From NCBI RefSeq assembly GCF_014644415.1, contig NZ_BMKQ01000001.1, positions 2,927,217-2,991,216 of the forward strand: a stretch of 64,000 bases of DNA, written 5' to 3'. A program made the translations under genes and the position numbers. Below the pieces are notes generated by a model. It made no database searches. It was not told the origin of the DNA and saw only the letters and a list, made by a program, of their open reading frames with translations. This DNA is from Marmoricola endophyticus. GTDB lineage: Bacteria > Actinomycetota > Actinomycetes > Propionibacteriales > Nocardioidaceae. This document shows positions 1 to 64,000 of the stretch, piece after piece (the first letter of the stretch is position 1; every line of letters begins with the position of its first letter).

Positions 1-819
1 CCGCGCCTGCTGCGGCTGGACTACGTCCCCGAAGGGGTCTCCGGGCGCAAGGCCGCGAAGCTGCCCCACGTCGTCCTGGTCGGGAAGGGGATCACCTTCG
101 ACACCGGAGGGCTGTCCCTCAAGGGCGGCGAGAACATGAAGAACATGAAGCGCGACATGACCGGCGGCGCGGTCGTGCTCGGGGTGATGACCGCGCTGCG
201 GGCGGTCGGCTGCCCGATCCGCGTGACCGGTCTGGTCGCGCTGGCCGAGAACGCCGTGGACGGCGACGCCACCCGTCCCGGCGACGTGATCACCCACTAC
301 GGCGGGCGCACCACCGAGGTGACGAACACCGACGCCGAGGGCCGGTTGGTGATGGCCGACGCCCTGGCGTACGCCGCCGCCGAGCTCGCCCCCGACGCGC
401 TGGTCGACGTGGCCACGCTCACCGGCGCGGTCAAGGTCGGGCTGGGGCAGCGCCTGGCCGGGCTGTTCACCGACGACGACGCGCTGCACGGGCTGATCCA
501 CCTGGCCGGTGCGGCCGCGGGAGAGCCGTTCTGGCGGATGCCGTTGGCCGCGGACTACCGCGACAAGCTGAGGAGCGCGGTCGCGGACGCCGACAACGCG
601 CCCGGCGGGCCGGGCGCGGTGATCGCCGCGCTGTTCCTCGAGCCGTTCACCGGCGGGCTGCCGTGGGCCCACCTGGACATCGCGTCGGTCGGCGACGCGG
701 CGGACACCGACGCCGAGTGGACCAGCGGGCCGACCGGGTTCGGCGTACGCGCGCTGCTCTACTGGCTGGAGCTGGCCGAGCCGCTGGCCGGCGTACGCAC
801 CGGTCGCCGGCGCTCCTGA
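1..819 (+). CDS. pepA: Leucyl aminopeptidase (M17), 3' part
   Basis: The 5' end lies outside the window; 272 residues of the C-terminal catalytic domain are present. M17 enzymes are cytosolic hexamers that remove N-terminal residues from peptides using two metal ions. The family signature NTDAEGRL is intact around 330-353, and the metal-binding stretch GKGITFDTGG with the following SLKGG lysine is at about 85-125. Residues 1-819 read open in one frame with no internal stop. The gene ends 7 bp before the convergent GntR regulator, so it does not belong to the cluster that follows. Identification is firm; the exact peptide preference is not visible. Confidence 0.93.
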   Translation, partial: PRLLRLDYVPEGVSGRKAAKLPHVVLVGKGITFDTGGLSLKGGENMKNMKRDMTGGAVVLGVMTALRAVGCPIRVTGLVALAENAVDGDATRPGDVITHYGGRTTEVTNTDAEGRLVMADALAYAAAELAPDALVDVATLTGAVKVGLGQRLAGLFTDDDALHGLIHLAGAAAGEPFWRMPLAADYRDKLRSAVADADNAPGGPGAVIAALFLEPFTGGLPWAHLDIASVGDAADTDAEWTSGPTGFGVRALLYWLELAEPLAGVRTGRRRS

Positions 820-826
820 CCGGCCC

Positions 827-1540
827 TCACCGGATGCGCGCGGCGTCGATGCGTGTGTAGGTGTCCCGCAGCGCGGAGAGGTGGGAGCGCATCGCCCGCT
901 CAGCGGCGCGGGCGTCCTGGGCGCGGACCGCGTCGAGGATCCCCTGGTGCTCGTCGGCGACCTTGCGCCAGAACGCGGGCTCGGCCTGGTCGCGCAGGAA
1001 CCGGTCCCGGAGGACCGACAGGACGGGGCTGGTCACCATGTCCATCAGCGGGTTCCCACCGGCCTCGACCAGCAGCCCGTGGAAGGTGATGTTCGCCCAC
1101 CAGCGCTCGACGTTCTGCTCACTGGAGTCGCTGACGACGACGATGGAGGCCTGGAGGCGCTCGAGGTCGGCGTCGGTCCGGTTGCGGGCGGCGCTGGCCG
1201 CCGCCGGCACCTCGAGGTGGGTACGCACCTCGAGCAGCTGGGCGACACTGAGCCGGCTCCGGCTGAGCACCGTCAGCGAGGTCTCGAGGTAGTCGGCGAC
1301 GTCGGCCGGTGTCGGCTCGGCGACGAACGTGCCGCCGGCGACGCCGCGGACCGGGCGCAGCAGCTTCTGCGTGGTGAGCACGCGGATCGCCTCGCGCAGG
1401 GTGTTCCGGCTGACCCCCATCCGGGCGGTGAGCTCGTCTTCCACGGGGAGCCGGTCGCCCGGGCGCAGGTCACCGCGCACGATCATGTCGCGGAGTGCCT
1501 GCGCCACGCGCTCGTACTCCAGCGGGGTGCCGCGGGCCAT
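827..1540 (-). CDS. GntR-family (FCD/FadR type) transcriptional regulator
   Basis: A 237-residue regulator with an N-terminal winged helix (about residues 8-75, containing RMGVSRNTLREAIRVL) and an all-helical C-terminal FCD ligand domain (about 95-225). FCD regulators usually bind organic acids and repress nearby catabolic genes. It is the last gene of the minus-strand run that starts with the MaoC gene at 5381 and follows the CitE-like lyase by 51 bp. This makes it the likely local controller. Two TTGGAT-type elements in the divergent intergenic region (5448-5467 and 5625-5636) are candidate binding sites. Start chosen at the ATG, which gives a normal family length. Confidence 0.9.
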   Translation of the reverse strand: MARGTPLEYERVAQALRDMIVRGDLRPGDRLPVEDELTARMGVSRNTLREAIRVLTTQKLLRPVRGVAGGTFVAEPTPADVADYLETSLTVLSRSRLSVAQLLEVRTHLEVPAAASAARNRTDADLERLQASIVVVSDSSEQNVERWWANITFHGLLVEAGGNPLMDMVTSPVLSVLRDRFLRDQAEPAFWRKVADEHQGILDAVRAQDARAAERAMRSHLSALRDTYTRIDAARIR

Positions 1541-1591
1541 GGAGGGGACGCTACCGGTCCGTGGCCCGCGGATCGCGCACCGACGTACGCC

Positions 1592-2431
1592 TCAGACCAG
1601 GCCGAGCACGCGGCGGGCGGTACGGATCGTCGCCTCGTCGACCAGCCGGCCGGCGTCGTCGAGGACCGTCCCGTGCCCGCGCTCCTCGGCCTCGGCGAGC
1701 AGCCGCAGGGTGTCCCGGGCCGCGGCGACCTCCTCGGGGGAGGGGGTGAAGGCGTCGTGGACGGTCTCGAGCTGGGCGGGGTGGATGCAGGCCCGGCCGA
1801 AGAACCCCTGCCGGCGGGCGCGCACGGTGCGCTCGCGGAAGAGCGCGGTGTCCTCGACCTCGATCGAGACCGGGGCGACCGGTGGCGCGATCCCGGCCGC
1901 CGAGCTGGCGACGACGACCTGCGCCCGCGCCCAGTCCAGCTCGCGCTCGTCCTCGCCGGGAACGACCCCGAGCTCGGCGCAGAGGTCGTACTCGCCCAGC
2001 TGCATCCGGGTGACCCCCGGCAGCCCGGCGATGCGCGGGGCCTCGAGAACGGCGCCGGCGGTCTCCAGGAGGGGACTGACCCGCCAGTCGTCGCCCTGGT
2101 CGCGGATCAGCGCCGTGAGCTCCTCGACCCCGGTCGCGGTGGCCTTCGCGAGCACCACCCCGGTCAGCGGGGCGCCACACATCGCCGCGACATCCTCGGC
2201 CGCGGTGGGGCCGGGGTTGACCCGGACCCACAGCTCGGGGCCGGAGCCCGCGTCCACGCCCGCCGCCCAGGCGGCGACCTGCGCGCGCGCGGCGTCCTTC
2301 TCGGCGAGGGGGACGGCGTCCTCGAGGTCGACGATCACCGCCTCGGCGGCACCCGACCACGCCTTCGGGATCAGGTCGGGGCGGTTGCCCGGCGCGTAGA
2401 GGTACGACCGCGGCAGCCTGCCGCCGCTCAC
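1592..2431 (-). CDS. CitE-like beta-hydroxyacyl-CoA lyase (HpcH/HpaI family)
   Basis: A 279-residue CitE/citramalyl-CoA lyase type TIM barrel. Visible marks are RSYLYAPGNRPDL at the N terminus, the metal-site motif VDLEDAVP, MQLGEYDLCAELG in the middle, and GFFGRACIHPAQ near the C terminus. Relatives split (S)-citramalyl-CoA, malyl-CoA or HMG-like thioesters to acetyl-CoA plus a keto acid. It starts with a GTG that overlaps the stop of the acyl-CoA dehydrogenase (GTGA), so the two are translationally coupled. With a MaoC hydratase and a family III CoA-transferase upstream, the best guess is citramalyl-CoA lyase of itaconate breakdown; the substrate is inferred. Confidence 0.88.
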   Translation of the reverse strand: MSGGRLPRSYLYAPGNRPDLIPKAWSGAAEAVIVDLEDAVPLAEKDAARAQVAAWAAGVDAGSGPELWVRVNPGPTAAEDVAAMCGAPLTGVVLAKATATGVEELTALIRDQGDDWRVSPLLETAGAVLEAPRIAGLPGVTRMQLGEYDLCAELGVVPGEDERELDWARAQVVVASSAAGIAPPVAPVSIEVEDTALFRERTVRARRQGFFGRACIHPAQLETVHDAFTPSPEEVAAARDTLRLLAEAEERGHGTVLDDAGRLVDEATIRTARRVLGLV

Positions 2432-3588
2432 CCGACGGCCGTACGGCCGGCGAGCAGCGACTTGGCGACCACGGTGCGGAGCACGTCGTTCGTCCCCTCG
2501 CCGATGCTCATCAGCGGGGCGTCGCGGTAGAGCCGCTCCACCTCGTACTCCTTGGAGTAGCCGTAGCCGCCGTGCACCTTCATCGAGTCGATGGCGGCGT
2601 CCAGGGCCATCTCCGAGGCGAAGATCTTCGCCATCCCGGTCTCGCCGTCGGCACGACCCTCGCGGACCGCGCTCGCCGCCCAGTACGTCATCAGCCGCGC
2701 GGCCTGGAGGTTCGTCGCCACCGAGGCGAGCTTGAGCTGGATGGCCTGGAACGCCGAGATGGGCTGGTCGAAGGCCTCCCGCTCCTGGGAGTAGCGCAGC
2801 GCCTCCTCGTACGCTCGCTGGCCGACCCCGACCGAGCGGGCGGCGATGTTGACGCGCCCCCACTCCAGCGCGGAGAGGGTCTGCTGCATGCCCGTCCCCT
2901 CGACGCCGCCGAGGAGGTTCTCCTGGGGGACCCGGACGTTGTCCAGGAGCAGCTCGCAGGACTCCGGACCCTTGTAGCCCAGCTTGTCGATGTCCTTGAG
3001 GACCTCGAACCCCGGGGTGCCGGCCTCCACGAGGATCACGCTCATCCCCTTGTGGGCGGGTGTGGCGGAGGGGTCGGTCTTGACGATGACCGGCAGCACG
3101 GAGGCGTAGCGGGCGTTGGTGATCCACATCTTCGAGCCGTTGAGGACGTAGTGGTCGCCCTCGAGCCTCGCCGTGGTGAGGATGCCCTGCATGTCGGTCC
3201 CGGCACCGGGCTCGGTGAGCCCCAGGCCGGTGCGCATCTCACCGGTCGCCAGACCGGGCAGGTAGGTCTGCCTCTGCTCCTCGGTGCCGTGCACGGCGAT
3301 CATCCGGCACGACAGCGAGTGGCTGCCGAGGATGCCGGCCACCCCCATCCAGCCGCGGGCCAGCTCCTCGAAGACCAGGGCGAACGAGACGGGGTCGAGG
3401 TCGAGCCCGCCGTACTCCTCGGGGACGGTGATCCCGAACAGGCCGAGGTCCTTCAAGCCCTCGACGATCTCGGTCGGGTAGCGGCCCTCGTGCTCGTAGT
3501 CGCGCGCGACGGGGATGATCTCCTTCTCGACGAAGGATCGGAGCACGCGGCGGAAGTCCTGCTGCTCCTCGGTCAGGGTGAAGTCCAT
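2428..3588 (-). CDS. Acyl-CoA dehydrogenase
   Basis: A full-length 386-residue FAD enzyme that introduces an alpha,beta double bond into an acyl-CoA and passes electrons to ETF. Evidence: GLTEPGAGTDMQ and MWITNA in the central flavin-binding part, and a C-terminal IGEGTNDV with the expected catalytic Glu near residue 364. The ATG is preceded by GGAGG at a 5 bp spacing. It lies 30 bp after the CoA-transferase and overlaps the lyase gene. In the cluster it could oxidise a saturated C5 thioester (for example methylsuccinyl-CoA) into the pathway, but chain specificity cannot be read from the sequence. Confidence 0.93.
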   Translation of the reverse strand: MDFTLTEEQQDFRRVLRSFVEKEIIPVARDYEHEGRYPTEIVEGLKDLGLFGITVPEEYGGLDLDPVSFALVFEELARGWMGVAGILGSHSLSCRMIAVHGTEEQRQTYLPGLATGEMRTGLGLTEPGAGTDMQGILTTARLEGDHYVLNGSKMWITNARYASVLPVIVKTDPSATPAHKGMSVILVEAGTPGFEVLKDIDKLGYKGPESCELLLDNVRVPQENLLGGVEGTGMQQTLSALEWGRVNIAARSVGVGQRAYEEALRYSQEREAFDQPISAFQAIQLKLASVATNLQAARLMTYWAASAVREGRADGETGMAKIFASEMALDAAIDSMKVHGGYGYSKEYEVERLYRDAPLMSIGEGTNDVLRTVVAKSLLAGRTAVG

Positions 3589-3618
3589 GGGGGCCTCCTG
3601 GGGTCGGTGGGGACGGGG

Positions 3619-4848
3619 TCAGCTGGTCGGCAGGTCGGAGGCGGGCAGTGGGACGCCACCGAAGGCGCCCTCCTTGTCGAGCACCTCGATCTCGGCGTCG
3701 TCGTACCCGCCGAGCTCCTGCAGGACGGCGCGCAGGTCCTCGTTGCGCTGGGGCGCCCGGCGGTACGTCGGCCGCTCCGCCCCGACGCGTACGGGGGAGG
3801 CGACCTGGCGCAGCCCGCCCCACCGTGGGTGCTCGGTCTCGACGACCAGGTCCCGGGCGAGCGTGTGCTCGTCGGTCAGGGCCTCGCCCACGCTGTGGAT
3901 CGGGGCGCAGGGGACGCGTGCGGCCTTGAGCAGGTCGATCCAGTGCTCCACGGTCCCGCCGCGGAGCACGTCCTCGATCAGGGGGATCAGCTCGTCGCGG
4001 TGCGCGTACCGCGCGCCGAAGTCGACGAAGCGGGGATCGGTGGCCCACTCGGGGTGGTCGAGCCGCTCGGCGAGGCGGACCCAGAACTTCTCCTTGGCGC
4101 AGCCGATCACCAGCCAGCCGTCGGAGGCCTCGAACGCCTGGAACGGGACCAGCGACGGGTGGGCGGAGCTCGCCGTGCGCGCCGGGGTGAAGCCGCGGTT
4201 CAGGTGCCAGGCGGCCGGGTAGTTCAGCATCGTCACCGCGACGTCGTAGAGGCTGACGTCGCAGTCCATCCCCACCCCGTCGCGTCGTGCCGCGTGGATG
4301 CCGGCGAGCATCGAGAGCGCGCCGACGTACCCGCCCGAGTAGTCCACGAGGGACAGCCCGCTCTTGGTCGGTGGCCCGGCCGGGTCGCCGGTGAGGTCCA
4401 TCCAGCCGGCCAGGCCCTGGAGGATGTAGTCGTAGCCCGGCTCGGTCGAGCGCGGGCCGGTCATCCCGAAGCCGCTGAGCGAGCAGCACACGATCGCCGG
4501 GTTCAGGTGCTTGAGCTGGTCGTAGGTGATGCCGATCTTCTCCGGCACGTCACCGCGCAGGTTCGAGTAGACCGCGTCGGCGCCGACCACCAGCCGCTCG
4601 AAGACGGCGCGGCCCTCGGGGTTGGCGAGGTCGAGGGAGATGCTGCGCTTGTTGCGGTTGAAGGCCTCGAAGAACAGCGAGTCCTCCTCCTCGGCGTACG
4701 GCGGCACGTAGCGCCCGACGTCGCCTCCGGAGCTGGGCTCCTCGATCTTGATGACGTCCGCGCCGAGGTCGGCCAGGTGCAGGGAGCCCCAGGGGCCGGC
4801 TCCGTACTGCTCCAGCGCGAGGACCCGGACGTCCTCCAGCGGCCTCAT
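3619..4848 (-). CDS. CoA-transferase family III (CaiB/BaiF)
   Basis: 409 residues, the normal size of a family III CoA-transferase. The N terminus LEDVRVLALEQYGAGPW and the LADLGADVIKIE motif are typical, and the catalytic aspartate falls at residue 169 (SLVDYSGG), the position known from formyl-CoA transferase. These enzymes move CoA between carboxylates, usually from succinyl-CoA to an incoming acid. The ATG overlaps the MaoC stop (ATGA), so both are made together. The frame stays open a further 600 bp upstream but that part only shadows the MaoC gene. Context suggests activation of itaconate or a similar dicarboxylate; no sequence feature fixes the acid. Confidence 0.92.
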   Translation of the reverse strand: MRPLEDVRVLALEQYGAGPWGSLHLADLGADVIKIEEPSSGGDVGRYVPPYAEEEDSLFFEAFNRNKRSISLDLANPEGRAVFERLVVGADAVYSNLRGDVPEKIGITYDQLKHLNPAIVCCSLSGFGMTGPRSTEPGYDYILQGLAGWMDLTGDPAGPPTKSGLSLVDYSGGYVGALSMLAGIHAARRDGVGMDCDVSLYDVAVTMLNYPAAWHLNRGFTPARTASSAHPSLVPFQAFEASDGWLVIGCAKEKFWVRLAERLDHPEWATDPRFVDFGARYAHRDELIPLIEDVLRGGTVEHWIDLLKAARVPCAPIHSVGEALTDEHTLARDLVVETEHPRWGGLRQVASPVRVGAERPTYRRAPQRNEDLRAVLQELGGYDDAEIEVLDKEGAFGGVPLPASDLPTS

Positions 4849-5381
4849 CGGCGCGCCCCGCGACCCTCGGCGGTCATCGGCTCGGCGGCCTGGGGAAACA
4901 CCTCGCCCAGCTGCTCGGAGCCGCGCTTGTGCACCAGGAAGGTGCGCAGGAACGTGCAGACCTCCACGGCGTCCTGGTTCAGCGTCCGGGTCCGCACGGT
5001 GACGATCCCGGCGTGCGGGCGGCTCTTGCTCTCGCGCTTCTCGATCACCAGCGACTCGCTCCACAGGGTGTCGCCGGCGAAGACGGGGTGCGTCATCTCG
5101 ATGGCGTCCCAGCCGAGGTTGGCGAAGGCGTTCTGCGTGATGTCGGTGACGCTCTGCCCGACGGCGATCGCCACGGTCAGGGTGGACACGACGATGGGGC
5201 GGGCGAACTCCGACCTCTCGGCGTACGTCGTGTTGAAGTGCATCTGGTTGGTGTTCATCGTCAGCAGCGTGAACCAGGTGTTGTCCGCCTCGGTGACCGT
5301 CCGGCCCAGCGGGTGCTGGTACACCGCGCCGGGCTCGAAGTCCTCGAAGAACCGTCCCTGCCATCCCGACTCGACCGTCAT
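4845..5381 (-). CDS. MaoC-like hydratase
   Basis: A 178-residue single hot-dog MaoC protein. It starts FFEDFEPGAVY and carries GRTVTEADN and NQMHFN, the segment that supplies the hydratase Asp/His pair, followed by VFAGDTLW. Such proteins hydrate enoyl-CoA thioesters; close gene context (family III CoA-transferase, CitE lyase) is that of itaconyl-CoA or mesaconyl-CoA hydratase. Start at 5381 is preferred over an ATG/GTG nine codons upstream because GGAG lies 7 bp before it. It is the first gene of the minus-strand run and faces the divergent MFS gene across 313 bp. Confidence 0.87.
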   Translation of the reverse strand: MTVESGWQGRFFEDFEPGAVYQHPLGRTVTEADNTWFTLLTMNTNQMHFNTTYAERSEFARPIVVSTLTVAIAVGQSVTDITQNAFANLGWDAIEMTHPVFAGDTLWSESLVIEKRESKSRPHAGIVTVRTRTLNQDAVEVCTFLRTFLVHKRGSEQLGEVFPQAAEPMTAEGRGARR

Positions 5382-5447
5382 GGGGTGCTCCTTGTCGTCC
5401 GGACGCACGGCCCGGTGGGCGGCACGTCGTGATCAGCGTCACCACCA

Positions 5448-5467
5448 TTGGAGCACAAAAGATCCAA
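5448..5467. promoter_or_regulatory. Inverted repeat, candidate GntR operator upstream of MaoC operon
   Basis: TTGGA (5448-5452) and TCCAA (5463-5467) form an inverted repeat with a 10 bp spacer, 67 bp upstream of the MaoC start codon. The ATCCAA half recurs at 5631-5636. The 5382-5694 gap is the only large one in the cluster and separates divergent genes, so it must hold both promoters. Assignment to the GntR protein at 827-1540 is inference. Confidence 0.4.
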
Positions 5468-5624
5468 CATTAGAAGCGTGGCCGTCGGGTGCCGACGCTC
5501 GCCTTCTCTCGGCAACGGGGTCGTCACGAATCTCTAAAAATCCCTTGAAGTACCTGGATAGCCCGGCTGGGCTGGGCCTGCCGCACTCGCGCGGCGGCAG
5601 GGATTGCTCGACGCCTATTGCGTC

Positions 5625-5636
5625 TTGAATATCCAA
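5625..5636. promoter_or_regulatory. Near-palindrome TTGAATATCCAA, candidate GntR operator upstream of MFS gene
   Basis: TTGAATATCCAA is a 12 bp palindrome apart from one base pair and lies 58 bp before the MFS start codon. It shares TTGGAT with the element at 5462-5467 on the other side of the same gap. The rest of 5382-5694 shows only a GC-rich stretch around 5565-5600 and no gene. Confidence 0.42.
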
Positions 5637-5694
5637 CCTTTACTGTCCACCGTGACCGGCGTCACTCGCCGGTGACCAGTGCCCAGGAGGATCC

Positions 5695-7092
5695 ATGACG
5701 CTCCCGCCCGACGCGTTGGCAGCGAGCACGACGCCCAGCCGGCCCAGTCCGCTCGCCCGCCTGGACCGGATCCCGATCGCCACCGCCAGCCACCGCCGGT
5801 GGATGTGGGTGCTCGGCTTCCTGTTCGCCTTCGACCTGATCGACCTGAACACGTTCGCGTACGCCGCTCCGGCCGTGCGCGAGCAGTGGGACCTCTCGAT
5901 CGACCAGATCGGGCACATCAACTCGATCGGCTTCGCCGGGATGTTCCTCGGCGCGATCATCGGCGGCCGCGTCTCGGACCGGATCGGTCGCCGGACGGTC
6001 CTGCTCGGGTCCGTCGTCTTCTACTCGGTGTTCTCGCTGGCGACCGCCGCGGCCCAGGACGCGACCCAGATGATGGTGCTGCGCTTCCTCACCGGCCTGG
6101 GGCTGCAGGCGATGACCGGGGTGCTGCTGGTCTACCTCAGCGAGATGTTCCCCAAGGCGCTGCGCGGCCGCTACCAGGCGCTGACGCTCGGCATCGGGTT
6201 CGTCGGGGTGCCCGTCGTCGCACTGACCGCACGCGTCGTCGTCCCCCTCGGGGGCGACCACTGGCGCTGGGTCTTCGTGATCGGCGGCCTGGGGATCCTC
6301 GGCCTCGGCTTCGCTCGGCGGATGCTGCCGGAGTCGATCCGCTGGCAGGTCGTCAACGGGCACCCGGAGACTGCCGCGAGGACGCTGGACCACCTCGAGC
6401 AGGAGGCCCGCTCTGCTGGGGCCACCCTGGCGGAGCCGGTGGAGCCCGTCCTGGCCGCGCCGGCGCCGGCGATCGAGCTGTTCCGGCCGCGCAACCTGCG
6501 CCGGCTGATCTCGACGATGCTGGTCTGCGTCTGCCTGATCCTGTGCTTCTACGGCTTCAACTCCTGGGTCCCCACCCTCCTGGTCGACAACGGGTACTCC
6601 ACCTCGCAGACCCTCACGTACACCGCGATCCTCTCGCTGGCCGCCGCCCCCGGTGCGTTCCTCGCCGTGCCGCTGATCGACCGCTTCGACCGGCGCTGGC
6701 TGCTGGCCGGCATCGAGGTCCTCGCCGCGGTCCTGCTGCTGATCTTCGGGTTCGTGTCGGACCCGGCTGCTCTCGTGGTCAGCGGCTTCCTCGCCACGAT
6801 GATGCTGCAGTGCGGCGTCGCCGTGATCTACACCTACCTCCCCGAGACCTTCCCGACGCCGTTGCGCGGGCTGGGCTCCGGGATCGCCAACGGCACCGGC
6901 CGGCTCTCCGGCGTCATCGGGCTCACCGTGGTCGGCTGGGTCTACCAGGGCCTGGGCTTCACCGCCGTCTTCACCTACCTCGCCGCCACCGCGCTGCTGA
7001 TGGGTCTCGTGCTCGTCGTGCTGGGCGAGCGGACCACCAACGTCTCCCTCGACGACGTCGGGGCCGGCGGCACCGCCGACCCCGCCCGATGA
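5695..7092 (+). CDS. MFS organic-acid transporter
   Basis: A 465-residue major facilitator with two six-helix halves joined by a cytoplasmic loop (about residues 225-265). The loop 2-3 signature GRVSDRIGRRTVLL is clear, and MFPKALRGR before helix 5 and TFPTPLRGLGSGIANG before helix 11 place it near the aromatic-acid and metabolite:H+ symporters. It is divergent from the MaoC operon and directly followed by the PrpD-type gene, whose potential first ATG overlaps its stop. It most likely imports the acid broken down by the cluster. A signal peptide is not seen, as expected. Confidence 0.88.
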   Translation: MTLPPDALAASTTPSRPSPLARLDRIPIATASHRRWMWVLGFLFAFDLIDLNTFAYAAPAVREQWDLSIDQIGHINSIGFAGMFLGAIIGGRVSDRIGRRTVLLGSVVFYSVFSLATAAAQDATQMMVLRFLTGLGLQAMTGVLLVYLSEMFPKALRGRYQALTLGIGFVGVPVVALTARVVVPLGGDHWRWVFVIGGLGILGLGFARRMLPESIRWQVVNGHPETAARTLDHLEQEARSAGATLAEPVEPVLAAPAPAIELFRPRNLRRLISTMLVCVCLILCFYGFNSWVPTLLVDNGYSTSQTLTYTAILSLAAAPGAFLAVPLIDRFDRRWLLAGIEVLAAVLLLIFGFVSDPAALVVSGFLATMMLQCGVAVIYTYLPETFPTPLRGLGSGIANGTGRLSGVIGLTVVGWVYQGLGFTAVFTYLAATALLMGLVLVVLGERTTNVSLDDVGAGGTADPAR

Positions 7093-7103
7093 AAGGACCG
7101 CAG

Positions 7104-8498
7104 ATGACCCTCTCCACCCGGATCGCCGACTTCTCCTCGACCCTGACCGTCGCGCAGCTGCCGGACGACGTACGAGCCGCTGCCGGCATGCACGCCCTGG
7201 ACACGGTGGGCTGCGGCGTGGCCGCGGTCGGCCTCGGCGAGGCCGACTTCGTGCAGCACGCCGCCGAGGAGAGCCACGCGCCGGGGTCGTCCTCGGCGAT
7301 CGGCTCGAGCCTGCCGATGAGCGCCGAGGACGCGGCGCTGGTCGGCGGCGTCCGCTGCCACGCGCTGGACTACGACGACACCCACGCCGCCGCGGTCACG
7401 CACGTCAGCACCGCGGTCGTCCCCGCCGCCCTCGCCGCGGCGGAGGAGATCGGCGCCAGCGGCGCCGACGTGCTGGCAGCGCTCGTCGCCGGCAGCGAGG
7501 TGTCGATCCGGGTCGGCACCGCCGGAGCCGGGGAGTTCCACGACCGGGGCTTCCACCCGACCGGCGTCGTCGGGATCTTCGGTGCGACCGTCGCCGCGGC
7601 GCGCGTCCACGGGCTGAGCGCGCGGATGACCGCGCACGCGCTCGGGCTGGCCGGCTCGATGGCCGGCGGCGTCCTGGAGTTCCTCTCCGACGGCTCCCAG
7701 ACCAAGCCGCTGCACGCGGGGTGGGCCGCCCGGGCCGCTCTGTCGGCGGTCCGAATGGCCCGGCACGGCGCGACCGGGCCGGCGACCGTGCTCGAGGGGT
7801 CGCGCGGCTTCTACGCGACGTACCTGCACGGGGTCGACACGGACGCGACGGGGGAGATCGCGGACCTCGGCGAGCGGTGGGAGACGCCGCGCATCGCGTA
7901 CAAGCCGTACGCCGCCTGCCACTTCACCCACGCACCGGTCGACGCGCTCGCCGCGCTGGTGCGTCGCGAGGGGCTGGGCGCCGAGGACGTCGAGAGCATC
8001 GTGGTGTACGCCGAGCCCACCGGGGTGCCGGTGGTGCTCGAGCCCGCGGCCGACAAGCTGACACCGCGAACCGCGTACGACGCCAAGTTCAGCCTGCCGT
8101 ACTGCCTCGCCCACCAGCTGGTGCACGGGGGCCTGCCGGTGGCCAGCTTCACCGCACCGGCGATCGCCGATCCGGCCGTCCTCGCGATCACGCCGCGCGT
8201 CTCCTACGAGGAGCGCCGCTACAGCGACCGACCCGGCTCCTTCGGGGGAGGCGTACGCGTGTCGCTCACCGACGGTCGGGTCCTCGAGCACGAGCTGCAG
8301 CACCAGCGCGGTGGCACCGAGTTCCCGATGACCGACGACGAGGTCCGTGCGAAGTACCGCGACAACGCGTCGCTGGGGCTGGGCGAGGAGCAGGTGGACA
8401 CGCTCGACCGCCTGCTGACCGGTCTCGCCGAGGCGCCCGACCTGTCGTCGTACGCCGTCGTGCGTGAGGCCCGGCCGCGGGTCGAGGCGCGCGTCTGA
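7104..8498 (+). CDS. MmgE/PrpD family protein
   Basis: 464 residues of the MmgE/PrpD fold, which includes 2-methylcitrate dehydratase and cis-aconitate decarboxylase. Recognisable stretches are ALDTVGCGVAA, the conserved HALDYDDTH near residue 92, GFHPTGVVG, KPLHAGWAARA and YKPYAACHFTH. The ATG at 7104 is chosen because AAAGGA lies just upstream; another ATG at 7089 overlaps the MFS stop. It may isomerise, dehydrate or decarboxylate a C5/C6 acid. A PrpD-type gene also sits inside the Pseudomonas itaconate operon (from memory), which supports the pathway assignment but not a reaction. Confidence 0.88.
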   Translation: MTLSTRIADFSSTLTVAQLPDDVRAAAGMHALDTVGCGVAAVGLGEADFVQHAAEESHAPGSSSAIGSSLPMSAEDAALVGGVRCHALDYDDTHAAAVTHVSTAVVPAALAAAEEIGASGADVLAALVAGSEVSIRVGTAGAGEFHDRGFHPTGVVGIFGATVAAARVHGLSARMTAHALGLAGSMAGGVLEFLSDGSQTKPLHAGWAARAALSAVRMARHGATGPATVLEGSRGFYATYLHGVDTDATGEIADLGERWETPRIAYKPYAACHFTHAPVDALAALVRREGLGAEDVESIVVYAEPTGVPVVLEPAADKLTPRTAYDAKFSLPYCLAHQLVHGGLPVASFTAPAIADPAVLAITPRVSYEERRYSDRPGSFGGGVRVSLTDGRVLEHELQHQRGGTEFPMTDDEVRAKYRDNASLGLGEEQVDTLDRLLTGLAEAPDLSSYAVVREARPRVEARV

Positions 8499-8513
8499 GC
8501 CGTGGTCGCGTGC

Positions 8514-9224
8514 CTACGCGGCGCCGTCGACCTTCTGCAGCACCAGCAGCCCGTCGCCGACCGGTAGAAGCAGGGGGACGACGTCGTCGCGCTCGGTCAC
8601 CGTGCGGAGGACCTCCCGCACCGCGGTGGTCTCGGGGTCGCGCTGGGCCGGGTCGGCGACGCGGTCGTGCCACAGCGCGTTGTCGAAGCAGGCGATCCCG
8701 CCGACGCGCAGCAGGACCATGGCCGCGTCGAGGTAGGCGGGGTACTCCTCCTTGTCCCCGTCGCAGAACACCAGGTCGTAGTGCCCGTCGGTGAGCCGGG
8801 GAAGCACGTCGAGCGCCGCGCCCGGGATCATCCGCGCACGGGCGCCCGTGAACCCGGCCTCGGTCAGGCCCTCCTTGGCCAGCCGCTGGTGCTCGGCCTC
8901 GATGTCGACCGAGGTCAGCACCCCCTCGGAGGACATGCCGCGCAGCAGCCAGATCCCGGAGACGCCGCTGCCGGTCCCGATCTCCACCACCGCACGGGCG
9001 TCGAGGACGGACGCCAGGAAGCGCAGGGCCGCGCCACCGCCGGCACCGATCGGGGCCACGCCGATCTGCTCGGCCCGCTCCCGGGCCCGGACGAGGACGT
9101 CGTCCTCGGCGACGTAGCGCTCGGCGTACTCCCAGCTCGCCGGAGCCAGTGGTGCGGTGATGACGGCCTCCTGGGCACCTCGTCGGCGGGGCCGGGCGGG
9201 GTGGTCGCTGCTCGGCCGGGTCAC
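8514..9224 (-). CDS. SAM-dependent O-methyltransferase (Rv1220c type)
   Basis: A class I SAM methyltransferase of the caffeoyl-CoA O-methyltransferase superfamily. The SAM motif VVEIGTGSGVSGIWLL is present, then TSVDIEAEHQRLA and YDLVFCDGDKEEYPAYLD. About 236 residues from the GTG at 9224. The strongest ribosome-site-like sequence (AGGAGG, 9167-9172) precedes an ATC rather than a normal start codon, so the true N terminus is uncertain; the Streptomyces proteins I remember share a Q-E-x-V-I-T stretch there, favouring the longer form. It is divergent from sigE, the same arrangement as in mycobacteria. The substrate is unknown. Confidence 0.85.
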   Translation of the reverse strand: MTRPSSDHPARPRRRGAQEAVITAPLAPASWEYAERYVAEDDVLVRARERAEQIGVAPIGAGGGAALRFLASVLDARAVVEIGTGSGVSGIWLLRGMSSEGVLTSVDIEAEHQRLAKEGLTEAGFTGARARMIPGAALDVLPRLTDGHYDLVFCDGDKEEYPAYLDAAMVLLRVGGIACFDNALWHDRVADPAQRDPETTAVREVLRTVTERDDVVPLLLPVGDGLLVLQKVDGAA

Positions 9225-9273
9225 CGCGACCCTACTGGCGCGGGCACCGCTGACGGTGCAGCGCGCCGCCGCG

Positions 9274-9299
9274 GGAACGCGTGTCGCTCCCCGGGCGTT
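9274..9299 (+). promoter_or_regulatory. SigE/SigH-type ECF promoter upstream of sigE
   Basis: GGAAC (9274-9278, in a longer GGGAAC) and GTT (9297-9299) are separated by 18 bp, the consensus of promoters read by SigE- and SigH-type ECF sigma factors. It lies about 140 bp before the sigE ATG, which suggests an autoregulatory loop. Confidence 0.6.
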
Positions 9300-9440
9300 G
9301 ATCACAGCAACACGGGGGCCTACCCTCAGGCTCCTCTCATCCCGGATCCCTAGCGTGAGCGAGGACGAGCAGCACCGATGACGAGCAGCACGACCCGACG
9401 AGTGGCCTCCCGGCGGCACAGGGTCGACGGAAGGCACCCG

Positions 9441-10058
9441 ATGGAGCAGCAGACCCTCGACCGCGACAGCCACGACGGCGCCCACGGGCAGGTCGAGGAC
9501 TGGGTGCCGCCGACCTGGGAGCAGGTCGTCACCGACCACTCCGCACGGGTCTACCGGCTGGCGTACCGCCTGACCGGCAACGCCCACGACGCCGAGGACC
9601 TCACCCAGGAGGTCTTCGTACGGGTGTTTCGCTCGCTGGACAAGTACACCCCCGGCACCTTCGAGGGCTGGCTGCACCGGATCACCACGAACCTGTTCCT
9701 CGACCAGGCCCGCCGCAAGAGCCGGATCCGCTTCGACGCACTCGCCGACGACGCCGACCAGCGGCTGCCCAGCACGCTCCCGGCGCCCGACCGCCTGCTC
9801 ATGGACCAGAGCTTCGACGCCGACATCGAGGCCGCCCTGGCCGACCTGCCGCCGGACTTCCGCGCCGCGGTCGTGCTCTGCGACGTCGAGGGGCTCTCGT
9901 ACGACGAGATCGCCGACGTGCTGCAGCTCAAGCTCGGCACCGTGCGCTCGCGGATCCACCGCGGTCGCTCGCTGCTGCGCAAGGCCTTGGCGCACCGAGC
10001 CCCGGCGCCCGGCCGCGTCCGCTACTCCGGACCGACGCTGGCCTCCCGGCCGACGTGA
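9441..10058 (+). CDS. sigE: ECF RNA polymerase sigma factor SigE
   Basis: A 205-residue sigma-70 family ECF factor. Region 2 reads [20 protein letters not shown] with the DAED core contact motif; region 4 holds [20 protein letters not shown], the helix-turn-helix for the -35 element. The ATG at 9441 has GGAAGG 7 bp upstream and is preferred to one at 9378. The neighbours (zinc anti-sigma, HtrA, TatB, Mrp and the divergent methyltransferase) match the mycobacterial sigE locus, which answers cell-envelope stress. An ECF-type promoter at 9274-9299 suggests self-activation. Confidence 0.93.
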
Positions 10059-10594
10059 TGCTCGGCCTCCGCTCGCTCCCGGGGCCGTCCTCGGGCCCCC
10101 ACCTCGGTGACCGCGCCAGCGCGCTGGTCGACGGCCAGCTGTCCGCGGCCGAGGCGGCACGGGCGTGGGACCACGTCGAGGCGTGCGAGGACTGCCACCA
10201 GGAGGTCCAGCGGCACTCCTGGCTGAAGTCGAGGCTGTCGGCGTTCTCCACGCCGGCCGCGGACCCGGCACCGACGGCAGGCCTGATGGGGGCGCTGTAC
10301 GACGTCGACGAGCAGACGCGCACGGCCTGGCACGAGACCGACCTGATCGCGGCCCGCACCCGTCGGCGCACCCTGACGGTCGTCGGGGCCGGCTCGCTGT
10401 CGGCGGCCGTGATCGGCGTGCTCGCGCTCACCGGTGCGCCCGCGGGGCTGAACGAGCCGGTCACCCGTCCCGCCCCCGCGCGGCTGGGCGCCACGCTCGC
10501 CGGCACCGGTGCCGCGCCCCGTGGGCTGCCCGAGCCCCGGCGCGCGCCATCCTTCGGACCGGTGCCCGTCGGGTTGCGGGGTCCCGCACACTAG
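10058..10594 (+). CDS. rseA: Zinc-binding anti-sigma factor (RseA-like)
   Basis: 178 residues. The N-terminal domain (about 14-60) carries the ZAS signature His39-x3-Cys43-x2-Cys46, which binds zinc and holds the sigma factor. A hydrophobic stretch at about 108-130 could be a single membrane segment, with a Pro/Ala-rich tail after it. It begins one base inside the sigE stop (TGATG; a GTG at 10055 is an alternative) and ends 4 bp before htrA, so the three genes form one operon. By family, release of SigE would follow oxidation or proteolysis of this protein. Confidence 0.88.
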   Translation: MLGLRSLPGPSSGPHLGDRASALVDGQLSAAEAARAWDHVEACEDCHQEVQRHSWLKSRLSAFSTPAADPAPTAGLMGALYDVDEQTRTAWHETDLIAARTRRRTLTVVGAGSLSAAVIGVLALTGAPAGLNEPVTRPAPARLGATLAGTGAAPRGLPEPRRAPSFGPVPVGLRGPAH

Positions 10595-10598
10595 AGGC

Positions 10599-11909
10599 GT
10601 GAGCGAGGACGGCGGGCCCGACGGTCAGCGTGGCGTCACGTCCGGCGGTGACCCTTGGCGCGCCCCCGACCAGCGGCCGCCGGCGCCGTACCCCGACTGG
10701 TCGCGGCCCGCGCCGCCGCCGGTTCCCCCGCAGGCGCCGGTGCCCGGGCCGCCGCCGTACTCCGGCTTCGGCGTCCACCGTGCCGCCCCGACGCCCGAGC
10801 GTGCCGGCGGCCGGCTCCCCGGCTGGGCCTGGCCCACGATTGCGGCGACCGCGCTCGTGCTCGGCCTCCTGGGCGGACTGATCGGCGGTGCGCTGGTCGG
10901 CGGCGACGACGAGGGCACCGTCCCGGGAGGTGTGCTGCGGGTCGAGCGCCGCACTGCGGCGCCGCTCGAGGCCGACAACGGCAGCGTCCCCGCGGTGGCC
11001 CAGGCGGTGCTGCCGAGCACCGTCCAGATCATCGCCGAGTACGACGGCGCCGCCGAGGGAGCGACCGGCTCCGGCTTCGTGCTGGACCGCGAGGGCCACG
11101 TCATCACCAACAACCACGTCGTCGCCGAAGCGGCCTCCGACGGCGGGCCGATCGCCGTCGTGGACTCCAAGGGCCGGCGGACGAGCGCCGAGGTGATCGG
11201 CCGGAGCGCGGTGTACGACGTCGCGGTGCTGAAGGTCGACGCCGCAAAGAGCCTCACGCCCGCCGCGCTCGGCTCCTCGACACAGATGCGCGTCGGCGAG
11301 ACGGTCGTCGCCTTCGGTGCGCCGCTCGGGCTGACCAGCTCGGTCACCTCCGGCATCGTCAGCGCGCTCAACCGGCCGGTCTCGACCGGCAGCACCAGCG
11401 ACGACCAGTCGTACATCAACGCGGTGCAGACCGACGCGGCGATCAACCCCGGCAACTCCGGCGGCCCGCTGGTCGACCTGCAGGGCAAGGTGGTCGGGAT
11501 GAACTCCGCGATCGCCTCGCTCGGGCAGGGCACCGGCGACCAGGGCGGCAACATCGGGGTCGGTTTCGCGATCCCGGTCGAGCAGGTGGTCACCACCGTG
11601 GACCAGATCCTGAAGAGCGGCTCGGCCCGCTACCCCGTCATCGGTGCCGGGGTCGTCGCCACCCGCGGCAGCGACGAGGGCGCGGAGCTCTCGACGATCA
11701 GCGACGGCGACCCCGCCGACGACGCGGGGCTCCAGTCCGGCGACGTCGTCACCCGCGTCGACGGCAAGCCGGTGACCAGCCCGATCGATCTCGTGGTGGC
11801 GATCCGCAGCCACGTCTCGGGGGACAAGCTGCGCCTGAGCGTGGAGCGGGGCGGGTCCAGCCGGGACGTCAGCGTCACCCTCACCTCCCGCAGGGAGAAG
11901 GTGTCCTGA
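10599..11909 (+). CDS. htrA: HtrA/DegP-like membrane serine protease with PDZ domain
   Basis: 436 residues from a GTG at 10599. Order: a proline-rich cytosolic N terminus (about 1-75), one membrane helix (about 78-102), a trypsin-like domain with His in TNNHVV, Asp in YDVAVL and Ser in GNSGGP, then a C-terminal PDZ domain starting near GAGVVATRG. The catalytic part faces outside and degrades or refolds damaged envelope proteins. It is the third gene of the sigE-rseA operon and convergent with tatB, 15 bp apart. The frame is open further upstream but that would run through the rseA end. Confidence 0.92.
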   Translation: MSEDGGPDGQRGVTSGGDPWRAPDQRPPAPYPDWSRPAPPPVPPQAPVPGPPPYSGFGVHRAAPTPERAGGRLPGWAWPTIAATALVLGLLGGLIGGALVGGDDEGTVPGGVLRVERRTAAPLEADNGSVPAVAQAVLPSTVQIIAEYDGAAEGATGSGFVLDREGHVITNNHVVAEAASDGGPIAVVDSKGRRTSAEVIGRSAVYDVAVLKVDAAKSLTPAALGSSTQMRVGETVVAFGAPLGLTSSVTSGIVSALNRPVSTGSTSDDQSYINAVQTDAAINPGNSGGPLVDLQGKVVGMNSAIASLGQGTGDQGGNIGVGFAIPVEQVVTTVDQILKSGSARYPVIGAGVVATRGSDEGAELSTISDGDPADDAGLQSGDVVTRVDGKPVTSPIDLVVAIRSHVSGDKLRLSVERGGSSRDVSVTLTSRREKVS

Positions 11910-11924
11910 CGCAGCGGCTCTCGC

Positions 11925-12257
11925 TCAGGTCGCCTCGGTGTCGTACGGCGGCCGCTCGCCGGGCTTGAGCCCGCGCGCGGCGACGGCCTTGCGCTGCTCC
12001 TCGTCGTCGATCTCCTGCATCGCGTCGAGGACGTGCTGGCGCACGACCTGTCGGGGGTCGAGGTCGCGCAGACGGAGGTCCTTGTACTCCGGGCCCAGCT
12101 CGCTGCGCAGGTCGCTCTGCGCGTTGCGGGCGAACGTACGCAGGGTGTGCAGCATCCGGGCCGCCTGACGGGCGAACTCCGGGAGCCGGTCGGGACCGAA
12201 GACGATGACGGCGACGATCAGGATGACCCCGATCTCGGGGATGCCGACGTCGAACAC
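11925..12257 (-). CDS. tatB: Sec-independent translocase component TatB
   Basis: 110 residues with the TatA/B plan: a short N-terminal membrane helix (IGVILIVAVIVFGPDRLPEF) that contains the FGP hinge, an amphipathic helix (RQAARMLHTLRTFARNAQ), and a charged tail. Position next to htrA and mrp and a length near 110 favour TatB over TatA. TatB forms the receptor complex with TatC for folded twin-arginine substrates. Here it is on the opposite strand to htrA, as the last gene of the run that includes mrp (32 bp upstream). Confidence 0.85.
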   Translation of the reverse strand: MFDVGIPEIGVILIVAVIVFGPDRLPEFARQAARMLHTLRTFARNAQSDLRSELGPEYKDLRLRDLDPRQVVRQHVLDAMQEIDDEEQRKAVAARGLKPGERPPYDTEAT

Positions 12258-12289
12258 GAGGTCAACCTACCGAGGTGGTGCCAGCGTCC

Positions 12290-13450
12290 TCAGCGTGCGG
12301 TGGGGGTGAGCCCGAGCTGCATGCCTGCCAGGCCGCGGCCCTTGCTGGTCAGCGCGGTGGCGACCTTGCTCAGCTCCTGGGCGGCGGGCGCGGTCGGGTC
12401 GGCCGCCACGATCGGCGTGCCGGCGTCGCCGCCCTCGCGCAGACGGGTGTCCAGGGGCACCTGGGCGAGCAGGGGGACGTCGTACCCGAACCGGGCGCCG
12501 AGCGTCTCGGCCACCCGCTGACCGCCACCGGAGCCGAAGACGTCGATGCGGTGGTCCTTGCCCTCGGCGGCGCAGTGCTCGCAGAGGAGGTACGACATGT
12601 TCTCCACGACGCCCACCACGCGCTGGTGCATCATCGAGGCCATCGTCCCGGCGCGCTCGGCCACCTCGGCGGCCGCCTCCTGCGGGGTCGTGACGACGAC
12701 GATCTCCGAGCTCGGGAGGTGCTGCCCGAGCGAGATCGCGATGTCGCCGGTGCCGGGCGGCAGGTCGAGGAGCAGCGCGTCGAGGTCACCCCAGTACACG
12801 TCGGCCAGCATCTGCACGAGCGCGCGGTCGAGCATCGGGCCGCGCCAGGCGACGACCTGCTCGCGGCGCGGCTTGAGCATCCCGATCGAGATCACCGACA
12901 CGCCGCTCTCGGTCGGGACCGGCATGATCAGGTCCTCGACCTGGGTGGGGCGCACGTCAGCCACCCCGAGCATCGCCGGGACCGAGTGGCCGTAGATGTC
13001 GGCGTCGACGATGCCGACCTTGAGGCCCTGCTCGGCCATCGACAGCGCGAGGTTGACCGTCACCGAGGACTTGCCGACCCCGCCCTTGCCGGAGGCCACC
13101 GCGATCACCTTGGTCAGGGACCCGGGCTGCGCGAACGGGATCTCCTTCTCGGCCTTGCCGTCGGACAGGATCTCCTTGAGCCCCTCGCGCTGCTCCGGGG
13201 TCATCACGCCGAGCGTCAGGTCGACGTCGGTGACGCCGTCGACGGCACGGAGCGCGGCGTTGACGTCGCGCGTGATGGTGTCCTTCAGCGGGCACCCGGC
13301 CACGGTCAGCAGCACCGTCACGGTGACCACGCCCGCGTCGTCTGCCTCCAGCGTGTCGACCATGTTCAGCTCGGTGATCGGCCGCTTGATCTCGGGGTCC
13401 TTGACCCCGTCGAGCGCGGTGCGCAGGGCGTTCACGTCGGGGGTGCTCAT
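12290..13450 (-). CDS. mrp: Mrp/NBP35-type P-loop iron-sulfur carrier ATPase
   Basis: 386 residues: an N-terminal DUF59/MIP18 domain (about 1-85, with KDPEIKRPITELNMV) and a ParA-like ATPase with the deviant Walker A motif SGKGGVGKSS and DADIYGHSVP. The family assembles or carries Fe-S clusters. ATG at 13450 has a GGAG close by; a GTG three codons upstream is possible. It sits 18 bp after the DUF1003 gene and 32 bp before tatB in one minus-strand run, as in the mycobacterial sigE region. Confidence 0.92.
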   Translation of the reverse strand: MSTPDVNALRTALDGVKDPEIKRPITELNMVDTLEADDAGVVTVTVLLTVAGCPLKDTITRDVNAALRAVDGVTDVDLTLGVMTPEQREGLKEILSDGKAEKEIPFAQPGSLTKVIAVASGKGGVGKSSVTVNLALSMAEQGLKVGIVDADIYGHSVPAMLGVADVRPTQVEDLIMPVPTESGVSVISIGMLKPRREQVVAWRGPMLDRALVQMLADVYWGDLDALLLDLPPGTGDIAISLGQHLPSSEIVVVTTPQEAAAEVAERAGTMASMMHQRVVGVVENMSYLLCEHCAAEGKDHRIDVFGSGGGQRVAETLGARFGYDVPLLAQVPLDTRLREGGDAGTPIVAADPTAPAAQELSKVATALTSKGRGLAGMQLGLTPTAR

Positions 13451-13468
13451 GGGCTCCACGGTACGACG

Positions 13469-14116
13469 TCACGCACGCGGGTCGTACGCCCCGGAGGTGG
13501 GATCGGTCTCACCGGCGCCGGCCTCCACCGGCCGGTCGAGCGACGACGGGTCGTCGTCCGGCTCCTCGTCGGGCTCGTCGGCCCACCGCTCCTCGATGTC
13601 GGAGAGCAGCGAGCGCAGCTCGGAGCGGACGTAGTCACGGGTCGCCACCTCGCCCAGCAGCATCCGCAGCGAGGCCATCTCGCGGGCCAGGAACTCCATG
13701 TCGGCGTGCGACTGGGTGTTCTCGTGGCGGTCCTGCTCGGCCACGATCCGGTCGCGCTGCTCCTGCCGGTTCTGCGCGAGCAGGATCAGCGGGGCGGCGT
13801 ACGACGCCTGCAGGCTGAGCATCAGCGTGAGGAAGATGAACGGGTAGCCGTCGAAGCGCGCCGCGTCGGGGGCGAGCAGGTTCCACACGATCCACACGAC
13901 CACGAACGCGGTCATGTAGAGCAGGAAGGTCGCGGTCCCCATGAACCGCGCGAACTGCTCGGCGAACACGCCGAACGCGTCCCGGTCGACGCTCGGCCGG
14001 CGCACCAGCGGCCGCTGCGTGTCGGCGGGGGTGTCCAGCCGGCTGGAGGTGCTGCCCCGGCTGCGCAGGGCGTTGAGCCGGTCACGCCGCGCGCTGCGCT
14101 CCTCCGGCGAGCTCAC
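13469..14116 (-). CDS. DUF1003 membrane protein
   Basis: 215 residues. Two central hydrophobic segments (around FLLYMTAFVVVWIVWNLL and IFLTLMLSLQASYAAPLIL) fit the DUF1003 domain, followed by RQEQRDRIVAEQDRHENTQS, a highly charged conserved stretch. The C terminus is acidic (DEEPDDDPSS). The GTG start overlaps the stop of the MgtE_N/CBS gene (GTGA). Function is not established for the family; pairing with a MgtE-like cytosolic protein hints at ion or membrane homeostasis. Confidence 0.85.
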   Translation of the reverse strand: MSSPEERSARRDRLNALRSRGSTSSRLDTPADTQRPLVRRPSVDRDAFGVFAEQFARFMGTATFLLYMTAFVVVWIVWNLLAPDAARFDGYPFIFLTLMLSLQASYAAPLILLAQNRQEQRDRIVAEQDRHENTQSHADMEFLAREMASLRMLLGEVATRDYVRSELRSLLSDIEERWADEPDEEPDDDPSSLDRPVEAGAGETDPTSGAYDPRA

Positions 14117-15660
14117 GAGGTGCTCTCGTCGGTCGGGCCGGAGGGGCTGGACACCTCCCGCTGGGCGGCAGCGGCGGAGGCCGCCTTCGTGGTGGTGCTC
14201 TTCTTGGCCGCGGTGCGCTTGGCCGGGCTCTTCGTGGCGGTCTTCTTCGTCGTGGTCTTCTTGGCCGCTGTGGTCTTGGTGGCGGACTTCTTCGTGGCGG
14301 TCTTCTTGGCCGCCGCCTTCTTCGTGGCCGTCTTCTTCGTCGCGGCGGACTTCTTGGCTGGTGTGGCCTTCTTGGGTGCGGCGGACTTCGTGGCGGCCGC
14401 CCACGGCCGGTCCTCGGCCAGCCGGTCGTCGCGCCAGCCCTCGGGCAGCATGTGGTCGAGCAGGTCGTCGACCGTGACCGCGCCGAGCAGGCGGCCCTCC
14501 TCGTCGACGACCGGCGCCGCGACCATGTTGTAGGTCGCGAGCAGCCCCGCCACGTCCTCCGTGCTGGCCTCCGGGCGCAGCCGGGAGACCCCGGAGTCGA
14601 CCGTGCCGGCGACCAGCGAGGACGGCGGCTCGCGCAGCAGCCGCTGGATGTGCGCGACGCCCATGAGCTTCCCGGTGGGAGTCTCCAGCGGCGGGCGGCA
14701 GACGTACACCATGGCCGCCAGCGACGGCGTCAGCTCCGCCTGCCGCAGGTGCGCGAGCGCCTCGGCGACGGTCGCGTCGGGGGAGAGGATCACCGGCTCC
14801 GGCGTCATCATCGCACCGGCGGTGTCGTCGTCGTACGACATCATCCGCCGCACGTCCTCGGCGTCCTCGGGCTCCATCAGCGCCAGCAGCATCTGCTGGG
14901 TGTCGTCGGGGAGCTCGGCCATCAGGTCGGCCGCGTCGTCGGCCGACATCTCCTCCAGCACGTCGGCCGCACGCTCGGACTCCAGGCGCTCGAGGATCTC
15001 GACCTGGTCCTCCTCGGGCATCTCCTCGAGGATGTCGGCGAGCCGGTCGTCGTCGAGCGCCGCGATCACGGCGCCGCGTCGCTGCGGCGGCAGGTCGTGG
15101 ATGACGTTGGCGGCGTCGGCGGGGCGCAGGTCGGCGATCGAGGCCACGAGGTGGGTGGCGTCCTGGGTGTTGGTGACCGGTGCGACCAGGCCCTCGACGT
15201 CGCGCCACTCCACCACGTGGGTCTGGCCCTTGCGGCGCAGCCCGCGGCCCGGCTCCTGCAGCGCGACCCGGCTGAGCACCCACTCGCGGCTGCGCGCCTG
15301 CTCCATGGCGACGTCGTACACGTTGCCGGTCACGGAGTCCTCGCCGCGGGTGCTCACCGTGCGGTCGAGCATCTCGCCGATGACGAGGGTCTCGGTGGAG
15401 CGCTTCTCGAAGCGGCGCATGTTCAGCAGCCCGGTGGTGATGACGTGGCCGGGGTCCATGCTGGTGATGCGGGTCATCGGGGCGAACACGCGGCGGCGGC
15501 CGAACACCTCGACGACCAGCCCGACGACGCGGGCGGGGGAGTACTCCGAGCGCAGCACCACGACGACGTCGCGGACCTTGCCGACCTGGTCCCCGGACGG
15601 GTCGAAGACGGGCAGCCCGGCCAGGCGGGCGACGAAGACACGGCTCGGAGTGGCGCTCAC
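14113..15660 (-). CDS. PRC-barrel/MgtE_N/CBS protein with lysine-rich histone-like tail
   Basis: 515 residues. N-terminal PRC-barrel-like part (LPVFDPSGDQVGKVRDVVV), then an MgtE N-terminal superhelix (about 185-290; repeated acidic motifs such as ILEEMPEEDQVEIL), then a CBS pair (about 290-410). No membrane segment is present, so unlike MgtE it cannot be the channel itself. Residues about 423-492 form a tail built from Lys, Ala and Thr (units like ATKK and TAAKK), resembling histone H1 or the tails of actinobacterial HupB. The tail suggests contact with nucleic acid or another polyanion. Genes around it match the mycobacterial Rv1232c-Rv1231c order from memory. Confidence 0.82.
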   Translation of the reverse strand: MSATPSRVFVARLAGLPVFDPSGDQVGKVRDVVVVLRSEYSPARVVGLVVEVFGRRRVFAPMTRITSMDPGHVITTGLLNMRRFEKRSTETLVIGEMLDRTVSTRGEDSVTGNVYDVAMEQARSREWVLSRVALQEPGRGLRRKGQTHVVEWRDVEGLVAPVTNTQDATHLVASIADLRPADAANVIHDLPPQRRGAVIAALDDDRLADILEEMPEEDQVEILERLESERAADVLEEMSADDAADLMAELPDDTQQMLLALMEPEDAEDVRRMMSYDDDTAGAMMTPEPVILSPDATVAEALAHLRQAELTPSLAAMVYVCRPPLETPTGKLMGVAHIQRLLREPPSSLVAGTVDSGVSRLRPEASTEDVAGLLATYNMVAAPVVDEEGRLLGAVTVDDLLDHMLPEGWRDDRLAEDRPWAAATKSAAPKKATPAKKSAATKKTATKKAAAKKTATKKSATKTTAAKKTTTKKTATKSPAKRTAAKKSTTTKAASAAAAQREVSSPSGPTDESTS

Positions 15661-15671
15661 GAGCCCCGATC

Positions 15672-16010
15672 CTATCGGCGGGGCCCGGCCCCGGGACCGC
15701 AGTCCGCCTCGTCGGGGAGCCAGACGGCGGCCCGCAGGTCGACGGCCCCGCTGGGGCGCAGCGGAGTGCCCTCCTCGAGGTACGCCTGCCGTGCCTCGTC
15801 ACCGTGCGAGGGCGGCAGCGTGCCGTCGGCGCGGACCACGCGCCACCAGGGCACGCCGCCTCCCTCGGTCGACATCACGTTGCCGACCAGACGGGGGCCG
15901 CTGCCGACGACCTCGGCGATCAGGCCGTACGTCGTCACGCGCCCGCGCGGCACCTGCTCGACCAGCGAGAGGACCCGCTCGACGTACTCCTCGGTGCGCT
16001 TGGCGGTCAC
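15672..16010 (-). CDS. Alkyltransferase-like protein (ATL)
   Basis: 112 residues from a GTG. It has the MGMT DNA-binding core (GRVTTYGLIAEVVG, VGNVMS) but the active-site PCHR motif is PWWR at residues 54-57, so the alkyl-accepting cysteine is replaced by Trp55. That defines ATL proteins, which bind O6-alkylguanine without repairing it and recruit nucleotide excision repair. The arginine finger and tyrosine-containing segment are kept. It follows tpx by 16 bp and precedes the MgtE_N gene by 11 bp on the same strand. Confidence 0.87.
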   Translation of the reverse strand: MTAKRTEEYVERVLSLVEQVPRGRVTTYGLIAEVVGSGPRLVGNVMSTEGGGVPWWRVVRADGTLPPSHGDEARQAYLEEGTPLRPSGAVDLRAAVWLPDEADCGPGAGPRR

Positions 16011-16026
16011 GGGCCGTGGCGGCCGG

Positions 16027-16515
16027 TCAGCCGAGTGCGGCGACCGCGGCGTCGTAGTCGGGCTCCTGCCCGATCGCCGGGACCAGCTCGGTGTGCAGCA
16101 CGGTGCCGTCGGTGTCGAGCACGACGACCGCACGGGCGAGCAGGCCGCGCATCGGGCCGTCGACCATCAGCACGCCGTAGTCCTCGCCGAACCCCGAGCG
16201 GAAGGCCGAGGCGACCGTGACGTTCTCGATCCCCTCGGCGCCGCAGAAGCGCTTGGCCGCGAACGGCAGGTCCATCGAGGCGCAGACGACGGTGGTGTTC
16301 TCCAGGTCCGCCGCGCGCTGGTTGAACTCGCGCACGCTCGCGGCGCACACGCCGGTGTCGACGCTCGGGAAGATGTTGAGCACGGTGCGAGCGTCGCCGC
16401 GGCTGACGTCGCCGAGGTCGGTGCCGACGAGGGTGAACGCCGGGGCGGCGCTCCCGACGGCGGGCAGGTCGCCGGAGGTCTGGACGGGGGTCTCGCCGAG
16501 GGCGGTGGTGGCCAT
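16027..16515 (-). CDS. tpx: Thiol peroxidase Tpx
   Basis: 162 residues of the atypical 2-Cys peroxiredoxin Tpx. Peroxidatic Cys57 is in [12 protein letters not shown] (usually SxDTPVC; Gly replaces Pro here) and the resolving Cys91 in [10 protein letters not shown]. It reduces peroxides in the cytosol with thioredoxin. ATG at 16515 gives the usual length; a TTG four codons upstream is less likely. A 12 bp inverted repeat (16561-16614) lies upstream. It heads the minus-strand run toward mrp and tatB. Confidence 0.93.
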
Positions 16516-16560
16516 GACCGCATTCAACCGCAGTCGTGGACCTCGCGCTGAGCCGGGAGC

Positions 16561-16614
16561 CCGGGTCGTGGGCCCCAGGTGAACCCACCGGGTCGCCCGA
16601 CACCCACGACCCGG
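16561..16614. repeat. 12 bp perfect inverted repeat between tpx and tRNA-Arg
   Basis: CCGGGTCGTGGG (16561-16572) and CCCACGACCCGG (16603-16614) are exact reverse complements 30 bp apart. The position is upstream of tpx on one strand and of the tRNA on the other, so it could be a repressor site pair or a leader hairpin. Confidence 0.5.
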
Positions 16615-16645
16615 TCCGCCCGACCGGTGAGAGGATGACGCCCAG

Positions 16646-16718
16646 GCCCCAGTAGCTCAGTGGATAGAGCAGCCGCCTCCTAAGCGAAAGGTCGCCAGTT
16701 CGACTCTGGCCTGGGGCA
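16646..16718 (+). tRNA. tRNA-Arg (anticodon CCT)
   Basis: A 73-base cloverleaf: acceptor arms 16646-16652 and 16711-16717 pair fully (GCCCCAG/CTGGGGC), D arm GCTC/GAGC, T arm GCCAG/CTGGC with loop TTCGACT, and anticodon loop CTCCTAA, giving CCT for AGG codons. The anticodon stem is weak: only three Watson-Crick pairs, with C28-A42 and G27-A43 mismatched. CCA is not encoded. No integrase or duplicated 3' end follows. Confidence 0.95.
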
Positions 16719-16750
16719 CGCACGGCCACCAGCCCGCTCCGGCGCGGTTC

Positions 16751-16790
16751 GTCATACGACCTGGTCGCCCGGGCGACCACCTCGTATGAC
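16751..16790. terminator. 40 bp near-perfect palindrome, likely bidirectional terminator
   Basis: GTCATACGA at 16751-16759 pairs with TCGTATGAC at 16782-16790, and GGTCGCCC/GGGCGACC forms the core; only two positions per arm (within 16760-16762 and 16779-16781) do not pair. It lies between the tRNA and the end of the convergent lipoprotein gene. There is no T-run, which is common for terminators in GC-rich actinobacteria. Confidence 0.6.
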
Positions 16791-16806
16791 GCTGCGGGGT
16801 CGCCCC

Positions 16807-17682
16807 TCAGCGGCCGGCGTGCACCAGGTCGAGCACCTTCTCGGCGACGGCCTGCTGCTCGGCGGCGAAGGGGTGCAGGGCGGCCGCGCGGTCGGTGTCG
16901 GTACGCACGCCGTTGACCCAGGCGTCCTTGCCCGCGCAGACGTCATGGCCGGTGCCGGCGGCGTACATGTCGACGTACGCCGCGCGCGTGCGACGTGCCG
17001 CCGCGGCCAGCTGCGCGTCGAGCTCACGGTTGACCCGCTCCAGGGCGGTCCGCGCGGCGGCGTCCAGGGGCAGCTGCGCGGGGCAGCTCGTCGAGGCGTC
17101 GACGATCCGCGGGTATCCGACGACCACCACCTCGGCGTCGGGTGCCTTCGCCTGGATCGCCCGGACCACACGCGTGACCCGGTCGCCGATCCGTGGCAGC
17201 ACCCGGGTGGCTCGGGTCGCGTCGACCTCGCCGCAGGTGCCCGCCTGGCCGGGGAAGACGCAGGAGCCGGCGAGGTCGCCGAACAGCCCGAAGTCGTTGC
17301 CGCCGATGCCCAGCGTCACCAGCGCCGTGTCCTCGTCCACGGCGTCCAGCTGCGGAGCCACCCGCGCACCCGCGAAGGTGCGCTGGCCGGCCGTCAGGTC
17401 GGGCGTCGTGGCTCCGGCGCAGGAGCGGTCGACGGCGTTCGCGCCGGAGAGCCCGAGCGCGTCGGCGATGCGCGCGGGGTAGTTGCCGTCGCTGCGCAGA
17501 CAGCCGTCGGCCACGGCGGTGAGCGGGACGTACGGCGCGGAGGTGTAGCTGTCACCCAGCGCGACGTACGACGACACCGCCGGCGGCGTGGTGCTGGGCG
17601 CCGGCTCGCCCGGCGCCGGCGAGGGGCCGCCGCACCCGGCCAGGGCCAGCAGCGCGACCGCCCCGACGCGCAGCCGCCTCAC
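16807..17682 (-). CDS. SGNH/GDSL-family lipoprotein esterase
   Basis: 291 residues. A lipoprotein signal (LALAGC, Cys17) is followed by a Pro/Ser/Thr linker and the block I motif ALGDSYTSAP with Ser45 as nucleophile. IGGNDFGLF supplies block III, and a C-terminal DxxH-like region (AALHPFAAEQQ) the catalytic His. Such enzymes are surface lipases or esterases of mycobacterial/streptomycete type. The GTG start overlaps the stop of the PhaC-like hydrolase (GTGA), so the two are coupled. Substrate unknown; a surface lipid ester is a fair guess. Confidence 0.87.
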   Translation of the reverse strand: MRRLRVGAVALLALAGCGGPSPAPGEPAPSTTPPAVSSYVALGDSYTSAPYVPLTAVADGCLRSDGNYPARIADALGLSGANAVDRSCAGATTPDLTAGQRTFAGARVAPQLDAVDEDTALVTLGIGGNDFGLFGDLAGSCVFPGQAGTCGEVDATRATRVLPRIGDRVTRVVRAIQAKAPDAEVVVVGYPRIVDASTSCPAQLPLDAAARTALERVNRELDAQLAAAARRTRAAYVDMYAAGTGHDVCAGKDAWVNGVRTDTDRAAALHPFAAEQQAVAEKVLDLVHAGR

Positions 17683-18869
17683 TGGGGCGCCAACCCCCGG
17701 GAGGACTTGGAGCCGTACCGCCGCTTGGGGTCGGTACCGATCGAGCGCCCGCCTGCCGACGAGTCCGCGGCGGGGGTGCGAGCCCGCTCCCCGCGCGCCA
17801 CGGGCTCGCGCGCCGCGACGTCGTCGAACCACTCGTCCAGCGCGGGCCAGGTCGTCGACCGCGCCGCCCTGCCGGTGAGGAGACCGAGGTGCCCGCCGGG
17901 GACGATCTCCAGGCGGACCTCCGGCGACCCCGACAGCAGCCGGGTCAGCGGACGGACCGCCTCGATCGGGGCGATCCCGTCGGTGTTGCCCGCCACCACC
18001 AGCACGGGCACGTCGATCGCCGACAGCTCGAGGAAGCGGCCGCCGAGCTCGAGCGCACCGTCGCGCAGCTCGTTGCCCTTGATCATGCGGTGGTAGATCT
18101 GCCCGAACGTCCGGCCGGGGTAGGCCGTCATCTGGTCCATGAACCGCTCGACCGCCTCGAGCTGCGCGAGGTGGTCGCGGTCGTCGAGCGACATCGCGCG
18201 CACGAACGGCTTGGTCAGCAGGCTCTGCAGCCCGGAGAGCTGGAAGGCAGCGCGGACGAACGGCTGCGGTGCGCCGCCGAGCATCCGGTAGAGCCGGGTC
18301 GCCAGCCCGGTGTCGAGGCTCAGGATCGGCCGGATCGGGGCGATGATCGGGACCTTCGAGGTGTCGGCCGGCGAGCCGAGCGCGACGATCGAGGCGATCG
18401 GCAATTCCTTGCCCCCCGCCGCGGCGAGCAGGCTGAAGATCCCGCCGAGGCTCCAGCCGACGACGTGCACGGGTCGCCCGCCCGCGTGCCGGCTGACCTC
18501 GCGGATCGTGTCGGGGACGACCCCGTCGACCCAGTGCTCCATGCCCAGGGCGCGGTCGGCGAACGAGACGCGGGAGTACTCCACGAGGTACGTCGGCCGG
18601 TCGACCTCGACGAGGTGCTCGACGAGGGAGCACCCCCTGCGCAGGTCGTAGCAGATCGCCGGCGCCGCCAGCGGCGTCACCAGCAGGACGGGGTCCTCGT
18701 CCTCGCGGACGGTCCGGCGCGGGCGGTAGTGGTAGAGCTCCCAGCGGTCGCCGCTGGCCATCTGGGTACGGGCCATCGGCCGCAGGTCGGCGACGCCGCC
18801 GTACAGCACCCCCGTCGCGAGGTTGCTCGCCGCGGCGACCAGCTGGTCGGGCTTGGGGATCAGGTCCAC
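17679..18869 (-). CDS. PhaC-like alpha/beta hydrolase
   Basis: 396 residues resembling polyhydroxyalkanoate synthases: the GWSLGG nucleophile elbow (Ser140), a C-terminal VVAGNTDGIAPIE segment with the acid, and PGGHLGLLTG with the His. True PHA synthases have Cys at the nucleophile, so this is more likely an esterase or acyltransferase. It starts one base after otsA ends and overlaps the lipoprotein esterase, so all three are one unit. The C terminus (after about 345) is basic and low-complexity. No phasin or PHA gene is nearby. Confidence 0.8.
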   Translation of the reverse strand: MDLIPKPDQLVAAASNLATGVLYGGVADLRPMARTQMASGDRWELYHYRPRRTVREDEDPVLLVTPLAAPAICYDLRRGCSLVEHLVEVDRPTYLVEYSRVSFADRALGMEHWVDGVVPDTIREVSRHAGGRPVHVVGWSLGGIFSLLAAAGGKELPIASIVALGSPADTSKVPIIAPIRPILSLDTGLATRLYRMLGGAPQPFVRAAFQLSGLQSLLTKPFVRAMSLDDRDHLAQLEAVERFMDQMTAYPGRTFGQIYHRMIKGNELRDGALELGGRFLELSAIDVPVLVVAGNTDGIAPIEAVRPLTRLLSGSPEVRLEIVPGGHLGLLTGRAARSTTWPALDEWFDDVAAREPVARGERARTPAADSSAGGRSIGTDPKRRYGSKSSRGLAPQ

Positions 18870-18870
18870 G

Positions 18871-20301
18871 TCAGGCCACTCCGTCCTCGGGTCCGTCGAG
18901 GGCGCTCAGGAAGCTCGAGGCCCACCGCGCGACGTCGTGCTCGGCGACGGTCTTGCGCATCGCGCGCATCCGTCGCCGCTGCTCCCGCTCGTCGGCGTGG
19001 TAGGCGGCCAGCATCTGCGCCTTCATCCCGTCGATGTCGTACGGGTTGACGAGGTACGCCTGCCGCAGCTCGGCGGCCGCCCCGGCGAACTCGGAGAGCA
19101 CCAGCGAGCCGGTCTCGTCGAGCCGGCAGGCGACGTACTCCTTGGCGACGAGGTTCATGCCGTCGCGGAACGGCGTGACCACCATGATGTCGCAGGCGCG
19201 GTAGAGCGCGGCCATCTCCTCCTGCGGGTACGACGAGTGCAGGTAGCTGATCGCCGGTCGGCCGATCAGCGCGTGGTCGCCGTTGACCCGCCCGACGAGA
19301 CGGTCGATGTCGTCGCGCATGAGGCGGTACTGCTCGACGCGCTCGCGGGAGGGTGTCGCCACCTGCACGAACACGCAGTCCTCGACCCTCAGCTCGCCCT
19401 CGGCGACCAGCTCGGAGAACGCGCGCAGCCGGGCGTAGATCCCCTTGGTGTAGTCGAGGCGGTCCACGCCGAGGAAGATCGTCCGGTTGTCGCCGACCGC
19501 GGACCGGATCTCGGCGGCGCGCCTCTCCACGCCCTCGGAGCGGGCCAGGGTGTCGAAGACCTCGACGTCGATCGAGATCGGGAACGCCTTCGCGGTGACG
19601 GTGCGCCCGTCGGGCATGAACACCTGGTCGCGCTGCGTGCGGTGACCGACGCGCTGGCGGACGAGACGGACGAAGTTCTGCGCCGCGCCGGGACGCTGGA
19701 AGCCGACCAGGTCCGCGCCGAGCAGGCCTTCGAGGAGCTGGCGGCGCCAGGGCAGCTGGGAGAACAGCTCGCCGGGCGGGAAGGGGATGTGCAGGTAGAA
19801 CCCGATCCGGAGGTCGGGCCGCAGCTCGCGGAGCATCTGCGGGACCAGCTGCAGCTGGTAGTCCTGCACCCACACCACGGCGTTCTCGGCGGCCACGCCC
19901 GCCGCGCGCTCGGCGAAGCGGCGGTTGACCCGGACGTAGGACTCCCACCACTCCCGGTGGAACTCCGGCTTCGCCACGAGGTCGTGGTAGAGCGGCCAGA
20001 GGGTGGCGTTGGAGAAGCCCTCGTAGAACTCGGCGTACTCGTCCTCGGTGAGCGAGACCGGGACCAGCTGCAGTCCGTCGTCGACGAACGGGTCGAGCTG
20101 GTCGTCATCACCGGTGCCGCCGGGCCAGCCGATCCAGGCGCCCTCGTTGGCCTTCATCACCGGCATCAGGGCGGAGACCAGACCCCCAGGGGAGCGGCGG
20201 AACGAGACCGACCCGTCGTCCTCGACGACCTTGTCGACCGGCAGCCGGTTGGCCACGACGACGAGGTCCGCTGGCGGCAGCTTGCGTCGGGACCGGCTCA
20301 C
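18871..20301 (-). CDS. otsA: Trehalose-6-phosphate synthase OtsA
   Basis: 476 residues of glycosyltransferase family 20, joining UDP- or ADP-glucose to glucose-6-phosphate. VVANRLPVD and SPGGLVSAL near the N terminus, [10 protein letters not shown] in the middle, and [18 protein letters not shown] form the sugar-nucleotide site. Start is a GTG. The usual VHDYHL is VQDYQL here, a mild change. The matching phosphatase otsB is on the other strand at 24132. otsA follows the TPM-domain gene by 49 bp, a gap holding a weak hairpin (20327-20342). Confidence 0.94.
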
Positions 20302-20350
20302 GCCGTGAGCCTAGGCGAGCGTGTCGACACCCGCGTGGGTGTACGCCGCC

Positions 20351-21886
20351 TCAGGTACTGCCGGCTGCGCCGCCTCCACCACCGGCGCCGCCGCCGGACA
20401 CCGTCCCGCCGCCGCCGCTCGACCGGGGGAACGTGTTGTTGAACAGCCGCCAGCCGTCGACCGCCGAGCCGGTCGCGACGACCGCGAGGGCCCCATGTGG
20501 CCCGTCCGGGCGGTTCTCGAGAGCGCTGGCGAGAGTGCGCCGCATCGGTCGGCGCAGGTTGAGCGCGACGATGTCGGCCAGCAGGTCGTCGACCCCGATG
20601 CTCCGCAGCGTCGCGACGTCGGCCTTCCGCAACCCCGCCTTGTACGCCTTCCAGGCCTGGCTGGCCTCGCGTCCGGCGGAGGACAGGACGGGGTGCGCCA
20701 GGGCGAGGAAGACCACGCCGAGGACCAGGACGAAGGTCGACAGGGCGGCAACGCCCACCACCCAGCCGTCGTCGGTGACGATCGCGAAGCCGAGACCGAG
20801 CAGCGCGGCGCCCCAGCCGCCCACGAGACCCCACCGGAGCAGTCCGCGGCGGTAGCCGTCGTCGTACCACCCACGGCTCCGGAGGTCCTCGCGGATGGCC
20901 TCCTTGTACGCCGGCCGCGGCGCGCTGACCCTGCGCAGGTCGGCGCCACGCACCACGTCGCCGTGCGAGCACCCTCGCAGCTCTCGCCAGACGGCCCGGT
21001 CGATCTGCGCGGGCCCGACCGCGTCCTCGTCGACCAGCCGGACCTGGAGCCCGGAGGGGCCTGACGGGCCCTGCCCCTGCTCCAACGCCACCGCTCGGCG
21101 GTCCGCCAGTGCCAGGAGGGTGGCGGGCACGGTGTGCGTGAGGAAGAGCGCGGACGGTCCGACGAGCGTGGCGACGAGGGCATGCGGCGTGTCCTCGTCG
21201 GGGCGGTGGGTCGTGCGAGGCGGGCGGCGCGACGTCGGCCGGTGACTCCTCAGGAAGAGGAGGAGGGCGGCGAGGAACCCGAGCGCCACTAGTGCCGCGT
21301 ACCCCCATTGCAGCGCCGGGGACCGGTCCACCAGCCCGCGCAGCCCGGTCTCCGCCGGGGGGCCGTCACGGATGTCGTTCTCGAGCCGGTCGACGGCGGC
21401 GGTCAGGCCGCGGGCGACGTCGCCGTCGCGCAGCGGCGGGATCAGCGCCTCCTCGACGAGGTCTTCCTGCTCACGGCGGGGGACGTTGCCGTCGTCGTAC
21501 GTCGACCCGAGGAAGACGCCGGCGCGGGCGTCGTCGTCGCTGCCGGGCTCGCGGTCGACCAGCAGGGCGCCGGCGGTGTCCTGGTCGGTCCCGGTAGCCG
21601 CGACCCAGGCCTGCTGCAGGGCCTCGACCTCCTCCAGGGTCTCCTCGGGATCGGCCTCACGGTCGCGGACGAGCACCACGACGTCGGCTCCGGTACGGGC
21701 CTCGAGCGCGTCCAGCCGGCGCTGGAGGGCGGCGGTCTGCGTGGTCGAGAGTGAGCGGCCGGTCTCGTCGTACACCCTCGTTCCGGCGGTGAGGTCCGGG
21801 AAGTCTGCGGCGTCGGCGTACGCCGCGGGCGCGAGGGTCGCCAGCACTGCGACAAGCAGCGCGAGGGCGACCCCGGCCCGCTTCAT
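20351..21886 (-). CDS. TPM-domain secreted/membrane protein
   Basis: 511 residues. Signal peptide at 1-25 (ALALLVAVLATLAPAAYA), then a TPM domain (about 30-175; FPDLTAGTRVYDETG, ADVVVLVRDRE), one membrane helix (about 193-213), a cytosolic basic region, two more hydrophobic segments (about 345-395) and a Gly/Ser-rich C terminus (SGGGGTVSGGG). This plan is that of TPM/DUF2207-like proteins of unknown role, sometimes linked to envelope or photosystem repair. Its ATG overlaps by one base with the stop of the upstream oxidoreductase. Confidence 0.8.
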   Translation of the reverse strand: MKRAGVALALLVAVLATLAPAAYADAADFPDLTAGTRVYDETGRSLSTTQTAALQRRLDALEARTGADVVVLVRDREADPEETLEEVEALQQAWVAATGTDQDTAGALLVDREPGSDDDARAGVFLGSTYDDGNVPRREQEDLVEEALIPPLRDGDVARGLTAAVDRLENDIRDGPPAETGLRGLVDRSPALQWGYAALVALGFLAALLLFLRSHRPTSRRPPRTTHRPDEDTPHALVATLVGPSALFLTHTVPATLLALADRRAVALEQGQGPSGPSGLQVRLVDEDAVGPAQIDRAVWRELRGCSHGDVVRGADLRRVSAPRPAYKEAIREDLRSRGWYDDGYRRGLLRWGLVGGWGAALLGLGFAIVTDDGWVVGVAALSTFVLVLGVVFLALAHPVLSSAGREASQAWKAYKAGLRKADVATLRSIGVDDLLADIVALNLRRPMRRTLASALENRPDGPHGALAVVATGSAVDGWRLFNNTFPRSSGGGGTVSGGGAGGGGGAAGST

Positions 21887-22896
21887 CAGTCGCGTTCCTG
21901 GGGGTAGACGACCCCGATCTCGGAGCGGATCAGGTCCATCTGCTGCATCAGGGCGAGCGTCTGGGCGTGGGGGACGAGCGGGCTCTGCAGCTCGCCGGCC
22001 CGGAGGCAGCGGCCGACCTCGACCGCCTCGTTGCCCAGCCCGGTGCCGATCAGCGGAGACGGAGGGTCGATGCGGACCGGCTCGGTGGCCCGGCCGTCCT
22101 CGTACGCCGTCCAGGTGGCGTACGAGGGGTGGTGGAAGCCCGAGGGGAGGTCCAGGCGCCCGCGGTCGGTGGCGATGCTGGCGGTGCGCGGCGACTGGGC
22201 GGTCATGGAGGCGGTCAGTGCCGCCACGGCGCCGGACTCGTAGCGTGCCGAGATCGCGACGTTCACGTCGACTCCCGAGGACGACAGCTGGGCCACCGGC
22301 GCCAGCTCGGCCGGGTCCCCGAGGAGCAGCTGTGCCAGGGTCAGCGGGTAGATCCCCATGTCCAGCAGCGCGCCCGCGCCCAGCGCCGGGTCCCACATCC
22401 GCGGGGAGGCGTCGTCGGGCACGCGGAAGCCGAGGTCCGCGACGAGCTGCAGCGGCTGTCCGAAGTCGCCGGCGGCGAGGCGCTCGCGCAGGTGCCGGAC
22501 CAGCGGGTTGCAGGCCATCCACATGGCCTCCATGAAGAACAGCCCGCTGGCGGTGGCGTGGTCCAGCATCGTCGAGGTCAGGCCCGCGTTCAGCGCGACC
22601 GGCTTCTCGCACAGCACCGGCTTCCCGGCGTCCAGCGCCATCGCGACGTGCTCGGGGTGCAGCGCGTGCGGGGAGGCGACGTACACGACGTCGACGGTGT
22701 CGTCCTCGAGCATCGCGGCGTACGACGCGTGAGCCGTGCCGCCGTGCTCCGCGGCGAAGGCCTCCGCCGAGGACAGCTCACGCGACCCCACCGCCGCCAC
22801 CCGGGCGGAGTTGAGCAGGTGCAGGTCGGTGGCGAAGCTGTGGGCGATGGTGCCGGTCGAGCAGATTCCCCAGCCGACGGGTTCGATCTCGTCCAT
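21886..22896 (-). CDS. Gfo/Idh/MocA family oxidoreductase
   Basis: 336 residues. A Rossmann NAD(P) domain (WGICSTGTIAHSFA; VVYVASPHALHPEH) ends with the family EKP motif (VLCEKPVALN, the Lys that helps catalysis), followed by the C-terminal alpha/beta domain with MDMGIYPL-like LLDMGIYPL. It would oxidise or reduce a sugar or polyol. ATG at 22896 is preferred over a GTG three codons earlier. First gene of the run toward otsA, which makes a role in trehalose or sugar handling possible but unproven. Confidence 0.87.
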   Translation of the reverse strand: MDEIEPVGWGICSTGTIAHSFATDLHLLNSARVAAVGSRELSSAEAFAAEHGGTAHASYAAMLEDDTVDVVYVASPHALHPEHVAMALDAGKPVLCEKPVALNAGLTSTMLDHATASGLFFMEAMWMACNPLVRHLRERLAAGDFGQPLQLVADLGFRVPDDASPRMWDPALGAGALLDMGIYPLTLAQLLLGDPAELAPVAQLSSSGVDVNVAISARYESGAVAALTASMTAQSPRTASIATDRGRLDLPSGFHHPSYATWTAYEDGRATEPVRIDPPSPLIGTGLGNEAVEVGRCLRAGELQSPLVPHAQTLALMQQMDLIRSEIGVVYPQERD

Positions 22897-22968
22897 GACC
22901 GACACGGTAGACAGGTCCCCGCCGGTGCGGCACCGGCCCCGGCCGGTCGCGCGACTCGCCGCGCATCG

Positions 22969-22999
22969 AATGACAGCGCTGTCATTCCTCGCCTACAGT
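22969..22999 (+). promoter_or_regulatory. Promoter with perfect 18 bp palindromic operator (DUF3263 gene)
   Basis: AATGACAGCGCTGTCATT (22969-22986) is a perfect palindrome. It covers a -35-like ATGACA (22970-22975), which lies 18 bp from a -10-like TACAGT (22994-22999). A repressor bound here would block the promoter of the gene at 23067. TGACAG/CTGTCA half-sites recur at 26698-26720 with wider spacing. The binding protein is unknown. Confidence 0.55.
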
Positions 23000-23066
23000 G
23001 CAGGGAACGCGCTCGTGCTGCCACGAGGCGTCGTGCCGCCGCCGTCGAAGGAGCCGATCGAAGACC

Positions 23067-23357
23067 ATGTCTGCCGAGAGTGCCGCCGTGGACCGACCCG
23101 AGCCCCGCGAGATCTCCGAGCGAGACGTCGCGATCCTCGACTTCGAGCGCCAGTGGTGGAAGTACGCCGGCGCCAAGGAGCAGGCCATCCGCGAGCAGTT
23201 CGACATGTCGGCCGCCCGGTACTACCAGGTACTCAACTCCCTCATCGACCGGCCGGAGGCGCTCGAGGCGGACCCGCTGCTGGTCCGCCGGCTGCGTCGT
23301 CTGCGCGCCAGCCGCCAGCGCCAGCGCCAGGCCCGTCGCCTCGGCTTCGAGGTCTGA
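23067..23357 (+). CDS. DUF3263 family protein
   Basis: A 96-residue small basic protein with the DUF3263 core ILDFERQWWKYAGAKEQAI and YYQVLNSLIDRPEAL; a helix-turn-helix-like arrangement is plausible (REQFDMSAARYYQVLN). The C terminus is Arg/Gln-rich (RLRRLRASRQRQRQARR), so nucleic-acid binding is likely. Found widely in actinobacteria before a LytR_C gene, as here (52 bp). Its promoter carries a perfect palindrome. No function is established. Confidence 0.88.
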   Translation: MSAESAAVDRPEPREISERDVAILDFERQWWKYAGAKEQAIREQFDMSAARYYQVLNSLIDRPEALEADPLLVRRLRRLRASRQRQRQARRLGFEV

Positions 23358-23409
23358 GCGCTCCCCGCGCCCCACGCCCCACACTTCCCCAGAGCACGTG
23401 GAGGACCAG

Positions 23410-24018
23410 ATGACCCGACGTACCGACAACGCCGCCGACCCGGCGAGCGGGCGGCCGCGTCACGACGAGTCCGGCGTCGTCGCCCCGTCCCGCGTGATGC
23501 TGGTGGCGATCGTGCTGGTCGCGATCGCCGCGGCGACGTACGTCGCCGGGCTCGGCAAGGGCTCCGACGAGCCTGACACCGCGACCACCGCCTCCTCGCG
23601 CCAGACGCCGAGCGCCTCGACCAGCGCCCCCGCCGCGTCGACCCCGTCGACCCCCAGTGCGTCGACGACGCCGTCCACGAAGCCCTCCGCGAAGCCTTCG
23701 GCCACGTCCTCACCCACCGCCGCGGCCTCTCCTGCGGTCGAGCGGGGCAAGGTCAGCGTGTCGGTGTTCAACAACTCCTCGACCACCGGTCTCGCCGCCC
23801 GTACCTCCGGCAAGGTCAAGGGCGCCGGGTGGAAGGTGATCGGGACCGACAACTGGTACGGCACCATCCCGCAGCCGACCGTGTACTACCCGGCGTCCCT
23901 CGAGCCCGCCGCCCGGCTGCTGGCCAAGGACCTCGGGATCGACCGGGTCAAGCCGGCGGTCAGCCCGATGCGCAACGACCGGCTCACCCTGATCGTCACC
24001 GCCGACTACCGGGCCTGA
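23410..24018 (+). CDS. LytR C-terminal domain membrane protein
   Basis: 202 residues: short cytosolic N terminus, one membrane helix (about 29-48; VMLVAIVLVAIAAATYVAGL), a Ser/Thr/Pro/Ala linker (about 55-112) and a LytR_C domain (VSVFNNSSTTGLAARTSGKV to the end). Lone LytR_C proteins sit outside the membrane and may bind wall glycopolymers with LCP enzymes. GGAGG lies 5 bp before the ATG. Confidence 0.88.
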   Translation: MTRRTDNAADPASGRPRHDESGVVAPSRVMLVAIVLVAIAAATYVAGLGKGSDEPDTATTASSRQTPSASTSAPAASTPSTPSASTTPSTKPSAKPSATSSPTAAASPAVERGKVSVSVFNNSSTTGLAARTSGKVKGAGWKVIGTDNWYGTIPQPTVYYPASLEPAARLLAKDLGIDRVKPAVSPMRNDRLTLIVTADYRA

Positions 24019-24131
24019 CCGGCCGGCCGGAGGTCGCTCCGGAGCCGTTGCGGAGTCGTGCGGAGCCGCTCCAGGTCCGCTCCAGGGCCTTCGGCGTACT
24101 GATATGGCCGGGGTGGGACAGAATCGTGGCC

Positions 24132-24980
24132 ATGGACTTCCGCAGCGCCGAGGCCGAGCGGCACTACGAGGACGTCGTCGCCCACGCCTCGGGCCTGGTG
24201 GTCGGCATGGACTTCGACGGGACCCTGGCCCCGATCGTCGAGGACCCGGCCGCGGCCACCATCCTTCCCGGGACCGGCGACCTGCTGGTGGACCTCGCCG
24301 AGTCCGTCTCCGCCCTCGCCGTGATCACCGGTCGACCCGCGCGTCAGGTGCTCGCCCTGGGCGGGTTGGAGGAGGTCGGGGTGGCCGTCGGACAGCACGG
24401 CCGGGTGCTGCACGTCCTCGGGCAGTACGGGAACGAGCGCTGGTCCTCGGTGGACCGCCGGATCCTCTCGCCACAGCCCCCGCGCGGCCTGTCGACGTTC
24501 GAGTCGCGGCTGCCCGGTCTGCTGCGCCGGTACGACGCCGAGGGGGCGTACGTCGAGGACAAGGGCCTCGCCGTCGGGATACACACTCGGCGCCTGGACG
24601 ACCCCAGGGGCGCCTTCGACCGGCTCCTCGACCCGGTGCGCGGGCTGGCCGAGGAGCTCGGCCTCCAGGTCGAGCCGGGGAGGCTGGTGATCGAGGTCCG
24701 CGCCCCGGGGACCGACAAGGGGGCCGCGGTCCGCCGGCTCGTCGAGCAGGTCGGGGCGCAGGCCTTCTGCTTCGTCGGCGACGACCTGGGCGACGTCGCG
24801 GCCTTCCGTGCGGTCCGCGACCTGCGGGAGCAGGGGGCCGTCGCAGGCCTCCTGGTCTGCGCCGGCTCCCCGGAGGAGCGCGCACTGGTCGACCTCGCGG
24901 ACGTCGTCGTCGACGGTCCGGACGGTGTGCAGGAGTTCCTGCGCAGGCTCGCCGCCGACACCGGGGTCCGCGCCGGCTGA
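24132..24980 (+). CDS. otsB: Trehalose-6-phosphate phosphatase OtsB
   Basis: 282 residues of the HAD phosphatase family. Motif I is DFDGTLAP (nucleophile Asp27, acid Asp29), motif II lies in ALAVITGRPARQV, and motif IV is FVGDDLGD. It removes phosphate from trehalose-6-phosphate made by OtsA (18871-20301, opposite strand). A GTG two codons earlier could also serve. It is followed by 220 bp without a gene that hold a palindromic repeat. Confidence 0.93.
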   Translation: MDFRSAEAERHYEDVVAHASGLVVGMDFDGTLAPIVEDPAAATILPGTGDLLVDLAESVSALAVITGRPARQVLALGGLEEVGVAVGQHGRVLHVLGQYGNERWSSVDRRILSPQPPRGLSTFESRLPGLLRRYDAEGAYVEDKGLAVGIHTRRLDDPRGAFDRLLDPVRGLAEELGLQVEPGRLVIEVRAPGTDKGAAVRRLVEQVGAQAFCFVGDDLGDVAAFRAVRDLREQGAVAGLLVCAGSPEERALVDLADVVVDGPDGVQEFLRRLAADTGVRAG

Positions 24981-25002
24981 GCACACCTGAGCCAGGGCAG
25001 GT

Positions 25003-25091
25003 GGTCTCGACGTCCCTCCCTCGCTGGGCGCTCGGTCGGGCTCGATCACGTGGGTGGTCGAGCAGCGAGCGCCAGCGAGCGCGTCGAGACC
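25003..25091. repeat. Palindromic extragenic repeat
   Basis: GGTCTCGAC at 25003-25011 is mirrored by GTCGAGACC at 25083-25091. Between them the left part contains CTCGCTGGGCGCTCGG and CTCGATCAC, the right part GGTCGAGCAGCGAGCGCC, which pair imperfectly to form a long cruciform. The sequence style (GCTCGCTGGCGCTCGCTGCTCGACC) is that of short dispersed palindromes found between genes in Nocardioides-like genomes, as I recall. It may also end transcription of otsB. Confidence 0.65.
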
Positions 25092-25201
25092 CCGTGAGGT
25101 AGGCGACGAGACCGCCTCGCCGTCTCGCATCACGGACGCGTATCCCGACATGCGGGACGCCGGTTCACGGCGGAGGTCGCGCGTTCCCTAGGCTGGCGCT
25201 G

Positions 25202-25342
25202 CTCATCGAGAGGGGCAGAGGGACACGGCCCGCTGAAGCCCCGGCAACCGTCCGCGAGCGCACCGACCGACCTGGGTCGCTGCGCGCGGAGCTGGTGCCA
25301 CATCCGTCCCGAGGTCGAGATCCGTCGCTCGGGGAAGATGAG
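25202..25342 (+). promoter_or_regulatory. SAM-I (S-box) riboswitch upstream of thrC
   Basis: P1 is CTCATC (25202-25207) with GATGAG (25337-25342). P2 is GGGGC (25212-25216) with GCCCC (25238-25242), enclosing GAGGGACACGGCCC. The core GAAGCCCCGGCAACC, the SAM-binding GGTGCCACATCC near 25294-25305, and P4 (CCCGAG/CTCGGGG) all match the S-box. The 3' strand of P1 runs directly into the ribosome site AGGAGGAG (25341-25348), so SAM binding should hide it and stop translation of thrC. Confidence 0.88.
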
Positions 25343-25354
25343 GAGGAGATCCGC

Positions 25355-26668
25355 GTGAGCCCGCAGCCGACATCCGTCGCCGACGAAGCAGCCGACCCGA
25401 CCACCGAGAAGGCGGTCACCCAGGACCCGCAGCTGCGCGAGGGCGCCTTCGGCAACGCCACCGGGCTCTCGTGCCGCGAGTGCGGCGCGGTGCAGCCGCT
25501 GGGGCCGTCGTACGCCTGTCCCGAGTGCTTCGGCCCCCTCGAGGTGGCCTACTCCTTCCCGGCGCTGACCCGCGACGAGATCGAGGCGGGGCCGAACAAC
25601 ATCTGGCGCTACAAGGCGCTGCTGCCGGTCCCGGCGGACATCGAGTCCAGCCCGAACACCGAGCCCGGCTTCACCCGGCTGCTGCGTGCGGAGAACCTCG
25701 GCCGCGAGCTCGGCATCGACACGCTGTGGGTCAAGGACGACTCGACCAACCCGACCAACTCCTTCAAGGACCGCGTCGTCGCGTGCGCGCTGAGCGCTGC
25801 CCGCGAGCTGGGTGCGTCCGTCTTCGCCTGCCCGAGCACCGGCAACCTCGCCAACGCGGTCGCCGCGGCCGGGGCGCGCGCCGGCATGCGCACCGTGGTC
25901 CTCATCCCGAGCAACCTCGAGCACCCCAAGCAGGTCAACTCCGCCGTCTTCACCGACTCGCTGATCGCCGTCGACGGCAACTACGACGACGTCAACAAGC
26001 TCGCCCAGGAGATCGCTGCGGAGGAGGAGGGCTGGGCGTTCGTCAACGTCAACGTCCGCCCGTTCTACGCCGAGGGATCGAAGACCCTGGGCTACGAGAT
26101 CGCCGAGCAGCTCGGCTGGCGGCTGCCCGACCAGATCGTCATCCCCGTCGCCTCGGGCTCGCAGCTGACCAAGGTGGACAAGGCGTTCCGCGAGCTGATC
26201 GAGCTCGGCCTGGTCGAGGACAAGCCCTACACCGTGTTCGGCGCGCAGGCCGAGGGCTGCTCGCCGGTCTCGACGGCGTACAAGGCCGGCGTCGACGCGA
26301 TCCGTCCGGTCAAGCCGGACACGATCGCCAAGAGCCTGGCGATCGGCAACCCCGCCGACGGGATCTACGTCCTCGACGTCGCCAAGCGCACCGGCGGCGC
26401 GGTCGAGGACGTGACGGACGACGAGGTCAGGGCGGCGATCGTCAAGCTCGCGCGCACCGAGGGCATCTTCACCGAGACCGCCGGGGGCACCACGATGGCG
26501 GTGCTGGAGAAGCTGGTCGCCGCCGGGCTCCTGGACCCGACCAAGGAGACCGTCGCGATCAACACCGGGCACGGGTTGAAGACCCTCGACGCGGTCTCCG
26601 ACCAGGTCGGCCCGCGGGCCACGATCAAGGCCTCGTACGACGCCTTCGCCGAGGCCGGACTGGTCTGA
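25355..26668 (+). CDS. thrC: Threonine synthase
   Basis: 437 residues of the fold type II PLP family, converting O-phosphohomoserine to threonine. An N-terminal Cys pair ribbon (Cys40, Cys43, Cys55, Cys58) may bind zinc, and the PLP lysine is Lys138 in NPTNSFKDR. STGNLANAVAAAGA and NTGHGLKT complete the cofactor site. The GTG start lies 6 bp after AGGAGGAG, which is part of the riboswitch expression platform. SAM control fits a branch-point enzyme competing with methionine synthesis for the homoserine pool. Confidence 0.94.
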   Translation: MSPQPTSVADEAADPTTEKAVTQDPQLREGAFGNATGLSCRECGAVQPLGPSYACPECFGPLEVAYSFPALTRDEIEAGPNNIWRYKALLPVPADIESSPNTEPGFTRLLRAENLGRELGIDTLWVKDDSTNPTNSFKDRVVACALSAARELGASVFACPSTGNLANAVAAAGARAGMRTVVLIPSNLEHPKQVNSAVFTDSLIAVDGNYDDVNKLAQEIAAEEEGWAFVNVNVRPFYAEGSKTLGYEIAEQLGWRLPDQIVIPVASGSQLTKVDKAFRELIELGLVEDKPYTVFGAQAEGCSPVSTAYKAGVDAIRPVKPDTIAKSLAIGNPADGIYVLDVAKRTGGAVEDVTDDEVRAAIVKLARTEGIFTETAGGTTMAVLEKLVAAGLLDPTKETVAINTGHGLKTLDAVSDQVGPRATIKASYDAFAEAGLV

Positions 26669-26686
26669 CCGGGGCGCGTGTGACCC

Positions 26687-26720
26687 TTGTCGCACAACCG
26701 TGACAGCACTACTGTCACGG
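26687..26720 (+). promoter_or_regulatory. Leaderless promoter with 9 bp inverted-repeat operator (DUF2236 gene)
   Basis: TTGTCG (26687-26692) and TACTGT (26710-26715) are 17 bp apart, so transcription would begin at about 26722, almost at the ATG (26723): a leaderless mRNA. CCGTGACAG (26698-26706) and CTGTCACGG (26712-26720) form a perfect inverted repeat with a 5 bp spacer over the -10, ideal for a TetR-like repressor. No regulator gene is adjacent. Confidence 0.6.
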
Positions 26721-26722
26721 TG

Positions 26723-27676
26723 ATGAGCCTGGACCGCACGCACTGGCAGCGGCACGTCGCCGCGCTCGACGCCGAGTCGGATTTCGAGGAGATCTACCGG
26801 ATCCTCGCCGCGCACGAGTTCCCCTGGGACATGAACCAGTCGCTCGGGCTCGCGCTCTACCGGACGTACGCCGTCCCGTCCATCGGCGGGCTGCTCGCCC
26901 GGACGGGCGAGTTCACCGAGCGCACCCAGAAGCGCTACGACGACACCGCCCTGATCCTCGAGGCGGCCTCCGAGCACGGTCTGGAGTCGCCGCAGGGCCG
27001 GCGGGCGGTGCGCCGGATGAACCAGATGCACGGCTTCTGGAACATCCCTCAGGACGACCTGCGCTACGTGCTCTGCACCTTCGTGGTGGTGCCGATCCGC
27101 TGGCTCGACGAGTACGGCTACCGCCCGCTGACCGAGCACGAGAAGGTCGCCTCGGCGAACTACTACCGCCGCCTCGGCAGGCTGATGAACATCAAGGACG
27201 TCCCGGCGACCTGGCGCGCGTTCGGCGAGGCGATGGACGCCTACGAGGCCGAGCGCTTCGGGTACGACGCGGGCGCCGTCGCGGTCTCCGAGGCCACCTT
27301 GGACCTGATGGCCACCTTCCCGCCGCAGTCGATGCTGCCGGCATGGCTGGTCCGGCGCTTCTCCAAGGCGCTGATGGACGACGCGCTGCTGGACGCCTTC
27401 GGGTACGCCCGCCCGAGTGCCCTCGAGCGTCTCGCGTTCCGTGGCGGGGTCAAGCTGCGCGCACGGTTCGTCGCGACGCGGCCGGCGCGGGAGAGGCCGT
27501 CGTACGTCCGGGAGATGCCGCAGATCCGTAGCTACCCTGACGGGTACGACGTCGCCGACCTCGGCACCTTTCCCTCGTGCCCGCACGCGGACGGTGCCGC
27601 GACGACCGGCGACTGGCAGGCTGGGGCCCATGACGACGGTGCTCCTGGCGACCTCGCACGACCTGCCGGAGGGTGA
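26723..27676 (+). CDS. DUF2236 (MpaB/Lcp-like) oxygenase-family protein
   Basis: 317 residues, mostly helical, resembling DUF2236/MpaB-type heme oxygenase-like proteins. Supporting stretches are IYRILAAHEFPWDM, QMHGFWNIPQDDLRYVL, VPIRWLDEYGYRPLTEHE and FGEAMDAYEAERF; the histidine in MHGFW is a candidate heme ligand. The family includes latex-clearing protein, but most members have no known substrate. ATG at 26723 suits a leaderless transcript. The last 47 bp overlap the ATP-grasp gene in another frame. Confidence 0.75.
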   Translation: MSLDRTHWQRHVAALDAESDFEEIYRILAAHEFPWDMNQSLGLALYRTYAVPSIGGLLARTGEFTERTQKRYDDTALILEAASEHGLESPQGRRAVRRMNQMHGFWNIPQDDLRYVLCTFVVVPIRWLDEYGYRPLTEHEKVASANYYRRLGRLMNIKDVPATWRAFGEAMDAYEAERFGYDAGAVAVSEATLDLMATFPPQSMLPAWLVRRFSKALMDDALLDAFGYARPSALERLAFRGGVKLRARFVATRPARERPSYVREMPQIRSYPDGYDVADLGTFPSCPHADGAATTGDWQAGAHDDGAPGDLARPAGG

Positions 27677-28478
27677 GCCGGGCGGCTCCCTGCTGATCGA
27701 CGCGTTCGCCGCTGCCGGCGCCGAGGCGTCGTGGGCGGTCTGGGACGACCCGAGCGTCGACTGGACCGCGGTGGACCGCGTCGTCGTGCGCTCGACCTGG
27801 GACTACGAGAGCCGCCTGGGCGAGTTCCTCTCCTGGGCGCGGCAGGTTCCCTCGCTGCTCAACGGCGTCGACGTGTTCGCGTGGAACACGCACAAGGGCT
27901 ACCTGCTCGACCTCGTCGCCGCCGGCCTGCCGGTCGTCCCGACCGAGCTGGTCGAGGGGGAGGAGGACCTTCCGTCCGCGCTCGCCGCCGCCGAGCAGTC
28001 GGTGGTCAAGCCGGTCGTCGGTGCGGGCGGACGGGGCCTCGTGGTCTTCGACGGACGAGACGGCGGCGTCCCCGGGCTCGACGAGGCCGGGCTCGGCCCC
28101 GGCCCGTGGATCGTGCAGCCGCTCGTCGAGTCGGTGCGGACGGAGGGCGAGCGGTCGGTCTTCGTCCTCGGCGGCCGGGCGGTCTCGCAGGCGGTCAAGA
28201 CGACCGGTGGGGGCGAGGAGGTGCGCGTCCACCCGCGCTACGGCGGCGCGACCCGTGGCGTACCCCTCGAGCCGGCGGCCGTGTCCCTCGCCGAGCGCAC
28301 CGTCGCCGCGGCCGAGGAGCATCTCGGCGTCCCGCTCGCGTACGCCCGGGTCGACCTCCTGCGGTACGACGGCGACCTCGTGGTCGGTGAGCTCGAGGTC
28401 ACCGAGCCGGGGCTCTACCTCGACGTGCTCCCGGCCAACGCCGACGCGCTGGCGCGCGCCGCGCTGGCGGCTCAGTAG
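27630..28478 (+). CDS. ATP-grasp domain ligase
   Basis: 282 residues. VVVRSTWDYESRLGEFLSWA in the N-terminal half, VVKPVVGAGGRGLVVF (ATP-binding Lys and Gly-rich loop) and YARVDLLRYDGDLVVGELEVTEPGLYLD (metal-binding Asp/Glu) give a RimK/glutathione-synthetase type ATP-grasp enzyme, nearest in style to DcsG-like cyclo-ligases. It would join a carboxylate and an amine using ATP; partners are unknown. It overlaps the previous gene by 47 bp and its 3' end overlaps the convergent beta-helix gene by 7 bp. Confidence 0.82.
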   Translation: MTTVLLATSHDLPEGEPGGSLLIDAFAAAGAEASWAVWDDPSVDWTAVDRVVVRSTWDYESRLGEFLSWARQVPSLLNGVDVFAWNTHKGYLLDLVAAGLPVVPTELVEGEEDLPSALAAAEQSVVKPVVGAGGRGLVVFDGRDGGVPGLDEAGLGPGPWIVQPLVESVRTEGERSVFVLGGRAVSQAVKTTGGGEEVRVHPRYGGATRGVPLEPAAVSLAERTVAAAEEHLGVPLAYARVDLLRYDGDLVVGELEVTEPGLYLDVLPANADALARAALAAQ

Positions 28479-29560
28479 CCCGCGTCGGGCGGGACCCCGG
28501 TCAGGGGCGTCGCGACGCCGCTGACGCTGTTGCCCGTCGAGGTGACGGCCAAGGTGGCGCCCTCGGTGCGGTAGCTCAGCCCGGTCCCGGTGCCGTTGCC
28601 CACCAGGACGTTGGCCGTCACCGTGGCGACGCTGCGTCCCTGCGACGACCCGATCAGGTCCAGCAGCACACCGTCTTGCCGGTCCCCGGCCTGGAAGAGC
28701 TTGTTGCCGTCGATGACGCTGGCGGCGTCGCCCTGGAGGTACGCCTTGAGCCCGCTGCCGGTGCCGAAGTCCTCGACGTAGTTCGCGGTGATCGTGGTCG
28801 CGAAGAGGCGGAAGACGTCGATCCCGCTCCCGCCGGCGTCGTAGACGTGGTTCGCGCGGACCGTCCATCCCCCGGCGTTCTCCATCGCGATGCCGTCCCC
28901 GCCGGTCTCGCCGACGACGGTCTCGACGAGGTTCCAGTCGGTGACCGAGTTGACCTTGTCCTCGACGTACACGCCGTTGTCGCCGCAGCGCTGGGCGAAC
29001 ACCCCGCGGATGGTGCCCGCCACCTGGGTGCTGGTCAGGTCGGTGCCGTTCTGCGACCGGCTGGTCAGGCGCAGGCAGTTCTGCTTGGCGTCGATGATGT
29101 GCAGGTCCGCGATCTGCGAGCGCCAGGACCTGATCACCACACCGTCGCCGGCCCGCGGGTTCTCCTTGGCGTTGGCGTCGATCGTCAGGTCGCGCAGGCT
29201 GATCGGGGAGCCGGTGTCCTGGCTGTTCGCCGCCCACGAGTCCGAGGCGAGGACGGCGGGGAGGTTGCTGCCGCGCGCCTCGCGTACGACGGTCGCGGCA
29301 CTCGCGCCGCGGTAGCCGCGCGCCCCGCGCAGCACGATCGTCTCGTCGACCAGGCAGGTGCCGGCCAGCACGATCTCGTCACCGTCCGCCGAGTCGTCGA
29401 TGGCGTCCTGGATCCGGTCGGCGTCGCCGTCGTCGTTGCGACAGGCCACGGTGTGCTGCCCCGCGGTGTCGTCCGCCCCGGCGCGCAGGAGCACCGCCGC
29501 CAGTCCGGCACCGGCGAGCAGCAGGACGACGACGGCCGCGACACGCGCCCAGGTGGCCAT
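28472..29560 (-). CDS. Secreted right-handed beta-helix protein
   Basis: 362 residues with an N-terminal signal or anchor helix (VAAVVVLLLAGAGLAAVLL, about 6-25). The remainder is a parallel beta-helix: repeated strand-turn units such as ISLRDLTIDAN, SQIADLHIIDAKQN and WTVRANHVYDAGGSGIDVF, with Asn/Gly-rich turns typical of pectate-lyase-like and CASH-domain proteins. Two cysteines sit early in the mature part (ACRNDD, GTCLVD). Catalytic residues are not recognisable; polysaccharide binding or cleavage outside the cell is likely. Confidence 0.78.
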   Translation of the reverse strand: MATWARVAAVVVLLLAGAGLAAVLLRAGADDTAGQHTVACRNDDGDADRIQDAIDDSADGDEIVLAGTCLVDETIVLRGARGYRGASAATVVREARGSNLPAVLASDSWAANSQDTGSPISLRDLTIDANAKENPRAGDGVVIRSWRSQIADLHIIDAKQNCLRLTSRSQNGTDLTSTQVAGTIRGVFAQRCGDNGVYVEDKVNSVTDWNLVETVVGETGGDGIAMENAGGWTVRANHVYDAGGSGIDVFRLFATTITANYVEDFGTGSGLKAYLQGDAASVIDGNKLFQAGDRQDGVLLDLIGSSQGRSVATVTANVLVGNGTGTGLSYRTEGATLAVTSTGNSVSGVATPLTGVPPDAGY

Positions 29561-29624
29561 GGAGACATCGTGCGGTACGGGTGGTGACACTCTGGAACCT
29601 GCGGTCCAGACGAGGGGGGACGAG

Positions 29625-30377
29625 ATGCGGGTGGCGGTCGCCGGTGGCACCGGCCAGGTGGGGGCCCGGGTCGTGTCGCGGCTGCGGGAGCGTGGCGACG
29701 ACGTGGTGGTGCTGGGCCGGTCCGCGGGGGTCGACCTGGAGTCCGGCGCCGGGCTGGCCGGCGCCCTCGACGGCGTGGACGCCGTGCTCGACTGCACCTC
29801 GACGCCGGCGCAGTCCCGGGTGCGCTGCGTCCACTTCTTCGGTGCGGTGGCGCGCCACCTGCAGACGGAGGCGGCAAGGGCGGGTGTGCGGCGCGTGGTC
29901 ACCCTGAGCATCGTCGGGATCGACCGGATGCCGGGCTTGGGCCACTACGCCGGCAAGCTCGCGCAGGAGGAGGCGACGCGGGCCGGGGACGTACCCGCGA
30001 CCATCCTGCGCGCCACCCAGTTCCACACCTTCCCGCTGCAGCTCGCCTCCCAGCTCGGTGTCGGGCCACTGCGGCTGTGCCTGCGTCAGCCGGTGCAGCC
30101 GGTGGACGTCGACACGGTCGTGAGCCACCTCGTACGGCTGGTCGACGGCGCGGACGAAGGGCGGACGGTGGAGCTGGCGGGTCCCCAGGTGGTCTCGATG
30201 ACCACGGCCGCGCGGAGGGCGTACGCGGCGCGCGGCCGGCGGCGGGTCGTCGTACCGCTGGTGCTCCCGGGAGCCTCGGCGAGGGCGGCCCGGCGAGGTG
30301 CGGCGCTGGCGGGCGAGGACACCGAGATCGACGGCCGCTCTCTCGACGAGTGGGTCGCCGCGGGAGCACCCGGCTGA
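29625..30377 (+). CDS. NmrA-like NAD(P)-binding protein (atypical SDR)
   Basis: 250 residues. MRVAVAGGTGQVGARVV is the Rossmann motif of atypical SDRs; GVDAVLDCTSTPAQ and VVTLSIVGIDRM follow. The usual Tyr-x3-Lys is HYAGKLAQEE with Tyr and Lys present as YAGK (Y-x2-K), so catalysis is doubtful and a sensor or isomerase role is possible. GAGGGG precedes the ATG. The gene is divergent from the beta-helix gene and ends just before the groEL CIRCE elements. Confidence 0.83.
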   Translation: MRVAVAGGTGQVGARVVSRLRERGDDVVVLGRSAGVDLESGAGLAGALDGVDAVLDCTSTPAQSRVRCVHFFGAVARHLQTEAARAGVRRVVTLSIVGIDRMPGLGHYAGKLAQEEATRAGDVPATILRATQFHTFPLQLASQLGVGPLRLCLRQPVQPVDVDTVVSHLVRLVDGADEGRTVELAGPQVVSMTTAARRAYAARGRRRVVVPLVLPGASARAARRGAALAGEDTEIDGRSLDEWVAAGAPG

Positions 30378-32204
<1,827 letters not shown>

Positions 32205-32210
32205 TCGCCA

Positions 32211-32241
32211 GGCCCCGCACCGGCGAAGCCGGGGCGGGGCC
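32211..32241 (+). terminator. Hairpin after groEL
   Basis: GGCCCCGC at 32211-32218 pairs with GCGGGGCC ending at 32241, with an inner CCGG-CGAA-CCGG stem. It lies 7 bp after the groEL stop and lacks a T-run. Confidence 0.6.
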
Positions 32242-32261
32242 GTGGGCGATCAGGTCGAGCC

Positions 32262-32302
32262 GGTCGACGCGCGGGCGCTGCGAAGCGAGCCCGCGCGTGA
32301 CC
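32262..32302. repeat. Second hairpin downstream of groEL
   Basis: GGTCGACGCGCGGGC (32262-32276) pairs with GCCCGCGCGTGACC (32289-32302) apart from one bulged base, with a 12-base loop. It sits between the two terminator hairpins; role unknown. Confidence 0.5.
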
Positions 32303-32350
32303 GGCGTCGAGACCTCCCGCGCCGCCGACTCATCGGTGTACGCCACAGCG

Positions 32351-32382
32351 AAGGGCCCCGGAGCACTGCTCCGGGGCCCTTT
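32351..32382 (+). terminator. Strong terminator downstream of groEL
   Basis: GGGCCCCGGAG (32353-32363) and CTCCGGGGCCC (32369-32379) are perfect arms with a 5-base loop and are followed by TTT. The flanking AA/TT extends the stem. Confidence 0.8.
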
Positions 32383-32403
32383 CGCGTGCCGGTTCATCAC
32401 GGT

Positions 32404-32757
32404 ATGCAGACGAACACTCACTGCCCACGGCGTACCCACCGTGGGGAGTGGCAGCTCACCGTGGGAAGCGCGGCTCGCCCTGGGACTAGCGGTCTCCGGC
32501 GTCGCCGAGCTCGGTTGCGCCGCGGCGATGGTGTGGCCGCGCACGCGACGCTACGGCGCGCTGGCCGCTGCGGTCCTGCTGGTGGTGGTCTTCCCCGGCA
32601 ACCTCTGGCAGGCGTACGACACGTGGACGGACGGCGGGGTCCTCGGGCGGCGAGCGCGCGGCTGTGCTCGTACGACTCCCGCTGCAGCTGCCGCTGATCT
32701 GGTGGTGCTGGCGAGCCGCGCGCCTGCCCGAGGACGAGACCCCCACGGGGGCGTGAC
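32404..32757 (+). pseudogene. DoxX-like membrane protein remnant (truncated and frameshifted)
   Basis: In one frame (about 32468-32636) reads LALGLAVSGVAELGCAAAMV, PRTRRYGALAAAVLLVVVF, PGNLWQAYDTW, the middle of a DoxX-like protein. The typical C-terminal end, VRLPLQLPLIWWCWRA, appears in a different frame at 32661-32757 with its own stop. The first 40 or so residues expected for the family are missing and no start codon with a ribosome site is visible. The sequence is best explained as a decaying gene with one frameshift near 32630-32660; a sequencing error would explain the shift but not the missing N terminus. The remaining part of the 565 bp between groEL and the EamA gene holds only the hairpins. 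Confidence 0.55.
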
Positions 32758-32769
32758 AGGGTCGCACCC

Positions 32770-33621
32770 GTGCCGGCCGACGCGCTCGCCCTCGTGCTCA
32801 CCGCGGCCGTGCTGCACGCGCTGTGGAACTTCGCCGCCAAGCAGGTCACGATCCCGGGCACGACCTTCGTCTGGCTCTACACCGTCGGGTCGGCGCTGAT
32901 CTGGTTGCCCGTCGCGGTCGTCTGGGTGGTGGTGAGCGGCGACCGGCCCAGCTGGGTGTGGCTGCTCGGCGGCTTCGGGACGGCCGTGCTGCACACGGCG
33001 TACGCGCTGGTGCTGCAGGGCGGGTACGCGCGAGGTGCCCTCAACGTCGTCTACCCGGTCGCCCGAGGGGTCGGACCGCTGGTCACGGCCGTGGTCGCGG
33101 TGGTCTTCCTGGGCGAGTCGCTCGGCCTCGCCGCGGCGGTGGGGGTCGGTGCGGTCCTGGTGGGCGTCTTCGTGGTCGCCGCCGGCGGTGCCGGTGCGCG
33201 CGCCGGACTGGCGTGGGGCGTGGCCACCGGGCTGACCATCGCGGCGTACACGCTGTGGGACGACCACGCGGTGACCGACCTCGCCATCCCCGCGGTGCCG
33301 TACTTCGCGCTCGGCGAGGCCCTCCAGGTGCCGTGGCTGACGGTGATGCTCGGCCGAGAGGGACGCCGGACGCTGCCGTCGGCGTGGCGCGCCGAGCGCG
33401 GGCGGGTGCTCGTCGTCGCGCTGCTCTCGCCGTTGGCGTACGTGCTGGTGCTGGAGGCGATGCGGCTGGCGCCGGTCGCGCTCGTCGCACCCGTGCGCGA
33501 GACCAGCATCGTCATCGGTGCCCTGCTGTCCTGGCTCGTGCTGCGCGAGGCGCGCCCGGTCCGGGGCCTGCTCGGCGCGGGCATCGTGCTCGCCGGGATC
33601 GCGGCGATCGCGCTGGGGTGA
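32770..33621 (+). CDS. EamA/DMT-family transporter
   Basis: 283 residues with about ten hydrophobic helices in two EamA repeats; the first repeat begins LVLTAAVLHALWNFAAKQ, the second GLAWGVATGLTIAAYTLWDD. NVVYPVARGVGPLVTAVVAV and APVALVAPVRETSIVIGALLSW are the conserved helix 4/9 stretches. Such proteins export amino acids or other metabolites. Start is a GTG right after the DoxX-like remnant. Substrate unknown. Confidence 0.87.
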   Translation: MPADALALVLTAAVLHALWNFAAKQVTIPGTTFVWLYTVGSALIWLPVAVVWVVVSGDRPSWVWLLGGFGTAVLHTAYALVLQGGYARGALNVVYPVARGVGPLVTAVVAVVFLGESLGLAAAVGVGAVLVGVFVVAAGGAGARAGLAWGVATGLTIAAYTLWDDHAVTDLAIPAVPYFALGEALQVPWLTVMLGREGRRTLPSAWRAERGRVLVVALLSPLAYVLVLEAMRLAPVALVAPVRETSIVIGALLSWLVLREARPVRGLLGAGIVLAGIAAIALG

Positions 33622-33628
33622 GGCGCGT

Positions 33629-34363
33629 TCAGCCGGCCAGGACCGGCCTCTCCGAGCCCGGGACGCGGGCCGCCAGGAGGGCGCGCGTGCGGCGGCAGAC
33701 CAGCTCGACCACGTCGGGGTGACTACCGATGACCTCGGCGACCGCGTGCGCCCCGGCGTCGCGCGCCACGCGGGTCAGACGGTCGGCGAAGAAGCCCCCG
33801 GCCAGAAGGTAGCGCGAGACGCAGTCGCCGCGGCGCACGACGTCCTCGGGTCGCTCGCCGCGGCCCGAGAGCGTCGCCACCCGGACCGAGGCACCCCACG
33901 CGTGGGCCAGGAGCTGGGCGGCCCGCTCCAGGTCGCGGGTGGCCAGCTCGTCACTGGAGCCGGCCGCCACCATGACCAGCGGGCTCCCCGGCACGGCTCC
34001 GGCTTCGCGCAGCCGGGAGACCTGCGCGCGGGCGAGCAGCGCGTGCGGACCCAGCGAGCGGCCCAGCAGCGCCGGCCCCGCGCTGGCCTCGAGTGCCCGC
34101 GGCAGGTCGTGGCGCAGGTGGTAGCCGGTCGAGAGCAGCATCGGGAGGACGACCGTGGGCTGCGCCGTGGCCGCGAGGACGTCGCCGAGGAGCGGCGTCG
34201 ACAGCTCGACGTACGCTGTCACCGCCCCGATGCCCATCCGCTGCGCCGCCAGGGCTGTGGTCCGCACGGCGACGGCGTTGGCGGGAGTCTTGCGGGTGCC
34301 GTGCGCGACGGTGACCAGACGAGGGGTGACGGGGCTGTCCACGCCGTCCGCGGGCTCACCCAT
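33629..34363 (-). CDS. Sirohydrochlorin chelatase-like protein (CbiX family)
   Basis: 244 residues. The family opens with LVTVAHGTRKTPAN (usually HGSR), a metal-site His, and has a second half with VMVAAGSSDELA and a conserved EVIGSHPDVVELV. CbiX/SirB proteins insert iron or cobalt into sirohydrochlorin. As last gene of the nitrate/nitrite run it would supply siroheme for NirB. It overlaps the HemD-like regulator by 8 bp, so the two are co-translated. Confidence 0.85.
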   Translation of the reverse strand: MGEPADGVDSPVTPRLVTVAHGTRKTPANAVAVRTTALAAQRMGIGAVTAYVELSTPLLGDVLAATAQPTVVLPMLLSTGYHLRHDLPRALEASAGPALLGRSLGPHALLARAQVSRLREAGAVPGSPLVMVAAGSSDELATRDLERAAQLLAHAWGASVRVATLSGRGERPEDVVRRGDCVSRYLLAGGFFADRLTRVARDAGAHAVAEVIGSHPDVVELVCRRTRALLAARVPGSERPVLAG

Positions 34364-35495
34364 GCGCCACCGCCAGTCGGTAGCCGCGCTTGACCACGGT
34401 CTGCACCGATCGGGTCCCGATCGCGGCACGCAGGCGGGCGACGGCCATCTCGACCGCGTGCTCCGAGCCGGCGGTGCCACTGGGCAGCATCGCCAGCAAC
34501 GCTTGCCGCGAGACGACGTGGCCGGGGTTGCTGACCAACGCCTGCAGCACCGCGCTGGTGGCGGGGGAGAGCCGTACCTCGGTCCCGTCGAGCAGCACCT
34601 CGTCACCGTGCAGCAGCAGCTGGTGGCCGCCGGCGAGCTCGACGCCCAGGCCGTCTCGGCGCGAGGGCAGCTCGACCTCGAGCTGCTTGACCATCGCAGC
34701 GAGTCGCGAGCGCTCGGGGTAGACGGTGGGCACGCCCCACATCTCGAAGGCCGCCGAGGTCACCGGCCCGACGCACGAGGCGAGCACGTCGGCCTGGAAG
34801 GCGGAGACCAGCTCGTCGCGCCGCCCCGTCGAGCCGGCAGCATCCATCATCGCCGCGACTGCGGGGGCAGAGGTGAAGGTGACCGCGTCGACCTCCCGGT
34901 CGGCGACCAGGTCGATCAGGGCGAACATCGGTTCCGGGTCCTCGGCGGGGACGACGCGGTACACGCCGACGGTCACCACCTCGGCACCTCGCCGGCGCAG
35001 CGCGTGGCCTGCCATCGAGAGCGACTGACCGTGCTCCTGCACCACGATCCGGCGACCGCCCAGGTCTCGCCCGCGCAGGTGGTCCAGCACGTCGTCGAAC
35101 TCCTCGGACTCCGGCGCCCACAGCTCGCGCAGTCCGAACCGACGCAGCGCGCCGACGCTCTTCGGGCCACGTGCCAAGATCTCGGCGTGTCCGAGGTGCT
35201 CGATGAGCCGCTCCTGCAGACCCCACTCGTCGGCAGCGGCGAGCCACGCACGCATGCCGACGCCGGTGGTGGCGAGGAACAGGTCCACCGGGGCGGAGAG
35301 CACCTCCTCCGTGGTCGCCCTCAGCTCCCGCTGGTCGACGTGGTTCGGCGCCAGCGAGAGAGCGGGAGCCCGCACGACGTCCGCACCGCGGCGCTCCAGC
35401 AGTGCGACCTGCTCGTCCAGCTTGCGCGCGGCGGTCACGCCAACACGGAAGCCTGAGAGCGGTGCGCCCGCGCTCTCGGTCTGATCCTCAGTCAT
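34356..35495 (-). CDS. nnaR: HemD-like/winged-helix regulator of nitrite assimilation (NnaR type)
   Basis: 379 residues. The first ~265 residues have the uroporphyrinogen-III synthase fold (FRVGVTAARKLDEQVALLERRGA; VDAVTFTSAPAVAAMM), and the last ~95 form an OmpR-type winged helix (RLSPATSAVLQALVSNPGHVV, then VEMAVARLRAAIG and VVKRGYRLAV). This fusion is the actinobacterial NnaR/Rv0260c architecture, which helps activate nitrite and nitrate genes with GlnR. It overlaps nirD by 8 bp. Whether it still has synthase activity is unclear. Confidence 0.85.
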   Translation of the reverse strand: MTEDQTESAGAPLSGFRVGVTAARKLDEQVALLERRGADVVRAPALSLAPNHVDQRELRATTEEVLSAPVDLFLATTGVGMRAWLAAADEWGLQERLIEHLGHAEILARGPKSVGALRRFGLRELWAPESEEFDDVLDHLRGRDLGGRRIVVQEHGQSLSMAGHALRRRGAEVVTVGVYRVVPAEDPEPMFALIDLVADREVDAVTFTSAPAVAAMMDAAGSTGRRDELVSAFQADVLASCVGPVTSAAFEMWGVPTVYPERSRLAAMVKQLEVELPSRRDGLGVELAGGHQLLLHGDEVLLDGTEVRLSPATSAVLQALVSNPGHVVSRQALLAMLPSGTAGSEHAVEMAVARLRAAIGTRSVQTVVKRGYRLAVAHG

Positions 35496-35901
35496 CAGTC
35501 CCCTGCTGGTGGGGCGAGCCGACCAGGATCGTCGGACCGCCGGACTCGTCGCCGGGCTCCAGTCGCACGGCGTACGTCTGCACGCGCACGGTGTCGTCGT
35601 CCAGACAGGCGCCGGTGCGCAGCGCGAAGCCCTGCTTGAAGATCGGGGAGGCCACGAAGGGAACGCTCTCACCTGCTACCGAGCGAGTGCCCACGATCCC
35701 TCGGGAGAGGACCGAGGCGTGCGAGAACGGGTCGAAGTTGTCCATTGCGAGGACCTCGTCCTCGTGGGTACGGAAGACGGCGACGGCCCTGCCGTCGACG
35801 AGTGCGGTCACCCCACCCTCGACCTCGATGTCCTCGAGACGGCACACTCGCGTCCAGCCCGCCGCCGGGTGCGAGGCCGAGCTCTCCGTCGGCGCGGTCA
35901 C
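35488..35901 (-). CDS. nirD: Nitrite reductase (NADH) small subunit NirD
   Basis: 137 residues with a Rieske-like fold but without the Cys/His cluster ligands, as is normal for NirD. WTRVCRLEDIEVEGGVTALVDG, VLAMDNFDPFSHASVLSRG and PIFKQGFALRTGACL are family motifs. It assembles with NirB. The ATG overlaps the nirB stop (ATGA) and the gene overlaps the regulator. Confidence 0.93.
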   Translation of the reverse strand: MTAPTESSASHPAAGWTRVCRLEDIEVEGGVTALVDGRAVAVFRTHEDEVLAMDNFDPFSHASVLSRGIVGTRSVAGESVPFVASPIFKQGFALRTGACLDDDTVRVQTYAVRLEPGDESGGPTILVGSPHQQGTDD

Positions 35902-38465
35902 CGAGGTGCTCCGACCGGGATGCTCGCGCCGAGCGGGACCGGCCCGCTGGCCACCGGCTCGTCGCCGGTCGCTGCCCGGGACTGGCCGCGCTCGGTGTCG
36001 AAGGCGATGTTCGCGTCCGGCACGTCGGGGGCGTTGATGAAGGACACGAAGCGCTTGAGCTTCTCCGGATCCTCAAGCGTCGCGCTCCACTCGTCGAAGT
36101 AGGTGTCCACGTGGTGCGCCATCGCGGCCTCGAGCTCCTCACCCAGACCGAGTGCGTCCTCGACCACGACCTCCTTGACCCGCTCGAGCCCGCCGTCCAG
36201 GGAGTCCATCCAGGTCGAGGTGCGCTGCAGCCGGTCGGCGGTGCGGACGTAGTACATCAGGTAGCGGTCGATGTAGCGCACCAGCGTCTCGTCGTCGAGG
36301 TCGCCGGCCAGCAGCTGGGCGTGCGCGGGGGTGGCGCCGCCGTTGCCGCCGACGTACAGGTTCCAACCCCTCTCGGTCGCGATCACGCCGAAGTCCTTGC
36401 TGCGCGCCTCGGCGCACTCGCGGGCGCACCCGCTCACCCCGGCCTTGATCTTGTGCGGTGAGCGCAGCCCGCGGTACCGCATCTCCAGGGCGATGGCCAT
36501 GGCGGTGGAGTCCTGCACGCCGTAGCGGCACCAGTTCGTGCCCACGCACGACTTCACCGTGCGCAGGGACTTGCCGTAGGCGTGGCCGGACTCGAAGCCG
36601 GCCTCGACCAGCCGCGTCCAGATCGCCGGCAGGTCCTCCATCCGGGCACCGAGCAGGTCGATGCGCTGTCCGCCGGTGATCTTGGTGTAGAGCGAGTAGT
36701 CCTTGGCCACCTCTCCGAGGACGATCAGCTTCTCCGGGGTGATCTCGCCGCCGGCGATCCGCGGCATCACCGAGTAGGTGCCGTTGCGCTGGATGTTGGC
36801 GAGGTAGGCGTCGTTGGTGTCCTGCAGGGTCCGGTTGCCCGGCTCGAGGACGTGGTGGTTGAGCCTCGTTGCGAGGATCGAGGCCACGGCCGGCTTGCAG
36901 ATGTCGCAGCCGCGGCCGGTGCCGTGCGCCTCGAGGACAGCCTCGAAGCTGGTGTGCCCGTGCACCGCGACGACGTCCCAGAGCTCTTGGCGGGTCAGCG
37001 CGAAGTGCTCGCACAGGCTGCGGTCGACCTCCCTGCCGACCGAGGCGAAGTGGTCCTCGACGATCTTCTTCACCACGGGCTTGCACGAGCCGCAGGTGCT
37101 GCCGGCCTTCGTGCAGGCGGTGACGCAGGCCGGGGTGTCGCAGGAGGCGTCGTCGCCCGAGACCGCCTCGACGATCTCGGCCGTGGTGACGGTGTTGCAG
37201 GAGCAGACGACGGCCTCGTCCGGAAGCCCGATCTCGGCGCCGCCGCGGCCCGCAGGCAGGATCAGCTCCTCGGGGTTCTCCGGCAGCGGCAGCGCGGAGG
37301 CGACCATCGGCCGCAGCGCGCCGTACGCCGTCGCGTCGCCGACCAGGATGCCGCCGAGCAGCGTCGTGCCGTCGGCGGAGACGACCAGCTTCTTGTAGAC
37401 CCCGGCCACGGCGTCGGCGTAGACCAGCTCCAGCGCGCCCTCGGTGGTCGCGAAGGCGTCGCCGAAGGAGGCCACGTCGACGCCCATCAGCTTGAGCTTG
37501 GTCGACATGTCGGCGCCGTCGAAGCGGCCGGCGGCGTCGTCGCCCGCGACCAGTGCGTCGACGACCACCTCGGCCATCGCGTAGCCCGGCGCGACGAGGC
37601 CGTACATCGTCCCCGCCGGGGCGGCGCACTCGCCGATGGCCCACACGTGCGGGTCGCTGCTGCGGCACCGGTTGTCGACCAGCACGCCGCCGCGCTCGGC
37701 GAGGTCGAGGCCGGCCTCGCGGGCCAGCGCGTCACGGGGTCGGATGCCCGCCGAGAAGACGACGACGTCGGTGGGCAGCGGGTCGGCGTCGGCCAGCCCG
37801 AGCGCCGTGACCCGGCCGTCCTCGCCGATCACCTCGGTGGTCCGCGCGCCGACATGCACGTGCAGGCCGAGCTCCTCGATGTGGCGGCGCAGGGTGGCGC
37901 CGCCCGCGTCGTCGACCTGGACGGCCATCAGCCGCGGCGCCATCTCGACCACGTGGGTCTCCAGCCCGAGGTCGGAGAGCGCCTTGGCCGCCTCCAGGCC
38001 GAGCAGGCCGCCGCCCACGACGGTCCCGGTGCCGCCGCGCTCGGCGGCCGCCTTCAGCGCCTCGAGGTCCTCGATCGTGCGGTAGACGAAGACGCCCTCG
38101 AGGTCGGTGCCGTCGACCGGCGGGACGAACGGTGCCGCGCCCGTGGCCAGCACCAGGTCGTCGTACGCCAGCTCCTCGCCGTCGGCGAGGGTGACGGTGC
38201 GCGTGCCGGTGTCGACGCAGGTGGCCTCGGTGCCGGTGACCAGGCGGATGCCGGGGTCGTCGTACGCCCCGGTGGGCAGCAGCGACAGCTCCTCGCTGCC
38301 GACCTCGAACCACGAGGTCAATGCCACGCGGTCGTAGGCGACGCGGGGCTCCTCGCCGATGACGACGACCTCGGCGTCTCGCGTCAGGCCGCGGTCGACG
38401 GCGGCCTGGACGAAGCGGTGGCCGACCATGCCGTGGCCGATGACGACGATCCTGCGGGTGGTCAC
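35898..38465 (-). CDS. nirB: Nitrite reductase (NADH) large subunit NirB
   Basis: 855 residues, full length. Order: FAD/NAD oxidoreductase (IVVIGHGMVGHRFV; VVGGGLLGLEAAKAL), BFD-type [2Fe-2S] (VVCSCNTVTTAEI, CTKAGSTCGSCKP), then nitrite/sulfite reductase half-domains and the siroheme/[4Fe-4S] site (SCVGTNWC and SGCARECAE). It reduces nitrite to ammonium with NADH. The GTG start has AAGGAG upstream and overlaps the previous gene's stop. Confidence 0.96.
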   Translation of the reverse strand: MTTRRIVVIGHGMVGHRFVQAAVDRGLTRDAEVVVIGEEPRVAYDRVALTSWFEVGSEELSLLPTGAYDDPGIRLVTGTEATCVDTGTRTVTLADGEELAYDDLVLATGAAPFVPPVDGTDLEGVFVYRTIEDLEALKAAAERGGTGTVVGGGLLGLEAAKALSDLGLETHVVEMAPRLMAVQVDDAGGATLRRHIEELGLHVHVGARTTEVIGEDGRVTALGLADADPLPTDVVVFSAGIRPRDALAREAGLDLAERGGVLVDNRCRSSDPHVWAIGECAAPAGTMYGLVAPGYAMAEVVVDALVAGDDAAGRFDGADMSTKLKLMGVDVASFGDAFATTEGALELVYADAVAGVYKKLVVSADGTTLLGGILVGDATAYGALRPMVASALPLPENPEELILPAGRGGAEIGLPDEAVVCSCNTVTTAEIVEAVSGDDASCDTPACVTACTKAGSTCGSCKPVVKKIVEDHFASVGREVDRSLCEHFALTRQELWDVVAVHGHTSFEAVLEAHGTGRGCDICKPAVASILATRLNHHVLEPGNRTLQDTNDAYLANIQRNGTYSVMPRIAGGEITPEKLIVLGEVAKDYSLYTKITGGQRIDLLGARMEDLPAIWTRLVEAGFESGHAYGKSLRTVKSCVGTNWCRYGVQDSTAMAIALEMRYRGLRSPHKIKAGVSGCARECAEARSKDFGVIATERGWNLYVGGNGGATPAHAQLLAGDLDDETLVRYIDRYLMYYVRTADRLQRTSTWMDSLDGGLERVKEVVVEDALGLGEELEAAMAHHVDTYFDEWSATLEDPEKLKRFVSFINAPDVPDANIAFDTERGQSRAATGDEPVASGPVPLGASIPVGAPR

Positions 38466-39897
38466 GATCGTGCTCCTTGGGTCGAGGGACGGGTGGCGAG
38501 CAGCTGGCGTACGACGGGTGCGCACCCGCCGCAGCCGGTGCCGGCGCGGGTGCTGTCACGGGCCTGCTCGAGCGAGGAGCAGGCTCGGATCGCGCCGGCG
38601 CTGACGCCGGCGCAGGTGCAGACCTCGGCCTCGTCGGGCATCGAGGTCACCGACGCCGCCGACCCGGAGGAGGGGCGGTCGGCGCTGAGAAGGGCGCCCG
38701 GCTCGAGCGGGCCGAGGACGGTGCGGCGGTCGAAGTGCTGGGTGATCAGCCCGATCCGGGAGAGGTCGCCGACCAGCTCGGCGGCGACGACCGCGCCGCC
38801 CTGCACCACGAGCCGACGGTGCGAGCAGGTGACCGGGTTGGTCATCTCGACCACCTGCGCGCCGGGCTCCGCGGCCGCCTCGCGCGGCTCGCCGAGGACG
38901 GCGACGTCGAGGTCGGTCGCGCGCAGCCGTGCCACCGTCCGGGTCCCGGTGTAGCGCGCGCTCGCTCCGGCGAGGTGGGCGGCGAGCGTCTCGGCCTGCT
39001 CCCAGGCCGGGGCCACGAAGCCGGTGGTGCGCCCCGCGTGCTCGGCGCAGTCGCCGATCGCGTGGACGTCGGCGTCGCTGGTGGTCAGGGTCTCGTCGAC
39101 CACGACGCCGCGGCCGACCGCCAGACCGGCGCGCTGCGCCAGGCCCGTCGCCGGGCGCGCGCCCGCGCTGAGCACGACGAGGTCGGTGCTCAGCGTGTAG
39201 CCGTTGTCGAGCACGAGGCCGGTGCCCTCGGACGTCTCGGTCACCCGCACTGCGCGGGCGCCGGTGTAGCTGTGGGTGCCGCGGCGCTCCAGGTCGCGGG
39301 CCAGCACCGCGCCGCCCCGCTCGCCGAGCTGGCTGCGCATCAGGTGCTCGGCGCCCTCGACCACCTCGACCACCAGGCCGCGAACGGTCAGGGCGCGGGC
39401 CACCTGCAGGCCGAGGAGGCCACCACCGACGACGACCGCGCGCCGTACGTCGCCAGGCGCCAGCGCCGCCTCGAGCCGTCGTACGTCGGCGAGCGTGCGG
39501 AAGGCGTGCACGGCCGGGTGCAGCGCACCGTCCTCGCCGACGACGCCACGCACCGGCGGCAGCACGGGGATCGAGCCGCTGGCGAGGACCAGCGTGCGGT
39601 AGGGCACGACCGTGCCGTCGGCCAGCCGCACCTCGTGCCGCTCGCGGTCGAGCGCCTCGACCCGGGCGTCGGTGCGCAGCTCGACGTCGTGCGAGGCCCA
39701 CCAGCTCGCGGGGCGCAGCGCGAGCGCGTCCTCGCGGTGGGTGCCCTCGAGGAGGGCCGAGAGCAGGATCCGGTTGTACGGCGCGTCCGGCTCGCGGCCG
39801 AGCACGGTCACCGGGCCGATGCCGCGCCGCACCAGCCCCTCGACCAGCCGGGTCGCGGCCATCCCGGCCCCGACCACGACGATCCCGTCCGCCCCGT

Positions 39898-39901
<4 letters not shown>
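38462..39901 (-). CDS. FAD/NAD flavoprotein with BFD [2Fe-2S] domain, nitrate reductase partner
   Basis: 479 residues. FAD motif IVVVGAGMAATRLVEGL, NAD motif AVVVGGGLLGLQVARAL, FAD site STTSDADVHAIGDC-like (TLTTSDADVHAIGDCAEH), and a C-terminal BFD domain with EVCTCAGVSAGAI and GTGCGGCAP. It resembles the N-terminal half of NirB and NasB-type electron-transfer subunits. Lying between the molybdenum nitrate reductase and nirB, with 4 bp overlaps on both sides, it probably carries NADH electrons to the nitrate reductase. Confidence 0.87.
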
Positions 39902-41990
<2,089 letters not shown>

Positions 41991-41994
<4 letters not shown>

Positions 41995-43490
41995 ACGGTC
42001 ACGATCGCGGTCTTCGCCTGGGTACGGCGCAGGTAGACGGCGTACGTCGCGACGGCGCACACGGCGTAGTAGGCGAGGAACACCCAGAAGGCGCCCTTGG
42101 TGGCCGACAGCGGGCTGTCCACCCACGGTGCGCTGAAGGCCAGGGGGATCAAGAAGCCGCCCACCGCACCGGCCGCCCCGATGATGCCGAGCGAGGCCGA
42201 GGCCTTGCGGTTCGAGTCGAGGACGGCGGCGTCGCGCTCGGGTGTGCCGGCGGTGGTGGACTCCAGTGCCTGGGCCCGCCAGATCGAGGGGATCATCTTG
42301 TAGACGGAGCCGTTGCCGATCCCGGTGGCGGCGAAGAGCAGCAGGAAGAAGCCGAGGAACAGCGGGAACCAGCCCTGGTTGTCGCTGGCCACGGCCGGGT
42401 CGGCGCCCGGGTTGGGGGTGAGTCGGCCCAGCGTCCACAGGATGCCGAGGGTGAAGACCAGGATCCCCGCGAACGCCGCCAGCGTGACCCGCGAGCCGCC
42501 GAGCCGATCGGCCAGCCAGCCGCCCAGCGGACGGGTGACGGATCCGACGAGGGCGCCGAGGAACGCGTAGTACGCGAAGTAGATGCCGGTGCCGAGCGGG
42601 GCCGGGTCGGGGACCCAGAAGTTCAGCTTGATCAGCAGCGGCATCGCGGCGGAGTAGCCGATGAAGGACCCGAACGTGCCGATGTAGAGCACCGAGAGGA
42701 TCCACGTGTGCGGCTCGCGCACGACCTGCAGCTGCTCGCGGGGTTTCACGCTCGCGGTGCCGAGGTTGTCCATGAACCGCCAGGCCGCGAGCGTGGCGAC
42801 GACAGCCAGGGCGGCATACACCCAGCCGGCACGAGCGAGGTGGGTGCCGCTCTCACTGGCCTTGACCAGCCCGAAGATGCCGGCGCCGCCGACGATCACG
42901 GGCAGCAACAGCTGGATGATGGACACGCCGATGTTGCCCCCGGCGGCGTTGAGCCCGAGCGCGGCGCCCTTCTCCGAGGAGGGGAAGAAGAAGTTGATGT
43001 TGGCCATGGAGCTGGCGAAGTTGCCGCCCCCGAAGCCCGCGGTCGCCGCGATCACGACGAAGACCCAGTACGGCGTCGCGGTGTTCGCCACCGCGATCGC
43101 GAAGCCGACCGTGGGGACCAGCAGCAGGCCCGCGCTGACCATCGTCCAGTTGCGCCCGCCGAAGAGCCCGACCGCGAAGGTGTAGGGCACGCGCAGCAGC
43201 GAGCCGACCAGGTTGGGCACGGCGACGAGCACGAACAGCTGCTGGGCGCTGAAGTCGAAGCCCTGGGCCAGCAGCAGCGCCGAGCTGACGCTCCAGATCA
43301 GCCAGACCGAGAAGCCGAGGTGCTCTGCGAAGACCGACCACCACAGGTTGCGGCGGGCGATCGGTCGACCCGTCTCCTCCCAGAACTCGGTGTCTTCGGG
43401 ACGCCACTCCTCGATCCACCGCCCTGTCCGGCGGCTCGGTGCCGCGCTGGGCGGGGTGGTCGGGCTGATGGGCGCGGTGTCGACGGGCAC
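41991..43490 (-). CDS. narK: Nitrate/nitrite transporter NarK
   Basis: 499 residues with twelve helices of the NNP branch of MFS. The nitrate signature GFGGGNFASSMANINFFFP occurs in helix 5 and AGAVGGFLIP-like AAGAVGGFLIPLAF in helix 11. A GTG at 43490 is chosen as start because AGGAG lies 5 bp before it, while the ATG eleven codons upstream has none. It heads the nitrate operon; a possible GlnR half-box lies at 43535-43550. Confidence 0.93.
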
Positions 43491-43534
43491 GGGTGCTCCT
43501 GGTTGCTGGGGGACAGCCACCATGCGCAGCGCGT

Positions 43535-43550
43535 GTTTCGAGCATGTGTC
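43535..43550 (-). promoter_or_regulatory. Possible GlnR-type box upstream of narK
   Basis: On the minus strand GACAC, 6 bp, GAAAC matches half of the GlnR consensus (gTnAC-n6-GAAAC). It is 45-60 bp upstream of the chosen narK start. A TTGACG lies further upstream (about 43566-43573). The rest of 43491-43749 shows no gene. Confidence 0.35.
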
Positions 43551-43749
43551 CTCGCGCCCGCGGTCAGCGTCAACTCCTCCTCACGACCTCACGCCTGTCG
43601 CCGCAAGGCGGAGGCCGGGCTCGTCGAGGCCTCGACCCCTGGTGACGACCGCTCGCTGATCGAGGCTCCGCGGTCGCGTCTCCTGGCGGGTCGACGCGCA
43701 GGGACGTCGCGTCCGAGAGGCCCCGCGCCGGTGCTGGGCGGTGGCCGCC

Positions 43750-44376
43750 TCAGAAGACGTTGCGGGGGCGGAACTGCACCGAGACGCGAGGGCCCGTGGG
43801 GCGGGCGGTCTTGGGGACGGCGTGCTCCCAGGTGCGCTGGCAGGAGCCGCCCATCACGACGAGGTCGCCGTGACCGAGGGGGTACGCCGCCTCGGTGCGC
43901 CCGCCGAGGGGGCGCAGGGTGAGCCGGCGTGGGGTGCCGAAGGAGACGATCGCGACCATCGTGTCGTGGTGGCGCCCGCGGCCGATGTTGTCGCCGTGCC
44001 AGGCCACGGAGTCCCGACCGTCGCGGTAGTAGCACAGGCCGGCGGTCACGAACGGCTCGCCGAGCTCGTCGGCGTAGTGCGCCGAGAGCGCGGCCCGCGC
44101 GGACTCCAGTGCGGGGTGGGGCAGGGGGTCGCCGGCGGCGTACTGGCACAGCAGCCGCGGCACGTCGACGACCCCGTCGTACATCTCCCGGCGCTCGGCG
44201 TGCCACGGCACCTCGGCGACGAGGTGGGCGAACATCTCGTCGGCCCCCTCGAACCAGCCGGGCAGGTGGTCCACCCACGCGTCGTGCGAGAGCGGGCGAC
44301 GGGCGACGGCGTCGAGGCCGCCCGGCGCAGGTTCGTCGGCGACGTCGAGCAGCGAGGCCTGGAAACCGGGGGTCAT
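43750..44376 (-). CDS. AlkB-type 2-oxoglutarate/Fe(II) dioxygenase
   Basis: 208 residues. Iron ligands His127 and Asp129 (WHGDN) and His185 (WEHAVP), and the 2-oxoglutarate arginines in RVSVQFRPR (Arg197, Arg203), define AlkB. The family removes methyl groups from DNA or RNA bases by oxidation. GLCYYRDGRDSVAWHGD and LVVMGGSCQRTWEH are classic. It is a single gene between narK and the sedolisin. Confidence 0.9.
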   Translation of the reverse strand: MTPGFQASLLDVADEPAPGGLDAVARRPLSHDAWVDHLPGWFEGADEMFAHLVAEVPWHAERREMYDGVVDVPRLLCQYAAGDPLPHPALESARAALSAHYADELGEPFVTAGLCYYRDGRDSVAWHGDNIGRGRHHDTMVAIVSFGTPRRLTLRPLGGRTEAAYPLGHGDLVVMGGSCQRTWEHAVPKTARPTGPRVSVQFRPRNVF

Positions 44377-44418
44377 GCGGTGCAGGCTACCCGAACGCGT
44401 GTTCGATGCCAGGCAAGC

Positions 44419-44455
44419 GCGAGGCGCCGCCCCGAGAACCGGGACGACGCCTCGC
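44419..44455. terminator. Hairpin terminator between alkB-like and sedolisin genes
   Basis: GCGAGGCG (44419-44426) and CGCCTCGC (44448-44455) pair, with an inner CCCG/CGGG stem. It lies about 20 bp after the sedolisin stop on the minus strand. No T-run. Confidence 0.6.
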
Positions 44456-44475
44456 GAGGGGGGAGGGGAGAGGGG

Positions 44476-45711
44476 TCAGAAGGCGCTCGTGCCGTTCGGC
44501 GTACCCAGACCGGTCGGGCCGTCGTACCCGCTGCCGGCGCTGCAGCGCTGGACCGGCGAGCACGAGCCGTTGCTGCCCGTGGTCACGTCGAAGAGGCCCG
44601 AGGGGGTGGCGTACGGCTTGGCGTTGGCGTAGCCCGAGGTGTTGCCGGACAGCGCGTAGACCGCGGCGACGATCGGGGCGGACTCGCTGGTCCCGCCGAT
44701 CTGGCCCCAGGTCGAGGACGAGGCCGAGGTCGGGTAGTAGACCGAAAGGCCGCCGGCCGACGGGTCGGCCGCCGCGGAGACGTCGGCCATCGCGCGCTTG
44801 CTGCAGCCCGTGTCGTACGACGACGCCGCGCTGAGGGCCGCGTTCGAGGACGAGCAGCCGGACCCGGCGCCGGACCACGCCGACTCCGTCCAGCCGCGCG
44901 AGCTGCTCGACGCGCTGAGCGAGGTGCCACCGACCGCGGTGACGTAGCTGGAGGAGGCGGGGTAGCTGGCGCCCTGGTAGCCGTCGTCACCGGTGGACGC
45001 GGTCACGGCGATGCCCGGGTGGTTGTAGTACGTGCCGAACTGCGAGTCGGAGAGGTCTCCGCCACCGTAGGAGTTGCTGATCGCTGCGACGCCGGACTGC
45101 TTGGCCGCGGTCTGGGTGGCCTTGCCGAGGTCGGTGATCGAGGAGCTGTTCGCCTGGACCACGACGATCTTGCAGTCCGGGCACGCCGCGGACACGGCGT
45201 CGACGTCGAGGGCCTGCTCGCCGGCCCAGCCGACGTCGGTCGAGGGCAGCGAGGTGCCGCCGGTCTGGTTGACGACCTTCAGGCAGCCGTTCGCCTTGGT
45301 GCAGGACGACAGGCCGTACTGGCTCCGGAAGACGCCGAGGTCGCGCTCGAGGTTCGGGTAGCCGTAGGCGTCGACGATGGCCACGGTACGGCCGCCCGAC
45401 TTCTTGCCGGTGAGCTTGTAGGCGCTCTGGATCTGCGCGGGCGTCTTCGCGCTCGACACCGGTGCGGCGGCACGCGGCGCGAGGTCGGTCGAGTCGTTGA
45501 CCAGCACCTCCGCGTAGCAGGACGCGACGGTCTTCTTCGCGGCGTGGGCGCACAGGCGCTCGGCGTGCTTGCCGGTGACCTGCTGCTGGACCTGGGCGGC
45601 CTGCGTCGCGGCGGGTGCGGGCGCCGCAGTGGCTGGTCCGGCCGGGGCCACCGCGGTCAGGATCGCTGCCGCGCCGGCTGCCGCTGCTGCGGCGAGAATC
45701 TTCCTGGTCAA
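44476..45711 (-). CDS. Secreted sedolisin-like (S53) serine peptidase
   Basis: 411 residues. An N-terminal Ala-rich signal peptide (about 1-30, RKILAAAAAAGAAAILTAV) leads to a short pro-region and the S53 domain. Glu and Asp of the triad are in GWAGEQALDVDAVS, the oxyanion Asp in ASTGDDGYQGASYP, and the nucleophile Ser in GGTSESAPIVAA. YVTAVGGTSL is also typical. Several cysteines (CSSS, CSKR, CSPV, QRC) suggest disulfides. A TTG at 45711 with AGGAG 7 bp before it is chosen; the open frame extends 17 codons upstream without a better site. Confidence 0.85.
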   Translation of the reverse strand: MTRKILAAAAAAGAAAILTAVAPAGPATAAPAPAATQAAQVQQQVTGKHAERLCAHAAKKTVASCYAEVLVNDSTDLAPRAAAPVSSAKTPAQIQSAYKLTGKKSGGRTVAIVDAYGYPNLERDLGVFRSQYGLSSCTKANGCLKVVNQTGGTSLPSTDVGWAGEQALDVDAVSAACPDCKIVVVQANSSSITDLGKATQTAAKQSGVAAISNSYGGGDLSDSQFGTYYNHPGIAVTASTGDDGYQGASYPASSSYVTAVGGTSLSASSSSRGWTESAWSGAGSGCSSSNAALSAASSYDTGCSKRAMADVSAAADPSAGGLSVYYPTSASSSTWGQIGGTSESAPIVAAVYALSGNTSGYANAKPYATPSGLFDVTTGSNGSCSPVQRCSAGSGYDGPTGLGTPNGTSAF

Positions 45712-45800
45712 GAGTCGACTCCTCTGGTCATCCGTCCGCCCGAGCGGCGAACCCTTGACCACGACAACCGATCGCGCCGGGGCGCGCTACGTCCTCCCGG

Positions 45801-45821
45801 GTGCAGGATGGTGTCCTGCAC
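45801..45821. promoter_or_regulatory. 8 bp perfect inverted repeat upstream of sedolisin gene
   Basis: GTGCAGGA (45801-45808), 5 bp, TCCTGCAC (45814-45821). It lies 43 bp past the MFS stop and 90 bp before the sedolisin start, so it may be a terminator for the former or an operator for the latter. Confidence 0.5.
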
Positions 45822-45864
45822 GAACGTGCGGGCGCGGACCGGAACGCCCTCGCCGGCACGGACG

Positions 45865-47229
45865 TCAGGGCGTCTGCGCTCGGCCGGGAGGGCTCCGGGT
45901 CGGGCTCGGGCGCACCGGGGTCGTCTCGGTGCCGTGCGCCGCCGGGGCCGGCTCGCCGGACGCCGCGGTGACGCCGTTGGCGGTCGGGTCCAGACGCGGC
46001 TCGAGCCGGTAGCGCGAGAGCAGCCCGACGGCCAGGCAGCCGACGACGAGGACGCCGACGTACGCGCCCTCGAGGTCGTGGGCGACGAGCCACCCGGCGA
46101 ACGGCGGTGCGAGGACCATCGGGGTCTGGAACGCCGCGGAGTTCAGGGCGTTGCTGCGCCCGCGGGTGCGGTCGGTGGCGAGGTCGTTGACGATGGCCGG
46201 CAGCGTCGGCTGCAGCAGCGTCTCCCCGAGCGCGAACACCGACGCGCAGGCCGCGACGAGGACGCTCGCCCCCCAGGTGCCGGGGACCAGGCCGGACGCG
46301 CCCAGCAGCAGCCACGAGGCGGCCCAGACCACGGCCATCACCATGACCACCCGCGTGCGGCGGCGCCCCTCGATCCGGCGCAGCACGACCAGCTGCAGCG
46401 CGACGATGACGGCGGTGTTGGCGGCGAACGCGACCCCGAGCGCCTCGGTGGAGATCCGGCTGACGGCGCGGGCGTACGCGGGCATCCCCGTGTTGAGCTG
46501 CGCGTACGCCACGAACGACCCGACAAAGGTCAGCAGAGTCAGCGTCCGCACGGTCGGGTTGCGCAGCACCTCTGCGTACGACGGCCCCGCCTCGCCGGCG
46601 GTGCGCGGCGGACGGCCGGCGACGTGGCGCAGCGGGCCGAGCAGCAGCACGAGGGCGGGGGCGTAGGTGACCGCGTCGACGAGGTAGATCGCCTGGAAGG
46701 TCCACAGCCGGTCGACGTCGACGAACGCGCCGCCCAGCAGCCCACCGAGGCCGATGCCGAGGTTGAGCAGGGAGAAGTTGACGCCGAAGTACCGCTGCCG
46801 GATCGCGCTCGGCACGACGGTCGCGATCATCGACTGCGAGGCGGGGAACGAGACCCCGAACGAGGCTCCGGACAGGGCCAGGCCGAGCGCCGCCAGCGGC
46901 ACGGTCGACGCCTGGCTCATCACCAGCTGGCCGAGCAGCACGAGGACGAGCGTGCCGACGAGGACGACGCGGCCGCCGTACCGGTCGATCAGCGCCCCAC
47001 CCGGACCCACGGCCAGGATCCCGAACAGCGGCTGCACGGCGAGGAGCAGGCCGGCCACCGAGAGCGAGAACCCGCGCACCTCGTGGAGGTAGACCACCCA
47101 GAACGGCAGCACCAGGCCCGAGCCGACGAACTCCACGACCACCACGGAGAGGAGGAGCCGGCCCTCGCGCGGCAGGTCGGACCAGAACGTGCGAAGTCCG
47201 CTGCGCGGTGCTGCCCCCGAGGTGCTCAC
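45865..47229 (-). CDS. MFS transporter (drug/metabolite efflux type)
   Basis: 454 residues with about twelve helices. The first loop reads GGALIDRYGGRVVLVGTL, the usual DRxGGR loop 2-3 motif, and FGVSFPASQSMIATVVPSAIRQRYFGVNFS precedes helix 5. The C terminus is a Pro/Thr-rich tail. Start is a GTG, 57 bp from the divergent MobA-like gene. Efflux is the common role for this subgroup; the substrate is not evident. Confidence 0.85.
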   Translation of the reverse strand: MSTSGAAPRSGLRTFWSDLPREGRLLLSVVVVEFVGSGLVLPFWVVYLHEVRGFSLSVAGLLLAVQPLFGILAVGPGGALIDRYGGRVVLVGTLVLVLLGQLVMSQASTVPLAALGLALSGASFGVSFPASQSMIATVVPSAIRQRYFGVNFSLLNLGIGLGGLLGGAFVDVDRLWTFQAIYLVDAVTYAPALVLLLGPLRHVAGRPPRTAGEAGPSYAEVLRNPTVRTLTLLTFVGSFVAYAQLNTGMPAYARAVSRISTEALGVAFAANTAVIVALQLVVLRRIEGRRRTRVVMVMAVVWAASWLLLGASGLVPGTWGASVLVAACASVFALGETLLQPTLPAIVNDLATDRTRGRSNALNSAAFQTPMVLAPPFAGWLVAHDLEGAYVGVLVVGCLAVGLLSRYRLEPRLDPTANGVTAASGEPAPAAHGTETTPVRPSPTRSPPGRAQTP

Positions 47230-47286
47230 CGCGGCAGGATGTCAGCGGGGACCGACAACGAGCCAACGAGATATCGGAGGTGCGCC

Positions 47287-47871
47287 GTGACGACGACGGG
47301 GCTGCTGCTGGCCGCCGGTGCCGGTCGTCGGATGGGCCGGCCGAAGGCGCTGGTCGAGGGCTGGCTGGCGCACGCGGTGGCGTCGCTGGCCGACTGCGAC
47401 GACGTCGTGGTGGTGCTCGGAGCGAGGGCTGAGGAGGCACGGGCGCTGGTGCCCGAGGGAGCGAGAGTCACCGTCGCGGAGGACTGGGTGAGCGGGATGG
47501 GGGCCTCGCTGGCCGCCGGGCTCGCGCTGCTCGAGGACGGTACGGCGGAGCGCGCGCTGGTGACCCTCGTCGACCTCCCCGACGTGGGGCGCGACGTCTG
47601 CGCGCGGGTGCTCGCGGGCGTACCGGCCGGGCGCGGCGCACTGGCGCGGGCCTCGTACGACGACGTCCCCGGCCACCCCGTGCTGCTCGGGCGCGACCAC
47701 TGGGCGGGCGTACGGCGGACCAGCGCCGGCGACCGCGGGGCCCGCGACTACCTGCGCGAGCACCCCCCGGTGCTCGTGGAGTGCGGGGACCTGGCCACGG
47801 GGGCCGACCAGGACCGCCCGCCCGGCACCGCGGTCGAGGACCCCAACCCGGGACCAACCGCCGCACCCTAG
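47287..47871 (+). CDS. Molybdenum cofactor nucleotidyltransferase (MobA/MocA-like)
   Basis: 194 residues. LLLAAGAGRRMGRPKALVEG is the NTP-transferase signature; VTLVDLPDVG carries the metal-binding Asp. MocA-type enzymes add CMP to molybdopterin for molybdenum hydroxylases. GGAGG precedes the GTG start. It is followed after 9 bp by the MoxR gene, so it belongs to the maturation set of the hydroxylase at 57334-61163. Confidence 0.87.
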   Translation: MTTTGLLLAAGAGRRMGRPKALVEGWLAHAVASLADCDDVVVVLGARAEEARALVPEGARVTVAEDWVSGMGASLAAGLALLEDGTAERALVTLVDLPDVGRDVCARVLAGVPAGRGALARASYDDVPGHPVLLGRDHWAGVRRTSAGDRGARDYLREHPPVLVECGDLATGADQDRPPGTAVEDPNPGPTAAP

Positions 47872-47880
47872 GGTCGGCGC

Positions 47881-48765
47881 ATGGACTCCCCGGAGCAGGT
47901 CGCGCGCGCCCTGGCGACGACCGGCTACTTGTGCGACGAGGACCTCGCCACGGTGACCTACCTCGCCGGGGCGATGGAGCGGCCGCTGCTGCTGGAGGGC
48001 GAGCCGGGCACCGGCAAGACCGCGCTGGCCGAGGCGCTGGCCGCCGTCGACGGCGTCCCCCTCATCCGGCTGCAGTGCTACGAGGGCATCGACGCCTCGC
48101 AGGCGCTCTACGACTGGGACTTCCCGCGCCAGATCCTCCACCTGCGGACCCTGGAGGCCGCGGCCGGCGACGGCAGCCTGGACGCCGACGAGGCCGAGAA
48201 GTCGTTGTTCGACGACCGGTTCCTGCTGGCGCGCCCGGTCCTCCGTGCGCTGCGCGAGTCCGTCGGTGAGTCCCCGGCGGTGCTGCTCGTCGACGAGATC
48301 GACCGCGCCGACGACGAGTTCGAGGCGTTCCTGCTCGAGGTGCTCTCCGGGTGGTCGGTGAGCATCCCCGAGCTGGGCACGATCAGCGCCGCCACACCGC
48401 CGCGCGTCGTCCTCACCTCCAACCGCACCCGCGACCTGCACGACGCCCTCAAGCGGCGCTGCCTCTACCACTGGATCGACCACCCCGGACTCGAGCGCGA
48501 GGTCGAGATCGTCCGCTCGCGGCTGCCCGAGGTCACCGCCGAGCTGGCGCGGCAGGTGGTCACGGTGGTGCAGGGCCTGCGGGACGAGGGTCTGCTCAAG
48601 CCGCCGGGTGTGGCCGAGACCATCGACTGGACCCGGGCGCTGCAGCGCCTCGGCACCCAGGAGCTCGACCTCGCCACGGCGGCGCGCACGCTCGGCGCGG
48701 TGGTGAAGTACCGCGAGGACACCGACCGGGTGAAGCACGCCCTGGACCGGATGCTGGCCCGATGA
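47881..48765 (+). CDS. MoxR-type AAA+ ATPase (CoxD-like)
   Basis: 294 residues. Walker A is GEPGTGKT (40-47), Walker B VLLVDEIDRADDEFEAFLLEVL, sensor 1 in VVLTSNRTRDL. MoxR ATPases act with VWA-domain proteins to insert cofactors or remodel enzymes; CoxD does so for CO dehydrogenase. The next gene encodes a VWA protein and overlaps by 4 bp (ATGA). Confidence 0.92.
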   Translation: MDSPEQVARALATTGYLCDEDLATVTYLAGAMERPLLLEGEPGTGKTALAEALAAVDGVPLIRLQCYEGIDASQALYDWDFPRQILHLRTLEAAAGDGSLDADEAEKSLFDDRFLLARPVLRALRESVGESPAVLLVDEIDRADDEFEAFLLEVLSGWSVSIPELGTISAATPPRVVLTSNRTRDLHDALKRRCLYHWIDHPGLEREVEIVRSRLPEVTAELARQVVTVVQGLRDEGLLKPPGVAETIDWTRALQRLGTQELDLATAARTLGAVVKYREDTDRVKHALDRMLAR

Positions 48766-49877
48766 CGGCCGAGGTGGTTCGACCGCCGGAGGAGATCCTC
48801 CTCGGTTTCGCCCGTGCGCTGCGTGCCGCCGGGCTCCCGGTCACCCAGGACCGCTCGGCGGCGTTCGTCACGGCCAGCTCGCTGGTCGGCCTGCGCGACG
48901 CCTCCGGGGTGTACGTCGCCGGCCGCGCCACCCTGTGCGCCGGGCCGGACGACCTCGAGCGCTACGACCAGGTCTTCCACGCGTGGTTCGGCGACGCCGA
49001 GGGCACGCCCCGCGTCGTACCCCGCGAGCAGCCGCGGCAGGTCTCCTCGCCGCTGCCCCTCACCGACGACTCCGGGTCCGGCGGCGCGGAGGACGAGGCC
49101 GAGACCGTCGACGCGGCCGCGTCCGAGGCCGAGATCCTGCGCCACCGCGACGTCGCCGCCCTCAGCGCCGACCAGAAGGCCCTGCTCGACGCGATGATCC
49201 GCGCCCTGCGGCCGCGGCCGCCACGACGGCGCGCCGCGCGACGTACCCCGTGGCGGCGCGGTGACGTCGACGTCCGTCGTACCCTCCGCCGCAGCCTGCG
49301 CCACCTCGGCGAGCCCGTCCGCATCGAGCACCACCGCCGGCACGTGCGCCCGCGGCGCGTCGTGCTCCTCGTCGACGTCTCGGCGAGCATGCGGCCGTAC
49401 GCCGACGCGCTGCTGCGGCTGTGCCACGTCCTGGTCCGCACGGGTGCGCCGGTCGAGGCGTTCACCCTGGGGACCCGCTTGACCCGGATCACCGCCGCGC
49501 TGTCCACCGCGGACCCCGAGCGGGCGCTGGTGCGCGCGGGCGGCGAGGTCCCCGACTGGTCGGGCGGGACCCGGCTCGGTGAGACGCTGCAGGCGTTCCT
49601 CGACCGGTGGGGCGCGCGCGGGATGGCGCGGGGGGCGGTCGTCGTGGTGCTCAGCGACGGCTGGGAGCGCGGCGACGCGGCACTCCTCGGTGAGCAGATG
49701 CGGCGACTGCGCCGGCTGGCGCACCGGGTGGTGTGGGTGAACCCGCACCGCGGCAAGGCCGGCTACCAGCCGGTGCAGGGCGGCATCGTGGCGGCGCTGC
49801 CGCACTGCGACGCCCTGGTGGCCGGGCACTCGCTGCGGTCCTTCGAGCAGGTCCTGGAGGTGGTGGGCGATGCGTGA
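48762..49877 (+). CDS. VWA-domain protein (CoxE-like)
   Basis: 371 residues. The C-terminal VWA domain has VVLLVDVSASMRPYADALLR (a DxSxS metal site), then DWSGGTRLGETLQAFLDRW and VVVVLSDGWERGD. Preceding this is a very Arg-rich segment (about 148-185; [18 protein letters not shown]). It partners the MoxR ATPase in activating molybdenum hydroxylases, as CoxE does. Overlaps both MoxR and XdhC genes. Confidence 0.9.
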   Translation: MTAEVVRPPEEILLGFARALRAAGLPVTQDRSAAFVTASSLVGLRDASGVYVAGRATLCAGPDDLERYDQVFHAWFGDAEGTPRVVPREQPRQVSSPLPLTDDSGSGGAEDEAETVDAAASEAEILRHRDVAALSADQKALLDAMIRALRPRPPRRRAARRTPWRRGDVDVRRTLRRSLRHLGEPVRIEHHRRHVRPRRVVLLVDVSASMRPYADALLRLCHVLVRTGAPVEAFTLGTRLTRITAALSTADPERALVRAGGEVPDWSGGTRLGETLQAFLDRWGARGMARGAVVVVLSDGWERGDAALLGEQMRRLRRLAHRVVWVNPHRGKAGYQPVQGGIVAALPHCDALVAGHSLRSFEQVLEVVGDA

Positions 49878-51006
49878 GGTGCTGCCCGAGCTGATGCGGT
49901 GGTACGACGCCGGCGAGACGATCGGCATGGGGACGGTCGTCGCGACCTTCCGCTCCGCGCCGCGCCCGCCGGGTGCGTCGATGCTGGTCGGTCCGGCCGA
50001 GGAGGCGGTCGGGTCGGTCTCCGGGGGCTGCGTCGAGGGCGCGGTCTACGAGCTGGCCGGGTCGGTCGTCGAGGACGGTACGCCGGTCCTCCAGCGCTAC
50101 GGCGTCTCCGACGACGACGCCTTCGCGGTGGGGCTGACCTGCGGCGGGATCCTCGACGTGTACGTCGAGAAGGTGGACCGCGAGAGCTTCCCCGAGCTGG
50201 CCGAGATCGCCGAGGACATCGAGAACGGCCGCCCCGTCGCCGTGGCCACGGTCGTGGACCACCCGGACCCGAGCTGGGTCGGGCGGCGGATGACCGTACG
50301 CCCCGAGGAGGACGGCGGGCACCGGGTCACGGGCGGCATCGGGAGCCCGCGGGCCGACGCCGCCGTGGCCGACGACTCCCTCGGCCTGCTCGCGCAGGGT
50401 CGCAACGCGACGCTGACGTACGGCCCGGACGGCGAGCGGCGCGGCGAGGGCATGCGTGTCTTCGTCTGGGCCTTCGCGCCGCCGCCCCGGATGCTGGTCT
50501 TCGGGGCCATCGACTTCGCCGCCGCGGTGGCGCGGGTCGGATCCTTCCTCGGCTACCACGTGACGGTCTGCGACGCGCGGCCCGTCTTCGCCACCGCGAC
50601 CCGCTTCCCCGAGGCCGACGAGGTCGTCGTCGACTGGCCGCACCGCTTCCTCACCGCGCAGGCCGAGGCCGGGGCGATCGACTCCCGGACGGTCATCTGC
50701 GTCCTCACCCACGACCCGAAGTTCGACGTGCCGCTGCTCGAGGTCGCGCTGCGCCTGCCCGACGTCGGCTTCGTCGGTGCGATGGGGTCGCGGCGCACCC
50801 ACGAGGACCGGGTGACCCGGCTGCGCGAGATCGGCCTGACCGAGGAGGAGCTGGCGCGGCTGTCCAGCCCGATCGGCCTCGACCTCGGCGGTCGTACGCC
50901 CGAGGAGACGGCCGTCAGCATCGCCGCCGAGATCATCGCCACCCAGTGGGGCGGCTCGGGCACCCGGCTGCAGGAGTCGTCCGGGCGGATCCACGGGGAG
51001 GGCTGA
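49870..51006 (+). CDS. XdhC/CoxI-family molybdenum cofactor maturation factor
   Basis: 378 residues. The N-terminal XdhC_CoxI domain has GSVSGGCVEGAVYE and LTCGGILDVYVE; the C-terminal Rossmann domain has MLVFGAIDFAAAVARVGSFLGYHV and VGFVGAMGSRRTHEDR. XdhC binds the cofactor and promotes sulfuration before insertion. It starts 8 bp inside the VWA gene and ends 3 bp before the convergent AllG-like gene. Confidence 0.92.
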   Translation: MREVLPELMRWYDAGETIGMGTVVATFRSAPRPPGASMLVGPAEEAVGSVSGGCVEGAVYELAGSVVEDGTPVLQRYGVSDDDAFAVGLTCGGILDVYVEKVDRESFPELAEIAEDIENGRPVAVATVVDHPDPSWVGRRMTVRPEEDGGHRVTGGIGSPRADAAVADDSLGLLAQGRNATLTYGPDGERRGEGMRVFVWAFAPPPRMLVFGAIDFAAAVARVGSFLGYHVTVCDARPVFATATRFPEADEVVVDWPHRFLTAQAEAGAIDSRTVICVLTHDPKFDVPLLEVALRLPDVGFVGAMGSRRTHEDRVTRLREIGLTEEELARLSSPIGLDLGGRTPEETAVSIAAEIIATQWGGSGTRLQESSGRIHGEG

Positions 51007-51009
51007 GCG

Positions 51010-52431
51010 TCAGTCGTCGACGCGATCCCGGGCCCGCTCGGCCAGGCGCGACAGCGCCAGGGGGAAGATCTCGGCGGGTGGCGTCACCAGCCCCGCGCCG
51101 ACCTGCCCGACCCCGGCCACCGCACCGGCCATCCCGGTGTTGATCTGCGGGAGGATGCCCGTGCGGCACACCCGAGTCACGTCGATCCCGGTCGGCGTGC
51201 CCTGGAACTCCAGGACCGGCACCGACCAGCGCGGGTTCTCGCCCAGCGTGATCTCGTGCATGCGTCGCGTGGTCGCCAGGGCGTCCGGGACGGACCCGCC
51301 GACGAGCCGGACGATCGCGGGCGCCGTGGCCATCGCGAACCCGCCGATGCCCGCGGTCTCGGTGATGGCCGAGTCCCCGATGTCCGGGTTGGCGTCGCTG
51401 CGGTCGTAGTCGCCGAGGTAGAGCCCCTCGGCCACCTGCGCGGGACCGGTGAACCACTCGTCGCCGGTGCCGGCCACCTGGATGCCGAAGTCGGTGCCGT
51501 TGCGGGCCATCGCCACGACCATCGAGGAGCCTTCGATGCCGCGAGCGGCGTCCAGGGCGAGCTTGCAGGCCGGCATCGCGAGGTTGAGGAAGAAGTGGTC
51601 GTTCCCGCCGATGAAGCGCAGGGCCTCCGCGACGTGCGTCGCCTCGCCGCCGGAGGTGACCATGGCCGGGGCCAGGTCACGCATCAGCATCAGCGTGCCG
51701 GCACGGTTGCGGTTGTGGGCTTCGTCCCCCATCTGCAGCATCTGGGTGAGGATCCCGGTGACGTCGACCGGCCCGACGCTGTCGCGGGTGGCCCTGACCG
51801 AGGCCTGGAGGAGGGGACCGAGGACCTCCGACATCCAGCGCAGCCGCTCGAGCACCTCCGGGCCGTACGCGCCGTACCGCAGGACCTTGCCGAGGCCCTC
51901 GTTGAGCGAGCAGTAGGTGCGCCTGCCGGTGGCGGTGTCCTCGAGGACGAACATCCACATCGACGGCGTGACGACGCCGGCCATCGGTCCGACGGCGGAG
52001 CGGGAGTGGCAGGGGGCCAGCGACACGCCCGACCCCGACTCGAACAGCGTCGGTGCCTCCTCGGGAGAGGCGCACAGCCCCTCGAGCGCCGCACCGCCCA
52101 TCAGCGCACCGCGCATCGGGCCCGATGCCCGCTCCCAGGTGATCGGCGGCCCGGCGTGCAGGAACTCCCCGGGCTGGAGGCCGACGGCCTCGGAGGCGGG
52201 CAGGACGTCGACCAGCCGCGCGGTGACGCCGAGCACGGCCTGCAGCGCCCGGTCGTTGGCTCCCGCGCGAGCGGGGTCGCCCACCACGGTGGCGAGGTCG
52301 CCGGCGGTTCCCGGCATCGGCGGCTGCCAGTCGACCCGCGTGACCTCGACCGCCTGCGCCGACACGGCGTCGGCGAGCAGGTCGGCGCCGACGTTGATGA
52401 CTGAGGGGACCGTACTCATCGCTGCACTCAT
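51010..52431 (-). CDS. allG: DUF1116 protein, AllG-like subunit of oxamate transcarbamoylase
   Basis: 473 residues of DUF1116 (E. coli YlbE/AllG). Recognised by FLHAGPPITWERASGPMRGAL (in two parts), GDEAHNRNRAGTLMLMRDL, FIGGNDHFFLNLAMPA and MARNGTDFGIQVAGTGDEWF. With FdrA/AllF and DUF2877/AllH it forms a complex that splits oxalurate with phosphate into oxamate and carbamoyl phosphate, or runs that in reverse. The ATG overlaps the AllF stop. Function here rests on family and linkage. Confidence 0.85.
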   Translation of the reverse strand: MSAAMSTVPSVINVGADLLADAVSAQAVEVTRVDWQPPMPGTAGDLATVVGDPARAGANDRALQAVLGVTARLVDVLPASEAVGLQPGEFLHAGPPITWERASGPMRGALMGGAALEGLCASPEEAPTLFESGSGVSLAPCHSRSAVGPMAGVVTPSMWMFVLEDTATGRRTYCSLNEGLGKVLRYGAYGPEVLERLRWMSEVLGPLLQASVRATRDSVGPVDVTGILTQMLQMGDEAHNRNRAGTLMLMRDLAPAMVTSGGEATHVAEALRFIGGNDHFFLNLAMPACKLALDAARGIEGSSMVVAMARNGTDFGIQVAGTGDEWFTGPAQVAEGLYLGDYDRSDANPDIGDSAITETAGIGGFAMATAPAIVRLVGGSVPDALATTRRMHEITLGENPRWSVPVLEFQGTPTGIDVTRVCRTGILPQINTGMAGAVAGVGQVGAGLVTPPAEIFPLALSRLAERARDRVDD

Positions 52432-53831
52432 CTCTGGGCTGCCTCCACGATCTCGACCGCACGCCGGGTGGCGTGCGCGTTGGACAGGTGCACCTCGGCG
52501 CCAGCCGACGCGAGCGCGTCGACGGTGCGGGCGAGGTCCTGGGGGTCCGCGGCGGTGCCGACGACGACCGCGACGACAGGCCGCTCGATCTCCGCGAGGA
52601 CCGGCGCGAGCACGGCCGCGGGATCGGCCTCGGCGCCGTGGCCGAGGACCACGTCGAGCAGCAGCACGGCGGTGTCCGGGTCCGCCCCCGCCTCGGCCAG
52701 GTGCTCCAGCCGCAGGGTGGGGTCGATCATCGGGTGGGCGCGCCCGGTGGTGTAGGCGTCGTCACCGAAGTCGACGAAGGTGTGCCCGCGGTCGCCTCCG
52801 AGGCGGTCCGTCGCGATGATCCGCGCCTCGGAGGCGAGCGTCCCGCCGACGAAGAGACCACGCAGGAAGGTTCCGCCGGACGCCGTGGCGGCGCCGGTGA
52901 CCGGCCAGGAGGGGACGGTGCGCCCCAGTCGCTCCAGCACGCGCTCCACGGCAGCGGTCAGGTCGGGCTGTCCGCTGCCGAGCAGGGCGAGCTCGACCGG
53001 GGTCGTGAGCCGGGAGGCGTGCTCGTGCACGGCGACGGCGACGTCGGGTGCGGGAGGCTTGGAGACCACCAGGGCGAGCTCGACGTCCTCCTGGCGCTCG
53101 AGGCGGTCCAGCGCCTCCCGGGTGGAGCGGCCACCGACCTCCGCGGAGAGGTCGCGGCCACCGACGCCCCAGGCGTAACGCACGCCGACGCCGGCGTGGT
53201 CGAGCAGGGCGAGGACCTGCTGGCAGCCGGTGCCCGAGGCGGCGACGAGGCCGACAGGTCCGGGCGAGACGACGTTGGCGAACCCGAGTCCCACCCCGTC
53301 GACGACCGCCGTGCCGCAGTCGGGGCCCATGACGAGCCGGCCGCGCTCGGCCGCCAGCGTCTTGAGCCGGACCTCCTGCTCGACGGGGACGTTGTCGCTG
53401 AAGAGCATCACGTCGCTGTCGGCCTCCAGAGCGTCGACCGCCTCGACGAAGGCGTTCTCGCCGGGCACCGAGACGACCACGACCGACCCCGCCGGCGCTC
53501 GGCGCTCGGCGCTCGCCACGGTGCGGGGCGGGGCGACCTCCGTCGTGCCGCTCTCGCGTCGCGAGGCGCTGCTGAGGGCCTCGTCGACCGCGGCGAGGGC
53601 CGCGTCGAGCGACGCCGCGGTCTCCAGCCGGAGGGCGACCACCATGTCGTTGCTGGTCGTCTCGCCGGGCACGTCGAACCCCATGGAGGCGAGCACGTCG
53701 ACGTTCAGCGCCGTCGCCATGGCGACCTGGGCGGCGAGCACGCCGTCGACCGCCTGCACCGTGCGGCTGACTTGCAGGAGGGTGACGGAGTCGGCGTACG
53801 CACCGGCTCGGACCTCGACGTGGTTGGTCAT
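52428..53831 (-). CDS. allF: FdrA-like protein, AllF subunit of oxamate transcarbamoylase
   Basis: 467 residues. FdrA family with a succinyl-CoA synthetase alpha-like domain: VMGPDCGTAVVDGVGLGFAN, VGLVAASGTGCQQVLALLDHAG and WGVGGRDLSAEVGG. The N-terminal part MATALNVDVLASMGFD is the other conserved region. It is the middle gene of the AllH-AllF-AllG minus-strand trio, joined by 4 bp overlaps on both ends. Acts in the cytosol with the other two. Confidence 0.87.
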   Translation of the reverse strand: MTNHVEVRAGAYADSVTLLQVSRTVQAVDGVLAAQVAMATALNVDVLASMGFDVPGETTSNDMVVALRLETAASLDAALAAVDEALSSASRRESGTTEVAPPRTVASAERRAPAGSVVVVSVPGENAFVEAVDALEADSDVMLFSDNVPVEQEVRLKTLAAERGRLVMGPDCGTAVVDGVGLGFANVVSPGPVGLVAASGTGCQQVLALLDHAGVGVRYAWGVGGRDLSAEVGGRSTREALDRLERQEDVELALVVSKPPAPDVAVAVHEHASRLTTPVELALLGSGQPDLTAAVERVLERLGRTVPSWPVTGAATASGGTFLRGLFVGGTLASEARIIATDRLGGDRGHTFVDFGDDAYTTGRAHPMIDPTLRLEHLAEAGADPDTAVLLLDVVLGHGAEADPAAVLAPVLAEIERPVVAVVVGTAADPQDLARTVDALASAGAEVHLSNAHATRRAVEIVEAAQR

Positions 53832-54508
53832 GCTGCTCCTCGGTGGGTGGGGGCCAGGGGACGAAGGTGGGCGAGGGCGAGGCGAGCGCCCTCGAGCAGG
53901 CCGCGGCCGGAGGAGTGCCCGACGCGGACGAGGTCGGCCGCCCGCGCGTCCTCCTGGTCCGTGCCGACGGCGCTCAGCCAGGCGGCGAACTCCGGGAGGA
54001 CCTCCCCCCGACCCGCGCACTCCAGCAGGGCCCTCGACAGCGCGGTGGTGCGGTGGGCACAGGCGGCGATCGCCGCGTCCACCGCGGGGGTACGCAGGCC
54101 GGCGGCGCGGTGCGTGGCCAGCCAGCCGCACAGCACGTCGTCGCCGTAGGGCGTCAGCCCGTCGCCGCGTCCGACCATTGAGGCGACGTCACCCGGTGCG
54201 GGCGCGGGCGTGGACGTCGCGCAGGCGAGCCGAGGCACCGACACGTCCACGACCCGGCGGACGGGGAACGCCTCGTCGTCGAGGTGCAGCACGCCCGCGT
54301 GCACGTGGGCGGTCGTGGCCTCGAGCGAGTCCCGCACCGTGCGCAGACCGCAGGGGACCGCGCTGGCGTGCTTGGACAGCACCCCCACGCAGCGACCGGA
54401 GATCTCGACGTAGATCGCCAGGTGGCCGGGGTGGAGCAGCGGGACGGCTCCGTCGGGCGCTGCCGCCACGAGGTCGCGCATCCACACGGAGGCGCTGGCG
54501 GGTGTCAT
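53828..54508 (-). CDS. allH: DUF2877 protein, AllH-like subunit
   Basis: 226 residues. DUF2877 is marked by MVGRGDGLTPYGDDVLCGWLA (a GxGxGLTPxGDD core) and ALSRALLECAGRGEVLPEF. It is the first gene of the trio and faces the PucR activator across 77 bp. E. coli AllH (YlbF) is needed for oxamate transcarbamoylase activity. The region between it and the PucR gene probably contains promoters for both. Confidence 0.84.
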   Translation of the reverse strand: MTPASASVWMRDLVAAAPDGAVPLLHPGHLAIYVEISGRCVGVLSKHASAVPCGLRTVRDSLEATTAHVHAGVLHLDDEAFPVRRVVDVSVPRLACATSTPAPAPGDVASMVGRGDGLTPYGDDVLCGWLATHRAAGLRTPAVDAAIAACAHRTTALSRALLECAGRGEVLPEFAAWLSAVGTDQEDARAADLVRVGHSSGRGLLEGARLALAHLRPLAPTHRGAA

Positions 54509-54585
54509 TCCTCGACGCTATTGCGGGGCGCTAGCGTTTGCCGACGTGCAAGGTTGCCAACGACGGCGGACGAGGAGCGCAAGAC

Positions 54586-55851
54586 TTGATAAGCGGTGAG
54601 CGGGAGGAGCGGGCCAGCGCCGCCCTGGCCCGGGTCGACGCCCTGCACACCGGGCTGACCGAGATCGCTCTCGAGGGCGGAGAGCTGTCCGGCATCGCCG
54701 CCGAGGTCGGGCGGGTGCTCGAGGTCGGGGTGCTCTTCACCTCGACCGACGGCCGGGAGCGGGTGGGCGCACTGACCGACGAGGTGCGGGCGCTGCTCAG
54801 CGCCAGCGACCTGCTCGACCCGACAGGACGGCTGCGCACCGAGCGGATGAGCCGACCAGCGCCGGTCGGTGCGGGAGAGGCCCGGGCCCTGCGGGTGGCT
54901 GCCGGGGGCGTGGACCTGGCGCGGCTGGTCTGCGTGCGAGCCGACCGCCCGCTCAGCCCCGACGACGTCCACGGCCTCGAGCGGGCGGCCGCCGTCGCGG
55001 CGCTCCTGATCTCGCGGCAGGAGGCGGTGACCGCCGTCGAGAACAAGTACCAGGGGGACTTCCTGCGCGACCTGCTGCTGCGTCGCAGCGCCGACCCGGC
55101 GTACGTCGCTGAGCACGCCGAGACCTTCGGCTGGGACCTCGACCGCCCCATGGTGGTGGTGGCCGCCGAGATCGACCCGACCCACGACGAGCCGGTCGCC
55201 AGCCCGGAGCGGCGCGCCTGGCAGGACCGCTTCTCGGCGGCGTGGCGACAGGTGAGCGCCACGCTCGGCGACGGGATCGCGTCGGTCGACTTCTCCTCCG
55301 AGGTCGTCACGCTGCTCCCCGTCGACGCCGACGACCTCGACCCCCTGCCGGGCCAACGGGTCGTGACCCGCGCGGTCACCGCGATCGCCGGGGACAAGGG
55401 AGGCGGGCGGCGACCGTTCGCCGTCGGGGTGAGCCGCATGACGCGCTCGATCGCGGACCTGCCCGAGGCCTACGACCAGGCGCGCCGCGCGCTCGAGGTC
55501 GGCGTCCGCGTCAGCGGCGTCGGCTCGACCTCGTTCTTCGACCAGCTCGGTCTGCACCGGCTGATCGCGCTGATCCCGGACTCGAGGGAGCTGCGCTCCT
55601 TCGTCGGCGACGTCCTGGGCCCCCTGGCCGACGACAGCGAGGACGCGCAGGGGCTCCGGGAGACCCTGCAGGTGCTGCTCGACGTCAACTTCAACCTCGC
55701 CGAGGCCGCACGCCTGCAGTTCTTCCACTACAACACGATCCGCTACCGGCTCTCCAAGCTCGAGCGGCTGCTGGGTCCGCTGTCGAGCGACCCGCACCTG
55801 CGCCTGAACGTTGCGGTGGCGTTACGTGTGTATGACCTCGCCATCACCTGA
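54586..55851 (+). CDS. PucR-family transcriptional regulator
   Basis: 421 residues. The C-terminal PucR/CdaR helix-turn-helix is clear (VLLDVNFNLAEAARLQFFHY, NTIRYRLSKLERLLG), preceded by a GGDEF-like middle domain. The N-terminal part (about 20-150) is GAF-like rather than the classic purine-catabolism domain. TTG at 54586 with GAGGAG 8 bp upstream is chosen; another TTG at 54538 is possible. PucR proteins activate purine and nitrogen-source genes, fitting the permease and hydroxylase downstream and AllHFG upstream. Confidence 0.88.
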   Translation: MISGEREERASAALARVDALHTGLTEIALEGGELSGIAAEVGRVLEVGVLFTSTDGRERVGALTDEVRALLSASDLLDPTGRLRTERMSRPAPVGAGEARALRVAAGGVDLARLVCVRADRPLSPDDVHGLERAAAVAALLISRQEAVTAVENKYQGDFLRDLLLRRSADPAYVAEHAETFGWDLDRPMVVVAAEIDPTHDEPVASPERRAWQDRFSAAWRQVSATLGDGIASVDFSSEVVTLLPVDADDLDPLPGQRVVTRAVTAIAGDKGGGRRPFAVGVSRMTRSIADLPEAYDQARRALEVGVRVSGVGSTSFFDQLGLHRLIALIPDSRELRSFVGDVLGPLADDSEDAQGLRETLQVLLDVNFNLAEAARLQFFHYNTIRYRLSKLERLLGPLSSDPHLRLNVAVALRVYDLAIT

Positions 55852-55966
55852 CAGTCGGCTGCGCCGTCCTTGGGCAGGTGTTGACATGGGGGACGTGAGC
55901 CACGACTCATTACGTTGAGGTCTCTCGCGATGCGGCCCCCCGCCGCCGGCCCCGAAGGGTGAACCA

Positions 55967-57337
55967 ATGTCAATGTTCAAGTGGGACGTCGTCGATCCGG
56001 AGCCCGGTCAGGCGGTGGGGCCGAGCCAGCGTCTGCCGTGGGGCAAGACGATCGGTCTGGGTGCACAGCACGTCGTGGCGATGTTCGGCGCCACGTTCGT
56101 CTTCCCGCTCGTGATGGGCCTCGACGCCAACCTCGCCATCATGTTCTCGGGCATCTGCACGATCCTGTTCCTCCTCGTGTGCGCCAACCGCGTCCCGAGC
56201 TATCTCGGGACCAGCGCCAGCTTCGTGGCCGGCGTGGCGGCCATCCGAGCGCAGGGCGGCGACTCCGCCCAGGTCACCGGCGCGATCCTGGTGGCCGGCC
56301 TGGTGCTGCTGGTCATCGGCGTGCTGGTGCACTTCGCCGGCGCGGGCGTGATCCACCGGGTGCTGCCGCCGGCGGTCACCGGCGCCGTGGTCATGCTGAT
56401 CGGCTTCAACCTCGCGCCGGTCGTGGCCGGGACGTACTGGCCGCAGGACCAGTGGGTCGCGCTGCTGACCACGACCTTCCTCGTCGCGGCCTCGGTGATG
56501 CTGCCGGGCTTCCTCTCCCGCGTCGCCGTCGCGCTCGCGCTCGTCTTCGGCTACCTGGTCTCGTGGGCGTTCGACGGCATCTTCGGGCCGATCACCTCGG
56601 TCCTCGGCGGTGCCACGGACGCGACCACGCACGACCGCGTCAGCTGGGCCGGCGTCCAGGCGGCCGACTGGATCGGCCTGCCCAGCGGCACGCTCGCCGA
56701 TGGGGTGAGCGTGGTGCACGGCCCGAGCTTCTCCCTGAGCTTCATCCTCCTCGTCCTCCCCGGCGTCATCGCGCTGATCGCCGAGAACACCGGCCACGTC
56801 AAGGCCGTTGCGGAGATGACCGGGCAGGACCTCGACCGCTACATGGGCCGTGCGATCGGCGCCGACGGCGCCGCCACCGCGCTGGCCAGCCTGTTCGGCG
56901 GGTCGCCGACCACGACGTACGCGGAGAACATCGGCGTGATGAGTGCGACCAAGGTCTACTCCACCGCCGCCTACTACGTCGCGGCGGTGGTCGCCATCCT
57001 GCTCGGCCTGTGTCCCAAGTTCGGGGCGGTCGTCAACGCCACGCCCGGCGGAGTGCTCGGCGGCATCACCGTGGTGCTGTACGGGATGATCGGCCTGGTC
57101 GGCGCCAAGATCTGGGTGGAGAACAGGGTCGACTTCGGGAACCCGGTCAACCTCGTCGGCCTGGCCGGCGGGATCATCGCCGGCATCGGTGGCGTGAGCC
57201 TGAAGTTCTCCGACAACTTCTCGCTCAGCGGCATCGCCCTGGGGACGATCATGGTCATCGTCTACTTCCACCTGGTGAACCGTCGCGGCCCCGTCGTCGC
57301 CGAGCGGACGTCCGGCGAGGTGACCAAGGCGCTGTGA
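55967..57337 (+). CDS. NCS2 nucleobase:cation symporter
   Basis: 456 residues with about fourteen hydrophobic segments. Family marks are GLGAQHVVAMFGATFVFPLV, VPSYLGTSASFVAG, PGVIALIAENTGHVKAV (the conserved Glu in helix 8), and FGGSPTTTYAENIGVM (helix 10, NCS2 motif). It would import uracil, xanthine, urate or a relative. A TTGACA lies at 55881-55886 upstream. Its stop overlaps the FAD-subunit start (GTGA), so it is in one operon with the hydroxylase; the substrates probably match. Confidence 0.93.
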   Translation: MSMFKWDVVDPEPGQAVGPSQRLPWGKTIGLGAQHVVAMFGATFVFPLVMGLDANLAIMFSGICTILFLLVCANRVPSYLGTSASFVAGVAAIRAQGGDSAQVTGAILVAGLVLLVIGVLVHFAGAGVIHRVLPPAVTGAVVMLIGFNLAPVVAGTYWPQDQWVALLTTTFLVAASVMLPGFLSRVAVALALVFGYLVSWAFDGIFGPITSVLGGATDATTHDRVSWAGVQAADWIGLPSGTLADGVSVVHGPSFSLSFILLVLPGVIALIAENTGHVKAVAEMTGQDLDRYMGRAIGADGAATALASLFGGSPTTTYAENIGVMSATKVYSTAAYYVAAVVAILLGLCPKFGAVVNATPGGVLGGITVVLYGMIGLVGAKIWVENRVDFGNPVNLVGLAGGIIAGIGGVSLKFSDNFSLSGIALGTIMVIVYFHLVNRRGPVVAERTSGEVTKAL

Positions 57338-58173
57338 AGCCCGCACCGTTCGCGTACGTGCGCCCAGGCACGCTCGCCGAGGCCGTCGCCGCGCTGGCCG
57401 CGGACCCGGGCGCGAAGGTCCTCGCCGGGGGTCAGAGCCTGGTCCCGCTGCTCAACATGCGCCTGGCCGCGCCCACCGCGCTGGTGGACATCAACGCGAT
57501 CCCCGGCCTCGACGAGATCACCGCCGAGGCCGGGGGAGTGCGGATCGGCGCACTCGTCCGGCACGCGGCGGTGCTGGCCTCGCCGCTGGTGCGGCGCGTC
57601 CAGCCGCTGCTGCACCTCGCGCTGGACAACGTGGCGCACGCGACCATCCGCAACAGGGGCACGACGGTGGGATCGCTGGTCCACGCCGACGCCGCCGGCG
57701 AGATGCCGGTCGTGCTGCGGCTGCTCGGCGGCTCGCTCGACGTCGTGGGACCGGACGGCCCGCGGACCATCCCCGTCGAGGAGCTCTACGTCGGTCCGCT
57801 GGAGTCCACGGTGCGCCACGACGAGGTCGCCGTGTCGGCGTTCGTGCCCGGCCTGGCGGCGCACGCCGGGGTGGCCTTCGAGGAGCTGGCCCGACGCCAG
57901 GGCGACTACGCCCTGGCCGGGGTGGCGGCCGTGGTCGAGGGGGACGTCGTGCGCGCCGGGTTCCTCTCCGTCAGCGACCTGCCCACCGTGGTCGACCTCA
58001 GCGGCGTCGCAGCCGAGGACATGGCCGACCTCGCCCTGGCGTCGCTCGATCCCGTGGGCGACATCCACGCCAGCGCCGACTACCGCGCCCAGCTCGTACG
58101 CGTGATGACCCCCAGGGTCGTCGCCACCGCCCGCGAGCACGCCCGTACCCGCACCCAGGGAGGCACCCGATGA
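57334..58173 (+). CDS. Molybdenum hydroxylase FAD subunit (CoxM/XdhB-like)
   Basis: 279 residues. FAD sites are AGGQSLVPLLNMRLA (first pyrophosphate loop) and HATIRNRGTTVGS (second; usual TxRNxGTxGG). It passes electrons from the Fe-S subunit to NAD or quinone. GTG overlaps the permease stop, and its own stop overlaps the 2Fe-2S subunit gene (ATGA). The order FAD, 2Fe-2S, Mo is that of coxMSL-like operons. Confidence 0.92.
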   Translation: MKPAPFAYVRPGTLAEAVAALAADPGAKVLAGGQSLVPLLNMRLAAPTALVDINAIPGLDEITAEAGGVRIGALVRHAAVLASPLVRRVQPLLHLALDNVAHATIRNRGTTVGSLVHADAAGEMPVVLRLLGGSLDVVGPDGPRTIPVEELYVGPLESTVRHDEVAVSAFVPGLAAHAGVAFEELARRQGDYALAGVAAVVEGDVVRAGFLSVSDLPTVVDLSGVAAEDMADLALASLDPVGDIHASADYRAQLVRVMTPRVVATAREHARTRTQGGTR

Positions 58174-58754
58174 CCGAGGACCTGCACGACGTACGCCTCA
58201 TCGTGAACGGCGTCCACCGCGAGCTCCGGGTGCCCGCCCGGCGCCTGCTCTCGGACGCGCTGCGCCACGACCTCGGGCTGACGGGGACGCACGTCGGCTG
58301 CGAGCACGGCGTGTGCGGCGCCTGCACGGTGCTGGTGGACGGCGCACCGGTGCGCGCGTGCCTGCTGTTCGCCGTGACCCTGGACGGGCACGAGGTGACG
58401 ACCGTCGAGGGCCTGACGCGCGACGACGGCTCGCTGGGCCCGGTCCAGCAGGCCTTCGCCGAGTGCCACGGTCTGCAGTGCGGCTTCTGCACACCGGGCT
58501 TCCTCACGACGATCACCGCGGGCATCCGGGCCAACCCCGACCCGACGCACGAGGAGGCCCGCGAGATCGTCGCGGGCAACCTGTGCCGCTGTACCGGCTA
58601 CCAGAACATCGTGGCCGCCGTGGAGCGCGCCGCCGAGATCGCGCGCGAGGACGTCCCGGGCGACGTCCCGGCGCCGGCCTCGCCGCCGCAGGACGGGCAG
58701 CTCGGCGTCGAGGACCGGACCGAGGACCAGGCGACCACCGGTCTGGGGGGCTGA
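58170..58754 (+). CDS. Molybdenum hydroxylase [2Fe-2S] subunit (CoxS-like)
   Basis: 194 residues. Plant-type cluster ligands Cys44, Cys49, Cys52 and Cys64 (GCEHGVCGACTV...AC), and the inner cluster ligands Cys104, Cys107, Cys139 and Cys141 (CGFCTPG...CRCTGY). The last ~35 residues form an extra acidic/Pro-rich tail not usual for CoxS (normal length about 160). The Mo-subunit GTG follows after 3 bp. Confidence 0.94.
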   Translation: MTEDLHDVRLIVNGVHRELRVPARRLLSDALRHDLGLTGTHVGCEHGVCGACTVLVDGAPVRACLLFAVTLDGHEVTTVEGLTRDDGSLGPVQQAFAECHGLQCGFCTPGFLTTITAGIRANPDPTHEEAREIVAGNLCRCTGYQNIVAAVERAAEIAREDVPGDVPAPASPPQDGQLGVEDRTEDQATTGLGG

Positions 58755-58757
58755 GCG

Positions 58758-61163
58758 GTGACCACCAAGCTGATGGGGCAGAAGGTCCAGCGGGTCGAGG
58801 ACCAGCGCTTCCTGCGCGGGCAGGGGCGCTACACCGACGACGTGCTCGTCACCGCGAGCGGCGCCGGCGTGCTGCACGCCGCGGTGCTGCGGTCTCCGCA
58901 CGCCCACGCGCGGATCCTCGACATCGACGTCGAGGCGGTCCTCGACGCCGAGGGCGTCCACGCCGTGTGGACCTACGAGGACCTGCAGGGGCCGATGGCC
59001 GAGCCGCTCCCGCTGCTGATCCCGCACCCGGCGCTCACGCACGGGCGCACCCAGTTCGCACTGGCGAGGGACGAGGTGAACTACGTCGGCGAGGCGATCG
59101 CCTTCGTCGTCGCCGAGGACCGCTACCTGGCCGAGGACGCCGTCGCCCTGATCCGCGTCTCCTACGAGACGTTGCCTGCCGTCGTCGGCGTCGAGGCCGC
59201 ACGTCGCGCCGAGCACCTGGTCCACGACGACGTGCCGGGCAACGTCGCCGCGCACCTCGACCAGAGGGTCGGCGACGCGCCCGCCGCGATCGCCGCCGCT
59301 GCGCACCGCCTCGAGCTGGACCTCAGCATCGAGCGCAGCGCGTGCATGCCGATGGAGGGCCGGGCCACGGTGGCCCGCTGGGACCCCGACACCGATCGGC
59401 TCCAGCTGTGGACCTCGACGCAGACCTCGACCGGGGTCCGGGCCGCGGTCGCGGTGAAGATGGGCCTCGACCTCGGGCAGGTCGACGTGATCACCCCCGA
59501 CGTGGGAGGCGGCTTCGGCGTCAAGATCAACCACCCCTGGCCCGAGGAGGTGCTGGTGCCGATGGCGGCGCGGGTCCTCGGCCAGCCTGTGAAGTTCACC
59601 GAGGACCGGCGCGAGCACTTCATCTCCTCCGCCCACGAGCGCGGCCAGGAGCAGCACATCGAGGTCGGCTTCGACGACGAGGGACGGGTGGTCGGGCTCG
59701 ACGTCCGGTTCTGGCACGACAACGGCGCCTACACGCCGTACGGGCTGATCGTCCCGATCATCACCTCGACGCAGCTGCTCGGGCCCTACAAGCCGGGCAG
59801 CTACCGGGTCCGCTTCGACTCGGTCTACACCAACACCGTGATCGTCACGCCCTACCGCGGCGCCGGTCGTCCGCAGGGCTGCTTCGCGATGGAGCGCACG
59901 ATGGACGCGATCGCGGACTACCTCGGCAAGGACCGCACCGAGGTGCGCGCGGTCAACTTCATCCAGCCGGAGGAGTTCCCCTACGACCACCAGCTGGTGT
60001 TCCAGGACGGGCGGCCGCTGGTGTACGACTCCGGCGACTACCCGGCCTCGCTGGAGAAGCTGAAGCGGCTGGTGGGCTGGGACGAGTTCCCCGCCTTCCA
60101 GCAGGAGATGGCGGCGCAGGGGCGCGAGGTCGGCATCGGCCTGGCCTGCTACGTCGAGGGCACGGGCGTCGGGCCGTACGAGGGCGCCCACGTCCACATC
60201 GAGACCTCCGGCAAGGTCAAGGTCGCCATCGGCCTGACCACTCAGGGCCAGGGCCACGCCACGGTGTTCGCCCAGCTGGTCGCCGACGAGCTGGGCGTGC
60301 GGATGGAGGACGTGGAGGTCGTCTCCGGCGACACCAGGCGGATGGCCTACTCGGTCGGCACCTTCGCCTCCCGTGCCGCGGTGATGAGCGGCTCCGCGGT
60401 GCACCTCGCGGCGAGGCGCGCGAAGGAGAAGGCGCTCAAGGTCGCCGCGGACGCGCTCGAGGTGGACGAGTCCGACCTCCAGATCGTCGACGGGGTCGTG
60501 TCGGTCAAGGGCGCGCCGTCCAGCGCGATCGACCTCGGCACCGTCTCGGTGCTCTCGAACCCGTTGCGCTACGCCTTCGACGAGGCCTCCCAGGCGGCCA
60601 CCCAGTTCTCCGTGGGGGACCCGGGCAAGCCGCCGGTCGCCGAGGACGACGAGCCGGGCCTGGAGGGCAGGGACTTCTACAGCCCGGACCGGGCGACCTT
60701 CGCCTCCGGGATGCACGCCGCGATCGTCGAGACCGACCCGCGCACCGCCGAGATCACGATCCTCAAGTACGCCGTGGTCCACGACTGCGGCACGATCATC
60801 AACCCGATGATCGTCGAGGGACAGATCCACGGCGGCGTCGCCCAGGGGATCGGCGGAGCGCTCTACGAGAAGATGGCCTACGACGAGTCGGGGCAGCTGC
60901 TCAACGCCTCCTTCATGGACTTCCTCATGCCCTACGTCACCGAGATCCCCGACGGCATCGATGTCGACCACCTGGAGACGCCGTCCCCCCTCAACCCGCT
61001 CGGCATCAAGGGTGCGGGCGAGGCCGGTGTCATCCCCACCGCCGCGGCGATCGCCTCCGCGATCGAGGACGCCGAGCGGCACTCGCGACCGTCGATGTCC
61101 ATCGCCGCGATGCCGATCTCCCCCTCCGAGCTGTACACCCTGCGACAGGAGCACACCGCATGA
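58758..61163 (+). CDS. Molybdenum hydroxylase large subunit (CoxL/xanthine dehydrogenase family)
   Basis: 801 residues. VEDQRFLRGQGRYTDD starts the family a/b hammerhead; GGGFGVKINHPWPEE is the MCD-binding glycine motif; TPYRGAGRPQGCFAMERTMD replaces the AYxCSFR loop of true CO dehydrogenase, and GQGHATVFAQLVADELG follows. GIKGAGEAGVIPTAAAIASAI contains the catalytic Glu. Absence of the Cys loop rules out form I CO oxidation. NCS2 permease, PucR and amidase around it suggest hydroxylation of an N-heterocycle; the actual compound is unknown. Confidence 0.92.
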   Translation: MTTKLMGQKVQRVEDQRFLRGQGRYTDDVLVTASGAGVLHAAVLRSPHAHARILDIDVEAVLDAEGVHAVWTYEDLQGPMAEPLPLLIPHPALTHGRTQFALARDEVNYVGEAIAFVVAEDRYLAEDAVALIRVSYETLPAVVGVEAARRAEHLVHDDVPGNVAAHLDQRVGDAPAAIAAAAHRLELDLSIERSACMPMEGRATVARWDPDTDRLQLWTSTQTSTGVRAAVAVKMGLDLGQVDVITPDVGGGFGVKINHPWPEEVLVPMAARVLGQPVKFTEDRREHFISSAHERGQEQHIEVGFDDEGRVVGLDVRFWHDNGAYTPYGLIVPIITSTQLLGPYKPGSYRVRFDSVYTNTVIVTPYRGAGRPQGCFAMERTMDAIADYLGKDRTEVRAVNFIQPEEFPYDHQLVFQDGRPLVYDSGDYPASLEKLKRLVGWDEFPAFQQEMAAQGREVGIGLACYVEGTGVGPYEGAHVHIETSGKVKVAIGLTTQGQGHATVFAQLVADELGVRMEDVEVVSGDTRRMAYSVGTFASRAAVMSGSAVHLAARRAKEKALKVAADALEVDESDLQIVDGVVSVKGAPSSAIDLGTVSVLSNPLRYAFDEASQAATQFSVGDPGKPPVAEDDEPGLEGRDFYSPDRATFASGMHAAIVETDPRTAEITILKYAVVHDCGTIINPMIVEGQIHGGVAQGIGGALYEKMAYDESGQLLNASFMDFLMPYVTEIPDGIDVDHLETPSPLNPLGIKGAGEAGVIPTAAAIASAIEDAERHSRPSMSIAAMPISPSELYTLRQEHTA

Positions 61164-61813
61164 AGATCAGTGGGTCCAACACCCTCGCCTTCCCCGTGGG
61201 GCAGGTGTGGGACGCCCTGCTCGACCCCCGCGTGCTGGTCAGCACCATCCCCGGGTGCGAGCGGCTCGAGACGACCGGTGAGAACGAGTACGCGATGACC
61301 GTGACCGCCGGTGTCGCCTCCATCAAGGGCACCTACGCCGGGTCCTGCGCGCTGCAGGACCTCGTGGAGCGCGAGTCGCTGGTGATGAAGCTCAAGGGTG
61401 CTGGGGCGCCGGGCACCATCGACGCCAGCGTCGAGGTCGCGTTCGCCGACCTGGGAGAGGACGGCACCCGCATCGACTACCAGGCCGACGCCACCGTGGG
61501 CGGCATGGTGGGCGGTGTGGGACAGCGGATGCTGACCAGCGTCTCGAAGCGGATGGCCGCCGAGTTCTTCGGCAACGTCGCCGGCGCGATCGGCGCACCG
61601 CAGGCCGCGGGCGCACCCGAGGGCGCAGGCGCGGCCCCCGTGGCCACGCAGCCAGACGCGGCCGCGCCGGCGACCACGTTCACGCCACCGGCGAAGCGCG
61701 CCGCGGCATCGTCCGTGGGATCCTCGGCCGACTTCCTCAAGGGTGTCGGGACCGGCGCCGCGCTGGTGCTGGTCGGAGTGATCGTCGGCTCCCGGGTCGG
61801 TCGGCAGCGTTGA
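61160..61813 (+). CDS. CoxG-like SRPBCC protein with C-terminal membrane helix
   Basis: 217 residues. The SRPBCC/START fold spans about 1-150 (SNTLAFPVGQVWDALLDPRVL, IPGCERLE, GVASIKGTYAGSC, YQADATVGGMVGGVGQRML). An Ala/Pro linker (about 152-185) leads to a C-terminal helix (GTGAALVLVGVIVGSRVG) that may anchor it and the hydroxylase to the membrane, as CoxG does. ATG overlaps the large-subunit stop, and the stop overlaps the amidase TTG. Confidence 0.9.
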   Translation: MKISGSNTLAFPVGQVWDALLDPRVLVSTIPGCERLETTGENEYAMTVTAGVASIKGTYAGSCALQDLVERESLVMKLKGAGAPGTIDASVEVAFADLGEDGTRIDYQADATVGGMVGGVGQRMLTSVSKRMAAEFFGNVAGAIGAPQAAGAPEGAGAAPVATQPDAAAPATTFTPPAKRAAASSVGSSADFLKGVGTGAALVLVGVIVGSRVGRQR

Positions 61814-63201
61814 GCGACGACGTCGGCGTCGACTCCACCGCTCGCGAGCAGGCGGCCGCGGTCGCCGAGCGGCGGATCTCCGCGCGCGAGCTGCTCGACC
61901 TGCACCTGACCCGCATCGCCGAGCGCAACCCGGAGCTCAACGCGATCGTCTCGCTCGACGAGGAGCGGGCCCGTACCGGGGCGGCCGAGGCCGACCGCAC
62001 GCTGGCCGCGGGGAGGCCGACCGGGCCGCTGCACGGCCTGCCGTTCGCGTTCAAGGACACCCACGCGGTCGCGGGCTGGCGCACGACGTACGGCTCGCCG
62101 CTGATGGCCGACAACGTCCCCGAGCAGGACGAGCTGATCGTCGAGCGCGTGCGTGCCGCCGGGGTGGTGGTGATCGGGAAGACCAACGTCCCCGAGTTCG
62201 CCGCCGGGTCGCACACCTTCAACACCGTCTTCGGGACGACCCTCAACCCGGTCGACCCGACCCGGTCGGCCGGAGGGTCCAGCGGGGGCGCCGCGTGCGC
62301 GCTGGCCAGCGGCATGGTGCCGCTCGCCGACGGCTCGGACATGGGCGGCTCGCTGCGCAACCCGGCGTCCTTCTGCGGCGTGGTCGGGCTGCGGCCGTCG
62401 CTGGGGCGGGTGCCGGAGTGGCCGCACTACAACCAGTGGGAGACCACCTCGGTCGGTGGGCCGATGGCGCGCAACGTCGGTGACCTCGCGCTGCTGCTCT
62501 CGGTGATGGCCGGTCCGGACCCACGGGCGCCGCAGGCGCTCGGGGACCCCGGGTCGGTGTTCGCCGCCCCGCTCGGGGGTTCCCTCGACGGGCTCAGGGT
62601 GGCGCTCTCGCCCGATCTCGCAGGCACCATCGCGGTCGACCGCGAGGTGGCCCAGATCGTCGCCGGCAGCGCCGGGACCTTCCGCGACGCCGGGGCGCGG
62701 GTCGTCCACGAGCAACCGGACCTGGCCGCCGGTGACGCGGTGTTCCGCACGCTCCGGGCGTGGCACCTGCACGCCAAGCTCGGCGCCCTCCACGCCGCGC
62801 ACCCCGGTGCCCTGAAGACCTCTCTCGCCGACAACATCGACGCCGGGGCTCCGCTCACCGGTGCCGACGTGGCCGCTGCGTACGCCGGTCGCACGATGCT
62901 CTCGGAGCGGATGCGGGTCTTCTTCGAGACCCACGACCTCCTCGTGCTGCCGGTCTCGCAGGTGCCCCCGTTCCCGGCCGACCAGGAGTTCCCGAGCGAC
63001 ATCGACGGCGAGCCGATGCAGACCTACCTCGACTGGATGCGCGCCGCCTACCTGATCACGGTGACCGGCTGCCCGGCGGTGTCGGTGCCCTTCGGGCGCA
63101 CGGCCACGGGCCTTCCGGTCGGGCTGCAGCTGGTCGCCGCGCACGGCCGCGACCGGTTCCTGCTCCAAGCGGCCGCCGCGTTGGAGTCGGCCCTGGCATG
63201 A
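61810..63201 (+). CDS. Amidase-signature hydrolase
   Basis: 463 residues. The catalytic Lys82 is in LPFAFKDTHAVAG, the cis-Ser in SAGGSSGGAA (157/158), and the nucleophile Ser181 in DMGGSLRNPASFCG. Relatives include GatA, allophanate hydrolase and arylamidases; the plain length and lack of a second domain disfavour allophanate hydrolase. The TTG start overlaps the CoxG stop (TTGA). It probably hydrolyses an amide in the product of the molybdenum enzyme. Confidence 0.92.
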   Translation: MSDDVGVDSTAREQAAAVAERRISARELLDLHLTRIAERNPELNAIVSLDEERARTGAAEADRTLAAGRPTGPLHGLPFAFKDTHAVAGWRTTYGSPLMADNVPEQDELIVERVRAAGVVVIGKTNVPEFAAGSHTFNTVFGTTLNPVDPTRSAGGSSGGAACALASGMVPLADGSDMGGSLRNPASFCGVVGLRPSLGRVPEWPHYNQWETTSVGGPMARNVGDLALLLSVMAGPDPRAPQALGDPGSVFAAPLGGSLDGLRVALSPDLAGTIAVDREVAQIVAGSAGTFRDAGARVVHEQPDLAAGDAVFRTLRAWHLHAKLGALHAAHPGALKTSLADNIDAGAPLTGADVAAAYAGRTMLSERMRVFFETHDLLVLPVSQVPPFPADQEFPSDIDGEPMQTYLDWMRAAYLITVTGCPAVSVPFGRTATGLPVGLQLVAAHGRDRFLLQAAAALESALA

Positions 63202-63276
63202 CCTGCCCGAGAAGGGCCCTCCCGTAGGCAACTTCTGCCGTGGATGCGGGCTCGGGGGTGGGCTTGACTTCAGCAC

Positions 63277-64000
63277 ATGGCGACAGCGCGGGACATCCGG
63301 ATAGGCATCGACACCGGCGGGACGTTCACCGACGTCGTCGCCTTCGACGAGAGCAGCGGCGAGCTGGTCACCACCAAGACCCCCTCGACGCCGAGCAACC
63401 CGGCCGACGGCTTCCTCGCGGGGATCGACAAGGTGCTCGGGCTGCTCGGCGCCGGCGGCGAGACGATCGACGCGGTCAGCCACGGCACGACCGTGGCGAC
63501 GAACCAGCTGCTGGAGGGCAAGGTCGACCGGCTCGGGTTCCTCACCAACACCGGCTACGAGTCGATGCTCGAGATCGCGCGCCAGTCCGTCCCCGACGGG
63601 TACGGCAACTCCTACTTCTGGGTCAAGCCGGACCGGATCGTGCCGCGCGAGCTGGTCAAGGGCGTCGAGGGCCGCATGGACGTCGACGGGCAGGAGGTGC
63701 GGCCGCTCGACGAGGCGGGAGCCCGTGAGGCGGTGCGCTGGTTCCGTGACCAGGGCATCGACACGCTCGGCGTCTGCTTCCTGCACGCCTACGCGAACCC
63801 GGCCCACGAGGACCGCGTCCTGGAGATCATCCGCGAGGAGCACCCCGCAGCGACGGTCTCGCTGAGCAGCGCGGTGCTGCGCGAGTACCGCGAGTACGAG
63901 CGGGCGATGACCACCTTGGTCGACGCCGCCGTGAAGCCGCGGCTCTCGGCGTACGTCACCAACATCAAGACCCGACTGAGCGCCTACGACGACCGCGAGA
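63277..64000 (+). CDS. Hydantoinase/oxoprolinase subunit A (HyuA-like), 5' part
   Basis: The first 241 residues; the gene runs past the window. IRIGIDTGGTFTDVVAFDE is the phosphate-binding motif of the ATP-dependent hydantoinase family; AVSHGTTVATNQLLEGK and LREYREYERAMTTLVDAAV follow. These enzymes open hydantoins, oxoproline or similar cyclic amides with ATP (or carboxylate ketones). It starts 75 bp after the amidase and an HyuB partner would be expected beyond 64000. Confidence 0.9.
   Translation, partial: MATARDIRIGIDTGGTFTDVVAFDESSGELVTTKTPSTPSNPADGFLAGIDKVLGLLGAGGETIDAVSHGTTVATNQLLEGKVDRLGFLTNTGYESMLEIARQSVPDGYGNSYFWVKPDRIVPRELVKGVEGRMDVDGQEVRPLDEAGAREAVRWFRDQGIDTLGVCFLHAYANPAHEDRVLEIIREEHPAATVSLSSAVLREYREYERAMTTLVDAAVKPRLSAYVTNIKTRLSAYDDRE

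Follow-up and report, generated by a model that had tools for sequence, protein, structure and literature searches.

Do seven adjoining genes of Marmoricola endophyticus encode a pathway for itaconate, as a first-pass annotation made from the DNA letters proposed, or do they serve some other dicarboxylic acid? The genes lie in a stretch of 64,000 nucleotides (the window) from assembly GCF_014644415.1, contig NZ_BMKQ01000001.1, positions 2,927,217 to 2,991,216 of the forward strand, and coordinates below count from its first letter. All seven are open reading frames, each passing the Pfam gathering threshold for its family, and their order, strands and families are as that annotation gave them:

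827-1540, minus strand, GntR/FCD regulator (PF00392 and PF07729, above cut-off)
1592-2431, minus strand, CitE-like (HpcH/HpaI) acyl-CoA lyase (PF03328; GTG start)
2428-3588, minus strand, acyl-CoA dehydrogenase, ACAD (all three Pfam ACAD domains)
3619-4848, minus strand, family III CoA-transferase, CoAT (PF02515; Asp169 present)
4845-5381, minus strand, single-domain MaoC hydratase, RipB/Ich-like (PF19315 and PF01575)
5457-5473, no strand, predicted GntR operator before the MaoC operon (PWM and genome pattern)
5626-5642, no strand, predicted GntR operator before the MFS-PrpD operon (PWM and genome pattern)
5695-7092, plus strand, MFS transporter, probable uptake (PF07690)
7104-8498, plus strand, MmgE/PrpD protein, predicted dicarboxylate epimerase/isomerase (PF03972 and PF19305)

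The MaoC and MFS operons diverge from a 313-bp intergenic region. The description of the former as an overlapping operon is right for two junctions only, CitE/ACAD and CoAT/MaoC, each with a 4-bp overlap, and wrong for ACAD-CoAT and GntR-CitE, where there are gaps of 30 and 51 bp. The CoAT residue Asp169 is indeed intact, being invariant in all 12 aligned sequences, the window's included.

The seven genes are one accessory block. Its flanking genes, pepA and an O-methyltransferase-like gene, adjoin without the block in five of ten congener regions, and much the same gene set is found again in dozens of actinobacterial loci. Because congeners lack the block between the same flanks while the set recurs so widely, the association of these genes must be viewed as greater than chance.

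The block also looks, from its sequence, like one GntR-linked regulon. Of 97 distinct regions upstream of MaoC, 56 contain a palindrome derived from related loci when up to five mismatches are allowed; after base shuffling the figure is 1.2. When the 17-mers of the window's plus strand were scored with an operator PWM trained on loci other than the window, the best was 5626-5642 and the second-best 5457-5473, so that both top-scoring sites of the window fall inside the 313-bp intergenic region. Both have diverged from the consensus palindrome of related loci; a pattern built from these two sites, with one mismatch allowed, matches the 3.66 Mb genome twice, at 5457 and 5626, and the same pattern read backwards matches once. 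The proposal of a single catabolic regulon linked to the GntR gene is supported by a predicted operator just before each divergent operon. The regulator is 42-46% identical to GntR proteins adjoining related clusters of Amycolatopsis and Rhodococcus, and is a probable repressor of the regulon. No sigma-70 promoters or terminators were found at 5300-5800.

The natural comparison is with the ich-mcd-msi-ict-ccl cluster of Pseudomonas aeruginosa, for which use of itaconate and methylsuccinate has been demonstrated biochemically (PMC12290011). The five enzyme families of that cluster are found together in the window, as was claimed, and both the window and the Pseudomonas/Cupriavidus cluster have a linked transporter and regulator. 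These last are of different kinds, MFS and GntR in the window as against TRAP and LysR, a difference that the first-pass annotation had correctly noted. Given the same five families, there are good grounds for a route of CoA activation, dehydrogenation, hydration and carbon-carbon cleavage acting on a branched dicarboxylate.

Shared families do not extend to shared orthologs. Identity to the P. aeruginosa proteins is 32% for CoAT (Ict), 32% for ACAD (Mcd) and 33% for PrpD (Msi); in a Thermus cluster the corresponding figures are 56% for CoAT and 63% for ACAD. The window CoAT and the Ict (PA0882) type fall in separate clades, with SH-aLRT support of 99 each, and the window ACAD is likewise not orthologous to the methylsuccinyl-C4-CoA dehydrogenase Mcd, whose clade sits on a branch of length 4.72 (SH-aLRT 99). 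The hydratase is 24% identical to P. aeruginosa Ich and of another MaoC type, since Ich matches PF13452 only and the window protein best matches PF19315 and PF01575. The lyase is 37% identical to Ccl, and its tree has an unresolved backbone. By these alignments and trees, then, CoAT, ACAD and MmgE are not orthologous to Ict, Mcd and Msi. Comparison with Ich, Ict and Ccl by alignment and phylogeny, the check that had been suggested, places the enzymes largely elsewhere, the outcome that had been named as refuting the proposal, and leaves itaconate unsupported as the specific substrate; it is a possible one.

Among the NCBIfam families shown, no window enzyme passes a curated functional cut-off. 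The best model for CoAT is succinyl-CoA:mesaconate CoA-transferase at 257 bits (cut-off 700), followed by succinate-glutarate CoA-transferase at 248 (cut-off 750), a nearness that we counted in favor of dicarboxylate activation; the two models do not discriminate, as P. aeruginosa Ict also scores well against them (201 bits for mesaconate, 237 for glutarate). The hydratase scores 194.8 bits against RipB_Ich (NF038241), below the cut-off of 340, which is strict, because the Thermus hydratase encoded beside Ict and Mcd homologs reaches only 219.4. The lyase scores 126.7 bits against RipC_Ccl (NF038242; cut-off 375), a shortfall that says little, since the characterized P. aeruginosa Ccl itself falls short at 157.7; the NCBIfam cut-offs were accordingly dropped as a test for Ccl. 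MaoC and CitE thus show a general likeness to Ich and Ccl, RipB_Ich and RipC_Ccl being their best models, with scores below the curated level.

That likeness is shared with the ripABC genes of Yersinia. The window differs in its family III CoA-transferase, in the additional ACAD and PrpD, and in scores below the curated cut-offs. Yersinia RipA is a CoA-transferase of a family other than III. The system of the succinyl-CoA:mesaconate CoA-transferase supplies the best model for the window CoAT and has a related hydratase domain, but its hydratase has two domains (PMC5592240) and the window's one, and the window lyase is not close to the haloarchaeal lyase. PMC5592240 reports a few actinobacteria with sequences highly homologous to that transferase, which accepts methylsuccinate well and forms only the C1 ester.

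The block is a member of a large group found in actinobacteria and separate from the Pseudomonas enzymes, and has all of the group's traits: the CoAT clade, the ACAD clade, the GntR neighbor, the operator palindrome and a short lyase loop. In loci from Rhodococcus, Nocardia, Nocardioides and others (L038, L065, L072 and L112-L161 in our collection), CoAT is 66-75% identical to the window's and ACAD, where present, 67-81%, the highest value being shared by L072 and L114; many also have MaoC, CitE, GntR and the operator, as the window does. Partly because of contig ends, a MaoC match was not seen in 13 and a PrpD match not seen in 16 of 80 related CoAT loci, and no CitE match was seen at L114, whose CoAT is the nearest in the tree. 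Many related loci have additional genes: an F420 LLM gene, RidA, two more MaoC genes, a thiolase and DUF35, or HyuAB with an amidase. A published function for this group was not found in the open full-text literature; nor did that literature return anything for MmgE with MaoC and a CoA ester lyase, four of the five enzyme names together, itaconate degradation with Nocardioides, or sulfosuccinate degradation with a CoA transferase. The accessible text of PMC9875883 and PMC12599236 names no actinobacterial five-gene cluster.

The lyase loop after the RxN motif is shorter by two residues than its counterparts in P. aeruginosa Ccl and Yersinia RipC. It has 6-8 residues in 70 of 78 sequences of the actinobacterial group (seven show no motif), compared with nine residues in 15 of 19 sequences outside it (seven residues in two, no motif in two). 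Specificity within the CitE family is not readable from sequence, as Rv2498c accepts (S)-citramalyl-CoA as well as (R)-HMG-CoA for cleavage (PMC6689899). RipB-like MaoC also occurs without CitE, CoAT or MmgE neighbors, for example on Polaromonas plasmid 2, whose protein, rather than the window's, is joined by the Thermus hydratase in the MaoC tree; with close relatives in unrelated clusters, MaoC was dropped as a substrate marker.

The best solved relative of the PrpD protein is iminodisuccinate epimerase 2HP3 (E 2.7e-44). For Msi, for which a profile score cut-off of 550 has been published, the proposed mechanism involves His102, Tyr148 and Lys266, and the characterized MmgE/PrpD substrates described there all have a 1,4-dicarboxylate backbone (PMC12290011). 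The window protein keeps His100 and Lys267 and lacks the loop Tyr, and so does not have the full Msi triad. Retention of His and Lys, together with the family's 1,4-dicarboxylate substrates, was counted for a branched succinate. The protein does not have the isomerase's second catalytic base, an observation that counts against that reading. The protein lies in a subgroup apart from the related loci, paired only with the PrpD of L114 (59%).

From this evidence the block is probably an accessory regulon, complete in itself, for the catabolism of a 2-substituted (branched) succinate, which is the best-supported substrate class. The MFS protein would take up the branched dicarboxylate, MmgE/PrpD would interconvert stereoisomers of the free acid, and the family III CoA-transferase would pass CoA from succinyl-CoA to it. 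The dehydrogenase would then oxidize the 2-substituted succinyl-CoA to a 2-enoyl-CoA, MaoC would hydrate this to a 3-carboxy-3-hydroxyacyl-CoA, and the CitE-like lyase would cleave that product to acetyl-CoA plus a 2-oxoacid, which for a methyl substituent would be pyruvate. The FadR-type GntR protein, presumably a repressor bound at the one operator before each divergent operon, would leave the DNA in response to an intermediate of the pathway. The substrate may be itaconate or methylsuccinate, but some larger or otherwise different branched dicarboxylate fits equally well.

The narrower reading, a strict itaconate/methylsuccinate regulon whose enzymes were acquired separately from those of Pseudomonas and Yersinia, strikes us as rather doubtful. 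It would be a further convergent variant beside the two already known, which use nonhomologous or distantly homologous enzymes (PMC12290011). The same five families are present, and the window MaoC is 56% identical to the hydratase of the Thermus cluster with Ict/Mcd-like CoAT and ACAD, which also has genes annotated as fumarate hydratase and FumA C-terminus (by inference a class I fumarase); a Pseudosulfitobacter cluster, too, mixes an Ict-clade CoAT with ACAD and PrpD nearer the window's kind. Against these stand the lack of orthology to Ict, Mcd and Msi and the many genes in related loci that itaconate does not need. Those genes point toward a larger or otherwise substituted succinate freed from an amide, imide, lactam or N-heterocycle by upstream hydrolases co-regulated in relatives, a reading whose chances we place somewhat short of even. 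A HyuA-type gene occurs in 11 of the 80 loci, ten of these 83-99% identical to a Rhodococcus HyuA whose best model is caprolactamase alpha (581.6 bits; cut-off 1000), and nine operator sites precede HyuA. Operators also stand at a CN-hydrolase-like gene and at an isochorismatase-type gene (one locus each) and once between an amidase and an LLM gene; F420-type LLM genes are found in 46 and RidA in 45 of the 80 loci, and the shortened lyase loop fits as well. Yet these hydrolases are all absent from the window block, a search with the L072 LLM gene gave no match in the window's genome at E 1e-30 (an empty result of little weight), and the evidence names no compound.

Two further routes appear unlikely. 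Were the C1 route of the methylaspartate cycle used, mesaconyl-C1-CoA would become beta-methylmalyl-CoA and then glyoxylate and propionyl-CoA; the mesaconate model as best match for CoAT, ahead of its score for Ict, the C1-only product of that transferase (PMC5592240) and a MaoC match to the Pfam mesaconyl-CoA hydratase model agree with this. The later enzymes do not, MaoC scoring 74 bits against the haloarchaeal hydratase, far below its RipB_Ich score, and the lyase 28 bits against the haloarchaeal malyl/methylmalyl-CoA lyase. Acyl-CoA mutase and carboxylase genes beside the Pseudosulfitobacter cluster were considered as a hint of propionyl-CoA and set aside, as they come from one locus and may serve another pathway. 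It is similarly improbable that HMG-CoA is the substrate of the lyase and that the block serves to break down 3-methylglutarate, 3-methylglutaconate or HMG: Rv2498c, a CitE-like protein of mycobacteria, has (R)-HMG-CoA lyase activity (PMC6689899) and CoAT is also near the glutarate model, but characterized MmgE/PrpD enzymes use 1,4-dicarboxylate backbones (PMC12290011).

Returning to the branched-succinate regulon, we suggest, tentatively, that the block might be, in compact form, an as yet undescribed pathway of actinobacteria for 2-substituted succinates derived from cyclic imides, lactams or N-heterocycles, with a PrpD epimerase whose second catalytic base has changed and a lyase with a remodelled oxoacid pocket, drawn from the same families as in Pseudomonas and assembled independently. 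The five families appear to have been assembled more than once for use of branched dicarboxylates, the actinobacterial version being common and marked by one recognizable operator. Annotation as itaconate degradation from families alone would probably mislead. With an operator defined and all seven genes in one closed block, the substrate could be tested in a few experiments, and the outcome might bring to light a metabolite common in the environment. The best NCBIfam match of the MFS protein is the aromatic acid/H+ symport family, at 237.9 bits against a cut-off of 418.55, and the nearness of aromatic-acid symporters counts against the branched-succinate reading. In three Actinomadura loci an AceE-like gene (the single copy scanned scores 207 bits; cut-off 860) stands at an operator, which fits a 2-oxoacid product.

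The first 8.5 kb of the window carry seven complete genes, and the product of each scores above the gathering threshold of a Pfam family. With their neighbors, whose names are our own reading of the sequence, they are as follows.

Genes of the block and its flanks
ends at 819: pepA, flank of the block
827-1540, minus strand: GntR regulator
1592-2431, minus strand: CitE-like lyase
2428-3588, minus strand: acyl-CoA dehydrogenase (ACAD)
3619-4848, minus strand: family III CoA-transferase (CoAT)
4845-5381, minus strand: MaoC hydratase
5695-7092, plus strand: MFS transporter, divergent from the MaoC side
7104-8498, plus strand: MmgE/PrpD protein (PrpD)
8514-9230, minus strand: O-methyltransferase-like gene, other flank of the block

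The first-pass annotation had named the same gene set, and its observation is right to the base: all seven Pfam matches fall in the families it gave, and Asp169 of the CoAT, reported there as intact, is invariant in all 12 sequences aligned.

These seven genes are one accessory block. The methyltransferase gene is present in all 24 genomes of the genus that were searched, our own included. Among the 16-kb regions around it in 10 of the 23 congeners, five lack the block and have pepA within about 20-370 bp of that gene, and in the other five pepA was not found in the 16-kb stretch; block genes had no match in these ten regions except for an ACAD-like match at 44% in one (L200). A genus search likewise found no close counterpart of the ACAD in the 23 congeners (best 51%; our genome's own paralogue, 48%). 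Across the family, ACAD matches at E 1e-130 or better occur in 31 of 294 genomes, and 29 genomes, leaving out our own and one 53% match, have an ACAD of 67-81% identity. Past the methyltransferase gene, at 9378-11968, come three ORFs that read as a sigma factor, an anti-sigma factor and a protease-like protein; all ten congener regions have matches to them in the same order.

The first-pass annotation had likened the block to the Pseudomonas aeruginosa itaconate operon. That cluster comprises a hydratase (Ich), ACAD (Mcd), VOC protein, MmgE/PrpD isomerase (Msi), CoAT (Ict), lyase (Ccl) and TRAP transporter; our reference copy is on a plasmid of a P. aeruginosa isolate, and its lyase is 99.6% identical to solved chain 8khl. 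The whole cluster with its TRAP transporter lies at L062:3904-12895, in an 847-kb plasmid record from a blood isolate. Isomerases of the Msi type are 96.2% in Pseudomonadota according to PMC12290011, whose main text uses neither the name Actinomycetota nor the name Actinobacteria. As judged from alignments and trees, the window CoAT, ACAD and PrpD are not orthologues of Ict, Mcd and Msi. Pairwise identities are 32% for CoAT, 32% for ACAD, 33% for PrpD, 37% for the lyase and 24% for MaoC, whereas the CoAT and ACAD of a Thermus plasmid cluster are 56% and 63% identical to their P. aeruginosa counterparts, so organism distance alone is not the cause of the low identity. Trees were built by a quick method with SH-aLRT as the only support measure. 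In them the window CoAT and ACAD have actinobacterial, Caballeronia and Azospirillum proteins as their neighbors and are separated from the clades of Ict and Mcd with a support of 99; both of these trees carry a long-branch warning. The window PrpD pairs with that of L114 (support 100), the locus that also has the nearest CoAT, deeper PrpD forks being weakly resolved. The lyase groups with near relatives (support 98), and P. aeruginosa Ccl and Yersinia RipC fall elsewhere, in positions that the tree leaves unresolved. The window hydratase is of the single-domain RipB kind (194.8 bits), unlike that of P. aeruginosa.

Local differences were seen in PrpD and the lyase. Of the residues in the proposed isomerase mechanism, the window PrpD keeps the histidine (His100) and the lysine (Lys267) but lacks the tyrosine, as do all 13 aligned relatives, a set that excludes the P. 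aeruginosa and iminodisuccinate-epimerase references and includes one distant paralogue, L039_3333. The column of the epimerase tyrosine, which immediately precedes the one with the P. aeruginosa tyrosine, holds histidine in the window protein and in the 12 relatives other than this paralogue. In 78 lyases of what we group as the actinobacterial GntR-MaoC-CoAT-ACAD-CitE regulon, the RxN motif is followed by a spacing of 7 in 65, 6 in two, 8 in three and 12 in one, with no motif match in seven. Of 19 other lyases, 15, among them that of P. aeruginosa, have a spacing of 9 and two have 7, with two unmatched; one of the pair with 7 is an Embleya protein 48% identical to the window lyase, and the other is a group member that fell slightly short of the score limit.

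A palindrome, consensus TAAACATCTGATGTTTA, lies upstream of MaoC in related loci. From 119 loci with CoAT at 60% identity or more, 106 had a MaoC match, giving 97 distinct upstream regions; 56 of the 97 carry the palindrome with at most five mismatches, against 1.2 of 97 for base shuffles and 1.4 of 106 for stretches drawn at random from those loci. The 56 sites, to which our own genome contributed none, were made into a matrix, and this ranked 5626-5642 (10.2 bits, 52 bp before the MFS start codon) first and 5457-5473 (5.1 bits, 75 bp before the MaoC start codon) second among all plus-strand positions of the 64-kb window. Both are diverged from the consensus; sites elsewhere in related loci often score 20-36 bits. 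The pattern AANATCCAACNTT, drawn from the two sites and searched with one mismatch allowed, matches exactly these two places in 3.66 Mb, and read backwards as a control it matches once. With operator-like sites before both divergent operons, and their shared pattern matched nowhere else in the 3.66 Mb, it is very likely that MFS and PrpD form one regulon with the enzymes. The block's GntR would bind both predicted operators, would act as a repressor and would respond to an inducer. Across 1.5 Mb of related loci, 148 sites score at least 12 bits, many of them training sites: 71 lie before MaoC, 27 before GntR and nine before HyuA, and 34 have none of the listed genes nearby. Genes near operators include those for a substrate-binding protein, an enoyl-CoA hydratase, an AceE-like protein, acyl-CoA synthetases and a CN-hydrolase-like protein (formamidase model 66.7 bits, cut-off 406).

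An even draw across the phylum gave a CoAT match at E 1e-100 in 12 of 396 genomes, our own included. In a scan of named genomes, 77 of the best 80 loci among the matches listed (CoAT 66-75%) are actinobacterial by record title. Loci with one or more matches number at least 67 for MaoC, 64 for PrpD, 61 each for ACAD and CitE, 46 for an F420-type LLM oxidoreductase, 45 each for GntR, RidA and thiolase, 43 for DUF35 and 11 each for HyuA and HyuB, lower bounds because of contig ends, with some matches being paralogues. About 45 of these 80 loci, and L073:266-11280, have an extended form, GntR-MaoC-F420 LLM-CoAT-PrpD-RidA-MaoC-MaoC-thiolase-DUF35-ACAD-CitE, seen in Nocardioides, Actinomadura, Micromonospora and others; its DUF35 and thiolase are weakly like benzoylsuccinyl-CoA thiolase. 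On the Rhodococcus plasmids L065:1-9813 and L038:1620-13138, hydantoinase A/B genes, with an amidase also in L038, are divergent from a GntR-MaoC-CoAT-PrpD-ACAD-CitE operon in which operator sites flank GntR. The best model for the L065 HyuA is caprolactamase alpha.

The first-pass interpretation was right in kind, the block being a putative branched-dicarboxylate regulon, but its naming of itaconate is probably over-specific. The best curated models for the CoAT are mesaconate CoA-transferase (257 bits) and glutarate CoA-transferase (248 bits); since Ict scores on both too (201 and 237 bits), this is only general evidence for branched dicarboxylates. The haloarchaeal mesaconate CoA-transferase is described as using methylsuccinate well and itaconate poorly (PMC5592240). 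In a Pseudosulfitobacter cluster the CoAT is of the Ict clade, though on a long branch, while ACAD, PrpD and MaoC are closer to the window's kind; this mixture suggests that window-type and Pseudomonas-type enzyme sets do similar chemistry. The leading specific alternative to itaconate is a larger, nitrogen-derived 2-substituted succinate, kept because amide- and lactam-type hydrolases recur in related loci, although the window block has none of these hydrolase genes.

The Thermus thermophilus plasmid pAA2-2c (L036:2697-8456) carries Ict/Mcd-like CoAT and ACAD together with a lyase, a RipB-like hydratase, two fumarase-type genes and a GntR regulator, a set that is likely a true itaconate/mesaconate/methylsuccinate cluster outside Pseudomonadota with a hydratase of the other type. 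The window MaoC is 56% identical to this hydratase, a further pointer to branched dicarboxylates. In the MaoC tree the Thermus hydratase joins a Polaromonas protein of another gene context. Elsewhere in our own genome, a CitE-like lyase (39%) lies beside an ACAD (48%) at G000:C1:2314620-2317359, and a second RipB-like MaoC (44%) lies at G000:C1:1255972-1256469.
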